Positions 1-64,000 of a stretch of DNA of 64,000 nucleotides are shown here, piece by piece; positions within the stretch are counted from its first letter, which is position 1; each line of letters starts with the position of its first letter. The stretch is taken from contig JAPYNQ010000020.1 in NCBI GenBank assembly GCA_028289815.1, positions 1 through 64,000 of the forward strand, read 5' to 3'. Source of the stretch: Gammaproteobacteria bacterium (GTDB taxonomy: Bacteria; Pseudomonadota; Gammaproteobacteria; JAJDYQ01). The notes under the pieces are model-generated. The model searched no databases. It saw nothing but the letters and a program-made list of their open reading frames with translations, and had not been told where the DNA came from. A program made the translations under genes and the position numbers.

Positions 1-3
1 CGG

Positions 4-114
4 CTATTCATAGCGAATCTCTACTATTTCATAACTTTGTACTCCGCTTGGGGCTTGAACTTCCGCTATATCGCCTTCTCGTTTTCCAATCAGAGCACGG
101 ATAAAAGTTGCCTT
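4..114 (-). pseudogene. GreA/GreB-family transcription elongation factor, C-terminal relic
   Basis: On the minus strand this stretch reads as about 36 codons ending in TAG, with the motif [11 protein letters not shown] followed by VQAPSG and EIVEIRYE. That is the C-terminal FKBP-like domain of GreA/GreB, proteins that rescue backtracked RNA polymerase. An in-frame TAA lies directly upstream (115-117), so the N-terminal coiled coil is absent and the piece cannot be functional. GreA and GreB share this region, so which paralogue it came from is unclear. The recognisable end is sharp, which suggests deletion or heavy decay of the rest. Confidence 0.72.
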
Positions 115-1032
115 TTAGGTGATAAAGCTAATGATATAGCAACCCATCGTCCGAAATAATTTGAGAGTGTGGACAAGCCTAAGTTAAAGAGAGTTATTCA
201 TTGATCACTTTCTTGGAGGTCATAGACTATTTGAGAGTGGTCGGACATTTCTGATGGCAGCGCTACCGATAACAGCGTCTTTTGGATATGGAGGAGCACC
301 GAGAACATTCTGCCTGCCTCATGTACCAGGCAGGCCAAACTACAGGAAAACATGAGCACTCAAGCAATATGCCAGATACCAGAAGTCCGCGATGGGGACA
401 GATACCCGGCGAATGGGCAAAGATAGATACACATAAGTTTGTATATCCGCAAAGGTATCTCGTGCAAGGAGTTTGAGATCACTTGCCTGGTTGTAGGTAC
501 AGCCTCTCTGCGAGTTGACAACCGGGTTACTCGTTTAATGCCAAAAATTTTCTGATTTGCCTTACTGAATCACTGCTGTTTGGACCTCATTTCTATTCGG
601 GCTGATGAAGTCAGCGAACTCCGGGATGAGTTAAAACCGCTTATCAGGTTTTGGACATACTACCGTATGTATGCCAGCCAAAAGATCTGAATTCAGTGGC
701 TGTGTAGAATGCGCTAATGTTTACCAGCCAATATGAGTTTTGCTCTATCGTGGGCCGGACGGCGAAGGAATCAGCAAAAGATTGGTATGATACTGGCGTT
801 ACATAATTACTATTGACTCCACATTGGCCTTCAGATTCCGATGAGTTATTATTAGAAGCTCGTCCAGATTGCCTGACTTTGTCTGATAGGCATTGAACGC
901 GGGCAGGCTGGATATTATAGTTTGGACAGTTTGGTTAAGCCGTCATAATGTCCGACTGTTCTGTGTGCGCAACAACAAAAGCACTTGTCAGATCGGTTCC
1001 TGAATTTCCGCAGTTTCTACTGGATTAGGCCT
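115..1032. other. gene-less stretch upstream of gltB
   Basis: About 0.9 kb without a supportable gene. An open frame at 282-476 has no recognisable motif and no good ribosome binding site. Two copies of a short motif, ATTTGAGAGTG followed by GGACA, occur at about 160-175 and 230-246. The last 110 bases probably carry the gltB promoter. The rest looks like decayed coding DNA that I cannot assign. Confidence 0.6.
922..949 (+). promoter_or_regulatory. candidate sigma-70 promoter of gltB
   Basis: TTGGAC (922-927) and CATAAT (944-949) are separated by 16 bases, close to the sigma-70 consensus. They lie about 85 bases upstream of the chosen gltB start. This is a motif match only. Confidence 0.4.
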
Positions 1033-6943
<5,911 letters not shown>

Positions 6944-7059
6944 CAGTGTGAATCATGTTGTGCACGACTGAAAGACAAAGTTTATTGGCGAACTGACAGA
7001 AATAGAGACCACCCAGATATAGGCGGAGATTTTCTCATGCCAGATCCGGGTAATTGACA

Positions 7060-8127
7060 ATGGCCGAACTGCAAAATGACCGTCTCCTTCGCGCCCTGCT
7101 GTGTGAAGCCGTTGATAAAACACCGATCTGGATTATGCGTCAGGCAGGGCGTTATCTGCCCGAATACCGTGCCACGCGCAAAAGGGCCGGCAGCTTTCTG
7201 GAGCTTTGTAAAAATCCGGAATTGGCTTGCGAAGTGACTCTGCAGCCACTGGAGCGTTTCGATCTGGATGCCGCGATATTGTTTTCCGATATTCTGACTA
7301 TTCCCGATGCTATGGGGCTGGGGCTTTATTTTGCCGAAGGCGAAGGGCCAGTTTTTGCACATCCGTTGCGAACCAAAGCCGACATTGAAAAAATCGGTAT
7401 TCCCGACCCGGAACGAGAACTGGCTTACGTTATGGAAGCCATTCGCATGGTTGGCGCTGCATTAAATGGTCGTGTGCCGTTAATAGGCTTTGCCGGCAGC
7501 CCATGGACGCTCGCGTCCTACATGATAGAGGGTCGGGGTTCTAAGATTTTTGCCAAGGTCAAGGGCATGCTTTACAGCGAACCGTTACTGCTGCATCGGC
7601 TGCTGGACAAAATAACGCGCTCGGTTACATCTTATCTCAACGCGCAGATTGCCGCTGGCGCACAGGCGGTACAGATTTTTGATACCTGGGGGGGTATGCT
7701 GGCCGAACCTCAATACAAAGAGTTTTCTCTGCAATACATGCGGCAAATAGTCGAAAACCTGACTCGCAAATGTAGAGGCCGCAGGGTTCCTGTTATTTTG
7801 TTTACTAAAGGCAGCAGTCTGTGGCTGGAGTCTATGGCTGATACCGGTTGCGATGCTGTGGGACTGGACTGGACCTTACCCATTGGCAAAGCCCGTGCCC
7901 GGATTGGTGACAGAGTTGCTTTGCAGGGAAACCTTGATCCCTCTGCCCTGTACGCAGATGCGGATGATATTCGCAAAGTTGCCAAAGACATCATTGAAGA
8001 TTTTGGCCGGGGCAGCGGACATGTTTTTAATCTTGGTCACGGTATCACACCGGATATTGATCCGGAAAACGTCAAAGCTCTGGTGGATACCGTACACGAA
8101 CATAGTGTCTGGTTTCACAAGAGCTGA
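7060..8127 (+). CDS. hemE: uroporphyrinogen decarboxylase
   Basis: Converts uroporphyrinogen III to coproporphyrinogen III by four decarboxylations, a cytoplasmic step of haem synthesis. The 355-residue protein has the family signatures [14 protein letters not shown] near residue 25 with the substrate-binding arginines, FSDIL with the catalytic aspartate, [16 protein letters not shown], and the C-terminal [12 protein letters not shown] at 7060 is preferred to an in-frame TTG two codons earlier; the ribosome binding site is weak. It follows gltBD, an arrangement also found in other gammaproteobacteria, and is convergent with hemB, so two haem genes meet tail to tail with 72 bases between them. 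Confidence 0.96.
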
Positions 8128-8199
8128 TACTGGCTCGGAGTTTGTCAGGAGATCGGTCATTGCCTAACCTGATTATGGTTGCGGACTTTGGGGCAACGG

Positions 8200-9441
<1,242 letters not shown>

Positions 9442-9588
9442 ATGATCAAAGCTATGGTTATTTGCAACGGCTGGTATGCTGGCAAGGTGAGTGACCTTGA
9501 TATGTTAGCCCTGTATCCGGTGCGCGTTGTGGTTCACTTTGGCGATGATGCTCTGTGGTACTTTTTACTAAATCATCTACCTTACTAA
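9442..9588 (+). CDS. small ORF ahead of arsS, 48 residues
   Basis: ATG at 9442 opens a 48-codon frame that ends in TAA at 9586-9588. This TAA overlaps the AAGGAG ribosome binding site of arsS. The peptide (central motif SDLDMLALYPVRVVVHFGDD) has no cysteine cluster beyond one Cys and resembles nothing I know. It could be a leader peptide coupled to arsS, the tail of a decayed gene, or chance. Confidence 0.25.
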   Translation: MIKAMVICNGWYAGKVSDLDMLALYPVRVVVHFGDDALWYFLLNHLPY

Positions 9589-9600
9589 GGAGACTTCTCT

Positions 9601-10566
9601 ATGCATGCGATGTTCCCTCTGCTCCGGGAAACCGACTTCCCGGCTATTACAAGGCGCAGACTAACGACTCTGCAAGCCAATCTCGGATATAAATGCAACC
9701 AAAGCTGCCTGCACTGCCATGTCAATGCTGGCCCAAAGCGTACGGAAATTATGCAGCGCCAGACCATTGAAGATCTGTTGCGGTTATTACAGCACTCGAC
9801 TGCTAATATCCTGGACTTGACAGGTGGAGCGCCGGAACTTAACCCGGATTTCCGCTATCTGGTCAGAGAAGCCCGTAAGCTTGGGGCGCATGTAATTGAT
9901 CGTTGTAATCTTAGCATTTTGTCAGAACCGGGGCAGGAAAAGCTGGCGGAATTCTTAGCGGAGCACCAGGTTGAGGTGGTGGCCTCCATGCCCTGTTATC
10001 TGGAGGAAAATGTCGATGCCCAGAGGGGCGATGGTGTCTTCGAAAAAAGCATTCAAGGTCTCCGGCAGTTAAATGCCTTGGGCTACGGCAAGGAAGCGAC
10101 GGGACTGACCCTGAATTTGGTATATAACCCCCAGGGGGCGTCATTGCCTCCGCCACAAGCGGCACTTGAGCAGGATTATAAAAAGAATCTCTTTGAAAAG
10201 TATCATATTGAATTCAGCCGCCTGCTGACCATAACCAACATGCCGATAAACCGTTTTGGCAGTACTCTGGTTTCCAAGGGACAGTTCGACGAATACATGT
10301 ACCTGCTAAAAAGCAGTTATTCTGAAAAAAACCTGCAAAATGTAATGTGTCGAGATTTAATCAGTATCGACTGGCAAGGCTACGTATATGACTGCGATTT
10401 TAACCAAATGTTGAGATTGTCCGCTGTTATTCACTCCAAGCCGCGTACACATATCCGTGACTTGGTTGATGTCCATATTGATGGACAGCCCATAATGATT
10501 GCGGACCACTGTTATGGTTGTACAGCCGGACAAGGGTCTTCCTGTGGCGGGGCACTGGAAAATTAA
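9601..10566 (+). CDS. arsS: arsenosugar biosynthesis radical SAM protein ArsS-like
   Basis: A radical S-adenosylmethionine enzyme of the family assigned to arsenosugar synthesis, where it is thought to attach the adenosyl-derived sugar to dimethylarsenic species. Of 321 residues, the N-terminal CNQSCLHCHVNAGP gives the CxxxCxxC iron-sulfur motif (Cys32, 36, 39). The C-terminal DUF3641 part carries CYGCTAGQGSSCGG and further cysteines (MCRDL, YDCDFNQ). AAGGAG lies 9 bases upstream of the ATG. No arsenite methyltransferase arsM is adjacent, so it either works with a distant arsM or has another substrate. Annotation rests on family resemblance only. Confidence 0.86.
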   Translation: MHAMFPLLRETDFPAITRRRLTTLQANLGYKCNQSCLHCHVNAGPKRTEIMQRQTIEDLLRLLQHSTANILDLTGGAPELNPDFRYLVREARKLGAHVIDRCNLSILSEPGQEKLAEFLAEHQVEVVASMPCYLEENVDAQRGDGVFEKSIQGLRQLNALGYGKEATGLTLNLVYNPQGASLPPPQAALEQDYKKNLFEKYHIEFSRLLTITNMPINRFGSTLVSKGQFDEYMYLLKSSYSEKNLQNVMCRDLISIDWQGYVYDCDFNQMLRLSAVIHSKPRTHIRDLVDVHIDGQPIMIADHCYGCTAGQGSSCGGALEN

Positions 10567-10797
10567 ATTTTATAGCCGGATCAACGAGCAGATACCTCGC
10601 TTTCGACGTATCCGATTGGATGCTTTACTTTCGTAGTCTTCTGAGGGAACCTTGAAAAATTGTAGCGAGTGATACAGATCAAAGCGTGTTCCTTCAATGG
10701 GCCTGAAGTGAGGAGCCGACAGGTTCACCCGGCGTAATGCTGATATATGACGATTCCGGGCATGCGAGATACCACTTCGGTCTTATTAAGCAGATTT
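10567..10797. other. intergenic spacer largely filled by a MITE-like element
   Basis: This spacer between arsS and the SulP gene contains most of the inverted-repeat-bounded element described separately. No coding region is visible. Confidence 0.5.
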
Positions 10798-10812
10798 TCA
10801 AAGGTTCCCTCC
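10644..10812. mobile_element. MITE-like element with ~17-bp terminal inverted repeats
   Basis: The left end reads GAGGGAACCTTGAAAAA from 10644. The reverse complement of the right end, starting at 10811, reads GAGGGAACCTTTGAAAA. The ends match over 16 bases with one single-base gap, are 169 bp apart, and enclose no ORF. That is the architecture of a miniature inverted-repeat element or a deleted insertion sequence. The right repeat lies over the 3' end of the SulP gene and supplies its last four codons and stop. I saw no clear target-site duplication and no second copy in the window. Confidence 0.5.
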
Positions 10813-12624
10813 AGTCGTTGCTCCGGTCTTGTGTAACATCACCGGATTATCATTAAAGTTGAGTGGGCATTCTTGCGGACATTCCTTGTCGCAGGTATCG
10901 TTATCCAGAATATTCTTCCAGCAATAACTTAAGGCTTTAGTGCGGGTACGAAACTGTGTTTTATTGCCTAGTAGCTCTGTCAGGTGCATACGATCAAACA
11001 TGCTGACCAGAGGCGCCTTGGCGCGGGCAAATACCAGTTCGATTCCCATTTTGTCCAGGCGTGTAACCAGATCATGCAGCATTTCCTCACCCGTGGTATC
11101 AATCTCGTTAATACCCTCGGCATCAATTAGCAGATATTTAAGATCAGGTTTAACTGCTAATCTCTCCAGCACTTTGTCCTCAAAATAGCCGGCATTTGCA
11201 AAGTACAGCGGGCCGTCGAAACGCAGCACCGTAATATGATCGCAGGTGTTCAGGATATGTGCCTCGGCATCGCGCAGGGTGTCGTCACTGTGTCTGGAAA
11301 GGATCGCCATATGAGGGCGCTTGCTACGCCAGACATACAGCCCCAGCGAAAGCATGACGCCAATCAACATACCCTTGTCGAGGTGCGGTGCCATGATGAT
11401 GGTGAGGATAAATGTCACCACTGAGACGATAGCATCATGCGGCTGTACATCCCATTCATGCTTAATGGGCTTAATTCGGATCAGTCTTATCACAGCCATG
11501 ATAATAATCGCTGCCAGGGTGGCCTGTGGTAGGTGGTACAACAGAGGTGTAAAAAACAATAGTGCAATACCGACTGCCAGCCCTGTTATGACGGCAGAGA
11601 ACCCGGTTATCGCGCCGCTGTTGATATTGACTGCCGAGCGCGAAAATGAGCCAGATACAGGATAACCTTGAGAAAACGACGACACAATATTGGATATCCC
11701 TTGACCAAATAACTCTTGATTGGCATCCAGCCGTTGCCGGGTTTGCGTTGCCATGGCTTTGGCAATGGATATTGCTTCCATAAAACCGACCAGTGAAATA
11801 ACGAGTGCGGCGCTGACAAGCTGTGATGCTGTCGTCCAGTCAATAACCGGTGTTGACAGGTTCGGTAGACCCATCGGAATTGAGCCGACGATGGCACCGC
11901 CGCTTGCAGCATAGCCGGTCACATAGGCCACTAGTGTGGTAAACACCACGGCAATCAGCACGCCAGGGATTTTCGGGAACTGCTTGCCGATATACCAGAT
12001 GAGAATAAAGGCGATAAGTCCCATCGCTACAGTAGGCCAATGGGTGCTCTCGCTAATGGCGAGTAGCACTCTCCAGATAGTTTCATAATAATACTCCGCG
12101 CGCTCCACGCTGACTCCAAACAGTTTACCTAGCTGAGAGGTGGCAATAATCAAGGCGGCTGCGTTGGTAAAGCCCATCACAACCGGGTGTGAGAGAAAAT
12201 CAACCAGCTCGCCGAGATGAAATATGCCGAGCAGTAACTGAAAAACGCCGACCATAAGTGCCAGCAGGACAGCATAAGCGATGTATGTTTCAGGATTTGT
12301 CGCCAGGGGTTCCAGAGCTGCTGCGGTCAACAGCGATACCACGGCAACTGGTCCGGTCTGTAGCTGGCGGGATGAACCGAGCAGTGCCGAGACTATCGGT
12401 GGCAAAAAAGACGCATACAGGCCATAGTGAGGCGGCAGCCCTGCCAACTGAGCGTAAGCCATGGATTGGGGAATCAGCACCATGGCAACCGTCATACCGG
12501 CGATAATATCTCTTTTCAGGATCTGGCTGTCTTCCAGTTCACCGATCCATTTCTTAAAAGGTACGAGCATCGCCAGCAAGGCGAGCAGCGTTCGTTTCAG
12601 GGTGGTATGGAGAAAATTATTCAC
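10798..12624 (-). CDS. SulP-family anion transporter with STAS domain
   Basis: An inner-membrane SulP/SLC26 permease, probably for sulfate, bicarbonate or another anion. Its 608 residues have a hydrophobic core of about 10-14 membrane segments (residues ~15-430). The family signature is IPQSMAYAQLAGLPPHYGLY followed by LGSSRQLQTGPVAVVSLLT. A cytoplasmic STAS domain follows (~450-560, with LIDAEGINEIDTTGEEML). The tail carries a cysteine-rich CDKECPQECP. The start is GTG at 12624. The final residues GGNL and the stop are encoded inside a transposon-like inverted repeat, so the original C-terminus may have differed. The substrate cannot be told from sequence. Confidence 0.9.
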   Translation of the reverse strand: MNNFLHTTLKRTLLALLAMLVPFKKWIGELEDSQILKRDIIAGMTVAMVLIPQSMAYAQLAGLPPHYGLYASFLPPIVSALLGSSRQLQTGPVAVVSLLTAAALEPLATNPETYIAYAVLLALMVGVFQLLLGIFHLGELVDFLSHPVVMGFTNAAALIIATSQLGKLFGVSVERAEYYYETIWRVLLAISESTHWPTVAMGLIAFILIWYIGKQFPKIPGVLIAVVFTTLVAYVTGYAASGGAIVGSIPMGLPNLSTPVIDWTTASQLVSAALVISLVGFMEAISIAKAMATQTRQRLDANQELFGQGISNIVSSFSQGYPVSGSFSRSAVNINSGAITGFSAVITGLAVGIALLFFTPLLYHLPQATLAAIIIMAVIRLIRIKPIKHEWDVQPHDAIVSVVTFILTIIMAPHLDKGMLIGVMLSLGLYVWRSKRPHMAILSRHSDDTLRDAEAHILNTCDHITVLRFDGPLYFANAGYFEDKVLERLAVKPDLKYLLIDAEGINEIDTTGEEMLHDLVTRLDKMGIELVFARAKAPLVSMFDRMHLTELLGNKTQFRTRTKALSYCWKNILDNDTCDKECPQECPLNFNDNPVMLHKTGATTGGNL

Positions 12625-13281
12625 TTCTTATTTGTCTGGTTTATGCAGACTGTACTTTAGCTTCTTTCTGCAAAGTCTTTAGTTACCAAGCATATAGAGT
12701 CTGTCCAATTCGTCAAATCAGACTGGCCTGTGGTCAGTAGTTTTCAATAAGGGTTGTAGCCGACTCCTGTAAACCAGACACAGTAGCTGTTGGCTTTATC
12801 CTCCAGTGATCAAACATACTATCCCGATTGTGATATATCTGCGCCGCTTTTCAGACAGTATGGATGGCACCGATAATATCAAACAGATTGCTGGAAACAA
12901 GCAAGGTCACTTCTTTTCGAGGGGACAGTTTTTCCATTGGTACATCGTCAGGAACGGGCTTGAATGTCTTCAAGTGATCAACGCTGACCACCGATACAAT
13001 TGATTGCGCAAGCTCCGACTGTCCCAACAGATGTTGATCTGCTTATCCACTGTCACTCGAAAAAAAGCATACAGTCCATTCCAAAGGCGCGGTGTCAGCG
13101 GGGTGATACTGATATTCAATGTGGGCAGCCTGGTGCGCCAAGGCCGTTATCGCTTTCTTGTTCACCTTGCTTATCTTCTCTAAAAGGTTGATGATAAGCA
13201 GTTAAACAATGTTATTTACAGTCTCGCAAAAAACGGTATTGTCAGTCCATACCCTCCCAAAAACCACCAACAGTTTTTATC
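12625..13281. other. gene-less stretch between SulP and the DUF262 cassette
   Basis: About 650 bases with only short frames (for example 12806-13003) and no recognisable protein or RNA. It presumably contains the promoters of both flanking genes. The text looks like eroded coding DNA. Confidence 0.5.
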
Positions 13282-15072
13282 ATGAAGAACCCGACTGATA
13301 TGAAAGAAACCAGCATTTCATTGCGCCCGGTCAAAGCCCTCTTGACTGATGACACTGGTGAACCGGCTCGTTACTGGATACCCGCATACCAACGGGGCTA
13401 CCGCTGGACTCCGCTGCAAGTCACTCAGCTACTTGATGATATTCGTGACTTCATACGACGATCCAATCTTCAGCCAGAACACTACTATTGCTTGCAACCG
13501 CTTGTTATTAAAGTGATGTCAGACGGACGATTTGAGGTGGTTGATGGACAGCAACGACTAACGACATTGTTTCTAATACTGCGCCATTTCAATGAGCGAC
13601 TAGCCGAACCATACCGCTCGAAACTGTACTCGCTAGACTATGAAACACGTCCAAGTTTAGATGAGTTCCTGGAGGATCCTAGCGAGGATGCGTCCAGTGA
13701 AAATATTGACTTCTTCCATCTGTACCGTGCGATCCAGGCTATTGAGCAGTGGTTTGCAAAACATGAGAGTGAAGTTGAAGACATAAAGTCTGCGCTTCTT
13801 AACAAGACCAAGGTCATTTGGTTTACTCTTTCTGATAGCGATAATCCTGTGGATGCCTTCACACGTCTTAATATGGGCAAGATCCCTCTCACCAACGACG
13901 AGCTGATTCGTGCTCTGTTTCTGCGCCTTGCAGCAGACGAAGATAATGGACATGGACTTGCGCTGCGCATAGCCCATGAGTGGGACCAGTTGGAAAAAGC
14001 GTTGCAACAGGATGCCTTCTGGTATTTCCTGAGCAATGACCGGGCGCTAGGACACAATCGGATCGGGCTGATCTTTGAATTAGTCGCCTCAAATGAACTG
14101 ACCGGCCAATTGAAACAGGATGACTATGGAACTTTCCATGTTTTTAGTGAACGTCTCAAAAGCCAATCAGCGGAGCAAGGATGGCAAGGATGGCTTGAGG
14201 TCAAACAGACCTTCATGGCACTGGAAGAGTGGTATGAGGACCGTGAGCTGTTCCATGTGGTGGGTTTCCTGATTCATCAGGGTGTGGCAATCAATGGTTT
14301 GCTGGAGTCAGCTCGGAAGCGTCGAAAAGGTGATCTGGCCCGGGAATTGCTTTGCCAGGCCTTTAAGGAAGCCATAGGAGGTGATCTGCGTAAACTTGAC
14401 GAACAGGAATTGCGGGAGACCATTCGAGACCGCTGTGAGAGCATCAGCTATGTCAAGCAACGCGAGGCTATCCGCACAATTTTATTACTGTTCAACCTTG
14501 CCACTCTACTGGAAAATCAACGCTCCAATATGCGATTCCAGTTCGATAGCTTCAAGGGCGAGAAGTGGGACATTGAGCATGTTCGTTCTATTGAGAGGCA
14601 CCGCCCGGTACGTCATAACGAACGCAAGGCCTGGTTCGAAGGTTGCCGGGGCTACATACCTTCGCGCGAGGATAATCAGGAACTGGTAACGAGTATCGAT
14701 GGCTTTCTGGAACTTGCACAGGGGGAAGAAGCCGGTACCGAGTTCGATTCACTCTATGATCGTGTGTTGGCCTGTTTCAGGGAAGGTGATGAAGGCGGTG
14801 AGGACGGTCTTTCTAACCTGACCTTGCTCGACCGGAGCACAAACCGCAGCTATAAAAATGCCGTGTTCGCAGTCAAGCGACAGCGTTTGCTGGAACTCGA
14901 TAAATCAGGCACCTTCGTACCCCTTTGTACCCGCAATGTTTTCCTGAAGTGCTACAGTGTTCAAGTGAAAGACATCATATTCTGGAGTATGCAGGATGCA
15001 GAGGAATACGAGGAAGCGATCATCAAGACCCTGAGTCGCTTCTTTTTGCAAAGTGGAGGGATGGAAGCGTGA
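13282..15072 (+). CDS. DUF262/DUF1524 protein (GmrSD-like), first gene of a pair
   Basis: A 596-residue protein with the architecture of type IV restriction and related defence enzymes. The N-terminal DUF262 domain carries IPAYQRGYRW (~33-42) and the nucleotide-hydrolysis motif VDGQQRLTTLF (~87-97). The C-terminal DUF1524 domain is HNH-nuclease-like, with WDIEHV (~428-433) as the histidine motif and LSNLTLLDRSTNRSYKN (~510-526). In GmrSD and SspE, DUF262 couples NTP hydrolysis and recognition of modified DNA to the DUF1524 nuclease. This gene overlaps the second DUF262 gene by 4 bases. It is intact, unlike much nearby DNA. Defence is inferred from domains, not shown. Confidence 0.85.
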   Translation: MKNPTDMKETSISLRPVKALLTDDTGEPARYWIPAYQRGYRWTPLQVTQLLDDIRDFIRRSNLQPEHYYCLQPLVIKVMSDGRFEVVDGQQRLTTLFLILRHFNERLAEPYRSKLYSLDYETRPSLDEFLEDPSEDASSENIDFFHLYRAIQAIEQWFAKHESEVEDIKSALLNKTKVIWFTLSDSDNPVDAFTRLNMGKIPLTNDELIRALFLRLAADEDNGHGLALRIAHEWDQLEKALQQDAFWYFLSNDRALGHNRIGLIFELVASNELTGQLKQDDYGTFHVFSERLKSQSAEQGWQGWLEVKQTFMALEEWYEDRELFHVVGFLIHQGVAINGLLESARKRRKGDLARELLCQAFKEAIGGDLRKLDEQELRETIRDRCESISYVKQREAIRTILLLFNLATLLENQRSNMRFQFDSFKGEKWDIEHVRSIERHRPVRHNERKAWFEGCRGYIPSREDNQELVTSIDGFLELAQGEEAGTEFDSLYDRVLACFREGDEGGEDGLSNLTLLDRSTNRSYKNAVFAVKRQRLLELDKSGTFVPLCTRNVFLKCYSVQVKDIIFWSMQDAEEYEEAIIKTLSRFFLQSGGMEA

Positions 15073-17414
15073 GCAAAGATGGCACACAACTGATATTCAG
15101 CGAACTGCTTGCAGAGCATGGCCGCATCCAGGTGCCCTTGATTCAACGTGACTATGCGCAGGGTCGGAGTGATCAGGAGGAAGTTAGAGATAGGTTTCTC
15201 GATGCTTTGTATGAAGCACTGGCCCTTCCCGTAGATTCGGATGAGTTGCCACTCAATCTTGATTTCATCTACGGCAGTGTGAAAGGCGCTAATCCGTCCA
15301 GCTTCCAGCCACTGGATGGTCAGCAACGCCTGACAACGCTTTTTCTTTTACATTGGTATCTGGCCTGGCTTGATGGATGCAGCGAGAGGTTTAGCGAGCT
15401 TTTTTGCGAGGATGGGAAAGTTTCAAGGTTTAGCTATCGGGTTCGTTCCAGCAGCGAGGAGTTTTTCGACAAGCTGGTGGGATTTTCACCCGAACAAAAA
15501 CCAGGAGAGGTGGAACGCCTTGGTCCGCTCTTGCAGGATCAGCCGTGGTACTACCGTCACTGGAGACTGGACCCCACAGTCCAGTCGGTGCTGGTTATGC
15601 TCAATACCATACATGAGCGCTTTAAGGACACGCATGGACTCTATGCGCGACTGACTGATAAAAAGCAGCCCGCCATCACATTCCAGTTGTTGGACCTCGA
15701 TGATTTCGGTCTTTCGGACGACCTTTACATCAAAATGAATGCACGCGGAAAACTACTGACGCCATTTGAAACCTTCAAGGCCCGCTATGAGCAGATGTTG
15801 CAAGATCATTTCCCGGATAAAACTCGTCTGCTAGACGGACAGTCGGTTTCAATTTCCGAATACTTCGCGCGGTGCATGGATACCCGCTGGGCGGATTTTT
15901 TCTGGCCATTCCGTGATCAGTATACCCATGTTTTTGACGCAGCAGTGATGAATGTATTTCGAGTGGTCATTCTGATCACACGATCCACTGAAGAGTCATC
16001 ATTCACAAAAGATGTGCGTGACCTTCGAGACTCACGTCAGAAAAACAGTTACCATTTCTTTCATAAGCGCGGCTGGCTGGATGTTCCATTTGCAGAAACA
16101 CTGATTACTTTGCTGGATGCCTGGAGCGGTGAGTCTGGTGACTTTACACAATTTCTCCCCGATAAGCGTTGTTCCGATGAGAAGGATATTCTTGAAAAGA
16201 TTTTGGAAGAACCAACCTCTCTTGACTATGACGATCTTCTCCAACTTGCGGCTTATGTACAGTTTCTCCGCGTACATAAAGGTGCTATCAACCCAACGAC
16301 ATTTCAAGAATGGATGCGGGTGGTGTTCAACCTGTCGGTGAACACGGAATATAATCGGACAGAGGACTTTCAGCGCAGCCTATCATCCATTACTGAGCTT
16401 AAGCCACAAATGGCAACCATATTAGATCATTTGGCTGACCCCGAAACCGCTATCAGATCTTTCTTTCAACTGCAGGTCACAGAAGAAAAAATAAAGGCAC
16501 AGCTTCTCTTGTCAGACGATAGCTGGAGACCACTAATTGATAGGGCAGAAGCGCATGGCTACTTCCGGGGGCAGATTGGTTTTCTGCTGAAGTTCGCGGG
16601 GGTCGAAGCGGACACTGCCGACACCCTGAGGTTCCAGGCACCATTCACTGACTACCTCAACAAGGCCAGTGTGATGTTTAAAGACGGTGGCCTAGACAGC
16701 CTTCCAGACTTTAGATGGGAGCGTGCATTGCTATCGTACGGTAATTATATGTTGAGGAATAGTAATGGTCGGAATGAATCATTTTTAGTTAACACACGAT
16801 CAGAGCCACACAGCTGGAAACGGCTACTGCGCGATTCATCATCAGGGTCGGAGCAGGGCAGGATTCTTCAAAAACTGTGGAAGTCACTGTCTGGAACGTC
16901 ATACATTAGTGAGCAGTTGGACAATATTATTACCAACGCATCCGGGCTGGAACCGTGGCGCACTGCCTTGATTAAAACTCCCGCCGCTATAGAATACTGT
17001 TGGGGAAAAATGATTCGTCGTACAGAAGACCGAGTCTATTTGCTTAGAAAAACTCAAACCAATGGTGCCCATGCAGAGCTATTTAGCTACTGCTTTTACA
17101 GGGATGTAATTAAGAAAAAGCAGTTTCATGTTTTATACTCGAAGTACTGGGAAAGCAAAACCGAAAACATATTACCTAGTATCGAGCTCGACTTCATGAA
17201 GCAGCAGCAAATATTCTGGGTAGATTACTATGGTGCCGATAAATATCGGCTTTATACACCTGAGGAAAATCCTCCCGGCATCTTATCGTCATTATTGCAG
17301 GAATCTGGCTTTGAAAAATCAGGAAAATTTTTTCAAAAGATCTGTTCAATAGAATTTATTGAGAACAACATTATCGAGCTGGACCAAAAACTGACAGGCT
17401 TGGATGAAGCATGA
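15069..17414 (+). CDS. second DUF262-domain protein, partner of the upstream gene
   Basis: A 781-residue protein. GTG at 15069 overlaps the upstream TGA as GTGA and has AGTGGAGGG just ahead, which fixes the start; the frame extends further upstream but is not used. DUF262 motifs are VPLIQRDYAQGR (~23-34), LDGQQRLTTLFLLHWYLAWL (~82-101) and YIKMNARGKLLTPFETFKAR (~220). The remaining ~500 residues have no HNH motif I can see and may be a recognition or regulatory region. Translational coupling to the nuclease-bearing first protein suggests a complex. A two-protein restriction or anti-phage system is the best guess. Confidence 0.82.
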   Translation: MSKDGTQLIFSELLAEHGRIQVPLIQRDYAQGRSDQEEVRDRFLDALYEALALPVDSDELPLNLDFIYGSVKGANPSSFQPLDGQQRLTTLFLLHWYLAWLDGCSERFSELFCEDGKVSRFSYRVRSSSEEFFDKLVGFSPEQKPGEVERLGPLLQDQPWYYRHWRLDPTVQSVLVMLNTIHERFKDTHGLYARLTDKKQPAITFQLLDLDDFGLSDDLYIKMNARGKLLTPFETFKARYEQMLQDHFPDKTRLLDGQSVSISEYFARCMDTRWADFFWPFRDQYTHVFDAAVMNVFRVVILITRSTEESSFTKDVRDLRDSRQKNSYHFFHKRGWLDVPFAETLITLLDAWSGESGDFTQFLPDKRCSDEKDILEKILEEPTSLDYDDLLQLAAYVQFLRVHKGAINPTTFQEWMRVVFNLSVNTEYNRTEDFQRSLSSITELKPQMATILDHLADPETAIRSFFQLQVTEEKIKAQLLLSDDSWRPLIDRAEAHGYFRGQIGFLLKFAGVEADTADTLRFQAPFTDYLNKASVMFKDGGLDSLPDFRWERALLSYGNYMLRNSNGRNESFLVNTRSEPHSWKRLLRDSSSGSEQGRILQKLWKSLSGTSYISEQLDNIITNASGLEPWRTALIKTPAAIEYCWGKMIRRTEDRVYLLRKTQTNGAHAELFSYCFYRDVIKKKQFHVLYSKYWESKTENILPSIELDFMKQQQIFWVDYYGADKYRLYTPEENPPGILSSLLQESGFEKSGKFFQKICSIEFIENNIIELDQKLTGLDEA

Positions 17415-17439
17415 AATGTGAAATTGATATTTATGGGGT

Positions 17440-17665
17440 CAGGTATACAATTACCTGAAAAAACACCTCGATATCATAGTCAAAAACGATGATCTGACGT
17501 TTCAGATCAATGCCGAGAGAATCGCAGCCAAAATCTGCCTCAATGATTCCCTAACTCGTGTGTACAGACCTTGATATCTTCTCGGCGCTCATGAGGCCGT
17601 AGAAGCTCACAAATCACTATCGCACGTGGAGCGCACATTTTGGGTGGTTTGTGTCTGGCGAACCC
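17440..17665 (+). mobile_element. IS1634-type transposase relic
   Basis: Read in one frame from about 17446, the translation gives LKKHLDIIVKNDDLTFQIN, then RIAAKICLND, a stop at about 17571, and EAHKSLSHVERTF. This matches, in order, the C-terminal part of IS1634/IS4-type DDE transposases (KHF..EI, IAAEAALDG, YKSLSQVERAFR). One stop and missing flanks make it a dead fragment. It lies directly downstream of the DUF262 pair. Confidence 0.55.
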
Positions 17666-17813
17666 CGGCTTTACTACCGGCTGTTTCATATAGCGCAGAT
17701 CATGTTATAGAAAGCTCTCTGGTTGACAGCGCCAGCAAAAATTCCGGCATCTAAACATGCTACAATCACTATTGCAGCATCTCCTATCGAATTTATTGGA
17801 TCAGCAGTTGCTT
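17666..17813. other. spacer without recognisable gene
   Basis: The short remainder between the IS1634 relic and the FHA gene. Nothing is recognised. Confidence 0.4.
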
Positions 17814-18494
17814 TTACTTATAGAAAAACTGTATTTTAATTCCGGCTAATTCAATCAGGTCGTTATGATTTAATGTATATGGACCGGCACCTATATTTGC
17901 ATTATTTACGGTGGGTGTACTATCGCCTTCAACATGAGTCAGTATATAGCCGTTCGGCCTCTTGGAAATAGAGGCAACTTGAACTCCCGGTTTGCCCAGA
18001 CTGGTTAATGCCTTCATCAGGTTCATGCTGCAACCCGCATTAGGTCCGGACATGAGTTTCAGGCCGGCGGGCTTGGCTTCACCCTGATTTAACATAGCTT
18101 GCGCATTTTGCATACCCACATCCACCGCCTGCTGTTGGGCAGTCGTAGATAGTGCACTCGGTCTGATAATCATGGTTTTTTCCACATCGTCAGATACTGC
18201 CGCCTCTGCATTTTGATACAGTAGTTCGTGTTTACCGACTTTTATTGAGTCGCCATGTTGCAGAGCATGCTTTTGTATGAGTTTTCCGTTTACATAGGTA
18301 CCATTAGTGCTGTTTAGATCTTCCAAAAATGAATCCTGGAGGATGGTGATAACTCTGGCATGCTGCCCACTTACTGCAAGATTTTCCACGGCAATGTCAT
18401 TATTAGGCTTACGACCAATAGTAATTGATTCCTTATCGAGCGGGTACTCGCCTAGTGTCGAAGATCCGAATTTTAATATCAGCTTACCTGGCAT
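17814..18494 (-). CDS. FHA-domain protein
   Basis: A 226-residue cytoplasmic signalling protein. An N-terminal forkhead-associated domain (residues ~5-95) has all core phosphothreonine-binding elements: Arg28 in TIGRKPNNDI, Ser42 and His45 in VSGQHAR, and DLNSTNGTYVNG. A linker follows, then a second half (~140-226, GLKLMSGPNAG...NHNDLIELAG) with the fold pattern of a degenerate FHA lacking the binding residues. It overlaps the upstream PP2C gene by 11 bases, so both are made together. FHA domains read Ser/Thr phosphorylation, yet no kinase gene is in the window. Confidence 0.88.
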   Translation of the reverse strand: MPGKLILKFGSSTLGEYPLDKESITIGRKPNNDIAVENLAVSGQHARVITILQDSFLEDLNSTNGTYVNGKLIQKHALQHGDSIKVGKHELLYQNAEAAVSDDVEKTMIIRPSALSTTAQQQAVDVGMQNAQAMLNQGEAKPAGLKLMSGPNAGCSMNLMKALTSLGKPGVQVASISKRPNGYILTHVEGDSTPTVNNANIGAGPYTLNHNDLIELAGIKIQFFYK

Positions 18495-19344
18495 TGTGAC
18501 GCCTCATCATAAAATCATTAAACCAGTCAAATAAACAATCGTGCCATCTATTTTTTACCGCAAACACGCGCAGCGGCCTAGCAAGTACAACTGATATGTT
18601 GTCCTGGCCGCCAGCTTCGTTAGCGATGTCGACCAACTTTTCAGCAGCTATCTTAAGATTAGCACTAAACTCATTGAGAGTTAAGTAAATTTTTTCCTCA
18701 GAAACCATATCAGTGAGCCCGTCCGAGCAAAGTAAATAAATATCGTTTGTACGTACTGTCTGCTCATTGATCTCCACTTTAACCTGTTCTGACACCCCTA
18801 GGGCGCGTGTAATGAGGTTTTTGTTCCCATGGGCTTCGGCCTCTTCCACTGATTCATAAAAACCATCGTCAATAAATTCCTGAATTAATGAGTGGTCTTT
18901 TGTGAGCTGCTTAAAGCGTTTACCCCTAAGCCTATACATTCGTGAATCGCCTACATGGGCTATTGTCATGCGGTTATTATAAAATAGGCCAACGACTATT
19001 GTAGTACCCATGCCCTCACATTCGGGATTATCGCATGAGGCTTGATTGATAACAGTATTAGCCTGCTCTATGGCACTTTTAACTGCGGCAGATTCGACAG
19101 TGAAGCCTGTTCCCTCGTCTTTGATACCCGTATCAAGTTCAGGCAGCGCAGTGCGTAGCCGCTCACGAACAATGTTGGCAGCTATACCGCTGGCAATTTC
19201 ACCTGCATTATGCCCTCCCATACCATCAGCAACCAGCACCATGCCGTGGGTGGAATCAGCGTCCACATTGTCTTCATTATGCTCTCGATTTCGCCCGGGA
19301 TCCGTCAGCGCAGCTACTTCCAGGATATCTGATAAGTCCATCAT
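18484..19344 (-). CDS. PP2C-family serine/threonine protein phosphatase
   Basis: A 286-residue metal-dependent phosphatase of the Stp1/PppA type. It removes phosphate from phosphoserine and phosphothreonine. The ordered motifs are REHNEDN, VLVADGMGGHNAGE, GMGTTIVV, IAHVGDSRMYRL, LLCSDGLTDMV and GGQDNISVVLA, giving a full set of metal-binding aspartates. About 40 C-terminal residues extend beyond the catalytic domain. It sits in the middle of a three-gene operon, overlapping the upstream small gene by four bases and the FHA gene by eleven. Such pairs usually serve a Ser/Thr kinase or type VI secretion control; neither is visible here. Confidence 0.92.
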   Translation of the reverse strand: MMDLSDILEVAALTDPGRNREHNEDNVDADSTHGMVLVADGMGGHNAGEIASGIAANIVRERLRTALPELDTGIKDEGTGFTVESAAVKSAIEQANTVINQASCDNPECEGMGTTIVVGLFYNNRMTIAHVGDSRMYRLRGKRFKQLTKDHSLIQEFIDDGFYESVEEAEAHGNKNLITRALGVSEQVKVEINEQTVRTNDIYLLCSDGLTDMVSEEKIYLTLNEFSANLKIAAEKLVDIANEAGGQDNISVVLARPLRVFAVKNRWHDCLFDWFNDFMMRRHNAR

Positions 19345-19610
19345 GGGAGAACATGTTCCTGATAATCAGTGATGTGTTCAATCTCATAGCCAGTGGTTTT
19401 TGCGCGACAACTTGCTAGCCCGTACATTATATTAGCCGGTTCAGTGTACCAACACACTGCCTCCCATTGACGGGCGGCCCGCGCCAGGGCGTCAGTTACT
19501 TGCGCAGCTGTTTTATCGGTGGCTGCCATAGACAAAGGCTCGTTTCTGGTTACGCAAACAGTCAAATCATCTTCCTTTAGCGGCTCCACGACGATACATG
19601 TAGATTCCAT
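19341..19610 (-). CDS. small hypothetical protein of the FHA/PP2C operon
   Basis: An 89-residue protein whose stop overlaps the PP2C start as ATGA, so it is very likely translated as first gene of the operon. It is soluble, has no signal peptide or membrane segment, and contains three cysteines, with CVTRNEPLSM and WEAVCWYTEPANIMYGLASC as notable stretches. I do not recognise a family. It may be a small regulator or substrate of the phosphatase. Confidence 0.6.
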   Translation of the reverse strand: MESTCIVVEPLKEDDLTVCVTRNEPLSMAATDKTAAQVTDALARAARQWEAVCWYTEPANIMYGLASCRAKTTGYEIEHITDYQEHVLP

Positions 19611-20071
19611 CTTACCACCAGCGTCATGGATTATAACAGGTATTCTGAATCACTTAGTGGTCAGCACCTTGATTAGCAGGATCCTCTCGAATTACTCAAA
19701 AATAAGAAAACGCCAAAACCTGTTGCGCAGAACCACAAAGGGCGTTGTACAGTGCCCAGAGTTTTCCGGGATACTGGCTATACAATAGAGTTGCTGCGCT
19801 TTGCGCTGGAGTCGCCCGCCACGGTTTTTTTGAGGTTCCCGCAATGCGATAACTGGTCTCTAGAATGCCTTCTTTATTATCCATACACCGGTTCCAGATT
19901 CAATATGCAGTTCGCGAGGTTATCGAACATCTCATAAGACTACTCTGACTACTATCTCAAAATGAGCTTGTAGAGAATTCTGGCTAAGTTAAGGGTTCTT
20001 ATGATACACTGATGTATTGCTAGAATCAATACTACGTATGAGTCCACCACAAACTGCACTTTAGTTATTAT
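19611..20071. other. gene-less stretch
   Basis: Short frames only. A minus-strand frame at 19696-19884 has no known motif. It probably contains the promoter of the FHA/PP2C operon, plus eroded mobile-element DNA next to the IS481-type relic. Confidence 0.4.
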
Positions 20072-20258
20072 GGCTGATAATGTAGAGCACAGGTGTTTAT
20101 TAATCCCAGTACTCTGTGCGGTCGAATACCGTTGTACCTGACCAGCCAATCGGCGAATTTTTCGTTAAATGCCTCCAGGTCAGTAAATAGCAGGTTCTCG
20201 TGGAAGTCCACGAATAATTCCTGGAGAATGTCGTCGCGAAACTTGGTGCCAGAGTATT
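20072..20258 (-). mobile_element. IS481-type integrase/transposase relic, C-terminal part
   Basis: On the minus strand, about 60 codons read FRDDILQELFVDFHENLLFT, DLEAFNEKFADWLVRYN and RPHRVLGL before a stop. This is the tail of the rve integrase core of IS481/IS3-like transposases, including the conserved catalytic-side glutamine/glutamate helix and the RPH.LG motif. Everything N-terminal is missing, and the fragment abuts the IS5 relic. It is dead. Confidence 0.62.
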
Positions 20259-20892
20259 AAGCAACGTATTTGAATAACAGCCACAAAGGAGGCGGTATTT
20301 TTGCATAGCGTGTCGCAATACCGCACCAGCGTTTCAAGTGCAAAAAAAGCATTCTCCACCAAGCGCCTCAAACGATACAGATAACGGTCATAGTCTCTCG
20401 CTGTTCTTTCGGTTCCACTTGAGCGGAACGACCGGTTCAATCCCTTGTTGGTCACAATAAACCAGGATTTCATCGGTATCATAAACGCAGCCGGCTAATA
20501 GCATCTCGGCATCCATGCCCTCAATTAAGATCAAAGCCGAATACAATCTGTTGCGGTACTCGGAGTGTGGCAGACCATGCGCATCCAAGGCCAGATATGG
20601 CTTCGTGTTAAGCCCTCTTTTGTGCCATTCATCGCCGGATTACCACCTTTAGTTCCTGCCGCATGGGCATGTGCTTTGATATGACTGGCATCGACCATCA
20701 GATACTCGTAATCCGGCTCCTTAATGGGCTGCTTAAGCAACCCCCCTCTCAGACTCTGTTATCGTGCCAACGGCAAAAGCGCCGGTTATCGTGTGCGATA
20801 TTGCCCCAGCTTCCTTTTCTGTCCGGCAGGTGGGGTTCTAATAAAGCCCAAGCATGATCGGAAATGTCGTGGCGATGATGAGAATCTGCCAT
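20259..20892 (-). mobile_element. IS5-family (IS427/IS1031-like) transposase relic
   Basis: Starting at ATG 20892 on the minus strand, the pieces read MADSHHRHDISDHAWALLEP, then DYEYLMVDASHIKAHAHAAG, GGNPAM, YDTDEI, PVVPLKWNRKN, RDYDRYLYRLRRLVENAF and NTASFVAVIQIRCLILW. The order matches IS5-family transposases of the IS427 group, but the pieces lie in different frames. About 40 codons around the usual INAVFWILRTGAPWRDLP block are missing, with the junction between two NRRF/HRRF-like sites. The element is dead. Confidence 0.78.
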
Positions 20893-21521
20893 TTGATTTC
20901 CCCAGTGAGTAGTGGTATAATGGACACTATCGTACCTCACCGTAACGTATGACGACACTATTTAGTACATTTGATAACCAGGTCAGTCTATTATCGGGGA
21001 GGCCGCAGTAGACATAGTGCCTGACAAGTGTTGATGGTTCCAGCCTGCAAAGCCGACCGGAACCAGCTCGTTTGATGATACGCCACACGATACCATGCGC
21101 CGCGCCAGTGGATTGGCTGACTGCCCGATATATTAATGCGCCTGAAGCAGCAGACAAATCTTCTCCTGCCGCTGTGCATGGGTGTAATGACGACCTGAGG
21201 CTTACGAGGAGCGGTCTACCTAACCTTCACAGCGATACCGGGCCAGTATTACCCGCGGGTCGCAGGCGCTCTCGCCTCCGAAATTTGAGTAGCCTCTTCG
21301 ACGTAGAGGTGCTTAATTCCAAAATGTGTTATGTCAATATCGCTCGACCTTCAGGTGTTAATCAGGCATTCTTATGCCAGTTGATTCGGGACTCTCTTTC
21401 GCTGTTAAAGCTTTCATTCTTGATATTGCCGCATGAGAGCGAGGCGAGCAGCCTAGCGAAAAATCGCAGATAGAGGTAGTTCCGGGCGATCTGCTCGTGT
21501 AAGAAGTTAAATAGAAACAAC
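20893..21521. other. gene-less stretch upstream of folC
   Basis: About 630 bases. A plus-strand frame (21072-21473) and overlapping minus-strand frames have no recognisable motif. In many gammaproteobacteria accD or trp genes precede folC; I see no trace of them. Confidence 0.45.
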
Positions 21522-22784
21522 ATGCGAACGCTTATACAGTGGTTGTCATATCAAAAACGGCTGCACCATAACGCTATTGATCTAGGCCTGGATCGTGTTG
21601 CTCAAATATGGACAAATCTATGTGGGAAAGATTTCGATTGCCCGGTTATCTTAGTCGGTGGAACAAATGGTAAGGGTTCGACTATCCAATACTTACGCTC
21701 GGTTTATCAGACAGCAGGCTATGCTGTGGGCACATATACTTCGCCGCATATATTGAGATATAATGAAAGAATCATACTCAATAATTGCGAAGTATCTGAC
21801 CAGCAGCTCATAGACGCATTTGAAGCAATTGAGAGTGTCAGATCAGATATACCTCTCACTTATTTTGAATATGGTACGTTAGCTGCGTTATGGTTATTTG
21901 CCCTCTCTAAGCCCGATGTTATACTGTTAGAAGTAGGTATGGGAGGTAGGTTGGATGCGGTCAATATCCTTGCGCATGACTTGGCCATTATTACTAACGT
22001 GTCACTTGATCATATGGAGTGGTTAGGTCACGATATTGATACGATAGCCTATGAAAAAGTCGGAATAGCACGAAAGGACAAGCCCCTGATATACGCGGAA
22101 CAGGACGTCCCGAAGAGTATTGAGGACTACTGTGCAAAAATCGGAGCGAAGCTTGTTGTAAACGGATATGATTACATACTTACGGAATCTGCGGATGGAA
22201 AGCTACAGTGGTTCCATGCTGGCGAAAAAATAGACGGAATACCATTACCGCAGATTGCAGGGCAGCACCAGATTCATAATATGGCAGCGGCCCTCTACGT
22301 ATTTTGTTATTTTCGAAAAATACTGCCAGTTACAGATCATGATATTAGAGAGGCATTGTCGAGGGTTCGGCTGGCCGGACGATTTGATACTATAGCACAT
22401 AGTCCTGAAATTATTGTGGATGTTGCCCATAATATAGCGGCTATCTGCGACTTCGTCGAGAATGTTCGGCAGACAAATAGCGTTGGCAGAAAAATTGCTA
22501 TTTTTGCTTTCCAGAAGACCCGGAATTGTCAGCCAATACTTGCAAAATGCACAGGGGTATTCGATAAGTGGTACGTTTGCCCATTACGGGAAACACCAAG
22601 TTATACCAGTCGGGAGCTATGTCAGATACTGCGTGGCACTGTCCCTGAGGTGGAGGTTGAGGAGAGTGTTTCGGTATCTGCAGCGTTGGTTCAAGCGATT
22701 TGTAAAACTGATCCGGCTGACGTTATTTTTGCATTCGGATCTTTTTATACTGTTTCCGAGGTTATGATGGAGCTCGGTGTATAA
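21522..22784 (+). CDS. folC: bifunctional folylpolyglutamate synthase/dihydrofolate synthase
   Basis: Adds glutamate to dihydropteroate and to folates in the cytoplasm. The 420 residues have the Mur-ligase-like P-loop GGTNGKGSTIQYLRS (~47), the omega region TSPHILRYNERI, LLEVGMGGRLDAVN, and LDHMEWLGHDIDTIAYEKVG. The second-domain motif is DVAHNIAA rather than the usual DVAHNP, a small deviation. It heads the folC-dedD-cvpA-purF operon, which is conserved in gammaproteobacteria. The ATG at 21522 gives the expected N-terminus. Confidence 0.94.
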   Translation: MRTLIQWLSYQKRLHHNAIDLGLDRVAQIWTNLCGKDFDCPVILVGGTNGKGSTIQYLRSVYQTAGYAVGTYTSPHILRYNERIILNNCEVSDQQLIDAFEAIESVRSDIPLTYFEYGTLAALWLFALSKPDVILLEVGMGGRLDAVNILAHDLAIITNVSLDHMEWLGHDIDTIAYEKVGIARKDKPLIYAEQDVPKSIEDYCAKIGAKLVVNGYDYILTESADGKLQWFHAGEKIDGIPLPQIAGQHQIHNMAAALYVFCYFRKILPVTDHDIREALSRVRLAGRFDTIAHSPEIIVDVAHNIAAICDFVENVRQTNSVGRKIAIFAFQKTRNCQPILAKCTGVFDKWYVCPLRETPSYTSRELCQILRGTVPEVEVEESVSVSAALVQAICKTDPADVIFAFGSFYTVSEVMMELGV

Positions 22785-22792
22785 TAACCGTT

Positions 22793-22816
22793 ATTGGCAC
22801 TGATATTGGCACTGAT
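22793..22816. repeat. perfect 12-bp tandem duplication
   Basis: ATTGGCACTGAT occurs twice head to tail (22793-22804 and 22805-22816) in the spacer between folC and dedD. It is consistent with replication slippage. It enlarges the spacer just ahead of the dedD ribosome binding site. Confidence 0.9.
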
Positions 22817-22836
22817 GGTTGAAGGGGACAGGTAAA

Positions 22837-23574
22837 TTGGATGATCGACTAAAACGAAGGTTGGTAGGGGCGGCTGTTATTATCTCTTTGGGCATTATTT
22901 TTTTGCCTATTATCCTTGATGGTGACAAATATGCCGAGTTCAGGAAAGTTCATATCAAAATACCGCCAGCCCCGGAGGTTGGTTATGCTTTAACTATTGA
23001 ACCACCTGCTGGAGAAGTAAAACCTGAACTGCCGATAATTGCAAAACCATCGGCAGAAACAGCTATTTCCCGACCTCTCGAAAGAACTGCTTCTGCACGG
23101 CGTGATGGCATTGATCGGGAGCGCTCATTGCTGACCCCGCAGGCCGGGATTACAGTAGTTGACACCTCTCAGCCAGCTAAAACCTCGGAAAAAGCCGCCC
23201 ATAATAATGGCAAAAACCTGTCAGAAAAACCATTAGCAGCGAATACCCAATCTCTCGCGCCGAAATCTATTATCGCTTCTCAGTCCAAGCCGGTACCGCA
23301 GCCGGATCCTTCGGGAACAGAAAAGATGTCCTCACCAATAATGGCTTGGGTAATACAAGTCGGGAGCTTTTCCAGTCGAACCAATGCCCTGAAACTCAGA
23401 GACAAACTTAGAGACAAGGGATTTACCAGTTTTGTAGAGTCGTTTGAAAATACCGGAGAAGCCTCGCACCGAGTGCGTATAGGTCCGGAAGCCAGTCGCA
23501 CTCGGGCCGAGGAATCGCTAAGCAGATTGAAAAACAAATTAGCAATGAATGGCATAATTGTTAGCTATCCGTAG
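22837..23574 (+). CDS. dedD: SPOR-domain cell-division protein DedD
   Basis: A 245-residue inner-membrane protein whose C-terminal SPOR domain binds denuded peptidoglycan at the septum. The N-terminus DDRLKRRLVGAAVIISLGII forms the single membrane anchor. Residues ~50-170 are a proline/serine-rich linker, and ~175-245 the SPOR fold (AWVIQVGSFSSRTNALKL, HRVRIGPEASR). I choose TTG at 22837 because AAGGGGA lies at suitable spacing and the N-terminus then matches DedD; an in-frame TTG at 22819 is the alternative. Its place between folC and cvpA supports the name. Confidence 0.88.
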   Translation: MDDRLKRRLVGAAVIISLGIIFLPIILDGDKYAEFRKVHIKIPPAPEVGYALTIEPPAGEVKPELPIIAKPSAETAISRPLERTASARRDGIDRERSLLTPQAGITVVDTSQPAKTSEKAAHNNGKNLSEKPLAANTQSLAPKSIIASQSKPVPQPDPSGTEKMSSPIMAWVIQVGSFSSRTNALKLRDKLRDKGFTSFVESFENTGEASHRVRIGPEASRTRAEESLSRLKNKLAMNGIIVSYP

Positions 23575-23601
23575 TGGTATGGGACGCTATGAGATTTATT
23601 T

Positions 23602-23637
23602 GCTAGAATCCTGACTTTGGCTAGAATCCTGACTTTG
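23602..23637. repeat. perfect 18-bp tandem duplication
   Basis: GCTAGAATCCTGACTTTG is repeated without a gap at 23602-23619 and 23620-23637, in the dedD-cvpA spacer. It is the second slippage-type duplication within 850 bases of the same operon. Confidence 0.92.
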
Positions 23638-23668
23638 AATTAACCAACTTTTATGGTGCTATAGAATT

Positions 23669-24250
23669 ATGGAACTTAACTGGGCTGACTATGTTGTCAT
23701 TGGCATTGTGGTACTCTCCGCCCTTGTTAGCCTGATCCGCGGCTTTATTAAGGAAGCAATCTCCTTGGCGACCTGGATAATAGCTGCTTGGGTGGCACTA
23801 AAGTACACCCCCCTTGTTGCTGGTATACTGACAGAAACTGTCGATACTCCTTCAATCAGAATAGGAATTGCCGCACTGGTACTTTTTATCCCCATCCTGA
23901 TAGTGGGTGCCTTAATGAACTATATTGTGGGACAGCTTGTTGAAAAAACCGGTTTTTCAGGTACAGATAGAACTCTGGGCGCTGTTTTTGGTGTCATCAG
24001 GGGCGTTGTGGTCGTTGCATTGATCGTGATGTTGGCCGGTCTGACACCAATACCACAGGACCCTTGGTGGAAGGCGTCAACATTGTTACTGGTTTTTCAG
24101 GAAAAAATCACTGCTTACAAGGTGTATCTTCCTGAAGAGATTGCAGAAAATTTTGATTTTACCCGTGGTACTGAATCAACTCAGAGAGAAGGTAGCCCGC
24201 TTCGACCCGCGGAACCTTCAATAAGTACCTACCCTTTAAATGACACTTAG
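23669..24250 (+). CDS. cvpA: CvpA family membrane protein
   Basis: A 193-residue inner-membrane protein with four predicted hydrophobic segments (about 5-25, 30-50, 65-90, 105-125) and a polar tail. The start [20 protein letters not shown] and the pattern [20 protein letters not shown] are typical of CvpA. The family was named for colicin V production and is linked to envelope stress tolerance. It lies directly upstream of purF, as in Escherichia coli. Confidence 0.92.
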
Positions 24251-24272
24251 CAGCGAAGGTTGCCAGGAAACT

Positions 24273-25775
24273 ATGTGTGGGATTGTAGGTATTGTCAGCC
24301 ATTCGACTGTTAACCAAAGCCTGTATGATGCTTTGACTATGCTTCAGCACCGAGGCCAGGATGCCGCCGGCATTGTTACGGCGGATAGTGATCATATGTA
24401 CTTACGTAAAGATAACGGCTTGGTTCGTGATGTTTTTCACGCACATCATATGCTGAAGCTACCCGGAAACATGGGTATCGGACATGTTCGATACCCCACT
24501 GCGGGCTGTGACAGCTCAGCCGATGCACAGCCGTTTTACGTGAACTCCCCTTATGGCATAACACTCGCCCATAATGGCAATCTGACGAATGCTGGCGAGC
24601 TAAAGCGTGAACTGTTTATTGATGAGATGAGACACATCAATACGGATTCGGATTCAGAAATTCTCCTCAATGTATTTGCGCAGGAACTACAACGCATAGG
24701 CAAATTGAAAATCACACCCGCCGACATATTCAGGGCAGTGAAGGGTGTACACAAGCGCTGTAAAGGGGGATACGCTGTTGTAGCAATGATTATGGGGTAT
24801 GGTGTACTTGGGTTTCGCGACCCTTATGGCATACGCCCGCTTTGTTACGGCAAACGGGACGTAAATGCCGGTACTGAATACATGATAGCGTCTGAAAATG
24901 TTGCTCTCCAGTCACTGGAATATGATCTGGTTGATGATATCTGCCCTGGTGAAGCCGTTTTTATTGACGACACGGGTGTGCTATTTCGATGCCAGTGCCA
25001 TGATGACCCACAGCTATATCCCTGCCTGTTTGAATATGTCTATCTTGCTCGTCCTGACACCATTATTGATAAGGTGGCAGTGTATAAAGCCCGCTTGAGA
25101 ATGGGAGAGGCACTGGCTGAAAAAATTTTGCGGGAATGGTTCGGTCATAATATTGATGTTGTGATACCTATCCCGGATACATCACGCACGGCGGCGCTGC
25201 CTCTGGCATACAAATTGGGCATAAAATACCGAGAGGGATTTATCAAGAACAGGTACATAGGCCGCACATTCATTATGCCCGGACAACAGCGTACAAAGTC
25301 GGTAAGGCAGAAATTGAACGTAATTGACCTTGAGTTTAAAGGCAAGAATGTTTTATTGGTAGACGACTCCATCGTTCGAGGGACGACCTCAAGGCAGATC
25401 ATCAATATGGCACGACAAGCGGGGGCCAGGAAGGTTTATTTTGCATCCGCTGCGCCGGCAGTCAGATATCCCAATGTTTACGGAATTGACATGCCAACGT
25501 CTGGCGAACTCGTGGCATATGGTCGTACTGATGATGAGGTCTGCGAATATATAGGTGCGGACCGTCTGTTTTATCAGGACCTTGAAGATCTTAGGCGAGC
25601 TGTATTTAAAGGGAATTCAGATATCGCCGGATTTGAAGATTCTGTCTTTACTGGAAAATATCTGACTAACGAAGTCACTTCTGAGTATCTTAATAAGCTC
25701 GCAAAGCAACGTTGTGAGGTAGGCCGTCGAAATAACCAGACCGGCGAACCTATTGAAATTCATAATGTCTCGTAG
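24273..25775 (+). CDS. purF: amidophosphoribosyltransferase
   Basis: Catalyses the first committed step of purine synthesis, transferring glutamine nitrogen to PRPP. The 500-residue protein has the nucleophile Cys2 exposed after removal of Met1 in [11 protein letters not shown], which decides for ATG 24273 over an upstream frame at 24240. The glutaminase domain includes [12 protein letters not shown], and the phosphoribosyltransferase half has the PRPP loop [17 protein letters not shown] and [16 protein letters not shown]. It is the last gene of the folC operon, and a strong hairpin follows 12 bases after the stop. Confidence 0.97.
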
Positions 25776-25786
25776 TATCGGTTCTG

Positions 25787-25805
25787 GCCTCACCAGTGGT
25801 GAGGC
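25787..25805 (+). terminator. hairpin after purF, possible terminator
   Basis: GCCTCACC and GGTGAGGC form a perfect 8-bp stem with a 3-base loop, 12 bases after the purF stop. There is no T-run behind it, so it may stabilise the 3' end or act as a weak terminator. Confidence 0.5.
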
Positions 25806-25926
25806 AGATTCTGGAAATTTCTGGTAACCCTGCTGATTAAGGTAGTCGACTACATTATCCTTTATGGTCCAGACAACAAGCTAGTACTGATATTTAGCAA
25901 TGTCCGGCCTTGATGAGAATCGGCTA

Positions 25927-25954
25927 TTGACCCTCGCCGATTTCAGTGTAATAT
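25927..25954 (+). promoter_or_regulatory. strong-looking sigma-70 promoter
   Basis: TTGACC (25927-25932) and TAATAT (25949-25954) with a 16-base spacer, about 50 bases upstream of the ATG at 26005. It lies inside the longer open frame that begins at 25900, which supports the shorter start for the downstream gene. Confidence 0.55.
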
Positions 25955-26004
25955 GCTTGGCAGGGGTAATGCTACTACCTGATAAATGGATAGTGGAGGG
26001 AAAA

Positions 26005-26439
26005 ATGGACCATTTACTGAACCTATCGAAAGCCGCCAAGCTTGCCGGGGTTAGCCGTCGCATTATCCAAGAGAAAATTCAGGATGGTTATCTGGAAGCC
26101 TTTGAAGGCCATGTCCGTATGTCTGCTTTGGTAAAGATCTACCCAGACGTTGACCTTGAGTCCTCTGCTATGCTGGAGAAAGTAGAGCGACTACAAAGCA
26201 ACGCCATGAACAAATATAACTCTGGCGACATTAATAATGAACTGGTGTTGACCAATCAGGTAAACAGATTACAGGTAGAGCTGACTGATGTCCGGGCAGA
26301 GCTAGAGTCATATAAAATCCTCGCTAAAGAAATACAGGAAAGACTCGTTGCAATGAGAGAGGCATGTGAGAGAAAAGAGAGGCAAATGTTGCAAGCGTTA
26401 TTGAAGTGGATGTCCATGCGACTTAAACAACATTTATGA
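26005..26439 (+). CDS. HTH (MerR/excisionase-like) plus coiled-coil protein
   Basis: A 144-residue protein. Residues ~4-45 (LNLSKAAKLAGVSRRIIQEK, then IQDGYLEAFEGHVRMSAL) look like a MerR/AlpA-type winged helix-turn-helix. Similar N-terminal modules occur ahead of ferredoxin-like domains in some proteobacteria, but no such domain follows here. From ~65 onward the sequence is charged and heptad-like (NELVLTNQVNRLQVELTDV), so a coiled coil is likely. GGAGGG ahead of ATG 26005 and a promoter at 25927 fix the start. It may be a transcription factor or a truncated derivative. The target is unknown. Confidence 0.65.
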   Translation: MDHLLNLSKAAKLAGVSRRIIQEKIQDGYLEAFEGHVRMSALVKIYPDVDLESSAMLEKVERLQSNAMNKYNSGDINNELVLTNQVNRLQVELTDVRAELESYKILAKEIQERLVAMREACERKERQMLQALLKWMSMRLKQHL

Positions 26440-26506
26440 ATAAAATAATAGCTGTTATCCATTATGATTCAAGCCTGTCAAGCGAAGGTTTTCTTTTTTT
26501 TGGCTG

Positions 26507-27169
26507 ATGGAAGAGATTTCGCGTCTTATTGATACGTTAAGACCACTCTTGCCGGAACGTTGTGTAATATCCGGCGGCCCGATCTCAAACCGGGTATCGG
26601 ATATAAGTCGAACTGAGCTAGCTTTGGTTAGATCAGCTGCTATAAGGCGTCAGCGTGAATTTGCCTGCGGTCGATACTATGCTCACCAGGTATTGCAAAT
26701 CCTGGGGCAGGATTTTCCCGTAATAGACCGAAATAAGGACGGTAGTCCTCAATGGCCACCTAATATAGTTGGCAGTATAAGTCATACTGGTACTTACTGT
26801 ATTGTTGCTGCAGGGACCGCAGCTGATATTGTTTCTATGGGTATTGATTTGGAGGAGAGCAGGCGCCTGAACCCTGATCTATGGTCTCGGCTGTTTACTT
26901 CATGTGAGCTTAAGGCGATAAATGATACCAATGATCCGGCTGGGCAGAGACGACGAGCTGCTGCCATTTTCAGTGCTAAAGAAGCCTTTTACAAATGTGA
27001 TTTTCCACTAAAAAAGTATACCGGATTTCGTAATATTGAAATCAGTCTGAAAAAAAATAACAATCTAAAATTTTTCCACGTCGAGAGTAATGCTGCGATT
27101 TGCTACGAGGGCTTTTATTGTTCGGGACTAAATTATGTACTAACGATAGTAATAAAAGCACAGATATAA
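26507..27169 (+). CDS. 4'-phosphopantetheinyl transferase (EntD/Sfp type)
   Basis: Moves phosphopantetheine from CoA to carrier proteins. The 220-residue protein has GSISHTGTYCIVAAG, the magnesium-binding MGIDLEESRRL and FSAKEAFYKCDFPL, which together define the EntD/PcpS class. No polyketide or non-ribosomal peptide synthase is in the window. In organisms without AcpS such enzymes also serve the fatty acid carrier protein, so its survival amid decay may mean an essential role. That last point is inference. Confidence 0.86.
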   Translation: MEEISRLIDTLRPLLPERCVISGGPISNRVSDISRTELALVRSAAIRRQREFACGRYYAHQVLQILGQDFPVIDRNKDGSPQWPPNIVGSISHTGTYCIVAAGTAADIVSMGIDLEESRRLNPDLWSRLFTSCELKAINDTNDPAGQRRRAAAIFSAKEAFYKCDFPLKKYTGFRNIEISLKKNNNLKFFHVESNAAICYEGFYCSGLNYVLTIVIKAQI

Positions 27170-27238
27170 AAACCATAATTGAAGAGCGATCAATTTATAC
27201 TTGCAATATCAAAGCAGAGTCGAAACAGCATATCAATC

Positions 27239-27690
27239 ATGATCCATAACCTCCCTGTTGGTTGGCAGGAATGGGTTTCACGACCCAAGGTGAATCTTGG
27301 TACCATTAAAACCAAAGTGGACACTGGTGCCAATACCTGTGCATTACATGCCTATTATGTTGATCCTTATAAGGAAGCTGGTGACAGCTGGATACGCTTT
27401 GGTATCCACCCCCTATCAGGGCGATCTTGAAACTGCCGTGGAGTGTTACGCACGGCTAGCTGACAGGCGTAGGGCGACTGACTCAGGCGGTCATACCGAG
27501 ATGCGCTTTGTCACTAAGTACATCTATTAATTTGGCTGGCCATCAGTTTGAAACAGAAATTACCCTGACTAATAGAGATACCGTGCGATTCCGAATGTTG
27601 TTGGGTCGCAACTTGCTCAATAATAACTTCATAGTTGACCAGCCCGATCTTTCTTGCTTAAGACTAAGCCGAATAGCATTAGTCGAAATC
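27239..27690 (+). pseudogene. retropepsin-like (ATP-dependent) zinc protease family, broken
   Basis: ATG 27239 starts LPVGWQEWVSRPKVNLGTIK, then TKVDTGANTCALHAY with the aspartyl-protease-like DTGA motif, and RFGIHPL. A frameshift near 27415 moves the match to another frame (ATDSGGHTEMRFVTK) and a second near 27520 to EITLTNRDTVRFRMLLGRN. The parts together span the PF05618 family usually encoded beside rimK. Two frameshifts in one short gene mean it is dead unless they are sequencing errors. Confidence 0.82.
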
Positions 27691-27705
27691 TTTAGAATCA
27701 GAACA

Positions 27706-28618
27706 GTGAAAATAGCAATCCTATCAAGAAATAAAAAACTCTAATCGACGTGTTGGCGCAGGCAAGTGAAGAGCGTGGTCATGAAGCACATATTATTGAA
27801 TTGATACTCTCAGGTGTTACATGGACGTTAATTCTACTACTAAGCCGGCGATGTGGTACCGAGGTGAAAAATTGGAAGGCTTTGATGCGGTAGTTCCCCG
27901 TATTGGTGCCTCAATAACTAACTATGGTATGGCAGTTATTCGTCAATTTGAAATGATGGATGTTTATTGTCTGACTGAATCTGTGGTTTTAGGACGCTAG
28001 CGAGATAAGTTACGAGCCCTACAGTTGCTATCTCGGAGCGAGATTGGCATGCCCATCACCGGATTTGCCCATAACTTAGACAGCACCAGAGACTGATCAA
28101 ATTGGCTGATGGACCTCCCTTGGTGGTAAAGCTCTTGCAGAGAACTCAGGGGTGTGGTGTTGTGTTGGCAGAGACGGCCAAAGCTGCGGAAAGTGTTATT
28201 GATGCATTTTGGAAGCTGAAAGCAGATTTCCTGGTTCAGGAATTTACTAAAAGAGTCGGTGGTAACGATGTCCGCCGTTTGGTTATTGGCAGCAGGGTAA
28301 CTGCTGCAATGGAGCGTACCGCCGAAGCCGGCGAATTTCGTTCGAACCTGCATAGGGGGTAGTGCTGAGTTAACTAAGCTAACATCTATTGGGCGGAGAA
28401 CGGCAATTAAGGCATTGCAAAAGCTGGGCTTAAAGGTATCTGGTATAGATATTTTGCGATCGGATCGTAGTCCCTTGGTTATAGAGGTGAGCTCTTCGTC
28501 TGGTTTGGAAAGCATCGAAACAGTAGCAAGAAAAATGCGGCTGACGCTATCATTGAATACATTGAGGCTAATGCGAAATCCAACCGGACGCGCACCGAAG
28601 GAAAAGATTGATATCTAA
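27706..28618 (+). pseudogene. rimK: RimK-family ATP-grasp glutamate ligase, broken
   Basis: GTG 27706 gives VKIAILSRNKKL, the expected RimK N-terminus, and then a stop. Further matches lie in other frames: [11 protein letters not shown], then [55 protein letters not shown], and a last piece [20 protein letters not shown]. Order and spacing follow intact RimK (about 300 residues), the enzyme that adds glutamates to ribosomal protein S6 or other targets. At least four disruptions are visible. Confidence 0.86.
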
Positions 28619-29699
28619 TGAGAAACAAACCAGTACAGCTTGTTGATATCGCCATTGAACCGGGAGAGCAAAAGGCTATTGAGATTTCGCTAGCCACCAC
28701 GACAACGCATAACGATCTGAAAATGACTGCTCATGCTATGCATGAGCAACCGACCCGGTCTTTTTTGTTTGTCTGTGTGACTATTCATGGCGATGAAATC
28801 AATGGTGTTGAAATTATTCGCTGCCTGCTCGGGCAAAAACAAATCCAACAGATTAGAGGAACATTGATAACGATTCCCATTGTTAATATGCATGGCTTTA
28901 TCAGCCACTCCTGCTATTTGCCAGATGGTTACGACCTCAATCGTAGTTTTCCGGGTAGTAATAAAGGTTCGTTAGCGGGGCACGCATTGCCAATACTTTT
29001 CTCAACGAGGTTGTGACCAAGTGTGCCCATGGTATTGACTTGCATACAGGTGCTTGACACCGTGACAATCTTCCACAGATCAGTGCCGACCTGAACCAGA
29101 AAAACATCAAAGATCTGGCTGTTAGCTTTGATGTTCCTGCTATTATTAACTCTAGAATGATCGATGATTCCCTGAGGGAAGCAGCCAGCGAAACAGGCAT
29201 ACCCGTTCTGTTATAAGAAGCAGGCGAGACGCTACGGTTCAATGAGGTGAGTATCCGTGCTGATGTACGAGAGGTATGTAGTGTCATGAGAGCACTGGAG
29301 ATGTTACCTAAACTGAAAAAAGGTGGCAGCACGTTATCGCCGGTAATCTCGTTCAGCACTTCCTAGGTTAAGGCACTTTACAGAGGTATTTTTCGGGAAC
29401 TGGTGCCCTTGAGGGTCAAAGTAGAGAAAGGTAGCGTCCTAGGAGTAATTGCTGGTCCGCTTGGTATCAGTGAATACAAAGTAATAGCGCCTGAAGAAGG
29501 TATCGTGATTGGCCGAACAAATCTACCACTGATCCATGAAGGTGATGCACTGTTCCATCTGGCTTACTATCAGCATCAGGTAGATATGGTGCTGAACCAA
29601 GTCGAGGGATTTCAGGAAGCATTAGAGTCTGAAACCGTCAATTTGTCACCAGCTAAATCAGCCTCGGATTGGAAAACTGATTGGGACCAGCTCGTCTAG
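28618..29699 (+). pseudogene. succinylglutamate desuccinylase/aspartoacylase family, broken
   Basis: Starts at ATG 28618, overlapping the end of the rimK relic, with TIHGDEINGVEIIRCLLG (zinc-binding His and Glu), GYDLNRSFPGS and, after a frameshift near 29000, GIDLHTGA followed by a stop. Later pieces (PAIINSRMIDDSLREAA, then LRVKVEKGSVLGVIAGPLG) complete the family order. Several stops and at least two frameshifts kill it. The zinc protease-rimK-acylase trio is a common proteobacterial operon. Confidence 0.84.
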
Positions 29700-29854
29700 T
29701 GATGCTGTATGCTGCGCCCGCACTTTGGCTGGTCCCTCAATAATTATAGTTAATTTTGGCTTTTTCACATATGGGAGTGATTTCAGGGCGTTAGATTACA
29801 CTGAGGCAGTATACAGACCATAAGCCCGGTATTCATACAGGAAGGCTGCGGTCC
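29700..29854. other. spacer
   Basis: A short convergent spacer between the acylase relic and the cNMP/rhodanese gene. No clear terminator. Confidence 0.4.
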
Positions 29855-30919
29855 CTAAATCTGAGGCATTGCCTGTTGAAGGCCACCCTTCAGGACATAG
29901 GCATCGAAACCCCTTTCACTTAAAATATAGCCTGCTGAGGAACTGCGTCTTCCAGTATCACATGCAACAATGTACCGTTGTGATTCCTGTAATATATCAA
30001 TCTTTTCTCGCAGAAAATATAAAGGGATATTAATGCTACCTTTGATATTCCATTTTTCAAATTCTGTTGGAAGACGGACATCCAGTAACTTGGCACCTTT
30101 TACAATCATTTGTTTGGCTTCGTCCAGAGTAGCTGTCTTCATAAGAGGTTCTTTGAGCAGCTCTTCGAAGTCACTCTTGGAGAGGCGCATTAATGTTCCA
30201 TCGGTGGCCATTTTGATAGTTGCATTACGCCTTGCGGAGGATATCAGTGCTTCTTCACCAAAGCTGTCTCCTTCAGTCAGAATGGCCAATTTCACACCCT
30301 CCGGCTTGTTGGGAGTTTCGCGTACCACTTGGCATTTGCCTCTACTAATAATATAAAAGTAATCTCCCTCTTCCCCTTGCTTAATAACAGTGTCGCCCTG
30401 ATTAAAGCCAACAGCCTCCATTTCCATAAACATGGTTTGAATATTGGCAGGTGGGAGGCGATGAAATGCCTTTGCCCGTAATATCTTGGTCATCCAGTCA
30501 CCAGTATCTTCATCAGCGATATCCTGTTTCCTGCTGAGCTCGACGACATCATAGCTACCCGTCTGATCCCAAGTAAGCATTAAATCAAGCAGATCGCTAT
30601 CTACGCGGACAAAGGTCGCATCTTTGATGATACGTGCACTGAGCTGGCGAGGCTGTGAAGGTGCAAGGGGGTGGGTGGCACCGGGAGTACCGCCTTTAAT
30701 TCTTTTCAGGGCTTGCCCGTTCTGATTAAGCAGTTCGACTTCACCAGCAATAATATACACTGATTTTTTATCCTGCTCCCCCTGTTTGAAGGCATATCGC
30801 CCGGCAGTTACCGTATCAACGGTAATTTTTTCTGTTAATTCAGAGAAGCGTTCTGGATTCAGCCCGTTAATTGGTACCAAAGTACGAAGAACCTGCTTAT
30901 CTACGGCGACTGAACTCAT
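29855..30919 (-). CDS. protein with two cyclic-nucleotide-binding domains and a rhodanese domain
   Basis: A 354-residue cytoplasmic protein. The first CNB-like domain (~15-110) is degenerate. The second (~150-260) carries the classic QGEEGDYFYIISRGKCQV and GDSFGEEALISSARRNATI, the phosphate-binding cassette. A C-terminal rhodanese domain (~265-350) has LLDVRLPTEFEKWNIKGSIN and the loop ACDTGRRSSSAG with the candidate catalytic cysteine. GAGGGA precedes the ATG. Such fusions are known in sulfur-oxidising and related gammaproteobacteria, and a link between nucleotide sensing and sulfur transfer is plausible but unproven. Confidence 0.88.
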   Translation of the reverse strand: MSSVAVDKQVLRTLVPINGLNPERFSELTEKITVDTVTAGRYAFKQGEQDKKSVYIIAGEVELLNQNGQALKRIKGGTPGATHPLAPSQPRQLSARIIKDATFVRVDSDLLDLMLTWDQTGSYDVVELSRKQDIADEDTGDWMTKILRAKAFHRLPPANIQTMFMEMEAVGFNQGDTVIKQGEEGDYFYIISRGKCQVVRETPNKPEGVKLAILTEGDSFGEEALISSARRNATIKMATDGTLMRLSKSDFEELLKEPLMKTATLDEAKQMIVKGAKLLDVRLPTEFEKWNIKGSINIPLYFLREKIDILQESQRYIVACDTGRRSSSAGYILSERGFDAYVLKGGLQQAMPQI

Positions 30920-31967
30920 GCAGTATTTCCCTCAAGGCTGATATATTTCAAAATGCGAACCACAATAAAGCGAAGATAACATCCTTTAATGTGACTCTTC
31001 AATTATATCACTTAATTATACTACTTATACACGATTTGCCTTGGTCCTGTCCTAGGGTACCTATGAGACAAAATCAGGTGGTCTGTATAAATTGTTGATG
31101 TTTGTCCATAAGTGCGTGTGGGCAAATCCCATGGCCATAGTGGGTTCGATAGTAATTTGCTTATAGGCTGTAGTCGCGTTATTGGTTGTGGTCTCTCTCC
31201 AAGTTGTTTACCTAGGATTCATACGGTGCCAACGGAGGCGGACAGGAGTGCGCGATTAATACCTGCAAGGTCAATTGACTTTGGTGCAACCCATCTCGGA
31301 GCAAGTGCTTCGTGTTAAAGAAACCGTCCAAGTTGCGGGCGTGAACGTATGTACCATCTACCAGTGACTGGTCCGATATCACTACGAAGGCTCAGATGGC
31401 TTGGTGAATTGCTCATTCAAATCCCAACATAACCATCAGCATCTCAAATTATTCAGCTACCCTGTGCCGTATTTCTTGAGCCTTTACCAAATAATAGTGT
31501 GTATTGTTGTGTTACTTTACTGGCTTTGTACACTGAGCGGTGGTTACGATGTTGCCGGATGGATTTTCTTTATGTGCCTGCCGTGTTTTAGCGTCAGAGT
31601 ATCTGACAGGTTTGTTGCTTGTGCGTCCGTTTCTGGCAGGTCTGAACCGCGATTCAGCTGCCTGCTGGTATGCCTGTTGCCGGGATTATCAGCGCACATG
31701 GTAAACCGTACAGTATTGGAGAGGGAAGGGGTCTCCATGCCTATGTCTGGCGTTTTTCCCAGATGTGCCTTACTTATAATGAACAGGGGCCGCGGGTTAT
31801 GGTTACCGGTTCCGGTGTAGTTACTTACGGTCATTCCATGATCAGGGGTGGGTTTATACGCTGTGTTTTGATAGTTCGTGTATCGCCTGAGGACCGTTTG
31901 GCTGGCTGATGGTGATAGTTGTCGGCAAATTCTCTACCAGCGGCTTTAGCCAGTCTGTTGAATACTG
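30920..31967. other. 1-kb gene-less stretch
   Basis: Open frames at 31401-31820 and 31670-31909 overlap each other in different frames and carry no family signature. The first has one hydrophobic segment. The region looks like a gene broken beyond recognition. Nothing can be named. Confidence 0.5.
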
Positions 31968-32387
31968 ATGTCAGACTCGTTTTACTGGCTAGTACTAAGC
32001 AGCGGTTTGTTGTCTTCCACACTGTTGCCAGGTAATTCCGAAGTTATCTTTACATCGTTACTGTTTGTTTATCCAGAGTTTTGGCTTGGCTTGCTGATAG
32101 CGGTTACAGTGGGTAACACCATGGGTAGCTATATTTCCTGGGGTATGGGATGGGCACTAGCAAACCGTTTTCCAGTGCGGTTCGGTGGCTTGCGCAGTCG
32201 TGAAAACGCTGTTCGGGCTATTCAAAGGTGGGGCAGCCCGATTTTGTTACTGTCTTGGATGCCGGTTATTGGTGACCTGCTTTGTGTCGCCGCAGGCTGG
32301 CTGAAAACGAGACCGGTCTCCGGCCTGCTATATATTGCGACCGGCAAGCTACTGCGCTATGGCCTGATTGTCTGGCTGACTGTGTAG
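31968..32387 (+). CDS. YqaA-like small DedA-related membrane protein
   Basis: A 139-residue inner-membrane protein of the YqaA/SNARE-associated family. Features are an N-terminal hydrophobic segment with STLLPGNSEV, where DedA proteins have a conserved acidic residue, a central GNTMGSYISWGMG, and WGSPILLLSWMPVIGDLLCV followed by an amphipathic tail. The function is unknown; relatives are lipid-translocation or envelope-homeostasis proteins. It survives intact between two decayed regions. Confidence 0.83.
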   Translation: MSDSFYWLVLSSGLLSSTLLPGNSEVIFTSLLFVYPEFWLGLLIAVTVGNTMGSYISWGMGWALANRFPVRFGGLRSRENAVRAIQRWGSPILLLSWMPVIGDLLCVAAGWLKTRPVSGLLYIATGKLLRYGLIVWLTV

Positions 32388-32427
32388 CCGGTCACTGAGG
32401 CTTTACTCATGCTGCACGGTACGGTGT

Positions 32428-32526
32428 TAAAAGTATCCTCAAAATGCTCATTTACGTAAATAACCTATAACCGTGTTTTTCGGCTTTTTGCCTTGCTTCG
32501 CCACTTACCTGAGTAAATTTCAACGG
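32428..32526. repeat. dispersed ~100-bp repeat, copy A
   Basis: Contains CCTCAAAATGCTCATTTAC, a T-rich CGGCTTTTTGCCTTGCTTC and CACTTACCTGAGTAAATTTC in that order. Two further degenerate copies lie at 38292-38385 and 38601-38700. No ORF spans it. Confidence 0.65.
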
Positions 32527-32527
32527 C

Positions 32528-33231
32528 CTAAATGGGGTTTATCCCTTCTAGAGGTATCCGCACATAGCTAATGTCTTTCATGATGGCGTAAAGGGCCGAT
32601 AATACCAAGAATATCAACAGCGGGTAGGACAACAATCCAAAGACGATGCTGGTTACCAGCGGAATGAGTATCTGGACTTGTTTGCTGGTTTCAGACAGTA
32701 GTGGTAACATGCTTGCAATGATGGCGATTGAGGTCAGCGTGATAGCACGGAAGCGGCCACGCACCGTTTGGTTCGCCACTTCATGGAGGTTTCCTCCCTG
32801 TTTTGCCCGGTATTTGACGAATCTCACCATGAGTGTGGAGAGTCGCTGACGGCAATTTCTGAAAACGATGCAAAGCCGACTATGCTTGGTATGGTGATAG
32901 CCAAACCTATCAGTATGTGTCTCCAGATGACACCGATCAATACCAGCGGAACCGCTACCATGACGATTAGTGGCTCACGATAGTTCTTGAATTGCAGGCT
33001 GAGCAGTAGAAACATGCCGGCGAAGCCAATTGAAAAGCCGTTTAGCATGGATTTCTGAGTAATGGTACCATTTTTGGCTTCGCCTTCAAAACTGAGTTTT
33101 AGTTGCGGATATTTTTCTTTTAGTTCTGGAAAGTACTGATCTTTGATATGGTCGAGTACTTGTGAGATATTGGCTTTAGTGGAATCAATATCGGTGAATA
33201 CGCGGCTGTTTAAGCTAAGGAAGTCCTGATC
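32528..33231 (-). pseudogene. RND efflux permease (AcrB family), C-terminal relic
   Basis: Read leftwards from 33231, the frame gives FLSLNSRVFTDIDSTKANIS, LNGFSIGFAGMFLLLSLQF, then YREPLIVMVAVPLVLIGVIW and IPSIVGFASFSEIAVSDS. After a frameshift near 32825 it continues MVRFVKYRAKQGGNLHEV, RFRAITLTSIAIIASMLPLL and QVQILIPLVTSIVFGLL. These are the last membrane helices of an AcrB-type pump. The first ~700 residues are absent and the metK stop lies four bases away, so a large deletion joined metK to the pump tail. Confidence 0.85.
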
Positions 33232-33234
33232 AAA

Positions 33235-34404
33235 TCAGAATTTTTCTGAGGCAGTCTTAAGTTGTTCTGCCTTATCGGTACGTTCCCAGGTAAACTTGGG
33301 ATCTTCGCGACCGAAGTGCCCATAGGTTGCTGTTTCGCGATAAATTGGCTGCAACAGATTCAGCTCTCGTATGATACTCCCTGGTCTAAGATCAAAATGT
33401 TCGGCGACCAGGGTTTCGATGCGGTGTTCGTTAATATGGTTGGTGGCGAAAGTATCGACATGGATAGAAATCGGTCGGGAAACACCAATCGCGTAGGCCA
33501 GCTGCACTTCGCATTTGTCGGCTAGACCTGCAGCAACCACATTTTTGGCAACATATCGTGCGGCATAGGCAGCTGAGCGATCCACTTTGGATGGGTCCTT
33601 ACCGGAAAATGCGCCGCCACCGTGACGACCTACGCCGCCGTAGGTGTCAACAATGATTTTGCGTCCTGTCAGGCCGCAATCACCGGCAGGACCGCCAATT
33701 ACAAAGCGACCGGTGGGGTTTATAAAGTACTTTGTATTATTGCTCAGCATGTCGGCAGGCAAAACCGGCTTGATAATCTCCTCCATGACTAGTTCTTTTA
33801 GGTCGTTATGGCTGATGTCTTCGCTGTGCTGGGTTGACAGTATGACAGTATCAATTGTCGTGGGGATATGATTTTGGTACTTGACGGAAACTTGGGATTT
33901 GACATCAGGACGTAGCCATTCCAACAGCCCCGATTTGCGAATCTTTGCCTGCTGCTCAGTCAGACGATGTGCCAGCTGAATCGGCATGGGCATCAGGGCA
34001 GGTGTCTCATTGGTTGCATAGCCGTACATCAGCCCCTGATCCCCTGCGCCTTGGCCCGGATCAATACCTTCGCCTTCATTGACGCCTCGTGCGATATCAG
34101 AAGATTGTCTATCTAGTGAAACAAGGACTGCACAGCTGGCACCGTCAAAACCCATCTCGCTGCTGTTATAGCCGATATCCAGGATGGTATCGCGTACTAC
34201 CCGGGCGTAATCAATATTGGCGGTTGTGGTGATTTCGCCACAGACTATCACCATGCCGGTGCTTATCAAGGTTTCGCAGGCCACGCGCGCCTTTCGGTCC
34301 TGTTCAAGAATGGCATCGACTATGGCATCTGAGCAGCTATCAGCTATTTTGTCCGGATGTCCTTCTCCAACCGATTCGGATGAAACGATATATTCCCTAG
34401 CCAC
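33235..34404 (-). CDS. metK: S-adenosylmethionine synthetase
   Basis: Forms S-adenosylmethionine from ATP and methionine in the cytoplasm. The 389-residue protein has [20 protein letters not shown] with the catalytic His and metal Asp, [12 protein letters not shown], the P-loop [19 protein letters not shown], and C-terminal YGHFG. GTG at 34404, with GGGAG 7 bases upstream, gives the usual N-terminus; a longer frame from 34482 is less likely. The stop is followed almost at once by an RND relic. An 8-bp palindrome lies 41 bases upstream. Confidence 0.96.
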
Positions 34405-34444
34405 GTTAACACTCCCTGCAAGTCCCCGAAACGGGCATTGTGAT

Positions 34445-34463
34445 AGCAGACATATTGTCTGCT
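34445..34463. promoter_or_regulatory. perfect 8-bp inverted repeat in the metK leader
   Basis: AGCAGACA, spacer TAT, TGTCTGCT: both arms match perfectly. It sits 41-59 bases upstream of the metK start, in the divergent spacer shared with the dehydrogenase gene. It could be an operator or an mRNA hairpin. The core AGAC...GTCT vaguely recalls a MetJ box but is spaced differently. Confidence 0.5.
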
Positions 34464-34511
34464 GCTTTGCCGAAGAAAGCAAATCCTTGCAAATATATTA
34501 GGCGTTCGACC

Positions 34512-34541
34512 TTCGGAATTGTGTTCTGTCTGATTTATAAT
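34512..34541 (+). promoter_or_regulatory. promoter abutting the dehydrogenase start
   Basis: TTCGGA (34512-34517) and a perfect TATAAT (34536-34541), spacer 18. Transcription would start at or next to the ATG at 34548, so the mRNA may be leaderless. No Shine-Dalgarno sequence is visible. Confidence 0.45.
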
Positions 34542-34547
34542 CCGTCC

Positions 34548-35513
34548 ATGAGTACTCAAATTGTATTTCTTGATCGCCTGACGATCCGTCAGGATATTGA
34601 AATCAGGAGGCCTAGCTTTCCACATGAGTGGGTAAGCTTTGATGCGAGCCTGCCTGAGCAGGTGATTGATCGCTGTCGTGATGCCGACATCATTATCACT
34701 AACAAAGTACCACTGCATAAAGCAGTTATTGAGCTTTTGCCACGCCTGAAAATGGTTGCCGTTGCTGCAACCGGCGTTGATCGGGTTGATGTTGGTGCCT
34801 GCCGTAAGCATGGGGTGATTGTCAGTAATATCAGAAATTACGCGCTGACAACCGTGCCCGAGTATGTCATCAGCGTGGTACTCGCATTGAGGCGACAAAT
34901 ACTCCAGTACCGCCAAGAGGTATTGAATGGTCGTTGGCAGGCCGAAGAAGGCTTCTGTTTCTTTGATAAGCCCATCCATGATGTCAGGGGGACACAGCTG
35001 GGCATCATTGGTTATGGTGCCTTGGGGCAGGCCACGGCCAAATTGGCACATGGCCTTGGAATGCAGGTCCAGTATTGCTCGCCTTCATCTAGGGATAAGG
35101 ATTTCGCCGAGCCTGTTGAGCTGGATTATCTACTGCGGACATCTGATGTTATTTCATGTCATTGTCCGTTAAACGAGCAAACAGAAAGCCTGATTGACGG
35201 ACATGCCTTTGCGCGGATGAAACCTTCAGTCATTTTTGTTAATACCGCACGAGGTGCCATTGTTGATGAGCAAGCCTTGGCTGAAGCACTGGTGAATAAT
35301 AAAATTGCCGGAGCCGGTATTGATGTGCTGCCTGAGGAGCCTCCAGCTGCGGACAGCCCGATAATGCGGCTTGTTGGTCGCACTAACATTATTCTTACCC
35401 CGCATGTGGCTTGGGCCAGCCAGCAGGCCATGCAGTTATTGGCAGACCAGCTGATAGACAATATTGAAGCGTTTATGGAGGGTAGCCCCAATAATGTCGT
35501 GCGGGTTCGGTGA
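34548..35513 (+). CDS. D-2-hydroxyacid dehydrogenase (glycerate dehydrogenase-like)
   Basis: An NAD-dependent cytoplasmic oxidoreductase of 321 residues. It has VAVAATGVDRVDV in the substrate domain, the Rossmann motif LGIIGYGALGQATAK, VNTARGAIVDEQAL, and the catalytic Arg, Glu and His in NTARGA, DVLPEEPP and TPHVAW. It resembles hydroxypyruvate reductase/glycerate dehydrogenase more than SerA, lacking an ACT domain. ATG at 34548 is chosen over an upstream frame because homology starts there. Since serA in this window is broken, a role in serine or glycine-glyoxylate metabolism deserves thought. Substrate unproven. Confidence 0.9.
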   Translation: MSTQIVFLDRLTIRQDIEIRRPSFPHEWVSFDASLPEQVIDRCRDADIIITNKVPLHKAVIELLPRLKMVAVAATGVDRVDVGACRKHGVIVSNIRNYALTTVPEYVISVVLALRRQILQYRQEVLNGRWQAEEGFCFFDKPIHDVRGTQLGIIGYGALGQATAKLAHGLGMQVQYCSPSSRDKDFAEPVELDYLLRTSDVISCHCPLNEQTESLIDGHAFARMKPSVIFVNTARGAIVDEQALAEALVNNKIAGAGIDVLPEEPPAADSPIMRLVGRTNIILTPHVAWASQQAMQLLADQLIDNIEAFMEGSPNNVVRVR

Positions 35514-35849
35514 CTTGCCGGTTAGCCGGTCGAGCTCTTACACATACCCCCCTTGTAGTGTTAGCTTGCTGAGCTTGCAGCGATAATCGTTATGTTGCCT
35601 GCTGTCAACGAAGAAATTACGCCTGTGATAAAGATCATCAGGGAGGCATCTGTCTGCCATCTTGGAGTTGACTATGCCTTTCATGGGTTTCTTCCGCCCA
35701 TCTATTAAGGTGCATGCCACATACCTAAGGACAGAGAGCAAAGAAAATTCAAAATCCTTGAAAGATTTTGTGATTGTTGTGGTCTATGCTATGGTAGTAA
35801 ATGCAGCTGCTTGGTCAGCTGTCCTGTTAAATCTTAAGGAGAAATTTAA
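35514..35849. other. upstream region of the bufferin operon
   Basis: 336 bases with no recognisable gene; a 63-codon frame at 35662-35853 runs into the bufA1 start and is unlikely to be real. The last 100 bases are AT-rich, with several poor sigma-70-like boxes and a hairpin at 35804-35821. Confidence 0.5.
35804..35821 (+). promoter_or_regulatory. hairpin just upstream of the bufA1 ribosome binding site
   Basis: CAGCTG, spacer CTTGGT, CAGCTG: the arms are self-complementary and can pair. It lies about 15 bases ahead of AAGGAG of bufA1. It could be an operator dyad or an RNA element. Confidence 0.35.
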
Positions 35850-36107
35850 ATGACTGATAAAAGAGCCTTTTTGAAAAACGCTGTCGCCACAGCTATCGCT
35901 GTAGGTGCGGGTGCGGTAGCCCCGGCCGCCATGGCGATCCCGGAAGGTATGGAAAAGTGTATGGGAGTTGCCAAAGCAAAAATGAATGACTGCGGCACCT
36001 CCAGTCATGCTTGTGCCGGACAGGCGAAAGTGGATGGTCATCCGGAAGAATGGGTGGCTGTACCCAAAGGCACCTGTGAAAAAATTGTTGGTGGGAAAGT
36101 AGGTTAA
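35850..36107 (+). CDS. bufA1: DUF2282 bufferin-type RiPP precursor
   Basis: An 85-residue exported precursor. Residues 1-29 form a long signal peptide ending APAAMA. The mature part holds four cysteines (Cys37, 48, 55, 76) in the family pattern [23 protein letters not shown] and [14 protein letters not shown]2282 proteins are the substrates of MNIO enzymes. Bufferins of this class protect against copper and carry modified cysteines, reportedly thiooxazole rings. AAGGAG lies 7 bases upstream. It heads a four-gene operon. Copper function here is inferred from the family. Confidence 0.92.
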
Positions 36108-36130
36108 AAGCTAACACCAGCAAGTTTTGT

Positions 36131-37006
36131 ATGACTTATACGTCTGACTGTTGTGAAACCAGCCCGACTGCTGGCCCGATTCATGGTGTTGGCATCGGGT
36201 TGCGCTCACAACATTACCGATATATCTTGGCTAACAAGCCTTCAACCCCTTGGCTGGAGGCACTAACCGATAACTACATGGGAGACGGTGGTCAGCCGCT
36301 GGGCTATCTGGAGCAGATTAGAAGTCTCTACCCTATCACTTTTCACGGTGTCGGTATGTCTCTGGGGTCGCCTGGAGCGGTGAATAAAGCCTACCTGCGA
36401 CGATTAAAGGAAAGAATACGGCAATTTGAACCAGTGTGGGTATCTGACCACACTAGCTGGAGTGCCTGTCACCGGCATAACAGCAATGAATTGCTACCAC
36501 TTCCCTATACGGAAGAAGGCATTTCTCATATGGCTGGTAAAATCGCCGAGGCGCAGGATTTTCTTGGCGAGCGCCTGTTGATTGAAAACGTATCCTGTTA
36601 CGTTGAGTTCAGGGACTCGCAGATGCCTGAATGGGAGTTTATTAACGGTATTGCGGATGAGGCCGATTGCCATATACTGCTGGATATTAACAATATTTAC
36701 GTTAACGCCTTTAATAACGACTGCCAAGCAGATGATTTTATTCAGGGAATAAGCCCCGAACGCATACGTGAAATACACTTGGCGGGTTATGAAGATCGGA
36801 AGACCCATTTACTCGATACGCATGGTCAAGAGGTCCATCAACCAGTCTGGGATTTGTATCTTCGTGCTGTTGAACGGCTTGGCCCGATTCCAACACTGAT
36901 TGAATGGGATACGGATGTTCCTGAGTACCCGATACTACAACAGCAAGCCGGCATTGCCGAAGGCATTATCTCAATGTCTTCCAAATCGCATGCCCACGCT
37001 GCCTGA
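36131..37006 (+). CDS. bufB1: MNIO (DUF692) multinuclear iron-dependent oxidase
   Basis: A 291-residue TIM-barrel enzyme that modifies cysteines of the precursor with an iron cluster and oxygen. Conserved metal-ligand blocks are visible: TFHGVGMSLGS, VSDHTSWSACH, LIENVSCYVEF, LLDINNIYVNAFNN, EIHLAGYEDR, LDTHGQEVH and TLIEWDTDVPEYP. The length fits the family. It lies 23 bases after bufA1 and overlaps the next gene by 17 bases. No ligand appears to be missing. Confidence 0.93.
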   Translation: MTYTSDCCETSPTAGPIHGVGIGLRSQHYRYILANKPSTPWLEALTDNYMGDGGQPLGYLEQIRSLYPITFHGVGMSLGSPGAVNKAYLRRLKERIRQFEPVWVSDHTSWSACHRHNSNELLPLPYTEEGISHMAGKIAEAQDFLGERLLIENVSCYVEFRDSQMPEWEFINGIADEADCHILLDINNIYVNAFNNDCQADDFIQGISPERIREIHLAGYEDRKTHLLDTHGQEVHQPVWDLYLRAVERLGPIPTLIEWDTDVPEYPILQQQAGIAEGIISMSSKSHAHAA

Positions 37007-37772
37007 AATACAAAAAAAATTCTTCGCTGGCCTCTTCGGCAACGACAGGCAGGTTACCGATGCGTTGCTGCCCTCAGCGACACTATCAGCAGAGGCACGC
37101 TTTGATATCTATCGGAGTAGTGTTTTCGGCCTGTATACCAAGGTGCTTGCTGAAATATATCCGGTTTGCAAGCGGTTGCTGGGAGTACACTTTTTTGATA
37201 GTATGGTGAACCATTACATTGCTGAATATCCGTCAGTTTCTGCTAATGTCATCGACTATGGAGGGCAGTTCCCGGAGTTCCTGGAGGACTTTGAACCCGT
37301 ATCCGAATTGCTTTATCTTACTGATGTCGCTCGCCTAGAATGGGCCTGGCATCGTGTATTCAATGCGTGTGACTTCACACCGGTGGATACATCTGCGCTA
37401 CTGTCGCTCAGCGAGGAGCAGCTGTACGAGACGGTGTTTATGCTGCCCCCCGCGAGCAGGCTATTGCATTCAAAGTATCCTGTCGATACTATCTGGCAGC
37501 AGAACCAGCCGGAGATAGAACAACCCTCCGATATCCAGCTGGAAATACAGGATAACTATCTCTTGGTACGGCGCCTCGGTTACGAGATCAGAATCGACAG
37601 GATGAGTCGCGAACACTGGTTGTTGTTAGACTCAGTAAGTCAGGGGCTAACCCTAGGTCAGTTGAGTGAACAGCATGATAATGTGGATTTGCAGATATTT
37701 CTTGTCGAAGCCATCAGATACCAGTGGTTCAGTGATTTTTCAATAACAAATCGGAGTTCAAGTCATGTATGA
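36990..37772 (+). CDS. bufC1: DUF2063 partner protein of the MNIO enzyme
   Basis: A 260-residue protein. The N-terminal DUF2063 part (~1-95: FFAGLFGNDRQ, RFDIYRSSVFGLYTKVLAEI, YPVCKRLLG, FIEYG-like VIDYGGQFPEFL) is followed by a C-terminal region resembling a RiPP recognition element. It is thought to deliver the precursor to the MNIO enzyme. ATG 36990 lies within the end of bufB1 and gives the usual MPTLPEIQKKF start. It overlaps the DoxX gene by 8 bases. Confidence 0.9.
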   Translation: MPTLPEIQKKFFAGLFGNDRQVTDALLPSATLSAEARFDIYRSSVFGLYTKVLAEIYPVCKRLLGVHFFDSMVNHYIAEYPSVSANVIDYGGQFPEFLEDFEPVSELLYLTDVARLEWAWHRVFNACDFTPVDTSALLSLSEEQLYETVFMLPPASRLLHSKYPVDTIWQQNQPEIEQPSDIQLEIQDNYLLVRRLGYEIRIDRMSREHWLLLDSVSQGLTLGQLSEQHDNVDLQIFLVEAIRYQWFSDFSITNRSSSHV

Positions 37773-38211
37773 GCAAATAATAAGATACTACACCTATGGG
37801 ATCAGGGGCCTTGATACCCTGCAACCGGTCTTTGCCCTTGTGCTGCGATGTTGGCTGGCCTATGTATTTTTCCTGTCAGGTCTGACCAAGATTAAAAGTT
37901 GGGATAGTACCCTATGGCTATTTCAATATGTATACAGCGTACCTGTCATTTCACCTGTGCTGGCAGCATGGCTGGCAGCCATTACGGAACTGGTGCTGCC
38001 CCTCTTGCTGGTTCTCGGAATATTGACGCATCCCATGGCAATCATCCTGTTTGTGTTTAATCTGGTCGCAATGTACTCCTATCCGGACATCAGTCCGGCA
38101 GGGATCAATCAGCATATGATGTGGGGAGTAATGATTGCCGTCCTGGTGTTTTATGGTGCAGGCAAGATCTCTGTTGATAACTGGCTGAAGGACAGATTTG
38201 TCGCTGATTAG
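37765..38211 (+). CDS. DoxX-family membrane protein
   Basis: A 148-residue inner-membrane protein with four hydrophobic segments. It carries the DoxX pattern RCWLAYVFFLSGLTKIKSWD near the N-terminus, then WLAAITELVLPLLLVLGI and NQHMMWGVMIAVLVFYGAGK. DoxX genes commonly end bufferin operons, where a redox or quinone-linked role is suspected but not proven. Overlap with bufC1 shows co-translation. Confidence 0.9.
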   Translation: MYEQIIRYYTYGIRGLDTLQPVFALVLRCWLAYVFFLSGLTKIKSWDSTLWLFQYVYSVPVISPVLAAWLAAITELVLPLLLVLGILTHPMAIILFVFNLVAMYSYPDISPAGINQHMMWGVMIAVLVFYGAGKISVDNWLKDRFVAD

Positions 38212-38291
38212 CGATATATTAAAATCTGGTTATAGCTCCCCCTCAGTTCAGGTCTGAGCAGGAAGCTGAGGTTCTGTTCGTACGGTGATAC

Positions 38292-38385
38292 AATGTCAGA
38301 AATAACATCAAAATGCTCACTCTTTGTGTGAGTCGGTGATTTTTGCTTTGCCTTGCACTCAACCGAGCGAACTTCAGCAACCTGT
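38292..38385. repeat. dispersed ~100-bp repeat, copy B (most degenerate)
   Basis: ACATCAAAATGCTCACT, TTTTTGCTTTGCCTTGCACTC and GAACTTCAGCAACCT appear in the same order as in copy A, with more changes in between. Confidence 0.5.
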
Positions 38386-38600
38386 TAAGTCTATCTCTTG
38401 GCAAGCGATTGAAATCCTGCTTATGCAGGATGCAATAAGGGGGCGTCAGGGTGTGGTGACACTGTAGTGGAGTTATACGGTGCTTGCAATCCATATTATT
38501 GGGGCCAAGCTGGATGGCGAGCTTGCTGAAACTCCATTACAGTCCCTGTGCCTTGTTCTGGCACCAATCGCTACGGTTTTTCAAATTTCTCTGGCGCTAA

Positions 38601-38700
38601 AAATGTTCTCGAAGTGCTCATTTACCCTGTGTAGACTGTTTTTTTACGGTCGTTTTTATCTTGCTCCACACTTACCTGAGCTGAATTTCATCAGCTTGTT
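38601..38700. repeat. dispersed ~100-bp repeat, copy C
   Basis: AATGTTCTCGAAGTGCTCAT, a T-rich middle and ACACTTACCTGAGCTGAAT followed by TTCATCAGC. It ends about 20 bases before the lolC/E start and so may lie in its 5' untranslated region. Confidence 0.62.
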
Positions 38701-38717
38701 TAGTTTACTACCGAACT

Positions 38718-39968
38718 ATGAGCCTTGTCGTTGAGATCCTGATTGGTCTGCGATATCTGCGGGCTAAAAGGCGCAACCACTTTATTTCTTTTATCTCCCT
38801 GATATCCATGCTGGGTATAGCGCTGGCGATTACTTTGTTGATAACCGTTTTGTCGGTTATGAATGGATTTCAGCAGGAATTACGGGACCGTATCCTGGTA
38901 ATGACTTCGCATGTCACTGTGTCGGGCATTAACGGTGGAGGTATTGATGACTGGCGTTCAATAATAGATACATTTTCAGATGATTCGGACATCACCGGCA
39001 GCGCCCCATATGTGCGTGGACAAGTCATGCTGAGCCATGCCGGCAATGTAAATGCCGCGTTGCTCCGCGGGATCTTGCCTGAATTGGAATCTTCCGTATC
39101 AGCGGCTGCCGACAAGATGATGATCGGAAAATTATCGGATTTAAGGTCTGGAGAGTTTGGTTTAATTCTGGGTGTAGAGCTAGCCCGTTCATTGGGTGTG
39201 CTTCCCGGTGACAGGTTGACCGTGGTGTCGCCGCAGTTAAATGTGTCTCCGGTCGGTGTTATGCCGCGATTGAAGAGCTTTACCCTGGTCGGTATCTTTG
39301 AGGTTGGTATGCATGAATTCGATTCTGGTTTGGCGCTTATGCATATAGATGATGCAGCAAAGTTATTGCGCTTTAAAGGTCAGGCTAGTGGGGTGCGTTT
39401 ACAGCTTGAAAATCTTTTTGATGCACCTCGAAAACGATATGAGTTTTCCCGGCAACTGGCAGGACGCTACTGGGTCAGTGACTGGACTCGTCGTCATGCC
39501 AATTTCTTTCGGGCGGTGCAGATGGAAAAAACTATCATGTTTATCATCCTTTCGCTCATTGTGGTAGTGGCTGCCTTTAACATTGTCTCCACTCTCGTGA
39601 TGGTTGTGACGGACAAGGAATCGGACATCGCTATTCTGCGTACGCTGGGAATGTCGCCTTCATCCATCATGCAGGTGTTTATGGTGCAGGGAACGGTGAT
39701 TGGTGGACTGGGAACCTTGGCTGGCATGGTGGGTGGAGTAACTTTGGCAACCCACCTGGAGTTTATTGTGCGCCGGATAGAGCAGATGCTTCAAACCAAG
39801 TTTCTTGATGCCAGTATTTACTACATTAGCGATGTTCCTTCACTAGTGTTGTGGGGGGACATTGTATTGATTTGTACGATGAGCTTTCTGGTGACCGTGT
39901 TAGCGACTCTATATCCAGCCTGGAAGGCAGCTCATACTCATCCCGCTGAAGCACTTCGCTATGAATAA
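38718..39968 (+). CDS. lolC: lipoprotein-releasing ABC permease (LolC/LolE)
   Basis: Inner-membrane permease of the Lol machine, which extracts outer-membrane lipoproteins and passes them to LolA. The 416 residues have an N-terminal helix (~22-48), a large periplasmic domain (~50-270) and three C-terminal helices typical of FtsX-like permeases. Signatures are GLRYLRAKRRNHFISFISLI and TLYPAWKAAHTHPAEALRYE. It overlaps lolD by 8 bases. Only one permease gene is here, so LolE is elsewhere or a single LolF-like permease serves; the symbol is provisional. Confidence 0.92.
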   Translation: MSLVVEILIGLRYLRAKRRNHFISFISLISMLGIALAITLLITVLSVMNGFQQELRDRILVMTSHVTVSGINGGGIDDWRSIIDTFSDDSDITGSAPYVRGQVMLSHAGNVNAALLRGILPELESSVSAAADKMMIGKLSDLRSGEFGLILGVELARSLGVLPGDRLTVVSPQLNVSPVGVMPRLKSFTLVGIFEVGMHEFDSGLALMHIDDAAKLLRFKGQASGVRLQLENLFDAPRKRYEFSRQLAGRYWVSDWTRRHANFFRAVQMEKTIMFIILSLIVVVAAFNIVSTLVMVVTDKESDIAILRTLGMSPSSIMQVFMVQGTVIGGLGTLAGMVGGVTLATHLEFIVRRIEQMLQTKFLDASIYYISDVPSLVLWGDIVLICTMSFLVTVLATLYPAWKAAHTHPAEALRYE

Positions 39969-40641
39969 CTCAGTCGTATTGTCATGTCTTGGACTTAACA
40001 AGAGCTATCAGCAGGGCGGTAGCCGTATTGATATTCTGCATGACGTCAGCCTGAATATGTATCAGGGTGAAAGCATCGCGATTGTTGGAGTATCCGGGGC
40101 GGGTAAGAGCACCTTGTTGCACCTGCTTGGCGGTCTGGATAAACCGGATAGTGGGGAAATTCTGATAGGCGGACAAGATATCGCCCGATTGAATGAGCGG
40201 CAGCTAGGCCAACTGCGTAATCGTAGTTTGGGATTTGTTTATCAGTTTCATCACTTACTGCCTGAATTCACAGCGCTTGAAAATGTCAGCATGCCGCTAA
40301 GAATTGCCGGCATTGCAAAACAGCAGTCGGAAGAAAAAAGCAGGCTGATGCTATCCCGGGTTAACCTGGAAAACCGTATCGATCATAAACCTTCGGAACT
40401 GTCAGGCGGTGAGCGTCAGCGCGCAGCCATTGCCCGCGCTCTAGTGACTTTGCCATCGTGTGTACTGGCCGATGAACCAACAGGTAATTTGGACAGCAAA
40501 ACGGCAGATGGTGTTTATGAATTATTTCTGGAATTGAATCAGGAGTTTGGTACCAGCCTGTTGATGGTTACTCATGATAAAAGTATTGCCTCACGTATGG
40601 ACAGGATTGTGCGTTTATGTGACGGGACGTTAGTTGGTTAG
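39961..40641 (+). CDS. lolD: lipoprotein-releasing system ATP-binding protein
   Basis: The ATPase of the Lol transporter, with 226 residues. Walker A is GVSGAGKST (~43-51), the Q-loop region reads LGFVYQFHHLLPEF, the signature LSGGERQRAAIARAL, Walker B VLADEPTGNLDS, and the switch histidine lies in MVTHDKS. It is fully intact and translationally coupled to lolC. Confidence 0.96.
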   Translation: MNNSVVLSCLGLNKSYQQGGSRIDILHDVSLNMYQGESIAIVGVSGAGKSTLLHLLGGLDKPDSGEILIGGQDIARLNERQLGQLRNRSLGFVYQFHHLLPEFTALENVSMPLRIAGIAKQQSEEKSRLMLSRVNLENRIDHKPSELSGGERQRAAIARALVTLPSCVLADEPTGNLDSKTADGVYELFLELNQEFGTSLLMVTHDKSIASRMDRIVRLCDGTLVG

Positions 40642-40719
40642 GAAAGTATTATGGTGTGGAGTTGCTTATGCCTCGTTTTGGTAGCCTCACATTGAAGCGC
40701 TAGAGATCGGTCGAGTGCC

Positions 40720-41352
40720 GTGCCAGAAATAAGCACAGTTAAGGAACATATTGCTTGGTCATATGCGAATTTGGCATGTGCGCATTCGGCAATTGAGTCC
40801 GGCAAAAGCAAATATAGCAGGTCGAACTACATGATCCGAGCCAGACTCAATAAGGGGCTTGTTTCCGGCACCATGAGCATGCGTTCCACGTTTGATGATG
40901 AGAGAATCAAATACAAATACCCGGAATCCTGCTGTTATTGCGGTTCCAAAAATAATATCCAAATAGATCACTTGATCCCGCAAATCAAGGGTGGTCAAGA
41001 TAGTGCCGATAATCTGGTTTGGGCTTGCAGGTCATGCAATAGATCCAAGCGGGATCGGGATGTTATCGTTTGGTTGAAATCCAAAGGCAAGGAGCCGTCT
41101 ATTTTGCTGCTTCGCCGCTATCTAAAACTGGTAACCAAGTATTGCGAACAAAATCAACTGCTTGATCTTCCACTGACGGAGGTTGCAACAATGAAACTTC
41201 CATTTCAAATAATGGCACTACCGTACAAACTAGAGAATATTGAGCACCGCGTCCTGTGGGTGGAACCAAAGGAAAATCGTCATGCAAAAGGCGAGCTCCA
41301 GCCAATCGCTTCAGCCGACAGACAGCCTGCTATATGGCTTGTCTGCGGTTGA
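40720..41352 (+). CDS. HNH endonuclease-like protein
   Basis: A 210-residue protein starting with GTG. The centre holds a zinc-braced HNH motif, CCYCGSKNNIQIDHLIPQIK (~77-96), then GGQDSADNLVWACRSCNRSK, with four cysteines, the DH pair and the NxxxxCxxCN end all present. The flanks are not recognised. Downstream is a broken gene whose pieces follow closely, which suggests a two-gene restriction or defence pair on its way out. Activity on DNA is inferred from the motif. Confidence 0.8.
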   Translation: MPEISTVKEHIAWSYANLACAHSAIESGKSKYSRSNYMIRARLNKGLVSGTMSMRSTFDDERIKYKYPESCCYCGSKNNIQIDHLIPQIKGGQDSADNLVWACRSCNRSKRDRDVIVWLKSKGKEPSILLLRRYLKLVTKYCEQNQLLDLPLTEVATMKLPFQIMALPYKLENIEHRVLWVEPKENRHAKGELQPIASADRQPAIWLVCG

Positions 41353-41370
41353 GCTTGGTCGTTGGTCCCA

Positions 41371-42007
41371 ATGCCAATGACGCCAGAGGAACCCCGATTC
41401 AGGTTGATCCATGATGCTCTTCATGCGAGAAGCAACACCGGGACGGCATACTATGACCGCAGCTATCCCGGACTGCTTCACTCTGGGGAGCGCGTCATGG
41501 AAGGTACCTCAATTGAAGAAGATTGGATATTGCTTGCTCATGGAATAGCTGATTGGAATCGGGGCTACCAGCCTTCACCTCATGCGTCCTCACTTATAAC
41601 CACAGAAGAACGAGTGAAAAACGCTCTGGTGGAAGGTTTCCGAACTTCAGAATTTTCTCGGCGGGAGGAAAGACTTTGTTAATGCAGCAAGCCGACGTAT
41701 TGCAAAGAGTCAGAGGGTTCTCAGTATTCAAGACGAGAAAGCCGTAACCTTAGCATCTAAGCTCCTACATTTCTTCTCCCCTAGGCTATTCCTGCCGCTC
41801 GACAAGAACATAGCTGGGCACCTCGGCATAACCAGGTCTCCTAATCAGCTTGCAGAGTATGCTTACTGCTTGATGGAGCTTGGCTTCTCATTACAAGACG
41901 CTCCTGATGATCAGGCTTACGCTATACATTGGCAGTGGACACCAGAAGTATCCCCGATCCGGGTAGCCGACTGTACCTGCTACTGTATAGGTGGAGATTG
42001 TGATTGA
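41371..42007 (+). pseudogene. broken partner gene of the HNH protein
   Basis: The frame from ATG 41371 runs to 41682 with EEPRFRLIHDALHARSNTG and EDWILLAHGIADWNRGYQ. The match then seems to continue one frame over, from about 41660 (KDFVNAASRRIAK, then TLASKLLHFFSPRLFLPLD and NQLAEYAYCLMELGF) to a TGA at 42005. The KLLHFFSPRLFLPLD style recalls hypothetical proteins near restriction genes. One frameshift is clear. I do not know the family. Bases 42008-42225 may hold more of it. Confidence 0.5.
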
Positions 42008-42235
42008 TACAAGCTCCATGCAGATTTGGCCTAATAATACAAACGAGTTCGCTCCAGCCTCTGCCAAACGGCACAAACCATTGTGCGCCTTGTCCACCGT
42101 TTATCCGCTGGCGCTATATTTAAGGGAAAGCTCATCGCGGCAGTAAATCAATTGGAACGAGCAAGTGCCACATGGCCTTCACTCATCGAGATGGCGAAAA
42201 ACTACACCACGATCTCGTATGCCTAAGTTAATCCA

Positions 42236-42598
42236 TTGAATGAGCATAACTCTATTAGCGCATTTGTCTGCTTTCTTAAGTATGCTCGGCCCCTGACCTC
42301 TGCTGGAAAGCCGCTTTTGTTGGTACTGATTTTTGCCACCCTTTTCTTGAATTTTGGGGGTATTATTATCGATATTTATATTCAGATGTTACTCTACATG
42401 GCTTTTCAAGGTTTCCTGATGATGTTTTATATATCTGCTGAAAGCGTAATGGTTTCTTCTCCGGAAACAGATATGTCCAGTACTCTGGAGGAGTATGCCC
42501 AGCAAGTGAAGATGTCAGGCTCAGCTTCGCATACCACAGCCACGGAAATGTCTATGCGGTTTAGCGGTTTCATCCATGCCGCATGGAGCGCAAAGTAA
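42236..42598 (+). CDS. small hypothetical membrane protein
   Basis: 120 residues starting with TTG; two adjacent hydrophobic segments (about 20-42 and 45-65) and a polar serine/threonine-rich tail. It ends 17 bases before kdsA. No family is recognised and the start lacks a clear ribosome binding site. It may be real or a remnant. Confidence 0.35.
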
Positions 42599-42615
42599 CA
42601 AGGTGGGACGACATA

Positions 42616-43500
42616 ATGGAACTATGTGATTTTCAGATTGGTCTTGACAGGCCTTTTTTCCTGATCGCTGGTCCATGCGTTATTGAGAGTGAGCAGTTGG
42701 CGCTGGATACATCGGGACGATTAAAGGAGATTACCGGGGAGCTTGGAATTAATTTTGTCTATAAGTCTTCTTTTGATAAGGCAAATCGCAGCGCTGCAGG
42801 CAGCTTTCGGGGTTTGGGCATAGAAAGGGGATTGAATATACTGGATAAGGTAAAGCAGCAGATTGATGTACCGGTACTCACCGATGTACATGAAGATACG
42901 CCGTTGCAGGAAGTCGCCTGTATTGTTGATGTGTTGCAAACTCCGGCGTTTCTGTGCCGCCAGACCAATTTTATTCAGAGTGTTGCCAAGCAGGGGAAAC
43001 CGATCAATATCAAGAAGGGCCAGTTTCTTGCGCCCTGGGATATGGGCAACGTTGTTGATAAAGCCAAGGCTGCTGGTAACGAAGAGATCATGATCTGTGA
43101 GCGTGGTGTATCCTTTGGCTATAATAACCTGATTTCCGATATGCGTGCGCTTGCTGTGATGCGTGCCACAGGTTGCCCGGTTATTTTTGATGCCACGCAC
43201 TCTGTGCAATTACCCGGCGGACATGGTAACTGCTCTGGCGGGCAGCGTGAACATGTGCCGGTTCTGGCGCGAGCAGCAGTAGCAGCAGGTGTTTCCGGGG
43301 TTTTCATGGAAACTCATCCGGACCCGGATAAGGCACTGAGTGATGGTCCGAATGCGTGGCCGTTGGCGGAGATGAAGGCATTGCTTGAGACAATGGTTAT
43401 ACTGGACAGGGCAGTTAAAGCCGGTGGACTGATTGAAACTGCCGGAAGCTGCCGGACAAATGCGAGGACGGACCAGTCCGGTTTACCGAGTGAGCAATAA
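42616..43500 (+). CDS. kdsA: 3-deoxy-D-manno-octulosonate 8-phosphate synthase, metal-dependent class
   Basis: Makes KDO-8-phosphate from arabinose-5-phosphate and phosphoenolpyruvate for the lipopolysaccharide core. The 294 residues have [12 protein letters not shown] with Cys21 where Escherichia coli has Asn, [38 protein letters not shown] and METhpdp-type [14 protein letters not shown]. The cysteine and the PWD and LPGG segments mark the Aquifex-like metal-dependent class. ATG 42616 is preferred over an upstream frame. The usual neighbours pyrG and eno are not adjacent. Confidence 0.96.
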
Positions 43501-43544
43501 AGCGGAATGGTGCTTTGCCGGATGCCTGTTGCGGCGATATTTGT

Positions 43545-44030
43545 ATGTACGATATTCGTAAAATTCTGCCAAGCCTGGTGATGGTGCTTTATAGTCAGGT
43601 TGGTTTTGCCGAGACTTGCCTGGATGGTTTTGAATTAACTGCTATTGTCGTTCTTGAAAACGATATCAGACAGTCAGTTGCATCTTATGCTTGTCATATG
43701 GTTCATCCGAGACATGAGTTGACTTATGAGCTGTACGATCAGCTTCGCCAACGCTGGGGTAGGCAACGCTTCAAGCAGCGCATAATCCGGGATCGGGTTT
43801 ACAGGCGTATTTACAGCAATGAATGGCGGGCTAAAATTGATGAATGGCGGCGAGTGATAGCAACAAACGAAGGCAGGTTGTTCAAGCCTGAAATAAACGC
43901 ATGCCAAGATCTGAGATTGGAAATATTGAAGCATATCGGTAGCTGGAAGGCACTATTTATGGATGCAGCCCGCAAGGCTGCTGGTGAGGCTTATGATCCG
44001 TTGCGCTGTACGGTCGTTGAAGCCAAATAG
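43545..44030 (+). CDS. secreted hypothetical protein
   Basis: 161 residues. An N-terminal signal peptide (MYDIRKILPSLVMVLYSQVG, then FAE) probably leads to export. The mature part is helical and charged, with four cysteines that could form two disulfides (ETCLDGF, SYACH, NACQDL, LRCTV) and an arginine-rich centre (RQRWGRQRFKQRI). ATG 43545 is chosen because it puts the signal peptide first. I recognise no family. Confidence 0.6.
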   Translation: MYDIRKILPSLVMVLYSQVGFAETCLDGFELTAIVVLENDIRQSVASYACHMVHPRHELTYELYDQLRQRWGRQRFKQRIIRDRVYRRIYSNEWRAKIDEWRRVIATNEGRLFKPEINACQDLRLEILKHIGSWKALFMDAARKAAGEAYDPLRCTVVEAK

Positions 44031-44379
44031 CTATAGATGGATAGCAATATTACTGCCCTTGCAACAATAGCATAAGGGATCCCCTGAAAATCGCTGTGCA
44101 CTTCTATAGTCGTGGTATGTGGTGTCCGAGGTTCTCATGTATCGTCTATAATACTGTGGCTGCCGGCCTCATACACTTTGCCATGCAGTCGCTCGCTACG
44201 GTTTTGCGAGATCACTGTTGTTTAAAGATTCCGACTGTCAGCAATGTAAGGCGGCGAGGTAAAAAGCAGGTGGTCAGAATTTTGGCGTCGATAATTAAGT
44301 CTTGACTGAATCAATAATTGGCGCCTATCGTGCCAAAACCTGAGTTTGCAGGGGAGATGCCTCTACATAGAACCATTGA
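44031..44379. other. gene-less stretch
   Basis: About 350 bases between the secreted protein and the NYN relic. Nothing is recognised; it is probably decayed DNA. Confidence 0.4.
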
Positions 44380-44960
44380 TAATAGTATGGGCAGCGTATT
44401 TGTCTATTGGGATAGCCCCAATATATTTTATGGGGAGCAAAGAATCGCCGAGATGAGAGAGGTACACCTAATGCTCGCTACCCGACCCGGATACATTTTG
44501 TATCATATTGTTGTGCCTGGCTTGTGCTGATCGCCTGCCTGAAAGAACTCTAATGTTCCGGCCTTGGGCCGCTGGAATTATACCAGATGTGGAATCTTCT
44601 GGAAAATCAAGGCGTGGAAGTCCACCTGCCTGGCCGTGGCTCTACCAACACGGTAAACCGGAGATAACTGAACAATGGTTGCAGCTTAGAATGCCGGAGA
44701 GTACCTTGGACTGAACGGTGACTCCGATATCGTTGTGCTGATTACCGTGATGGGGAAGGTATGTCGAGAGCCGCGACTTTCACAGCACCTTATAACGCAT
44801 GCATAAAAAGACTGGAAGGTCGAAACTCTATCATGGCGGCGCGTATGCAATAAACGCATGCGTCTGTGGATGGAAGAACATTGGGTCTTTGTCTCGCTGG
44901 ATGACTACTACGGGGCGATTATTTTCAAGGAGACCTCTTCTCCCGGGCATGATTCTACCG
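44380..44960 (+). pseudogene. NYN-domain (PIN-like nuclease) protein, broken
   Basis: Scattered frames give, in order, VFVYWDSPNIFYGEQR (the N-terminal Asp/Asn motif), YQMWNLLENQGVEVHLPGRG, EQWLQLRMPESTLD, GDSDIVVLITVMG, WKVETLSWRRVCNKRMRLW and VFVSLDDYYGAIIF. The same order occurs in LabA/DUF88-type NYN proteins, thought to be ribonucleases. At least four frame changes and stops are needed, so the gene is long dead. Confidence 0.7.
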
Positions 44961-45131
44961 TGGCATGCGACCCGGCACCATTGTTGGATTTGTCTCAATG
45001 GCCATAGGCCATCGTTGGTAATTATTCCGGAAAATCGCCACACGAGCAATATGAAAACTCTGGACTGGTCTGTTCACGCCATATACGGGTTTTAATCCCC
45101 GATTTTTATAATGCAGTCCCCATAAAGGGTA

Positions 45132-45140
45132 TGCTAAAAT
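45132..45140 (+). promoter_or_regulatory. extended -10 promoter element ahead of gyrA
   Basis: TGCTAAAAT (45132-45140) is an extended -10 box. The matching -35 region is poor. It lies about 75 bases upstream of the gyrA ATG. Another AT-rich box, TTTATAAT, lies at about 45106-45112. Confidence 0.35.
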
Positions 45141-45213
45141 TGGCCGTTTAAAGGGCGCTTGGTGTCGCTTTTATCAAATATGCTTGATAAGGAAACTGTT
45201 TTTGCGAAATTCC

Positions 45214-47775
45214 ATGGTTGATTTTGCCAAAGAAATTCTCCCGGTAAATCTCGAAGACGAAATGCGTCAGTCCTATCTGGACTATGCGATGTCGGTCATT
45301 GTAGGTCGTGCCCTGCCTGATGTGCGTGACGGGCTGAAGCCGGTACATCGCCGTGTGCTTTATGCCATGAATGAGCTGGGCAATGACTGGAACAAGGCCT
45401 ACAAAAAGTCGGCACGTGTCGTTGGTGACGTGATCGGTAAATATCACCCACATGGTGATTCTGCGGTCTATGACACGATGGTACGTATGGCGCAGTCGTT
45501 CTCCATGCGCTACATGCTGATTGATGGTCAAGGTAACTTTGGCTCGGTTGATGGTGATGCTGCAGCCGCTATGCGTTATACCGAAGTACGTATGGCGAAA
45601 ATCGCTCATGAGCTACTATCGGACCTGGAAAGAGAAACCGTTGATTTTGTGCCTAACTATGACGGTTCGGAGAAAGAACCGGCTATTCTGCCATCCAGAG
45701 TACCTAATCTTCTGGTTAATGGTTCTTCGGGTATTGCTGTGGGCATGGCAACCAATATCCCACCGCATTGCCTCACAGAGGTCGTTGATGGCTGTATCGC
45801 ACTTATTGACAATCCCAAGCTCACGGTTGACGAGCTGCTGGAAATCATACCTGGTCCGGATTTCCCAACGGCCGGACTGATTTATGGTGCCAATGGTATT
45901 CGCCAGGCGTATGTGACAGGTCGCGGGCGTGTCTATATGCGGGCCCGCACAGAGGTTGAGGAGGACAGTTCAGGCAAGCAGACGATTGTAGTGACCGAGC
46001 TGCCTTATCAGGTCAATAAGGCACGTTTGCTGGAGAAAATCGCCGAACTGGCCAAGGAAAAAAAGGTTGAAGGTATTACTGCACTGCGTGATGAGTCCGA
46101 CAGGGATGGTATGCGTGTGGTGATTGAATTACGCCGAGATGAAGTCTCCGAAGTGGTATTGAACAATCTGTTTCAGCACACCCAGCTGCAAAGTGTATTT
46201 GGTGTCAATATGGTCGTGCTGATGGATGGTCAGCCCAGGCTGGTGTCCCTTATTGACATACTGTCGGCCTTTATCCGGCACCGTCGTGAGGTGGTTACCC
46301 GCAGAACCATATTCGATTTACGCAAGGCGCGTGAGCGCGCACACATTCTGGAGGGATTAGCCGTCGCGCTGGAAAATATCAATGAGGTTATTGCGCTGAT
46401 CAGAGCATCCTCAAGCCCGTCTGAGGCGCGCGAGCGCCTGATGGGCAAGTCCTGGCGGTCCGAAGTAGTTGTGAAGATGCTCAAGGCGGTGGACGTTAAT
46501 GCCACGCGCCCGGAACAACTACCTCATGAATTTGGTTTGATTGATGGGGGATATCGCCTATTCAGGAATCAGGCTCAGGCTATTCTTGATATGCGCCTGC
46601 AAAAATTGACTGGCTTGGAAAAAACCAGAATTCTGACGGAATATCAGGAACTTCTGGATAGAATTAAAGAGCTGCTGGAAATCCTTGCTGATGCCGATCA
46701 GCTTATGATAGTGATTCGTGGTGAGCTGGTTGAGGTCCGTGAAAAATATGGTGATGGGCGCCGTACCGAGATTATTGAAGATCGTCTGAACTTAAGTCTG
46801 GAGGACCTGATTACTGAGGAAGATGTGGTCGTTACATTGTCGCATGCGGGTTACGCAAAGTCTCAGCCATTAACGACCTATGCGGCGCAACGTCGTGGAG
46901 GCAAAGGCAAGACAGCGACCAGTGTTAAACAGGGTGACTATATCGATAAACTGTTTGTTGCCAGTACACATGATACTATCCTGTGCTTTTCCAGCCGTGG
47001 CAAGGTTTATTGGCTCAAGGTTTTTGAATTACCGCATGCGAGCCGCGCTGCCAGAGGGAAGCCGATTGTCAATTTGCTGCCTCTGGAAGAAGATGAGCGG
47101 ATTAACGCTATCCTGCCAATTCGTGAGTATTCCGGGGATAGCTATGTGTTTATGGCAACCGGTAAGGGCCTGGTGAAAAAGACATCTCTTATGGAATTCT
47201 CGCGACCACGTTCCAACGGTAAAATCGCACTGGAGATTGTTGATGGTGACCGGCTTATAGATGTGGCTGTAACCGATGGTAACCGTGAAATCATGCTGCT
47301 TACCAGTGCAGGCAAAGCAATCCGTTTCAAGGAAGACGATGTACGGCCAATGGGGCGTGCGGCGCGCGGTGTTCGTGGCATCAGAATTCCCGAAGATCAT
47401 GAGGTCAATGCGCTGATTATCTGTGATAAGGGAGATATCTTGACTGCGACCGAGAACGGTTATGGTAAGCGTACCCTTGTTACAGATTACCCTTTACGGA
47501 ACCGTGCCGGACAGGGAGTTCTTTCGATTCAGTGTAATGAGCGTAATGGTAAGGCGATTGGGGCACTGCAGGTCGAGGAGAATGACGAAATTATGATGAT
47601 TAGCAGCGGCGGGGCGCTGGTCCGAATACGGACTGATGAGATTCCCCGGACCGGTCGCAATACCCTGGGTGTGACCTTGATACGCCTGGGTGAGGAGGAG
47701 ATGCTTGTTGGCCTGGAGAAGGTAGATTCTCTGGACGATGGTGACGCAGCCGATATGAAATCTGACGAGGTATAA
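45214..47775 (+). CDS. gyrA: DNA gyrase subunit A
   Basis: The breakage-reunion subunit of gyrase, which supercoils DNA. The 853 residues include catalytic Tyr122 in MRYTEVRM. The quinolone pocket is [12 protein letters not shown] with Ser83 and Asp87, the susceptible state. The coiled-coil gate follows, then the C-terminal beta-pinwheel with the GyrA box QRRGGKG (QRRGGKGK at ~560). ATG 45214 matches the usual start; an in-frame TTG ten codons upstream is possible. serC follows after 6 bases. Confidence 0.97.
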
Positions 47776-47781
47776 TCTGCC

Positions 47782-48864
47782 ATGAACAAGGTATATAACT
47801 TTAGCGCTGGGCCGGCTATGCTGCCCGCTGCGGTGATTGAAAGAGCACAGGCTGAAATGTCGGACTGGAACGATTCCGGTATGTCAGTCATGGAAATGAG
47901 TCATCGCGGAAGCGAATTTATGAGCATTGCAGGGCATGCGGAACAGGTTCTGCGCGAGATTATGGAAATTCCTTCCAATTATAGGGTACTTTTTTTGCAG
48001 GGCGGTGCCAGCACACAGTTTGCCGCCGTTCCCATGAATCTGCTTCGTGGTAAGAGCAGCGCCGACTATCTGCTGACCGGTATATGGGGCAAAAAAGCCG
48101 TGGCTGAAGCAAGCCGCTATTGTGATGTCAACCTGGCCGCTGATGCTTCGGAACGGAGTTTTACGGAGATTCCCTCTCCCGAGACCTGGAGTCTGGATGC
48201 CAATGCAGCGTATGTGCATTACACTCCAAATGAGACTATTGGGGGAGTGGAATTTCATTGGGTTCCGGATGTTGGCGATGTACCCTTGGTAGCTGATATG
48301 TCCTCCACGATTCTGTCTCGTCCGATTCCGGTTGAGCGTTATGGAGTGATCTATGCGGGCGCACAGAAAAATATCGGCCCAGCCGGGTTGGCGCTGATCA
48401 TTGTTCGTGAAGATCTGACTGGTGAAGTGGTTGAGGGTACGCCGGCAATGTTGAACTATCAAACGCATGCTGATAATGCTTCCATGTTCAATACCCCACC
48501 AACTTACAGCTGGTATATCGCGGGCCTGGTATTTGACTGGCTCAGGGAACAAGGTGGCTTGCGGGCTATAGCCGAAGTCAACAGGCGTAAGGCGGATAAA
48601 CTGTATAAGGCTATTGACGAGTCCGATTTCTATTCCAGTCCGGTGCGTGCGGACTGCCGTTCCTGGATGAATGTGCCTTTTACTGTTGCTGATGGTAGCC
48701 TGGATGCTGCCTTCCTGGCTGGGACGAGGCAGGCCGGACTGCTGGCATTAAAAGGACATCGTTCGGTCGGTGGTATGCGTGCGAGCATCTATAATGCCAT
48801 GCCGGAGAAAGGGGTAGATACGCTGGTGGATTTCATGAAAGAGTTTGAGAGTAGCAATGGCTAA
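47782..48864 (+). CDS. serC: phosphoserine aminotransferase
   Basis: A PLP enzyme that converts 3-phosphohydroxypyruvate to phosphoserine and also acts in pyridoxal phosphate synthesis. The 360 residues show YNFSAGPAMLPAAVIE at the start, FLQGGASTQFAAVP, YVHYTPNETIGGVEF, the PLP lysine in YAGAQKNIGPAG, and LKGHRSVGGMRASIYNAMP at the end. The adjacent serA is destroyed, so its partner in serine synthesis is lost here. Retention may reflect the vitamin B6 role. Confidence 0.96.
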   Translation: MNKVYNFSAGPAMLPAAVIERAQAEMSDWNDSGMSVMEMSHRGSEFMSIAGHAEQVLREIMEIPSNYRVLFLQGGASTQFAAVPMNLLRGKSSADYLLTGIWGKKAVAEASRYCDVNLAADASERSFTEIPSPETWSLDANAAYVHYTPNETIGGVEFHWVPDVGDVPLVADMSSTILSRPIPVERYGVIYAGAQKNIGPAGLALIIVREDLTGEVVEGTPAMLNYQTHADNASMFNTPPTYSWYIAGLVFDWLREQGGLRAIAEVNRRKADKLYKAIDESDFYSSPVRADCRSWMNVPFTVADGSLDAAFLAGTRQAGLLALKGHRSVGGMRASIYNAMPEKGVDTLVDFMKEFESSNG

Positions 48865-49108
48865 ATCAATACTGCTGGAGCCCCTGTAAATCATTTAGAG
48901 AGTCAGACACTATGCAAAAGAAAAAATCAGCGATCAGCTGACCAATCTCTATACAAGTAGTTATCGACAACCAACTCCACATCTGCCAGCAGGTCGAAAG
49001 GATTGAAGGCAATTTGGACAAACACCGGGAACAGGATAGTGGTTAGTCTGGCTGGATGCCTGATTTATACCAAGGACAATGATGACATGGGAAATGAACC
49101 GAACCAAA

Positions 49109-49562
49109 ATGTTTAAGATACTGACATTAAATAGCATTTCTGTGGCGGGACTCGACCGGTTACCACGTGACCATTACCAGATTTTGTCTGAAACCCAACA
49201 TCCTGCTGCGATCATTCAGGACACATGACATGGAAATCCCCAGCATCCTGAAGGTGATCGGTCGTGCCGGTGCCGGAGTGAACAATATTCCGGTTGAAGC
49301 CATGAGTGAGTGCGGCATTACTGTAAAGCTGCCACGAATAGCGGGCAGCCATCGCCTCGCCGTTGTGAACTCCAATGTTCCTGACATGGTCGGCAGGATT
49401 GCTCACTGCCTGGGTGAGACTAACCACAATATTACACACATGGTGAATGAGTCGCGCAAAGATATCGCTTATACATTGATGGATATTGACGCGGCGGCTC
49501 CGCAGGAGCTTATTGATACCATCTGCAGTATTGATGGCGTCTTGTCAGCCAAGGCACTTTAG
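49109..49562 (+). pseudogene. serA: D-3-phosphoglycerate dehydrogenase with catalytic core deleted
   Basis: ATG 49109 begins MFKILTLNSISVAGLDRLPR and runs to a TGA near 49230. One frame over, HDMEIPSILKVIGRAGAGVN and NIPVEAMSECGIT continue the substrate domain. These then join directly to SHRLAVVNSNVPDMVGRIA, the C-terminal ACT domain. About 230-250 codons with the NAD-binding core and active site are gone. A frameshift plus an internal deletion make it inactive. The location after serC is as in intact clusters. Confidence 0.84.
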
Positions 49563-49604
49563 TCGCTTGTCAGGGTCCCGCTTTTATACAGTCTTTAGTC
49601 ACCC

Positions 49605-50699
49605 ATGGTAAACAACGAAAAAGAGCAGCTCAGTTCAATTCGACGGGAAATTGATGATCTGGATATCCGAATCCAAGAATTAATTTCACGCAGGTCCGAG
49701 TGCGCAAGAGAGATTGCCCAGATAAAGCGGGCGTCCAATCCAGAGCTTGTCAATTTTTATCGACCGGAGCGTGAGGCCGAAGTATTAAGAGGCGTAAAAG
49801 CCAGAAATAAAGGTCCGTTGGATGATGAAGTGATTGTTACAATTTTTCGTCAGATTATGTCGGCTTCTCTGGCGCTCCAACTGCCGTTACGGGTCGCGTA
49901 TCTGGGGCCGGAGGGAACCTATACCCATGCTGCCGCCTTGAAGCAGTTTGGTTCTTCAATCAAGCTGATCGCACTGGCAGCCATTGATGAGATTTTTCAT
50001 GAAGTAGAATCTGGAAATATTTCTTATGGTATTGTTCCTGTTGAAAATTCTACTGAAGGAATAGTCAATCATACGCTCGATATGTTCCTCGATTCGACAT
50101 TGAATATCTGCGGAGAAGTGTCCTTGAGAATTCACCATCACCTACTCTCTAATGAAGGGAACCTTAGTCAAGTGAGTACGGTATTCGGCCATCCGCAGGC
50201 GCTGGCCCAATGTCGCCGGTGGTTAAATACCAATCTCCCTGATATTGCACAGGTTGCAGCCTCAAGTAACGCAGAGGCCGCCGATATTGCTGTAAAAACC
50301 CCGGGGGCAGCTGCCACCGCCTCCGAATCGGCAGCAGCCCTATATCATCTGCAATTTCTGGCCAGAAATATTGAAGACGATCCAAACAACACTACCCGTT
50401 TTTTCCTCATCGGAAAACAGCAAACAAAACCGAGTGGTAACGACAAGACATCGCTGCTGCTTTCAACAGCCAATCGTCCCGGCGCGTTATATGCCATGCT
50501 GTCACCGATTGCTGAAAATGGTGTGAGCATGACAAGAATTGAGTCGCGTCCATCCCGGCGTGTGGCTTGGGACTATGTATTCTTTGTCGATGTCGAGGGG
50601 CATCAAACAGATACAGATATCTCAAAGGTTTTGTCTGAATTGCGGGACAGCCACTTTCTGGTTAGAGTGTTGGGTTCTTACCCGGTCAGCGTACCATAG
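49605..50699 (+). CDS. pheA: chorismate mutase/prephenate dehydratase (P-protein)
   Basis: A bifunctional enzyme of phenylalanine synthesis, 364 residues. The N-terminal AroQ chorismate mutase (~8-90: IRREIDDLDIRIQELISRRS, then EREAEVLRG) is followed by prephenate dehydratase (~95-270: VAYLGPEGTYTHAAALKQFG, IVPVENSTEGIVNHTLDM, NNTTRFFLIG with the catalytic Thr). The C-terminal ACT domain for feedback by phenylalanine has GALYAMLSPIAENGVSMTRI and ESRPSR. hisC follows after 2 bases. Confidence 0.96.
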   Translation: MVNNEKEQLSSIRREIDDLDIRIQELISRRSECAREIAQIKRASNPELVNFYRPEREAEVLRGVKARNKGPLDDEVIVTIFRQIMSASLALQLPLRVAYLGPEGTYTHAAALKQFGSSIKLIALAAIDEIFHEVESGNISYGIVPVENSTEGIVNHTLDMFLDSTLNICGEVSLRIHHHLLSNEGNLSQVSTVFGHPQALAQCRRWLNTNLPDIAQVAASSNAEAADIAVKTPGAAATASESAAALYHLQFLARNIEDDPNNTTRFFLIGKQQTKPSGNDKTSLLLSTANRPGALYAMLSPIAENGVSMTRIESRPSRRVAWDYVFFVDVEGHQTDTDISKVLSELRDSHFLVRVLGSYPVSVP

Positions 50700-50701
50700 C
50701 C

Positions 50702-51811
50702 ATGCCGCTCATTGATTTAACTGCCCCCGGCATTGACGGGCTAAAGCCATACCAATTCGGAAAATCAATTGAAAAATTGCAACACGAATCGGGTATCACT
50801 GATGCCATCAAGCTGGCATCCAATGAAAATCCATTTGGTCCCAGCCCGAAAGCACTGGCTGCCACCGTCGCAAAGCTTGGCGAAATCTCCTTCTATCCGG
50901 ATGGTAGTGGTTGTGCGTTGCGCACAGCATTGGGGGAATATCATGGTTTGGATGCTGATTTTATTACTATCGGTAATGGTTCAAATGAAATCCTGGAGCT
51001 GGTTGCGCGATTGTTCCTGATGCCGGGGACGCAGGCGATGTTCCCGCAACATGCATTTGCGGTTTATCCGATAGTTACGCAGGCGGCCGGTGCCGAAGCC
51101 TTGGTCGTGCCGGTCGGCAGGGAAACCTATCGAGTTGAACTCGACAGCATGGTGTCTGCATTGAGTGATCAGGTACGCGTATTGTTTCTGGCAAATCCCA
51201 ACAATCCGACTGGAACCTGGCTAACGGCAACCGAACTGTATGGTTTTATTTCCCGGATTCCACCACGAGTCATTATTGTACTTGACGAAGCCTATTTTGA
51301 GTATGTTGAAAAAGAGGGTTATGAGTCTGCGATACGATGGATTGCGGATTTTCCCAATCTGCTGGTAACGCGCACATTTTCTAAAATATACGGTTTGGCG
51401 GGCTTTCGTATTGGTTACTCGGTTTCTCAACCTGAGCTGGCAGAACTGTTGAATCGTGTCCGTCAGCCGTTTAATACCAATATGCCAGCTCAGGTAGCGG
51501 CACTGGCCGCGCTGGATGATGATACTCATGTGCAGCAAAGTCGTGAAAAGAACCTTGCTGGCATGCAACAACTAGAGTCTGTATTTAATGATATGGGGCT
51601 ATCCTGGATTCCTTCCGCCGGTAACTTTATCTGTGTGAATTTCAACCGCGAAGCCATGCCGATTTACGATACCTTACTGCGCGAGGGAGTCATCGTGCGC
51701 CCGGTTGCCAGCTATGACTTACCGGATTGCCTGCGTGTCACAATAGGCTCTGAATCCGAAAACAAACGCTTTGCCGGGGCATTAAAAAAAGCGATGCAGG
51801 CTATTTTTTGA
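50702..51811 (+). CDS. hisC: histidinol-phosphate/aromatic aminotransferase
   Basis: A PLP-dependent class I aminotransferase, 369 residues. It has LASNENPFGPSPKAL, GNGSNEILELVARLFL, FLANPNNPTGTW, VLDEAYFEY and the PLP lysine in TRTFSKIYGLAGFRIGY. Its setting between pheA and tyrA suggests it serves aromatic amino acids as well as, or instead of, histidine. The stop overlaps the tyrA start as TTGA. Confidence 0.94.
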   Translation: MPLIDLTAPGIDGLKPYQFGKSIEKLQHESGITDAIKLASNENPFGPSPKALAATVAKLGEISFYPDGSGCALRTALGEYHGLDADFITIGNGSNEILELVARLFLMPGTQAMFPQHAFAVYPIVTQAAGAEALVVPVGRETYRVELDSMVSALSDQVRVLFLANPNNPTGTWLTATELYGFISRIPPRVIIVLDEAYFEYVEKEGYESAIRWIADFPNLLVTRTFSKIYGLAGFRIGYSVSQPELAELLNRVRQPFNTNMPAQVAALAALDDDTHVQQSREKNLAGMQQLESVFNDMGLSWIPSAGNFICVNFNREAMPIYDTLLREGVIVRPVASYDLPDCLRVTIGSESENKRFAGALKKAMQAIF

Positions 51812-52695
51812 TTAATCGTTTATGCATTATCGGCGTGGGCCTGATAGGAGGATCGCTGGCCCTTGCCCTGAAGAAATACAGTGCCTGCCAGTATATTATC
51901 GGTTGTGGGCGCAGCATTGAAAATCTGCATAACGCCATTGAGCTCGGCGTGATTGATGATTATCACACCGATCCGGCGGTAGCGGTACAGGGTTGTGATG
52001 TCGTGTTACTGGCTATACCGGTGGGTGGTATGCGTACGGTTATGGCCGCCATTAAGCCCGCCTTGACTGAGAACATGGTAATCACTGATGCTGGCAGTAC
52101 CAAGGGATCGATTATTGAGGGGGCTCGCGAAGTGTTTGGGGATCTGCCTGGAGGCCTGATCCCGGGGCACCCTGTTGCGGGCAATGAAAACAGTGGAGTT
52201 ATTGCGGCCACGGCTGATCTGTATCGAGGATGTCGTGTGATTTTGACTCCGCATGAAAACAGTCATGAAGACGCATTGAACACGGTCACTGCTATGTGGC
52301 GGGCGACCGGGGCTCAAGTGAATTATATGGACGCTGAACTGCATGATCATATACTGGCATCCACCAGTCATCTGCCCCATATGCTGGCATTTTCACTGGT
52401 GCGTGAACTGGTAAACAGCCCGCATCATGATAATATTTTTCGCTATGCGGCGGGGGGGCTTCGTGACTTTACTCGAATTGCGGAAAGTGATCCGGTGATG
52501 TGGCGTGACATATGCTTATCCAACAAGGATGCCATCCTTGCGGCCATTGACCGCTATCGCGATGAGTTGGAGCGGCTGCAACGGGCTATTTGCGAATCTG
52601 ATGCGGATACCATGCACAATATGTTTGCCGAGGCCCACGATGCTCGTGCGCGCTTCAGGTGCCTATTGGATATTCAGGAACAGGATTGCCAGTAA
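51808..52695 (+). CDS. tyrA: prephenate dehydrogenase
   Basis: Oxidatively decarboxylates prephenate to 4-hydroxyphenylpyruvate. The 295-residue, NAD(P)-binding protein has LCIIGVGLIGGSLALAL, DAGSTKGSI, PGHPVAGNENSGV with the catalytic His, and STSHLPHMLAFSLV. The start is TTG overlapping the hisC stop; no ATG lies in frame nearby. It is a monofunctional enzyme without a mutase domain, fitting the bifunctional PheA upstream. aroA follows 12 bases later as a separate gene; in some relatives the two are fused. Confidence 0.95.
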   Translation: MINRLCIIGVGLIGGSLALALKKYSACQYIIGCGRSIENLHNAIELGVIDDYHTDPAVAVQGCDVVLLAIPVGGMRTVMAAIKPALTENMVITDAGSTKGSIIEGAREVFGDLPGGLIPGHPVAGNENSGVIAATADLYRGCRVILTPHENSHEDALNTVTAMWRATGAQVNYMDAELHDHILASTSHLPHMLAFSLVRELVNSPHHDNIFRYAAGGLRDFTRIAESDPVMWRDICLSNKDAILAAIDRYRDELERLQRAICESDADTMHNMFAEAHDARARFRCLLDIQEQDCQ

Positions 52696-52707
52696 GCGGT
52701 TGTCATA

Positions 52708-54066
52708 ATGAGTAACCAGGTAAATTTCATTGCTTCGCCGGCACAGCGACTGACGGGTGACATTTGCGTGCCGGGTGATAAATCAATTTCGCATCGCTCC
52801 ATTATGCTGGGTTCTCTGGCAGATGGCACAACCCGGGTGCGTGGTTTCCTGGATGGTAAGGATTGTCTGGCGACTCTGAATGCCTTCCGCACTATGGGTG
52901 TGAAAATTGAAGGCCCGGACAACGGTCGAGTGGTAATTCACGGTGTCGGCACTGATGGCCTGAAAGACCCGGCTCGTGCTCTGGATATGGGTAATTCCGG
53001 TACTGGTATGCGTTTGATGGCTGGCTTGATGGCGGGTCAATCTTTTGATTCAGTGATGGTAGGCGATGATTCATTGATGTCGCGCCCCATGCGCCGAGTG
53101 GCCAAACCGTTGGTGAGCATGGGGGCAAATATTGCTACCACGGAAACCGGAACCGCACCGATTGCGATAACAGGCAGTACCCCTTTAAGGGGGATAGACT
53201 ATAAGCTCCCTATTGCCAGTGCCCAGATAAAATCCTGCATACTGCTGGCGGGTCTGTATGCCAAAGGGAAGACCAGGGTGATTGAACCGGCACCCGTTCG
53301 CGACCATACTGAAAAGATGTTGAGGAGCTTTGGATATGAGGTAAATAACCCACAGCCAGGCGTATTCAGCCTGACTGGCGGGAAGCGTCTGTCGGCGACG
53401 GAGATTAATGTACCTGCTGACATTTCTTCGGCGGCATTTTTCATGGTGGGGGCCAGTATTGCGGAGAATTCTGATATTACCTTGCGGCATGTCGGCGTGA
53501 ATCCCACTCGTACAGGCATTATCAATGTACTGCGCCTGATGGGAGCGGATATAAGCATTGAGAATGAGCGCACAGCCGGCAATGAACCCGTAGCAGATGT
53601 TCGGGTTCGTTCAGCACCTCTCAAAGGTGTGCACATACCGGAAAAACTGGTGTCGTTGGCCATCGACGAATTTCCGGCCATTTTTATTGCCGCATCTTGC
53701 GCTGAAGGTGAAACGGTATTAGCCGGTGCGAGAGAACTCCGTGTCAAGGAAAGTGATCGCATTCAGGCGATGGTTAATGGCCTGAAAGTTCTTGGCGTAA
53801 ATGCCAGGCCGGCACAAGATGGTGCTGTCATACAAGGAGGAGAAGGCTTTTCATCGGGCATGATAGAAAGTTGTGGTGACCATCGTATTGCTATGTCATT
53901 TGTCATGGCATCCCTGCGAGCCAGCGGCGACATTACCATTAATGATTGCGCAAATGTTGATACTTCCTTCCCTGATTTTACCGGGCTGGCGAACCGGTCG
54001 GGGCTATCCATAGACGTGGATGGTAAACCGGGGCATCAGCCGGTTATGGGCGATCATCCATGCTGA
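52708..54066 (+). CDS. aroA: 3-phosphoshikimate 1-carboxyvinyltransferase (EPSP synthase)
   Basis: Sixth step of the shikimate pathway, adding enolpyruvyl to shikimate-3-phosphate. The 452 residues carry GDKSISHRSIMLGSLADGTT, MGNSGTGMRLMAGLMAGQ, LRVKESDRIQAMVNGL and DHRIAMSFVMASL. The LPIASAQIKSCILLAG segment, with alanine in the SAQ/SAQVKS position, is closer to class II than to the Escherichia coli-type enzyme. Class assignment is tentative. Confidence 0.96.
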   Translation: MSNQVNFIASPAQRLTGDICVPGDKSISHRSIMLGSLADGTTRVRGFLDGKDCLATLNAFRTMGVKIEGPDNGRVVIHGVGTDGLKDPARALDMGNSGTGMRLMAGLMAGQSFDSVMVGDDSLMSRPMRRVAKPLVSMGANIATTETGTAPIAITGSTPLRGIDYKLPIASAQIKSCILLAGLYAKGKTRVIEPAPVRDHTEKMLRSFGYEVNNPQPGVFSLTGGKRLSATEINVPADISSAAFFMVGASIAENSDITLRHVGVNPTRTGIINVLRLMGADISIENERTAGNEPVADVRVRSAPLKGVHIPEKLVSLAIDEFPAIFIAASCAEGETVLAGARELRVKESDRIQAMVNGLKVLGVNARPAQDGAVIQGGEGFSSGMIESCGDHRIAMSFVMASLRASGDITINDCANVDTSFPDFTGLANRSGLSIDVDGKPGHQPVMGDHPC

Positions 54067-54142
54067 TCCGGGATTCTTCAGGGATGGTTTTTGACGGCCA
54101 GTACAGGCCCTTGTCTGTCAACAGGCAGGATATCAGATAAAT

Positions 54143-54814
54143 ATGACCATGCCTGTCATTGCCATTGATGGTCCCAGTGGTTCGGGCAAAGGTACAATTG
54201 CCCGTTTGCTGGCGGATAACCTTGGCTGGCATCTGCTAGATAGTGGCGCGCTGTACCGGGCTTTGGTCCATGCCGCGCAACAGCAAGGCATATCGACTCA
54301 CGTGGAATCTGACGATCTGATCGGGCTGGCGGAAAATCTACCCGTCAGCTTTGGCACGATAAGTGGCAATATCCACACTCTGCTTAATGGAAAAAACGTT
54401 GAGGCCCATATTCGCGCAGAAACCACGGGTAATATAGCATCTGAAATAGCAACGATGGATGGCATCCGAGAAGCTTTGTTAAGGCGTCAGCGTGACTTTG
54501 CCGAGGCACCGGGCCTTGTGGCTGACGGCAGAGATATGGGTACTATTGTGTTTCCGGATGCTGCCGCCAAAATTTTTTTGACCGCAAGCCCCGTCACTCG
54601 AGCAAATAGACGCTACAACCAGTTGAAAGAAAAGGGGGTTTATGTTAACTTGGACAATCTTTTGCAGGATCTCAGAGAGAGAGACGAACGCGATACCAGT
54701 CGTGTCGCCTCTCCTTTACATCCTGCAGCAGATGCTTATTTACTGGATTCAACCGGATTAGGTATTGAGCAGGTTCTGCAAAGGATAAAGCAATATCTGC
54801 AGGACAAGTTGTAA
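54143..54814 (+). CDS. cmk: cytidylate kinase
   Basis: Phosphorylates CMP and dCMP. The 223 residues have the P-loop IDGPSGSGKGTIARLLA near the start, LLDSGALYRALV, VADGRDMGTIVFPDA and RDERDTSRVASPL. It sits between aroA and rpsA as in most gammaproteobacteria. Confidence 0.96.
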   Translation: MTMPVIAIDGPSGSGKGTIARLLADNLGWHLLDSGALYRALVHAAQQQGISTHVESDDLIGLAENLPVSFGTISGNIHTLLNGKNVEAHIRAETTGNIASEIATMDGIREALLRRQRDFAEAPGLVADGRDMGTIVFPDAAAKIFLTASPVTRANRRYNQLKEKGVYVNLDNLLQDLRERDERDTSRVASPLHPAADAYLLDSTGLGIEQVLQRIKQYLQDKL

Positions 54815-54832
54815 TTCGGAATGATATGCACA

Positions 54833-54856
54833 GAAAGCAAATGTGCCCCTGCTTTC
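54833..54856 (+). terminator. hairpin between cmk and rpsA
   Basis: GAAAGCA and TGCTTTC form a 7-bp stem with a 10-base loop, about 20 bases after cmk. No T-run follows. It may be a weak terminator or part of the structured rpsA leader. Confidence 0.35.
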
Positions 54857-55071
54857 CTGATTGCAGTCAACGACTTGATTTTAGTGATTCATCCCTGTAT
54901 CGCAGCAAGTTTTGAATAAATCAGATCATTGCTTTAACGTGGCTGTTGCTATCCATTCTTGCCGGGATAGCAGCAGCTATTACCAATTTTACCACGACAG
55001 GCAAGCCTCAGCAGATTGTTGGTGGAGCGTTGTGCAATCGACCCGGTGGGTCGGGAAGAAGGTTATTCAAA

Positions 55072-56751
55072 ATGAGTGAAAATTTTGCCGAATTATTTGA
55101 AGAAAGCGCAAAGAACCTGGACATGCGTCCGGGTATGATCGTCACAGCCGAGATAGTGGAGATCGGCCCGGATATGGTTGTGGTGGACGCAGATTTGAAA
55201 TCTGAGGGAATTATCCCACTGGAGCAGTTTAGGGGTCCTGGCGGTGAAATAGAGGTTCAAAAAGGTGACAGGGTTGAAGTTACCGTTGAGGCGCTTGAAG
55301 ATGGTTTTGGTGAAACCAGGCTGTCTCGCGAAAAAGCCAAGCGGACTCGTTCCTGGGAAAAACTGGAAAAAATCATGGAGTGCAATGAAACTGTTAAGGG
55401 CACTGTTACCGGCAAGGTGAAGGGTGGCTTCACAGTAGAGCTAAGCGATATTCGGGCATTCCTGCCGGCTTCTCTGGTTGATGTTCGTCCCATTCGCGAC
55501 CCTTCTTACCTGGAAGGTAAAGACTTTGATTTCAAGCTCATCAAGCTGGATCAAAAGCGTAATAATGTGGTGGTTTCGCGCCGTGCTGTTGTTGAATCCG
55601 AATACAGCGAGGAGCGTGAACAGTTATTGTCCAGTATGGAAGAAGGCAAGATCATGACCGGCGTGATCAAGAATCTTATTGACTACGGCGCGTTTGTTGA
55701 TCTTGGTGGTGTCGATGGCCTGTTACACATCACCGATATGGCCTGGAAACGTGTTAAGCATCCCTCTGAAATAGTTGAGGTTGGTCAGGAAGTCGAAGTT
55801 AAGATTCTCAAGTTTGACAAAGAAAAGAACCGTGTATCCCTGGGACTGAAACAGCTGGGTGACGATCCATGGATTGATCTTGCGCGTCGTTATCCGGAAG
55901 GTACGCGCCTCTTTGGTAACGTCACTAATATTGCTGACTATGGCTGCTTTGTTGAAATTGAGGAAGGCGTTGAAGGCCTGGTACATGTCTCTGAAATGGA
56001 CTGGACAAACAAGAATGTCAGCCCGTCCAGAGTTGTTACCATCGGTGAAGAAGTTGAGGTTTCAATACTGGATATAGATGAAGAGCGCCGTCGTATTTCT
56101 CTCGGCATGAAACAGTGCCAGCCAAACCCATGGGATGAGTTTGCAGCCACCCATAACAAGGGTGATACGGTTTCCGGTCAGGTCAAGTCAATTACTGATT
56201 TCGGTATCTTTATTGGTTTGCCGGGCAGGATTGATGGTTTGGTTCACCTCTCTGACATTTCCTGGAATATCCCAGGCGAAGAAGCGGTTCGTAATTATAG
56301 GAAAGGTCAGCAAGTTGAAGCGGTTGTTATAGCTGTTGATTCCGAGCGAGAGCGTATCTCACTGAGTATCAAGCAAATGAATCAGGATCCTTTCTCCAAT
56401 TACGTTGCAGTCAATCCGAAAGGTAGTATTGTAACCGGCAGGGTTAAAGAGATTGACGCCAGGGCGGCAACCATTGACTTGGGTGACAGCGTTGAAGGCC
56501 AGATACGTATTTCCGAAATATCTCGTAACCATATAGAGGATATCCATGTCGTTCTAAATATTGATGATGAGGTTAAAGCGAAATTTATGGCAGTTGATCG
56601 TAAGAACCGAGTGATTCTGCTGTCGATTAAAGCAATGCAGGCAGACGAAGAAAGTGCAGCAGTGAAGGAATATGCTGCTACTCCCGCCAGTACCGGCACA
56701 ACCAGCCTGGGTGATTTTATAAAAGATCAAATGGGGGATAATAAGGAATAA
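55072..56751 (+). CDS. rpsA: 30S ribosomal protein S1
   Basis: Binds mRNA on the small subunit. The 559 residues comprise six S1 repeats, for example [20 protein letters not shown], then [20 protein letters not shown] and [23 protein letters not shown] 55072 with AAGAAGG upstream gives the usual [16 protein letters not shown] start; a longer frame from 54946 is rejected. The long leader (about 257 bases after cmk) fits autoregulation known for S1 but shows no motif I can name. Confidence 0.97.
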
Positions 56752-56765
56752 AGCCTTTATTAGAC

Positions 56766-56801
56766 AACAGGCTGCCTGATATTTTTATCAGGTAACCTGT
56801 T
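56766..56801 (+). terminator. two-tier hairpin after rpsA
   Basis: Outer arms AACAGG/CCTGTT enclose inner arms CCTGATA/TATCAGG with a TTTT loop. It lies 15 bases after the rpsA stop. The lack of a T-run suggests an mRNA-stabilising or processing structure, or a weak terminator before ihfB. Confidence 0.55.
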
Positions 56802-56860
56802 CGCTTATTAAGTTATCTTGAGTTATGATCAGGCTCAAGCGACCAGGAGGAGAAGCAGGT

Positions 56861-57181
56861 TTGAATAAATCAGAATTAACTGAGGCATTATCAACTAAGC
56901 TCCGTCACCTCGCCTATCGTGATATTGAGCTGTCGATAAGGCATCTTCTGGAAATTATGAGTCAGTCGTTATCCAGTGGTGAGCGCATTGAAATTCGGGG
57001 GTTTGGTAGCTTTTCCCTGCATCACCGCCCTGCCCGAGTGGGCAGAAATCCAAAAACAGGTGAACCCATTGCTTTGCCGGCAAAACATGTCCCGCATTTC
57101 AAACCAGGTAAAGCCTTAAGAGAAAAAGTTGATCTTGGCATGCAAAACGCTCTACAGCCGGAAGTCGGACAGGATAACTAG
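56861..57181 (+). CDS. ihfB: integration host factor subunit beta
   Basis: A DNA-bending protein, 106 residues. TTG 56861 is chosen: it yields [13 protein letters not shown] as in other IhfB proteins, and AGGAGG lies 10 bases upstream. The signature [20 protein letters not shown] and VGRNPKTGE followed by [12 protein letters not shown] is intact, including the intercalating proline region. The partner ihfA is not in the window. Confidence 0.94.
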
Positions 57182-57467
57182 CCACGCACTTTACGGAGAT
57201 TCATTTGTCGTTCGGGTCACAATCACTAAAAATATGGGAATTATAGCAGGAGTTGTGACAATACCGATTTTCTCTTATTTTTTGTTTCTCGGAATCCGGT
57301 ATTTCGGCCGGTGCCGGGTAGTCATAGCATGACATGGACTGTTATCAAGCCATACTAACAAAAAGAAAACACTTGCCAGTGTTCCTGGATAGTTCTAAAA
57401 AATATGCGTATATTCTGACAAACTCTGACTAATCAGAGCTTGTTTTAGTGATTGTTGCAACACCTGA
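57182..57467. other. spacer where lapA is expected
   Basis: In related genomes lapA (DUF1049) lies between ihfB and lapB. Here only a 32-codon hydrophobic remnant-like frame around 57235-57330 is seen, without the LapA pattern. A hairpin is found near the end. Confidence 0.5.
57423..57438 (+). terminator. small hairpin with T-rich tail before lapB
   Basis: CTCTGA, loop CTAA, TCAGAG, then CTTGTTTTAG. A short stem followed by four Ts: a possible weak terminator 29 bases before lapB. Confidence 0.4.
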
Positions 57468-58640
57468 ATGACTGACCTGAACCTTGCCTTCCTATTGCTA
57501 CTACCGGTCGCTGCCGCATCTGGATGGTTTGCTGCATGGCGCAGCAAACGACACACCCAGACCTTCCCGATAAGTCGCTTTAACAATGATTACTTCAAGG
57601 GGTTGAACTATCTTCTCAATGAGCAGGAGGACAAGGCTATTGAAGTCTTTCTTCGTATGACTGAAGTCGATAAAGACACAGTGGAAACCCATTTTGCACT
57701 AGGGAATTTATTTCGCAAACGTGGTGAGGTTGACAGGGCTATACGTATTCACCAAAACCTGATTGCGCGAGAATGTCTTTCGGAAGAATATCGCTCCCAA
57801 GCCTTGCTGGCTTTGGCTGAAGACTACATGCGTGCAGGATTGCTGGATCGGGCTGAAGACTTATTCAAGGAGATAGTGCAGCGTCCTGGTAACCATGTAC
57901 GCGCTTTAAGCTATCTAATTGATATCTATGAGCAGGAAAAAGATTGGGTTAGCGCGATTGAGGCGATCCGTGAGCTGGCGAGGCAGTCTGCAGATAATTA
58001 TGACAGCGTAACGGCGCAGTATTTTTGCGAACTGGCAGAACAGGCCCGTGAACGTGGTGATAACGGTGCGGCTATACGTTATCTGGAAAAGGCCTTATCC
58101 ACCGATCCAGGCTGCGTGAGAGCCAATTTACTGTCGGGCTATATTCATCAGCAGGCAGGAGACTATGAAAAGGCTATTATTGACTATAAAAAGGTACAAG
58201 GACAGGATATAGAGTATGTCACAGAAATTATAGATGATTTGCTTTCCTGCTATGTAAAGCTGGAAAGGCCCTACGATGTTATGCCTCATCTGGATGAGCT
58301 TGTAAGTAAATCCAGGGCACTTTCACCGATGCTGGCTCAGGCTTCATTGATTCAAGCAAGAGACGGAAACAGAGCAGCGGAACGCTATATTACCGAGCAG
58401 CTACGGCGGCGCCCAACTGTTCGTGGCCTTGATAGACTGATTGACGTTCATTTGACACATTGTGAAGAAAGCGCAAAAGAAAATTTAATGATGTTGAGGG
58501 AATTAACACGTAAAATATTACATAATAGGCCCGTATATAGTTGTGTGCGCTGTGGATTCAAAGGTCGATCATTACACTGGCAATGTCCAGGCTGCAAAAG
58601 CTGGCATACCATGAAGCCGGTACATGATGTTGAAGGATAG
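57468..58640 (+). CDS. lapB: lipopolysaccharide assembly protein B
   Basis: An inner-membrane-anchored TPR protein that regulates LpxC turnover and coordinates lipopolysaccharide synthesis. Its 390 residues begin with a single helix (~5-22), then VSRFNNDYFKG-like ISRFNNDYFKGLNYLLNEQ, about nine TPR units, and a C-terminal rubredoxin-type metal site CVRCGFKG...CPGCKSW. All four cysteines are present. Without a visible lapA next door it appears to stand alone. Confidence 0.94.
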   Translation: MTDLNLAFLLLLPVAAASGWFAAWRSKRHTQTFPISRFNNDYFKGLNYLLNEQEDKAIEVFLRMTEVDKDTVETHFALGNLFRKRGEVDRAIRIHQNLIARECLSEEYRSQALLALAEDYMRAGLLDRAEDLFKEIVQRPGNHVRALSYLIDIYEQEKDWVSAIEAIRELARQSADNYDSVTAQYFCELAEQARERGDNGAAIRYLEKALSTDPGCVRANLLSGYIHQQAGDYEKAIIDYKKVQGQDIEYVTEIIDDLLSCYVKLERPYDVMPHLDELVSKSRALSPMLAQASLIQARDGNRAAERYITEQLRRRPTVRGLDRLIDVHLTHCEESAKENLMMLRELTRKILHNRPVYSCVRCGFKGRSLHWQCPGCKSWHTMKPVHDVEG

Positions 58641-58905
58641 TAGCAGGCAATTGTCATGGTTAATGAGTACTCCAGGTTAGCAAAGCGCTGAAGCTGATGC
58701 AGATAAAATGGCATAAGAAGAACCAGGATATCTTACATCAGATAAAATTCAATCAGCACATCCAGCAAGCATGAAATAATAGCCATAAGTAAATAATAAC
58801 AAGACAACAACGTTGTATGGTACGGTAATTATCGCACCAGATATTTTACTATTAAGATATCCATTTAGTCATTTTACCAACTCGGATTTTCCAGATAATA
58901 ATCCA
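58641..58905. other. spacer, nothing recognised
   Basis: A convergent spacer of 265 AT-rich bases between lapB and the threonine-aldolase-like gene. I saw no clear terminator or gene. Confidence 0.4.
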
Positions 58906-60018
58906 TCATTTATCGGCTGATGCCAATCGTTGCAGGCAGCTATAGATTAACTGATCATCAATATTCAACAGGCCTTCACCGACATGAACTTCCATAAAGC
59001 TGCCAGTGCCATTGATACTGTCAAGATAAGAAGGATAAAATCTTCCTGCGACCCATACAGCAGATTCTTGTGCAATATGATCCCGGATACTGTCGAGCCT
59101 TGATGGCTTATGCACGAAGTGAATATGGAACATATTGGTTCTGGGCTGTGCGGGATAGCAGATCAACCCGGGTATATCTTTAACAAGCTCAGCGATCATT
59201 TGCGCACGCCTGACGTAAGTCGGAATATGAGGCAGATGCCGGTCCATGCCCATATGTGCGGCAATAACCATAGGATGTAACTGATACAGATTCCCCCCGT
59301 GGCGTCTGAGCCATACTCGAGCCTCATTGATAAAGATTTTCTCGCCAGCGAGCATGGCACCGCCAATACCACCCAGAGTTTTGTAAAAAGACACGTAAAC
59401 TGAATCGAAAGGCCGGGTGATATGAGATAGCTGAAAGTCATTTTCCTGACTGTAATAATATAAGCACTCCCATAGCCGGGCACCGTCCATATGAATATAA
59501 GAGACATACTGACGGGCGGCGTCAGTGACATCTTTAAGCTGTTGCCACTCTGGTAAAAGCCCGCCGGTCCAACGTTGAGGCAGTTCCAACAGTAATGAGG
59601 AGACGGGCTTTTCAAGAGAACAAAAATCATCTGAATTTATCAAGCGCTGGCGATCACCCAGGAGACTGGCCTGCAAACCATGTAAAAAACGATACCCTTG
59701 ATATTCATGCACCTCAAGATGGCTGGTTGGATGATAGGCTACCTGGGTTAGGCCGGTCTGATCGGCTCGTATGCGCAGAGCAATCTGCTGGGCCATTACG
59801 CCACTAGGCATAAACACAGCTGCTTCTTTGCCTAACAGGTGAGCTATTTCGTCCTCAAAATTATTTAAAAATCGGCCCTCACCGTATCGGTCGGTATCAA
59901 TATCAAAGTGCCGGGCATACTCCGCCATATCCCGATACAATGTGGGAATATCAATTCTGCCATGCATATGAAAATATTGCCGGCACTGATCGTATAGCGG
60001 TATGTTTTTGTTACTCAT
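58906..60018 (-). CDS. threonine aldolase-family PLP enzyme
   Basis: A fold-type I PLP protein of the beta-eliminating lyase/threonine aldolase family, 370 residues. It has GEGRFLNNFEDEIAHLLGKE, AAVFMPSGVMAQQIALRI, the aspartate in YIHMDGARLWEC, and the PLP lysine in VSFYKTLGGIGGAMLAG. The YDTDRYGEG-type start (IDTDRYGEGRF) is a variant of the usual DxYGEDxT. ATG 60018, with AGGACGG upstream, is preferred to a frame 34 codons longer. Likely cleaves threonine or related beta-hydroxy amino acids to glycine, which would matter if serA is lost. Substrate is not certain. Confidence 0.85.
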   Translation of the reverse strand: MSNKNIPLYDQCRQYFHMHGRIDIPTLYRDMAEYARHFDIDTDRYGEGRFLNNFEDEIAHLLGKEAAVFMPSGVMAQQIALRIRADQTGLTQVAYHPTSHLEVHEYQGYRFLHGLQASLLGDRQRLINSDDFCSLEKPVSSLLLELPQRWTGGLLPEWQQLKDVTDAARQYVSYIHMDGARLWECLYYYSQENDFQLSHITRPFDSVYVSFYKTLGGIGGAMLAGEKIFINEARVWLRRHGGNLYQLHPMVIAAHMGMDRHLPHIPTYVRRAQMIAELVKDIPGLICYPAQPRTNMFHIHFVHKPSRLDSIRDHIAQESAVWVAGRFYPSYLDSINGTGSFMEVHVGEGLLNIDDQLIYSCLQRLASADK

Positions 60019-60140
60019 ATTTCCGTCCTGCGCCGGACAGCGAATGTTCCTGTCGATCTCAATGGCGGAGGCGAGCCCAAAGCGAACATGGCAAATGAAC
60101 TTATCGCAGTATTCCCGCAAGCTGTCATCGTCTATCCTGC

Positions 60141-61364
60141 TCAGGAACGGTAGTTCGCATTGATATTGACATATCCATGAGAAAGATCACTTGTCAGTAT
60201 TTCAATTTCACTATGCCCCTGATTCATATCAATCGTGATGGTTATTTCGTCGCGCCGCATAACCTGCTTGCCATCCTCTTCGGTGTACCACTTATCTTTT
60301 TCGCCTCCGCGGATAATGCAGACATCATCCAGCAGGATATTAACTTTTGCCGAATCGAAAGGTTCAATCGGGGCCCGTCCTACAGCGGCCAGGATGCGTC
60401 CCCAGTTGGGGTCCTGACCGAATAATGCTGTTTTTACCAACGGTGAAAGAGCAACCGCGTAACCAATGGCTTTACACTCGTCGCGGTTACGCCCTCCGAC
60501 CACCCTGACGCGAGCCAATTTGGATGCGCCTTCACCGTCGCGCACAATAAGTTCAGCGAGCCGCCCACATACCAATGCAAGTTTGGCTGTAAAGACATCA
60601 TAAATCGTGTCGTTCTCAGATACCGATAATCTACCTTTTCCGGTTGCGCAAACAACGCAGGCGTCGTTAGTGGATGTATCACCGTCAATCGTAATACAGT
60701 TAAAGCTGTCATCAACCGCGGCTTGCAATGCTCGCTGCAACAATGATTGGGTGATAGTCGCATCGGTGGCCAGAAATGCCAGCATTGTTGCCATATTGGG
60801 ATGAATCATGCCGGCACCTTTGCCGATCCCGGTAATTCTGCAATCCCGTCCGTTGATGGAAAAGTTCTCCACGACGATCTTTGCCACCGTATCAGTAGTC
60901 ATAATTGCCTGTGCGGCGGCCTGCCAGTTTTCAGAATTCAGATTCTGCAGCGCCCTGTCAATTCCCGCTCTGATTTTATCCATCGGCAGATACTCACCGA
61001 TAACTCCGGTGGAGAAGGGCAGTATTGACTCTGCCGACACTTGCTGGATCTCAGCCAAGTGCCGGCAATACCGAAGCGCGTCTTCCAACCCCTGCCTGCC
61101 GGTACCGGCATTTGCATTACCAGCATTTATAATCAGATACGTGGGAGAGCCCGCCTGAAGATGTTTGCCAGCGACAATAACCGGTGCCGCTGCAAACAGA
61201 TTGCGAGTAAACGTCGCGGCTGTCACAGTACCCTCAGCCAGCGAAAAAACAACGAGGTCATTACGATTACTGTAATGAACGCCTGTATCGGCAGTACCTA
61301 TTTTAATTCCGTTAATCGTATATTGATGCGCTGCCAGGACCTTATGATGGGTCGAGAGTGCCAT
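60141..61364 (-). CDS. argJ: glutamate N-acetyltransferase/amino-acid acetyltransferase
   Basis: Recycles the acetyl group from N-acetylornithine to glutamate in arginine synthesis, and may also use acetyl-CoA. The 407-residue precursor self-cleaves before the nucleophile Thr in GMIHPNMATMLAFLATDA (the ATM site). Also seen are NAGNANAGTGRQG and the C-terminal DLSHGYVNINANYRS. The second ATG (61364) is chosen because AAGAGGA then has normal spacing. Confidence 0.95.
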   Translation of the reverse strand: MALSTHHKVLAAHQYTINGIKIGTADTGVHYSNRNDLVVFSLAEGTVTAATFTRNLFAAAPVIVAGKHLQAGSPTYLIINAGNANAGTGRQGLEDALRYCRHLAEIQQVSAESILPFSTGVIGEYLPMDKIRAGIDRALQNLNSENWQAAAQAIMTTDTVAKIVVENFSINGRDCRITGIGKGAGMIHPNMATMLAFLATDATITQSLLQRALQAAVDDSFNCITIDGDTSTNDACVVCATGKGRLSVSENDTIYDVFTAKLALVCGRLAELIVRDGEGASKLARVRVVGGRNRDECKAIGYAVALSPLVKTALFGQDPNWGRILAAVGRAPIEPFDSAKVNILLDDVCIIRGGEKDKWYTEEDGKQVMRRDEITITIDMNQGHSEIEILTSDLSHGYVNINANYRS

Positions 61365-61668
61365 TAGCATTCCTCTTAATATGCTTTAATCAGGGAAAAG
61401 ATCACATTTTTATTTTTCGTTCTCAGACAAGTCCGTGATGGATTGATTCAGAGCAAGTGACGAATGATAATATCAACAATCGCGGAAGGCAGACGGTAAA
61501 AATAAAGCCGGTGCCGACAAAAAAACAGCTCCGGGCAGAACCGGGGTCATTTTCTAGCTATTGTAAGGATTCTCGACTTTCGGGTATATCCGGCCCCCGG
61601 ATACTGCTTCCGGAATTAAATGCGTTAGAATACCCGATGATCTCCAGCTATCCGGATTCGTAGCCTGA
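61365..61668. other. divergent spacer between argJ and rluC
   Basis: About 300 bases. A 68-codon frame at 61457-61663 has no family features. It must hold promoters for both neighbours. In Escherichia coli rluC is divergent from rne; here argJ takes that place. Confidence 0.45.
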
Positions 61669-62676
61669 ATGCCCAGTTTCCAGCAATTTCCCTCCTCAAA
61701 AGTACAATATGTACGCATAGCCCGCGATGAGGCTGGTCAACGTATAGATAATTTTCTGATACGATGGCTTAAGGGGGTGCCTAAAAGCCATATTTACCGT
61801 GTTCTTCGTAAAGGTGAGATCAGAGTCAATAAAGGGCGCATCAAACCTGCATATAAGTTAGCTGTGAATGATGAAGTGCGCTTGCCACCTGTCAGGTATG
61901 CTGAGCGTGGGGTGTATCGCCCGCCTGATAACGTGCTGGCAAAAATCGAATCCCGTATTGTCTACGAAGATGATCGGATTATGGTTTTGAATAAACCTCC
62001 CGATCTTGCGGTACATGCCGGTTCAGGAGTTAATTATGGTGTAATTGATGCTTTGCGATCACTACAGCCCGGAAAATCGCTTTTCCTGGTACACCGCTTG
62101 GACCGCGAAACCAGCGGCTGCTTATTAATTGCGCGTGACCGCCCGGCAATGTTGTCGCTGCACAAGGCGATACGTGATGGTGAAATTGATAAATACTACA
62201 CCGCATTGCTGATGGGTAATTGGAGGCGGGGCAAGCAAATGATTGATATTTCGTTGCAGCGACACAGAAACCGGAATGGCGGATGCTCGGCACAGGCCTC
62301 CGCAAAGGGTAAACGTGCTGTCTCAATATTTCACCCGTTACGGGAATATGCAGGTGGTGAACATGCCACTACCGCGACCCTGGTGAAAATCAAGCTGGTA
62401 ACAGGCCGCACACATCAAATCCGTATCCATGCCCGGGAAATCGGGCATCCACTGGCGGGGGACTGCCGTTATGGCAACAGCCGCTTTAACCGGGAAATGA
62501 AGGCCAACGGCCTGAGGCGTGCCTTCCTGCATGCCGGGTCTGTCGAGTTTCCTCATCCTGATGACGGTCGCAAAATACGGATCGAATCGCTGCTGGATGA
62601 AGATTTACAACAAATCCTGAGTCGTTTGCAGGAACGAAAGATAATAAGGCACCATGAATACCACAAAGTCGTTTGA
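61669..62676 (+). CDS. rluC: 23S rRNA pseudouridine synthase RluC-type
   Basis: Converts uridines of 23S rRNA (955, 2504, 2580 in Escherichia coli) to pseudouridine. The 335 residues have an N-terminal S4 RNA-binding domain (~20-80: RIDNFLIRWLKGVPKSHIYR), then the RluA-type catalytic domain with Asp145 in FLVHRLDRETSGCLLIARD and VTGRTHQIRIHAREIGHPL. It overlaps the HAD gene by 23 bases, and this pair plus sppA is a known gammaproteobacterial operon. Confidence 0.93.
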   Translation: MPSFQQFPSSKVQYVRIARDEAGQRIDNFLIRWLKGVPKSHIYRVLRKGEIRVNKGRIKPAYKLAVNDEVRLPPVRYAERGVYRPPDNVLAKIESRIVYEDDRIMVLNKPPDLAVHAGSGVNYGVIDALRSLQPGKSLFLVHRLDRETSGCLLIARDRPAMLSLHKAIRDGEIDKYYTALLMGNWRRGKQMIDISLQRHRNRNGGCSAQASAKGKRAVSIFHPLREYAGGEHATTATLVKIKLVTGRTHQIRIHAREIGHPLAGDCRYGNSRFNREMKANGLRRAFLHAGSVEFPHPDDGRKIRIESLLDEDLQQILSRLQERKIIRHHEYHKVV

Positions 62677-63349
62677 GCTGATTGTGTTTGATTGGGACGG
62701 CACATTGATGGACTCACACGCCCAGATTGTCCATTGTATGCGTCAAGCGTTGTACGACTGCCGACTGCCTGATATGAGTGACTTTGAACTTCAGCAGGTA
62801 ATTGGTCTGGGCCTGCATGAAGCGGTTCAACGGCTTTTGCCGGAAGCACCTGATACCGCTATTGAGCAAGTGGTTGAGGCTTACCGGACGCGCTGGCTGT
62901 CTTCGCCGCCGAGAGCAAGCCGATTTTTTGCAGGAATTGAAACACTGCTTTACAAGTTGTCGAATAAAGATGTGCTCATGGCGGTAGCAACAGGTAAAAG
63001 CCGCAAAGGCCTGGACAGACAATTTGCTGAAACTGATACCGGACATCTGTTTGCGGCCTCCTGTTGTGCAGATGAATACCGATCAAAACCTGCACCTGAC
63101 ATGCTCCTGGAAATTCTTGAAACATTGGTTCAAAAACCGGAAGATGCGCTCGTGGTCGGTGACAGCACCTACGACATGCAAATGGCTCAATGCGCCGGGG
63201 TTGCGCGGTTGGCAGTGGGTTATGGCGTACATAATATCGGGCAGTTAGGCATATATGATCCCATCGGCGTGATGAATACCCCGAGCGAGCTCGTAAACTG
63301 GTTTGAGCTCAATATACTGCAAGATGTTGCAACAGAGAACCGTAAGTGA
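62654..63349 (+). CDS. HAD-family phosphatase (phosphoglycolate phosphatase-like)
   Basis: 231 residues. Motif I is VFDWDGTLMDS (Asp13 nucleophile, Asp15), motif II MAVATGKSRKGL, motif III KPAPDMLLEIL and motif IV VVGDSTYDMQMAQCAG. It resembles Gph and the HAD protein found between rluC and sppA in other gammaproteobacteria. The substrate is unproven. It overlaps rluC, so it is translationally coupled. Confidence 0.9.
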   Translation: MNTTKSFELIVFDWDGTLMDSHAQIVHCMRQALYDCRLPDMSDFELQQVIGLGLHEAVQRLLPEAPDTAIEQVVEAYRTRWLSSPPRASRFFAGIETLLYKLSNKDVLMAVATGKSRKGLDRQFAETDTGHLFAASCCADEYRSKPAPDMLLEILETLVQKPEDALVVGDSTYDMQMAQCAGVARLAVGYGVHNIGQLGIYDPIGVMNTPSELVNWFELNILQDVATENRK

Positions 63350-63430
63350 CTATCTTATGCAGGCTGGCGGCCTGCTGTAAAAAATTTTGTTTATATCAGG
63401 CTTTCTCAAGGCCTGTCTGAGGTAAATACC

Positions 63431-64000
63431 ATGATGGATGAAAAAACCGGAAAAACGACGAATTTTGAGCAGGATGTCATAGAGAAGCTCGCCTTTGCGG
63501 CCATTACCGAGCAACGCCGGGCGAGGCGGTGGAGAATATTTTTCATCTCCCTGTTTTTTATTTATCTGCTTTCGGTTCCACTGTTGATGAGCGGAGGGCT
63601 GCAATTCGATGTGGAAATCAACAAAAAACACACGGCACTTGTTGATTTGGATGGCATTATCAGCCCGGGGGCAGAAGCCAGTGCCGACAAGATAGTGACG
63701 GCACTGCGGGAAGCCTTCGCAGACGAGAATACGGCAGGGGTTATTCTGAGGATCAATAGTCCGGGAGGGAGCCCGGTTCAGTCCAGTTATATCTACAGGG
63801 AAATGAAACGTCTGCGCGGCAAATACCCGGACATACCACTGTATTCGGTTATCTCCGACCTGTGCGCATCCGGTGGTTACTATGTTGCCGTAGGTGCCGA
63901 CAGGATTTATGCAAATGAATCCAGTATTGTCGGTTCCATTGGCGTCATTATGAACGGTTTTGGTTTCGAGGGAGCCATGAAAAAGCTGGGCGTGGAACGC
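63431..64000 (+). CDS. sppA: S49-family signal peptide peptidase (SppA), 3' end outside the window
   Basis: The open frame from ATG 63431 runs off the window end after 190 codons. A cytoplasmic N-terminus and one membrane helix (~36-54) lead to the S49 serine protease domain: ALVDLDGIISPGAEAS, ILRINSPGGSPVQSS and the nucleophile Ser147 in SDLCASGGYYVAVGADRIYA, then SSIVGSIGVIMNGF. The general-base lysine should lie further on. SppA degrades leftover signal peptides in the inner membrane. Third gene of the rluC operon. Confidence 0.93.
   Translation, partial: MMDEKTGKTTNFEQDVIEKLAFAAITEQRRARRWRIFFISLFFIYLLSVPLLMSGGLQFDVEINKKHTALVDLDGIISPGAEASADKIVTALREAFADENTAGVILRINSPGGSPVQSSYIYREMKRLRGKYPDIPLYSVISDLCASGGYYVAVGADRIYANESSIVGSIGVIMNGFGFEGAMKKLGVER

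What the first reader, a model, noticed from the sequence alone, without database searches (positions are those of the whole stretch)
13282..17414. Translationally coupled pair of DUF262 proteins: candidate two-component restriction/anti-phage system
Two intact genes share DUF262 motifs (QRGYRW or QRDYAQ; DGQQRLTT), but only the first has the HNH-like DUF1524 end (WDIEHV, NLTLLDRSTN). They overlap as GTGA, are flanked by gene-less DNA and an IS1634 relic, and stay intact amid decay. Known DUF262-DUF1524 enzymes (GmrSD, SspE) are modification-dependent nucleases. A split architecture with a 781-residue second DUF262 protein lacking a visible nuclease may be a distinct system: one NTPase-nuclease plus one NTPase-sensor.
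Basis: partly seen in the sequence, partly recalled or inferred. Interest (0 to 1): 0.75.

Follow-up and report, generated by a model that had tools for sequence, protein, structure and literature searches.

The report
GrwAB-type two-protein anti-phage restriction system
Two overlapping genes encode a matched protein pair that most likely senses and cuts chemically modified phage DNA; it is a new, well-preserved member of the two-gene GrwAB type of restriction system described in 2025, not a new kind of system.

Summary
A (13282-15072, DUF262 + DUF1524/His-Me nuclease) and B (15069-17414, DUF262 plus about 540 residues without a known domain) are intact, overlap by 4 bases (GTGA) and evolve under purifying selection. 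This order and anatomy (nuclease-bearing gene first, long DUF262 partner second) is that of GrwAB, shown in 2025 to be a two-protein, modification-dependent restriction system needing both proteins (PMC12137116). The catalytic landmarks published for GrwA and GrwB fall at nearly the same positions here. The pairing is almost obligatory: the same 15 plasmid records of 72,556 hold full-length A and B relatives; all 15 genome and viral relatives of B examined have A just upstream; only one related lone A was seen. Relatives span many phyla and often sit in or beside type I restriction loci or other defence genes. The window's own copy stands alone among housekeeping genes. A good model of B (pLDDT 85) shows no second nuclease, only a weak, unproven resemblance of its C-terminal part to the T4 MotA DNA-binding domain. 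V. cholerae GrwAB itself could not be compared directly. Verdict: new member of a known kind.

The parts
13282..15072 (+). Gene A: DUF262 (GmrSD_N) NTPase domain plus C-terminal DUF1524/His-Me finger nuclease; GrwA-like. Likely true start ATG 13300.
   Evidence: homologues start at the residue encoded at 13300
13543..13557 (+). DGQQR motif of A (residues 88-92), NTP pocket
   Evidence: invariant in the 9 aligned A proteins
14566..14844 (+). His-Me finger landmarks of A: WDIEH (H433) to NLTLLDRSTN (N512, N521)
   Evidence: counterparts of GrwA H431, N521, N530
15055..15072 (+). GGAGG ribosome-binding site inside the end of A, then GTGA overlap (A stop / B start)
   Evidence: read; overlap compared
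15069..17414 (+). Gene B: N-terminal DUF262 NTPase domain followed by about 540 residues without a known domain; GrwB-like
15315..15329 (+). DGQQR motif of B (residues 83-87)
   Evidence: invariant in the 10 aligned B proteins
17064..17411 (+). C-terminal alpha/beta domain of B (about residues 666-781), fast evolving; possible DNA-contact module (weak lead)

Best explanation
The pair is a GrwAB-type, two-protein, modification-dependent (type IV) restriction system. A and B are co-translated and probably form one complex. Their DUF262 domains bind and hydrolyse NTP and, together with B's long C-terminal part, sense modified bases in incoming phage DNA; NTP turnover then licenses A's C-terminal His-Me finger nuclease (H433, N512, N521) to cut that DNA. 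Shown here: gene anatomy, intact motifs, purifying selection, near-obligatory pairing of A with B across phyla, and frequent defence-locus context of relatives. Shown by others on V. cholerae GrwAB: both proteins, both DGQQR arginines and the nuclease residues are needed, and target phages carry glycosylated hydroxymethylcytosine or 7-deazaguanine; escapers are altered in the modification enzyme. Inferred: that this copy has the same activity, that A and B bind each other, and that B contributes to sensing.
For: Domain hits. Landmarks: window A R92, H433, N512/N521 (9 apart) against GrwA R81, H431, N521/N530 (9 apart); window B R87 against GrwB R86 (PMC12137116); homologues fall in the same range. 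Same gene order as GrwAB, opposite to TgvAB. The same 15 plasmid records hold both proteins. All B relatives in 3 genome and 12 viral loci have A just upstream, usually overlapping by 1-4 bases; so do further plasmid pairs. The closest pair sits between hsdS and hsdR; others lie beside hsdM, hsdS, hsdR, Hachiman, Qat, a LeoA-type dynamin-like GTPase, TmtA and WYL genes. dN/dS 0.14 and 0.18. Frequency 2 of 274 in class and 1 of 399 in phylum samples (own genome included), of the order of the 1% or less reported for GrwAB.
Against: V. cholerae GrwA and GrwB sequences were not in the collections, so the link rests on architecture, order and residue positions, not on an alignment. No activity data for this copy. 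DUF1524 scores just under the Pfam cut-off. The window has no other recognised defence system. B's C-terminal third is fast evolving and its role unknown.
Confidence: 0.85

Rival explanations
1. A distinct two-gene DUF262 system, outside GrwAB, that shares only the GmrSD domains and gene order and senses a different cue.
For: Direct sequence comparison with V. cholerae GrwAB was not possible; B's C-terminal part matches no Pfam family; two-gene DUF262 systems exist in several unrelated forms (a different pair in L088).
Against: Order, lengths, catalytic positions and the 9-residue N-N spacing coincide with GrwAB.
Confidence: 0.1
2. A is a self-sufficient GmrSD-like enzyme and B is a hitch-hiking paralogue or regulator.
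For: A alone has both GmrSD domains; one related gene stands alone in a viral contig (L083).
Against: Apart from that lone gene, A and B go together across many phyla; B keeps its NTPase motifs and is under purifying selection; in GrwAB both proteins are required (PMC12137116).
Confidence: 0.05
3. A non-defence NTPase pair or an inactive leftover in a decaying genome.
For: The copy stands alone among housekeeping genes next to a pseudogene.
Against: Both genes intact with low dN/dS and complete catalytic motifs; relatives cluster with defence genes.
Confidence: 0.05

Closest known systems
GrwAB of V. cholerae WASA lineage (PMC12137116)
   Same: Two-gene operon; first gene DUF262 + DUF1524, second gene DUF262 plus long unknown C-terminal part; catalytic residues at nearly equal positions; similar rarity.
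   Different: Host and genomic setting; direct sequence identity not measured; substrate range of this copy unknown.
TgvAB of V. cholerae VPI-2 (PMC11411939)
   Same: Two DUF262 proteins, one with DUF1524; embedded in a type I RM locus, as is the closest relative of the window pair (L002).
   Different: Nuclease is on the second gene (TgvB); TgvB H571 and N602 are 31 apart against 79 (H433 to N512) here; PMC12137116 states that TgvA and GrwB differ beyond DUF262; no type I RM genes flank the window pair.
GmrSD-ECOR17 (PMC12373910)
   Same: Two GmrS-like genes, both required, HNH nuclease on one.
   Different: Nuclease-bearing gene comes second (GmrSD2); described there as extremely diverged from other GmrSDs.
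Single-chain GmrSD, BrxU, SspE, DndI
   Same: A has the same DUF262-linker-DUF1524 plan; profile matches to 9jfl (DndI entry), 6jiv (SspE) and 7p9k (BrxU).
   Different: These carry both domains in one polypeptide and no second DUF262 protein; here a second DUF262 protein is encoded alongside.

Membership tests
GrwAB two-gene type IV restriction | First gene: DUF262 with QR, DGQQR, FxxxN plus DUF1524 His-Me finger | tested here: met
   DUF1524 22.9 bits against cut-off 23, catalytic residues invariant
GrwAB two-gene type IV restriction | Second gene: N-terminal DUF262 with QR, DGQQR, FxxxN, then a long part without DUF1524 | tested here: met
   third motif reads YIKMN instead of FxxxN
GrwAB two-gene type IV restriction | Catalytic residues near GrwA R81, H431, N521, N530 and GrwB R86 | tested here: met
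   window A R92, H433, N512, N521 and B R87; relatives in the same range
GrwAB two-gene type IV restriction | Sequence homology to V. cholerae GrwA and GrwB | not testable with these tools
   sequences not in the collections; supplement look-ups not available
GrwAB two-gene type IV restriction | Both proteins needed; restricts phages with modified DNA | not testable with these tools
   needs plaque assays; pairing is only indirect support
TgvAB | DUF262-only gene first, DUF262 + DUF1524 gene second | tested here: not met
   order is reversed (PMC11411939)
TgvAB | Embedded in a type I RM operon | tested here: not met
   no hsdS/hsdR trace in the window, although the closest relative is embedded
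Single-chain GmrSD/BrxU/SspE | One polypeptide suffices, no second DUF262 partner | tested here: not met
   conserved partner B in nearly all relatives; sufficiency itself not tested

The most novel reading that the evidence does not exclude
The C-terminal alpha/beta domain of GrwB-type partners is a double-wing-like module, as in the T4 MotA DNA-binding domain, which reads DNA carrying glucosylated hydroxymethylcytosine. The two-gene systems would then owe their wide modification range to a dedicated sensor domain on the partner, with A as cutter. Evidence is only weak fold matches (PDB MotA E 2-4, prob up to 0.57, TM by target 0.43-0.49; viral MotA prob 0.77) with type III secretion chaperones scoring nearly alike, and no sequence-profile support.
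Probability: 0.1. Interest if true: 0.6.

Novelty: new member of a known kind. Interest (0 to 1): 0.27.

Why it matters
It adds a chromosomal, evolutionarily maintained example of GrwAB-type restriction and shows that the two proteins travel together in Gamma-, Alpha- and Betaproteobacteria, Campylobacterota, Bacillota, Actinomycetota, Bacteroidota, Spirochaetota and a WOR-3 genome, often in or beside type I restriction loci. How such systems recognise modified DNA is an open question; the conserved and variable parts of B listed here give places to test.

Tried and rejected
Defence island in the window: rejected, PADLOC scan of 36 window ORFs gave only single minor-component matches (mad3, TIR-type effector) and Pfam showed housekeeping families. 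Relic of hsdS or hsdR beside the pair: none. IS1634 relic: not confirmed by NCBIfam, own and related genomes, or plasmids. Single-sequence model of B: useless, pLDDT 34, a wasted job; replaced by a 14-sequence model, pLDDT 85. MotA homology of B's C-terminal part by profile comparison: none. Phage relatives of B: none in 50,697 phage records, although a dozen loci lie in viral contigs, where host DNA or prophage cargo cannot be told apart here.

Full report
Observation. A encodes 596 residues from ATG 13282; homologues begin at the residue encoded by ATG 13300, so the protein is probably 590 residues. B encodes 781 residues from GTG 15069. The stop of A and the start of B overlap as GTGA, with a GGAGG ribosome-binding site nine bases before the start. 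Pfam finds the GmrSD N-terminal domain in both (E 1.4e-31 and 1.1e-19) and the GmrSD C-terminal domain in A only, 0.1 bit below its cut-off. The His-Me residues H433, N512 and N521 of A are invariant in nine aligned proteins, and the DGQQR motifs of both proteins are invariant in all aligned relatives. Against the closest relative, synonymous change is near saturation while dN/dS is about 0.14 for A and 0.18 for B. The genes are therefore real, intact and selected.

Surroundings. Upstream lies a sulfate permease gene (minus strand), then a broken haloacid dehalogenase type II gene (12737-13063, minus) whose intact form flanks the permease in a genome of the same genus, then a repeat of about 100 bases present in several other contigs. 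Downstream are FHA and PP2C genes. No other recognised defence system is encoded in the window. Two genomes of the same genus lack B, so the pair is a sporadic acquisition or a sporadic loss.

Relatives. B has relatives of 68, 46 and 44% identity in a gammaproteobacterial MAG, a Halomonas and a WOR-3 MAG, 15 plasmid records and a dozen viral-contig loci. A search with A finds full-length relatives in the same 15 plasmid records and no others; its remaining 437 records match only partly. In the 3 genome and 12 viral loci, A lies directly upstream of B, usually with a 1-4 base overlap; L077 and a contig of G199 show the same. One plasmid pair has an IS3 element between the genes. A single A-like gene without B was seen (L083). 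B was never seen without A.

Defence context of relatives. The closest pair sits between hsdS and hsdR with overlapping ends (L002). Another lies between hsdM and hsdR (L021), and two precede hsdM (L012, L014). Others neighbour Hachiman, Qat, a LeoA-type dynamin-like GTPase, TmtA, an IetA-like ATPase and WYL genes. The window copy lacks such neighbours and no trace of hsdS or hsdR remains beside it.

What it is. GrwAB, described in 2025, has GrwA (DUF262 + DUF1524) first and GrwB (DUF262 plus a long unknown part) second; both are required, mutation of GrwA R81, H431, N521, N530 or GrwB R86 abolishes defence, the system restricts phages with glycosylated hydroxymethylcytosine or 7-deazaguanine, and escapers are changed in the modification enzyme (PMC12137116). 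The window pair has the same order and architecture, with A R92, H433, N512, N521 (same 9-residue N-N spacing) and B R87. TgvAB and GmrSD-ECOR17 carry the nuclease on the second gene. Sampled frequency (2 of 274, 1 of 399, own genome included) is of the order of, or below, the reported 1%.

How it works. By analogy with GrwAB and with BrxU and SspE, NTP binding and hydrolysis by the DUF262 domains probably couples recognition of modified DNA to the nuclease of A. The share of B in recognition is inferred. A 14-sequence AlphaFold model of B (pLDDT 85, pTM 0.65) places an alpha-helical region after DUF262 and a C-terminal alpha/beta domain. The only significant fold matches are to chains of a DndI entry (E 7e-5 and 5e-4), at low TM-score. 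Below significance, the T4 MotA DNA-binding domain appears repeatedly, alongside type III secretion chaperones; the tool does not say which residues of B are aligned, and the C-terminal part is inferred from its strand and helix order. Profile comparison with MotA gave nothing. MotA accommodates or reads glucosylated DNA (PMC6755090), which makes the lead attractive, but it is unproven.

Verdict. It is a new member, with modest added value from the demonstration of near-obligatory pairing across phyla.

Noticed in passing
12737-13063 (minus): Haloacid dehalogenase type II pseudogene with in-frame stops; an intact relative flanks the same permease in a genome of the same genus (G001:C81).
   Followed up: yes
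13123-13226: Short repeat found at several other places in the genome (71-92% identity), some near contig ends; nature unknown.
   Followed up: partly
20036-20966: Dispersed repeat with many partial copies across the genome.
   Followed up: no
36131-37772: MbnB/TglH/ChrH-family (PF05114) gene followed by a DUF2063 gene, a possible RiPP-modification pair.
   Followed up: no
own genome G000:C17:18408-19046 and G000:C11:14026-14681 (L031, L032): Two further DUF262 genes outside the window; the C11 copy is broken by a TGA and a frame change, the C17 copy is split over several frames.
   Followed up: partly
L083:781-2301: A-like single DUF262-DUF1524 gene without B in a viral contig, with H and N only 17 residues apart: a compact relative that may act alone.
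   Followed up: partly
L088:5935-9424: Different two-gene DUF262 pair with the stronger A-like match on the second gene, as in TgvAB order.
   Followed up: no
L103:2935-8221: A and B relatives separated by an IS3 element in Paenarthrobacter, and B split over two annotated genes: a probably inactivated pair.
   Followed up: no
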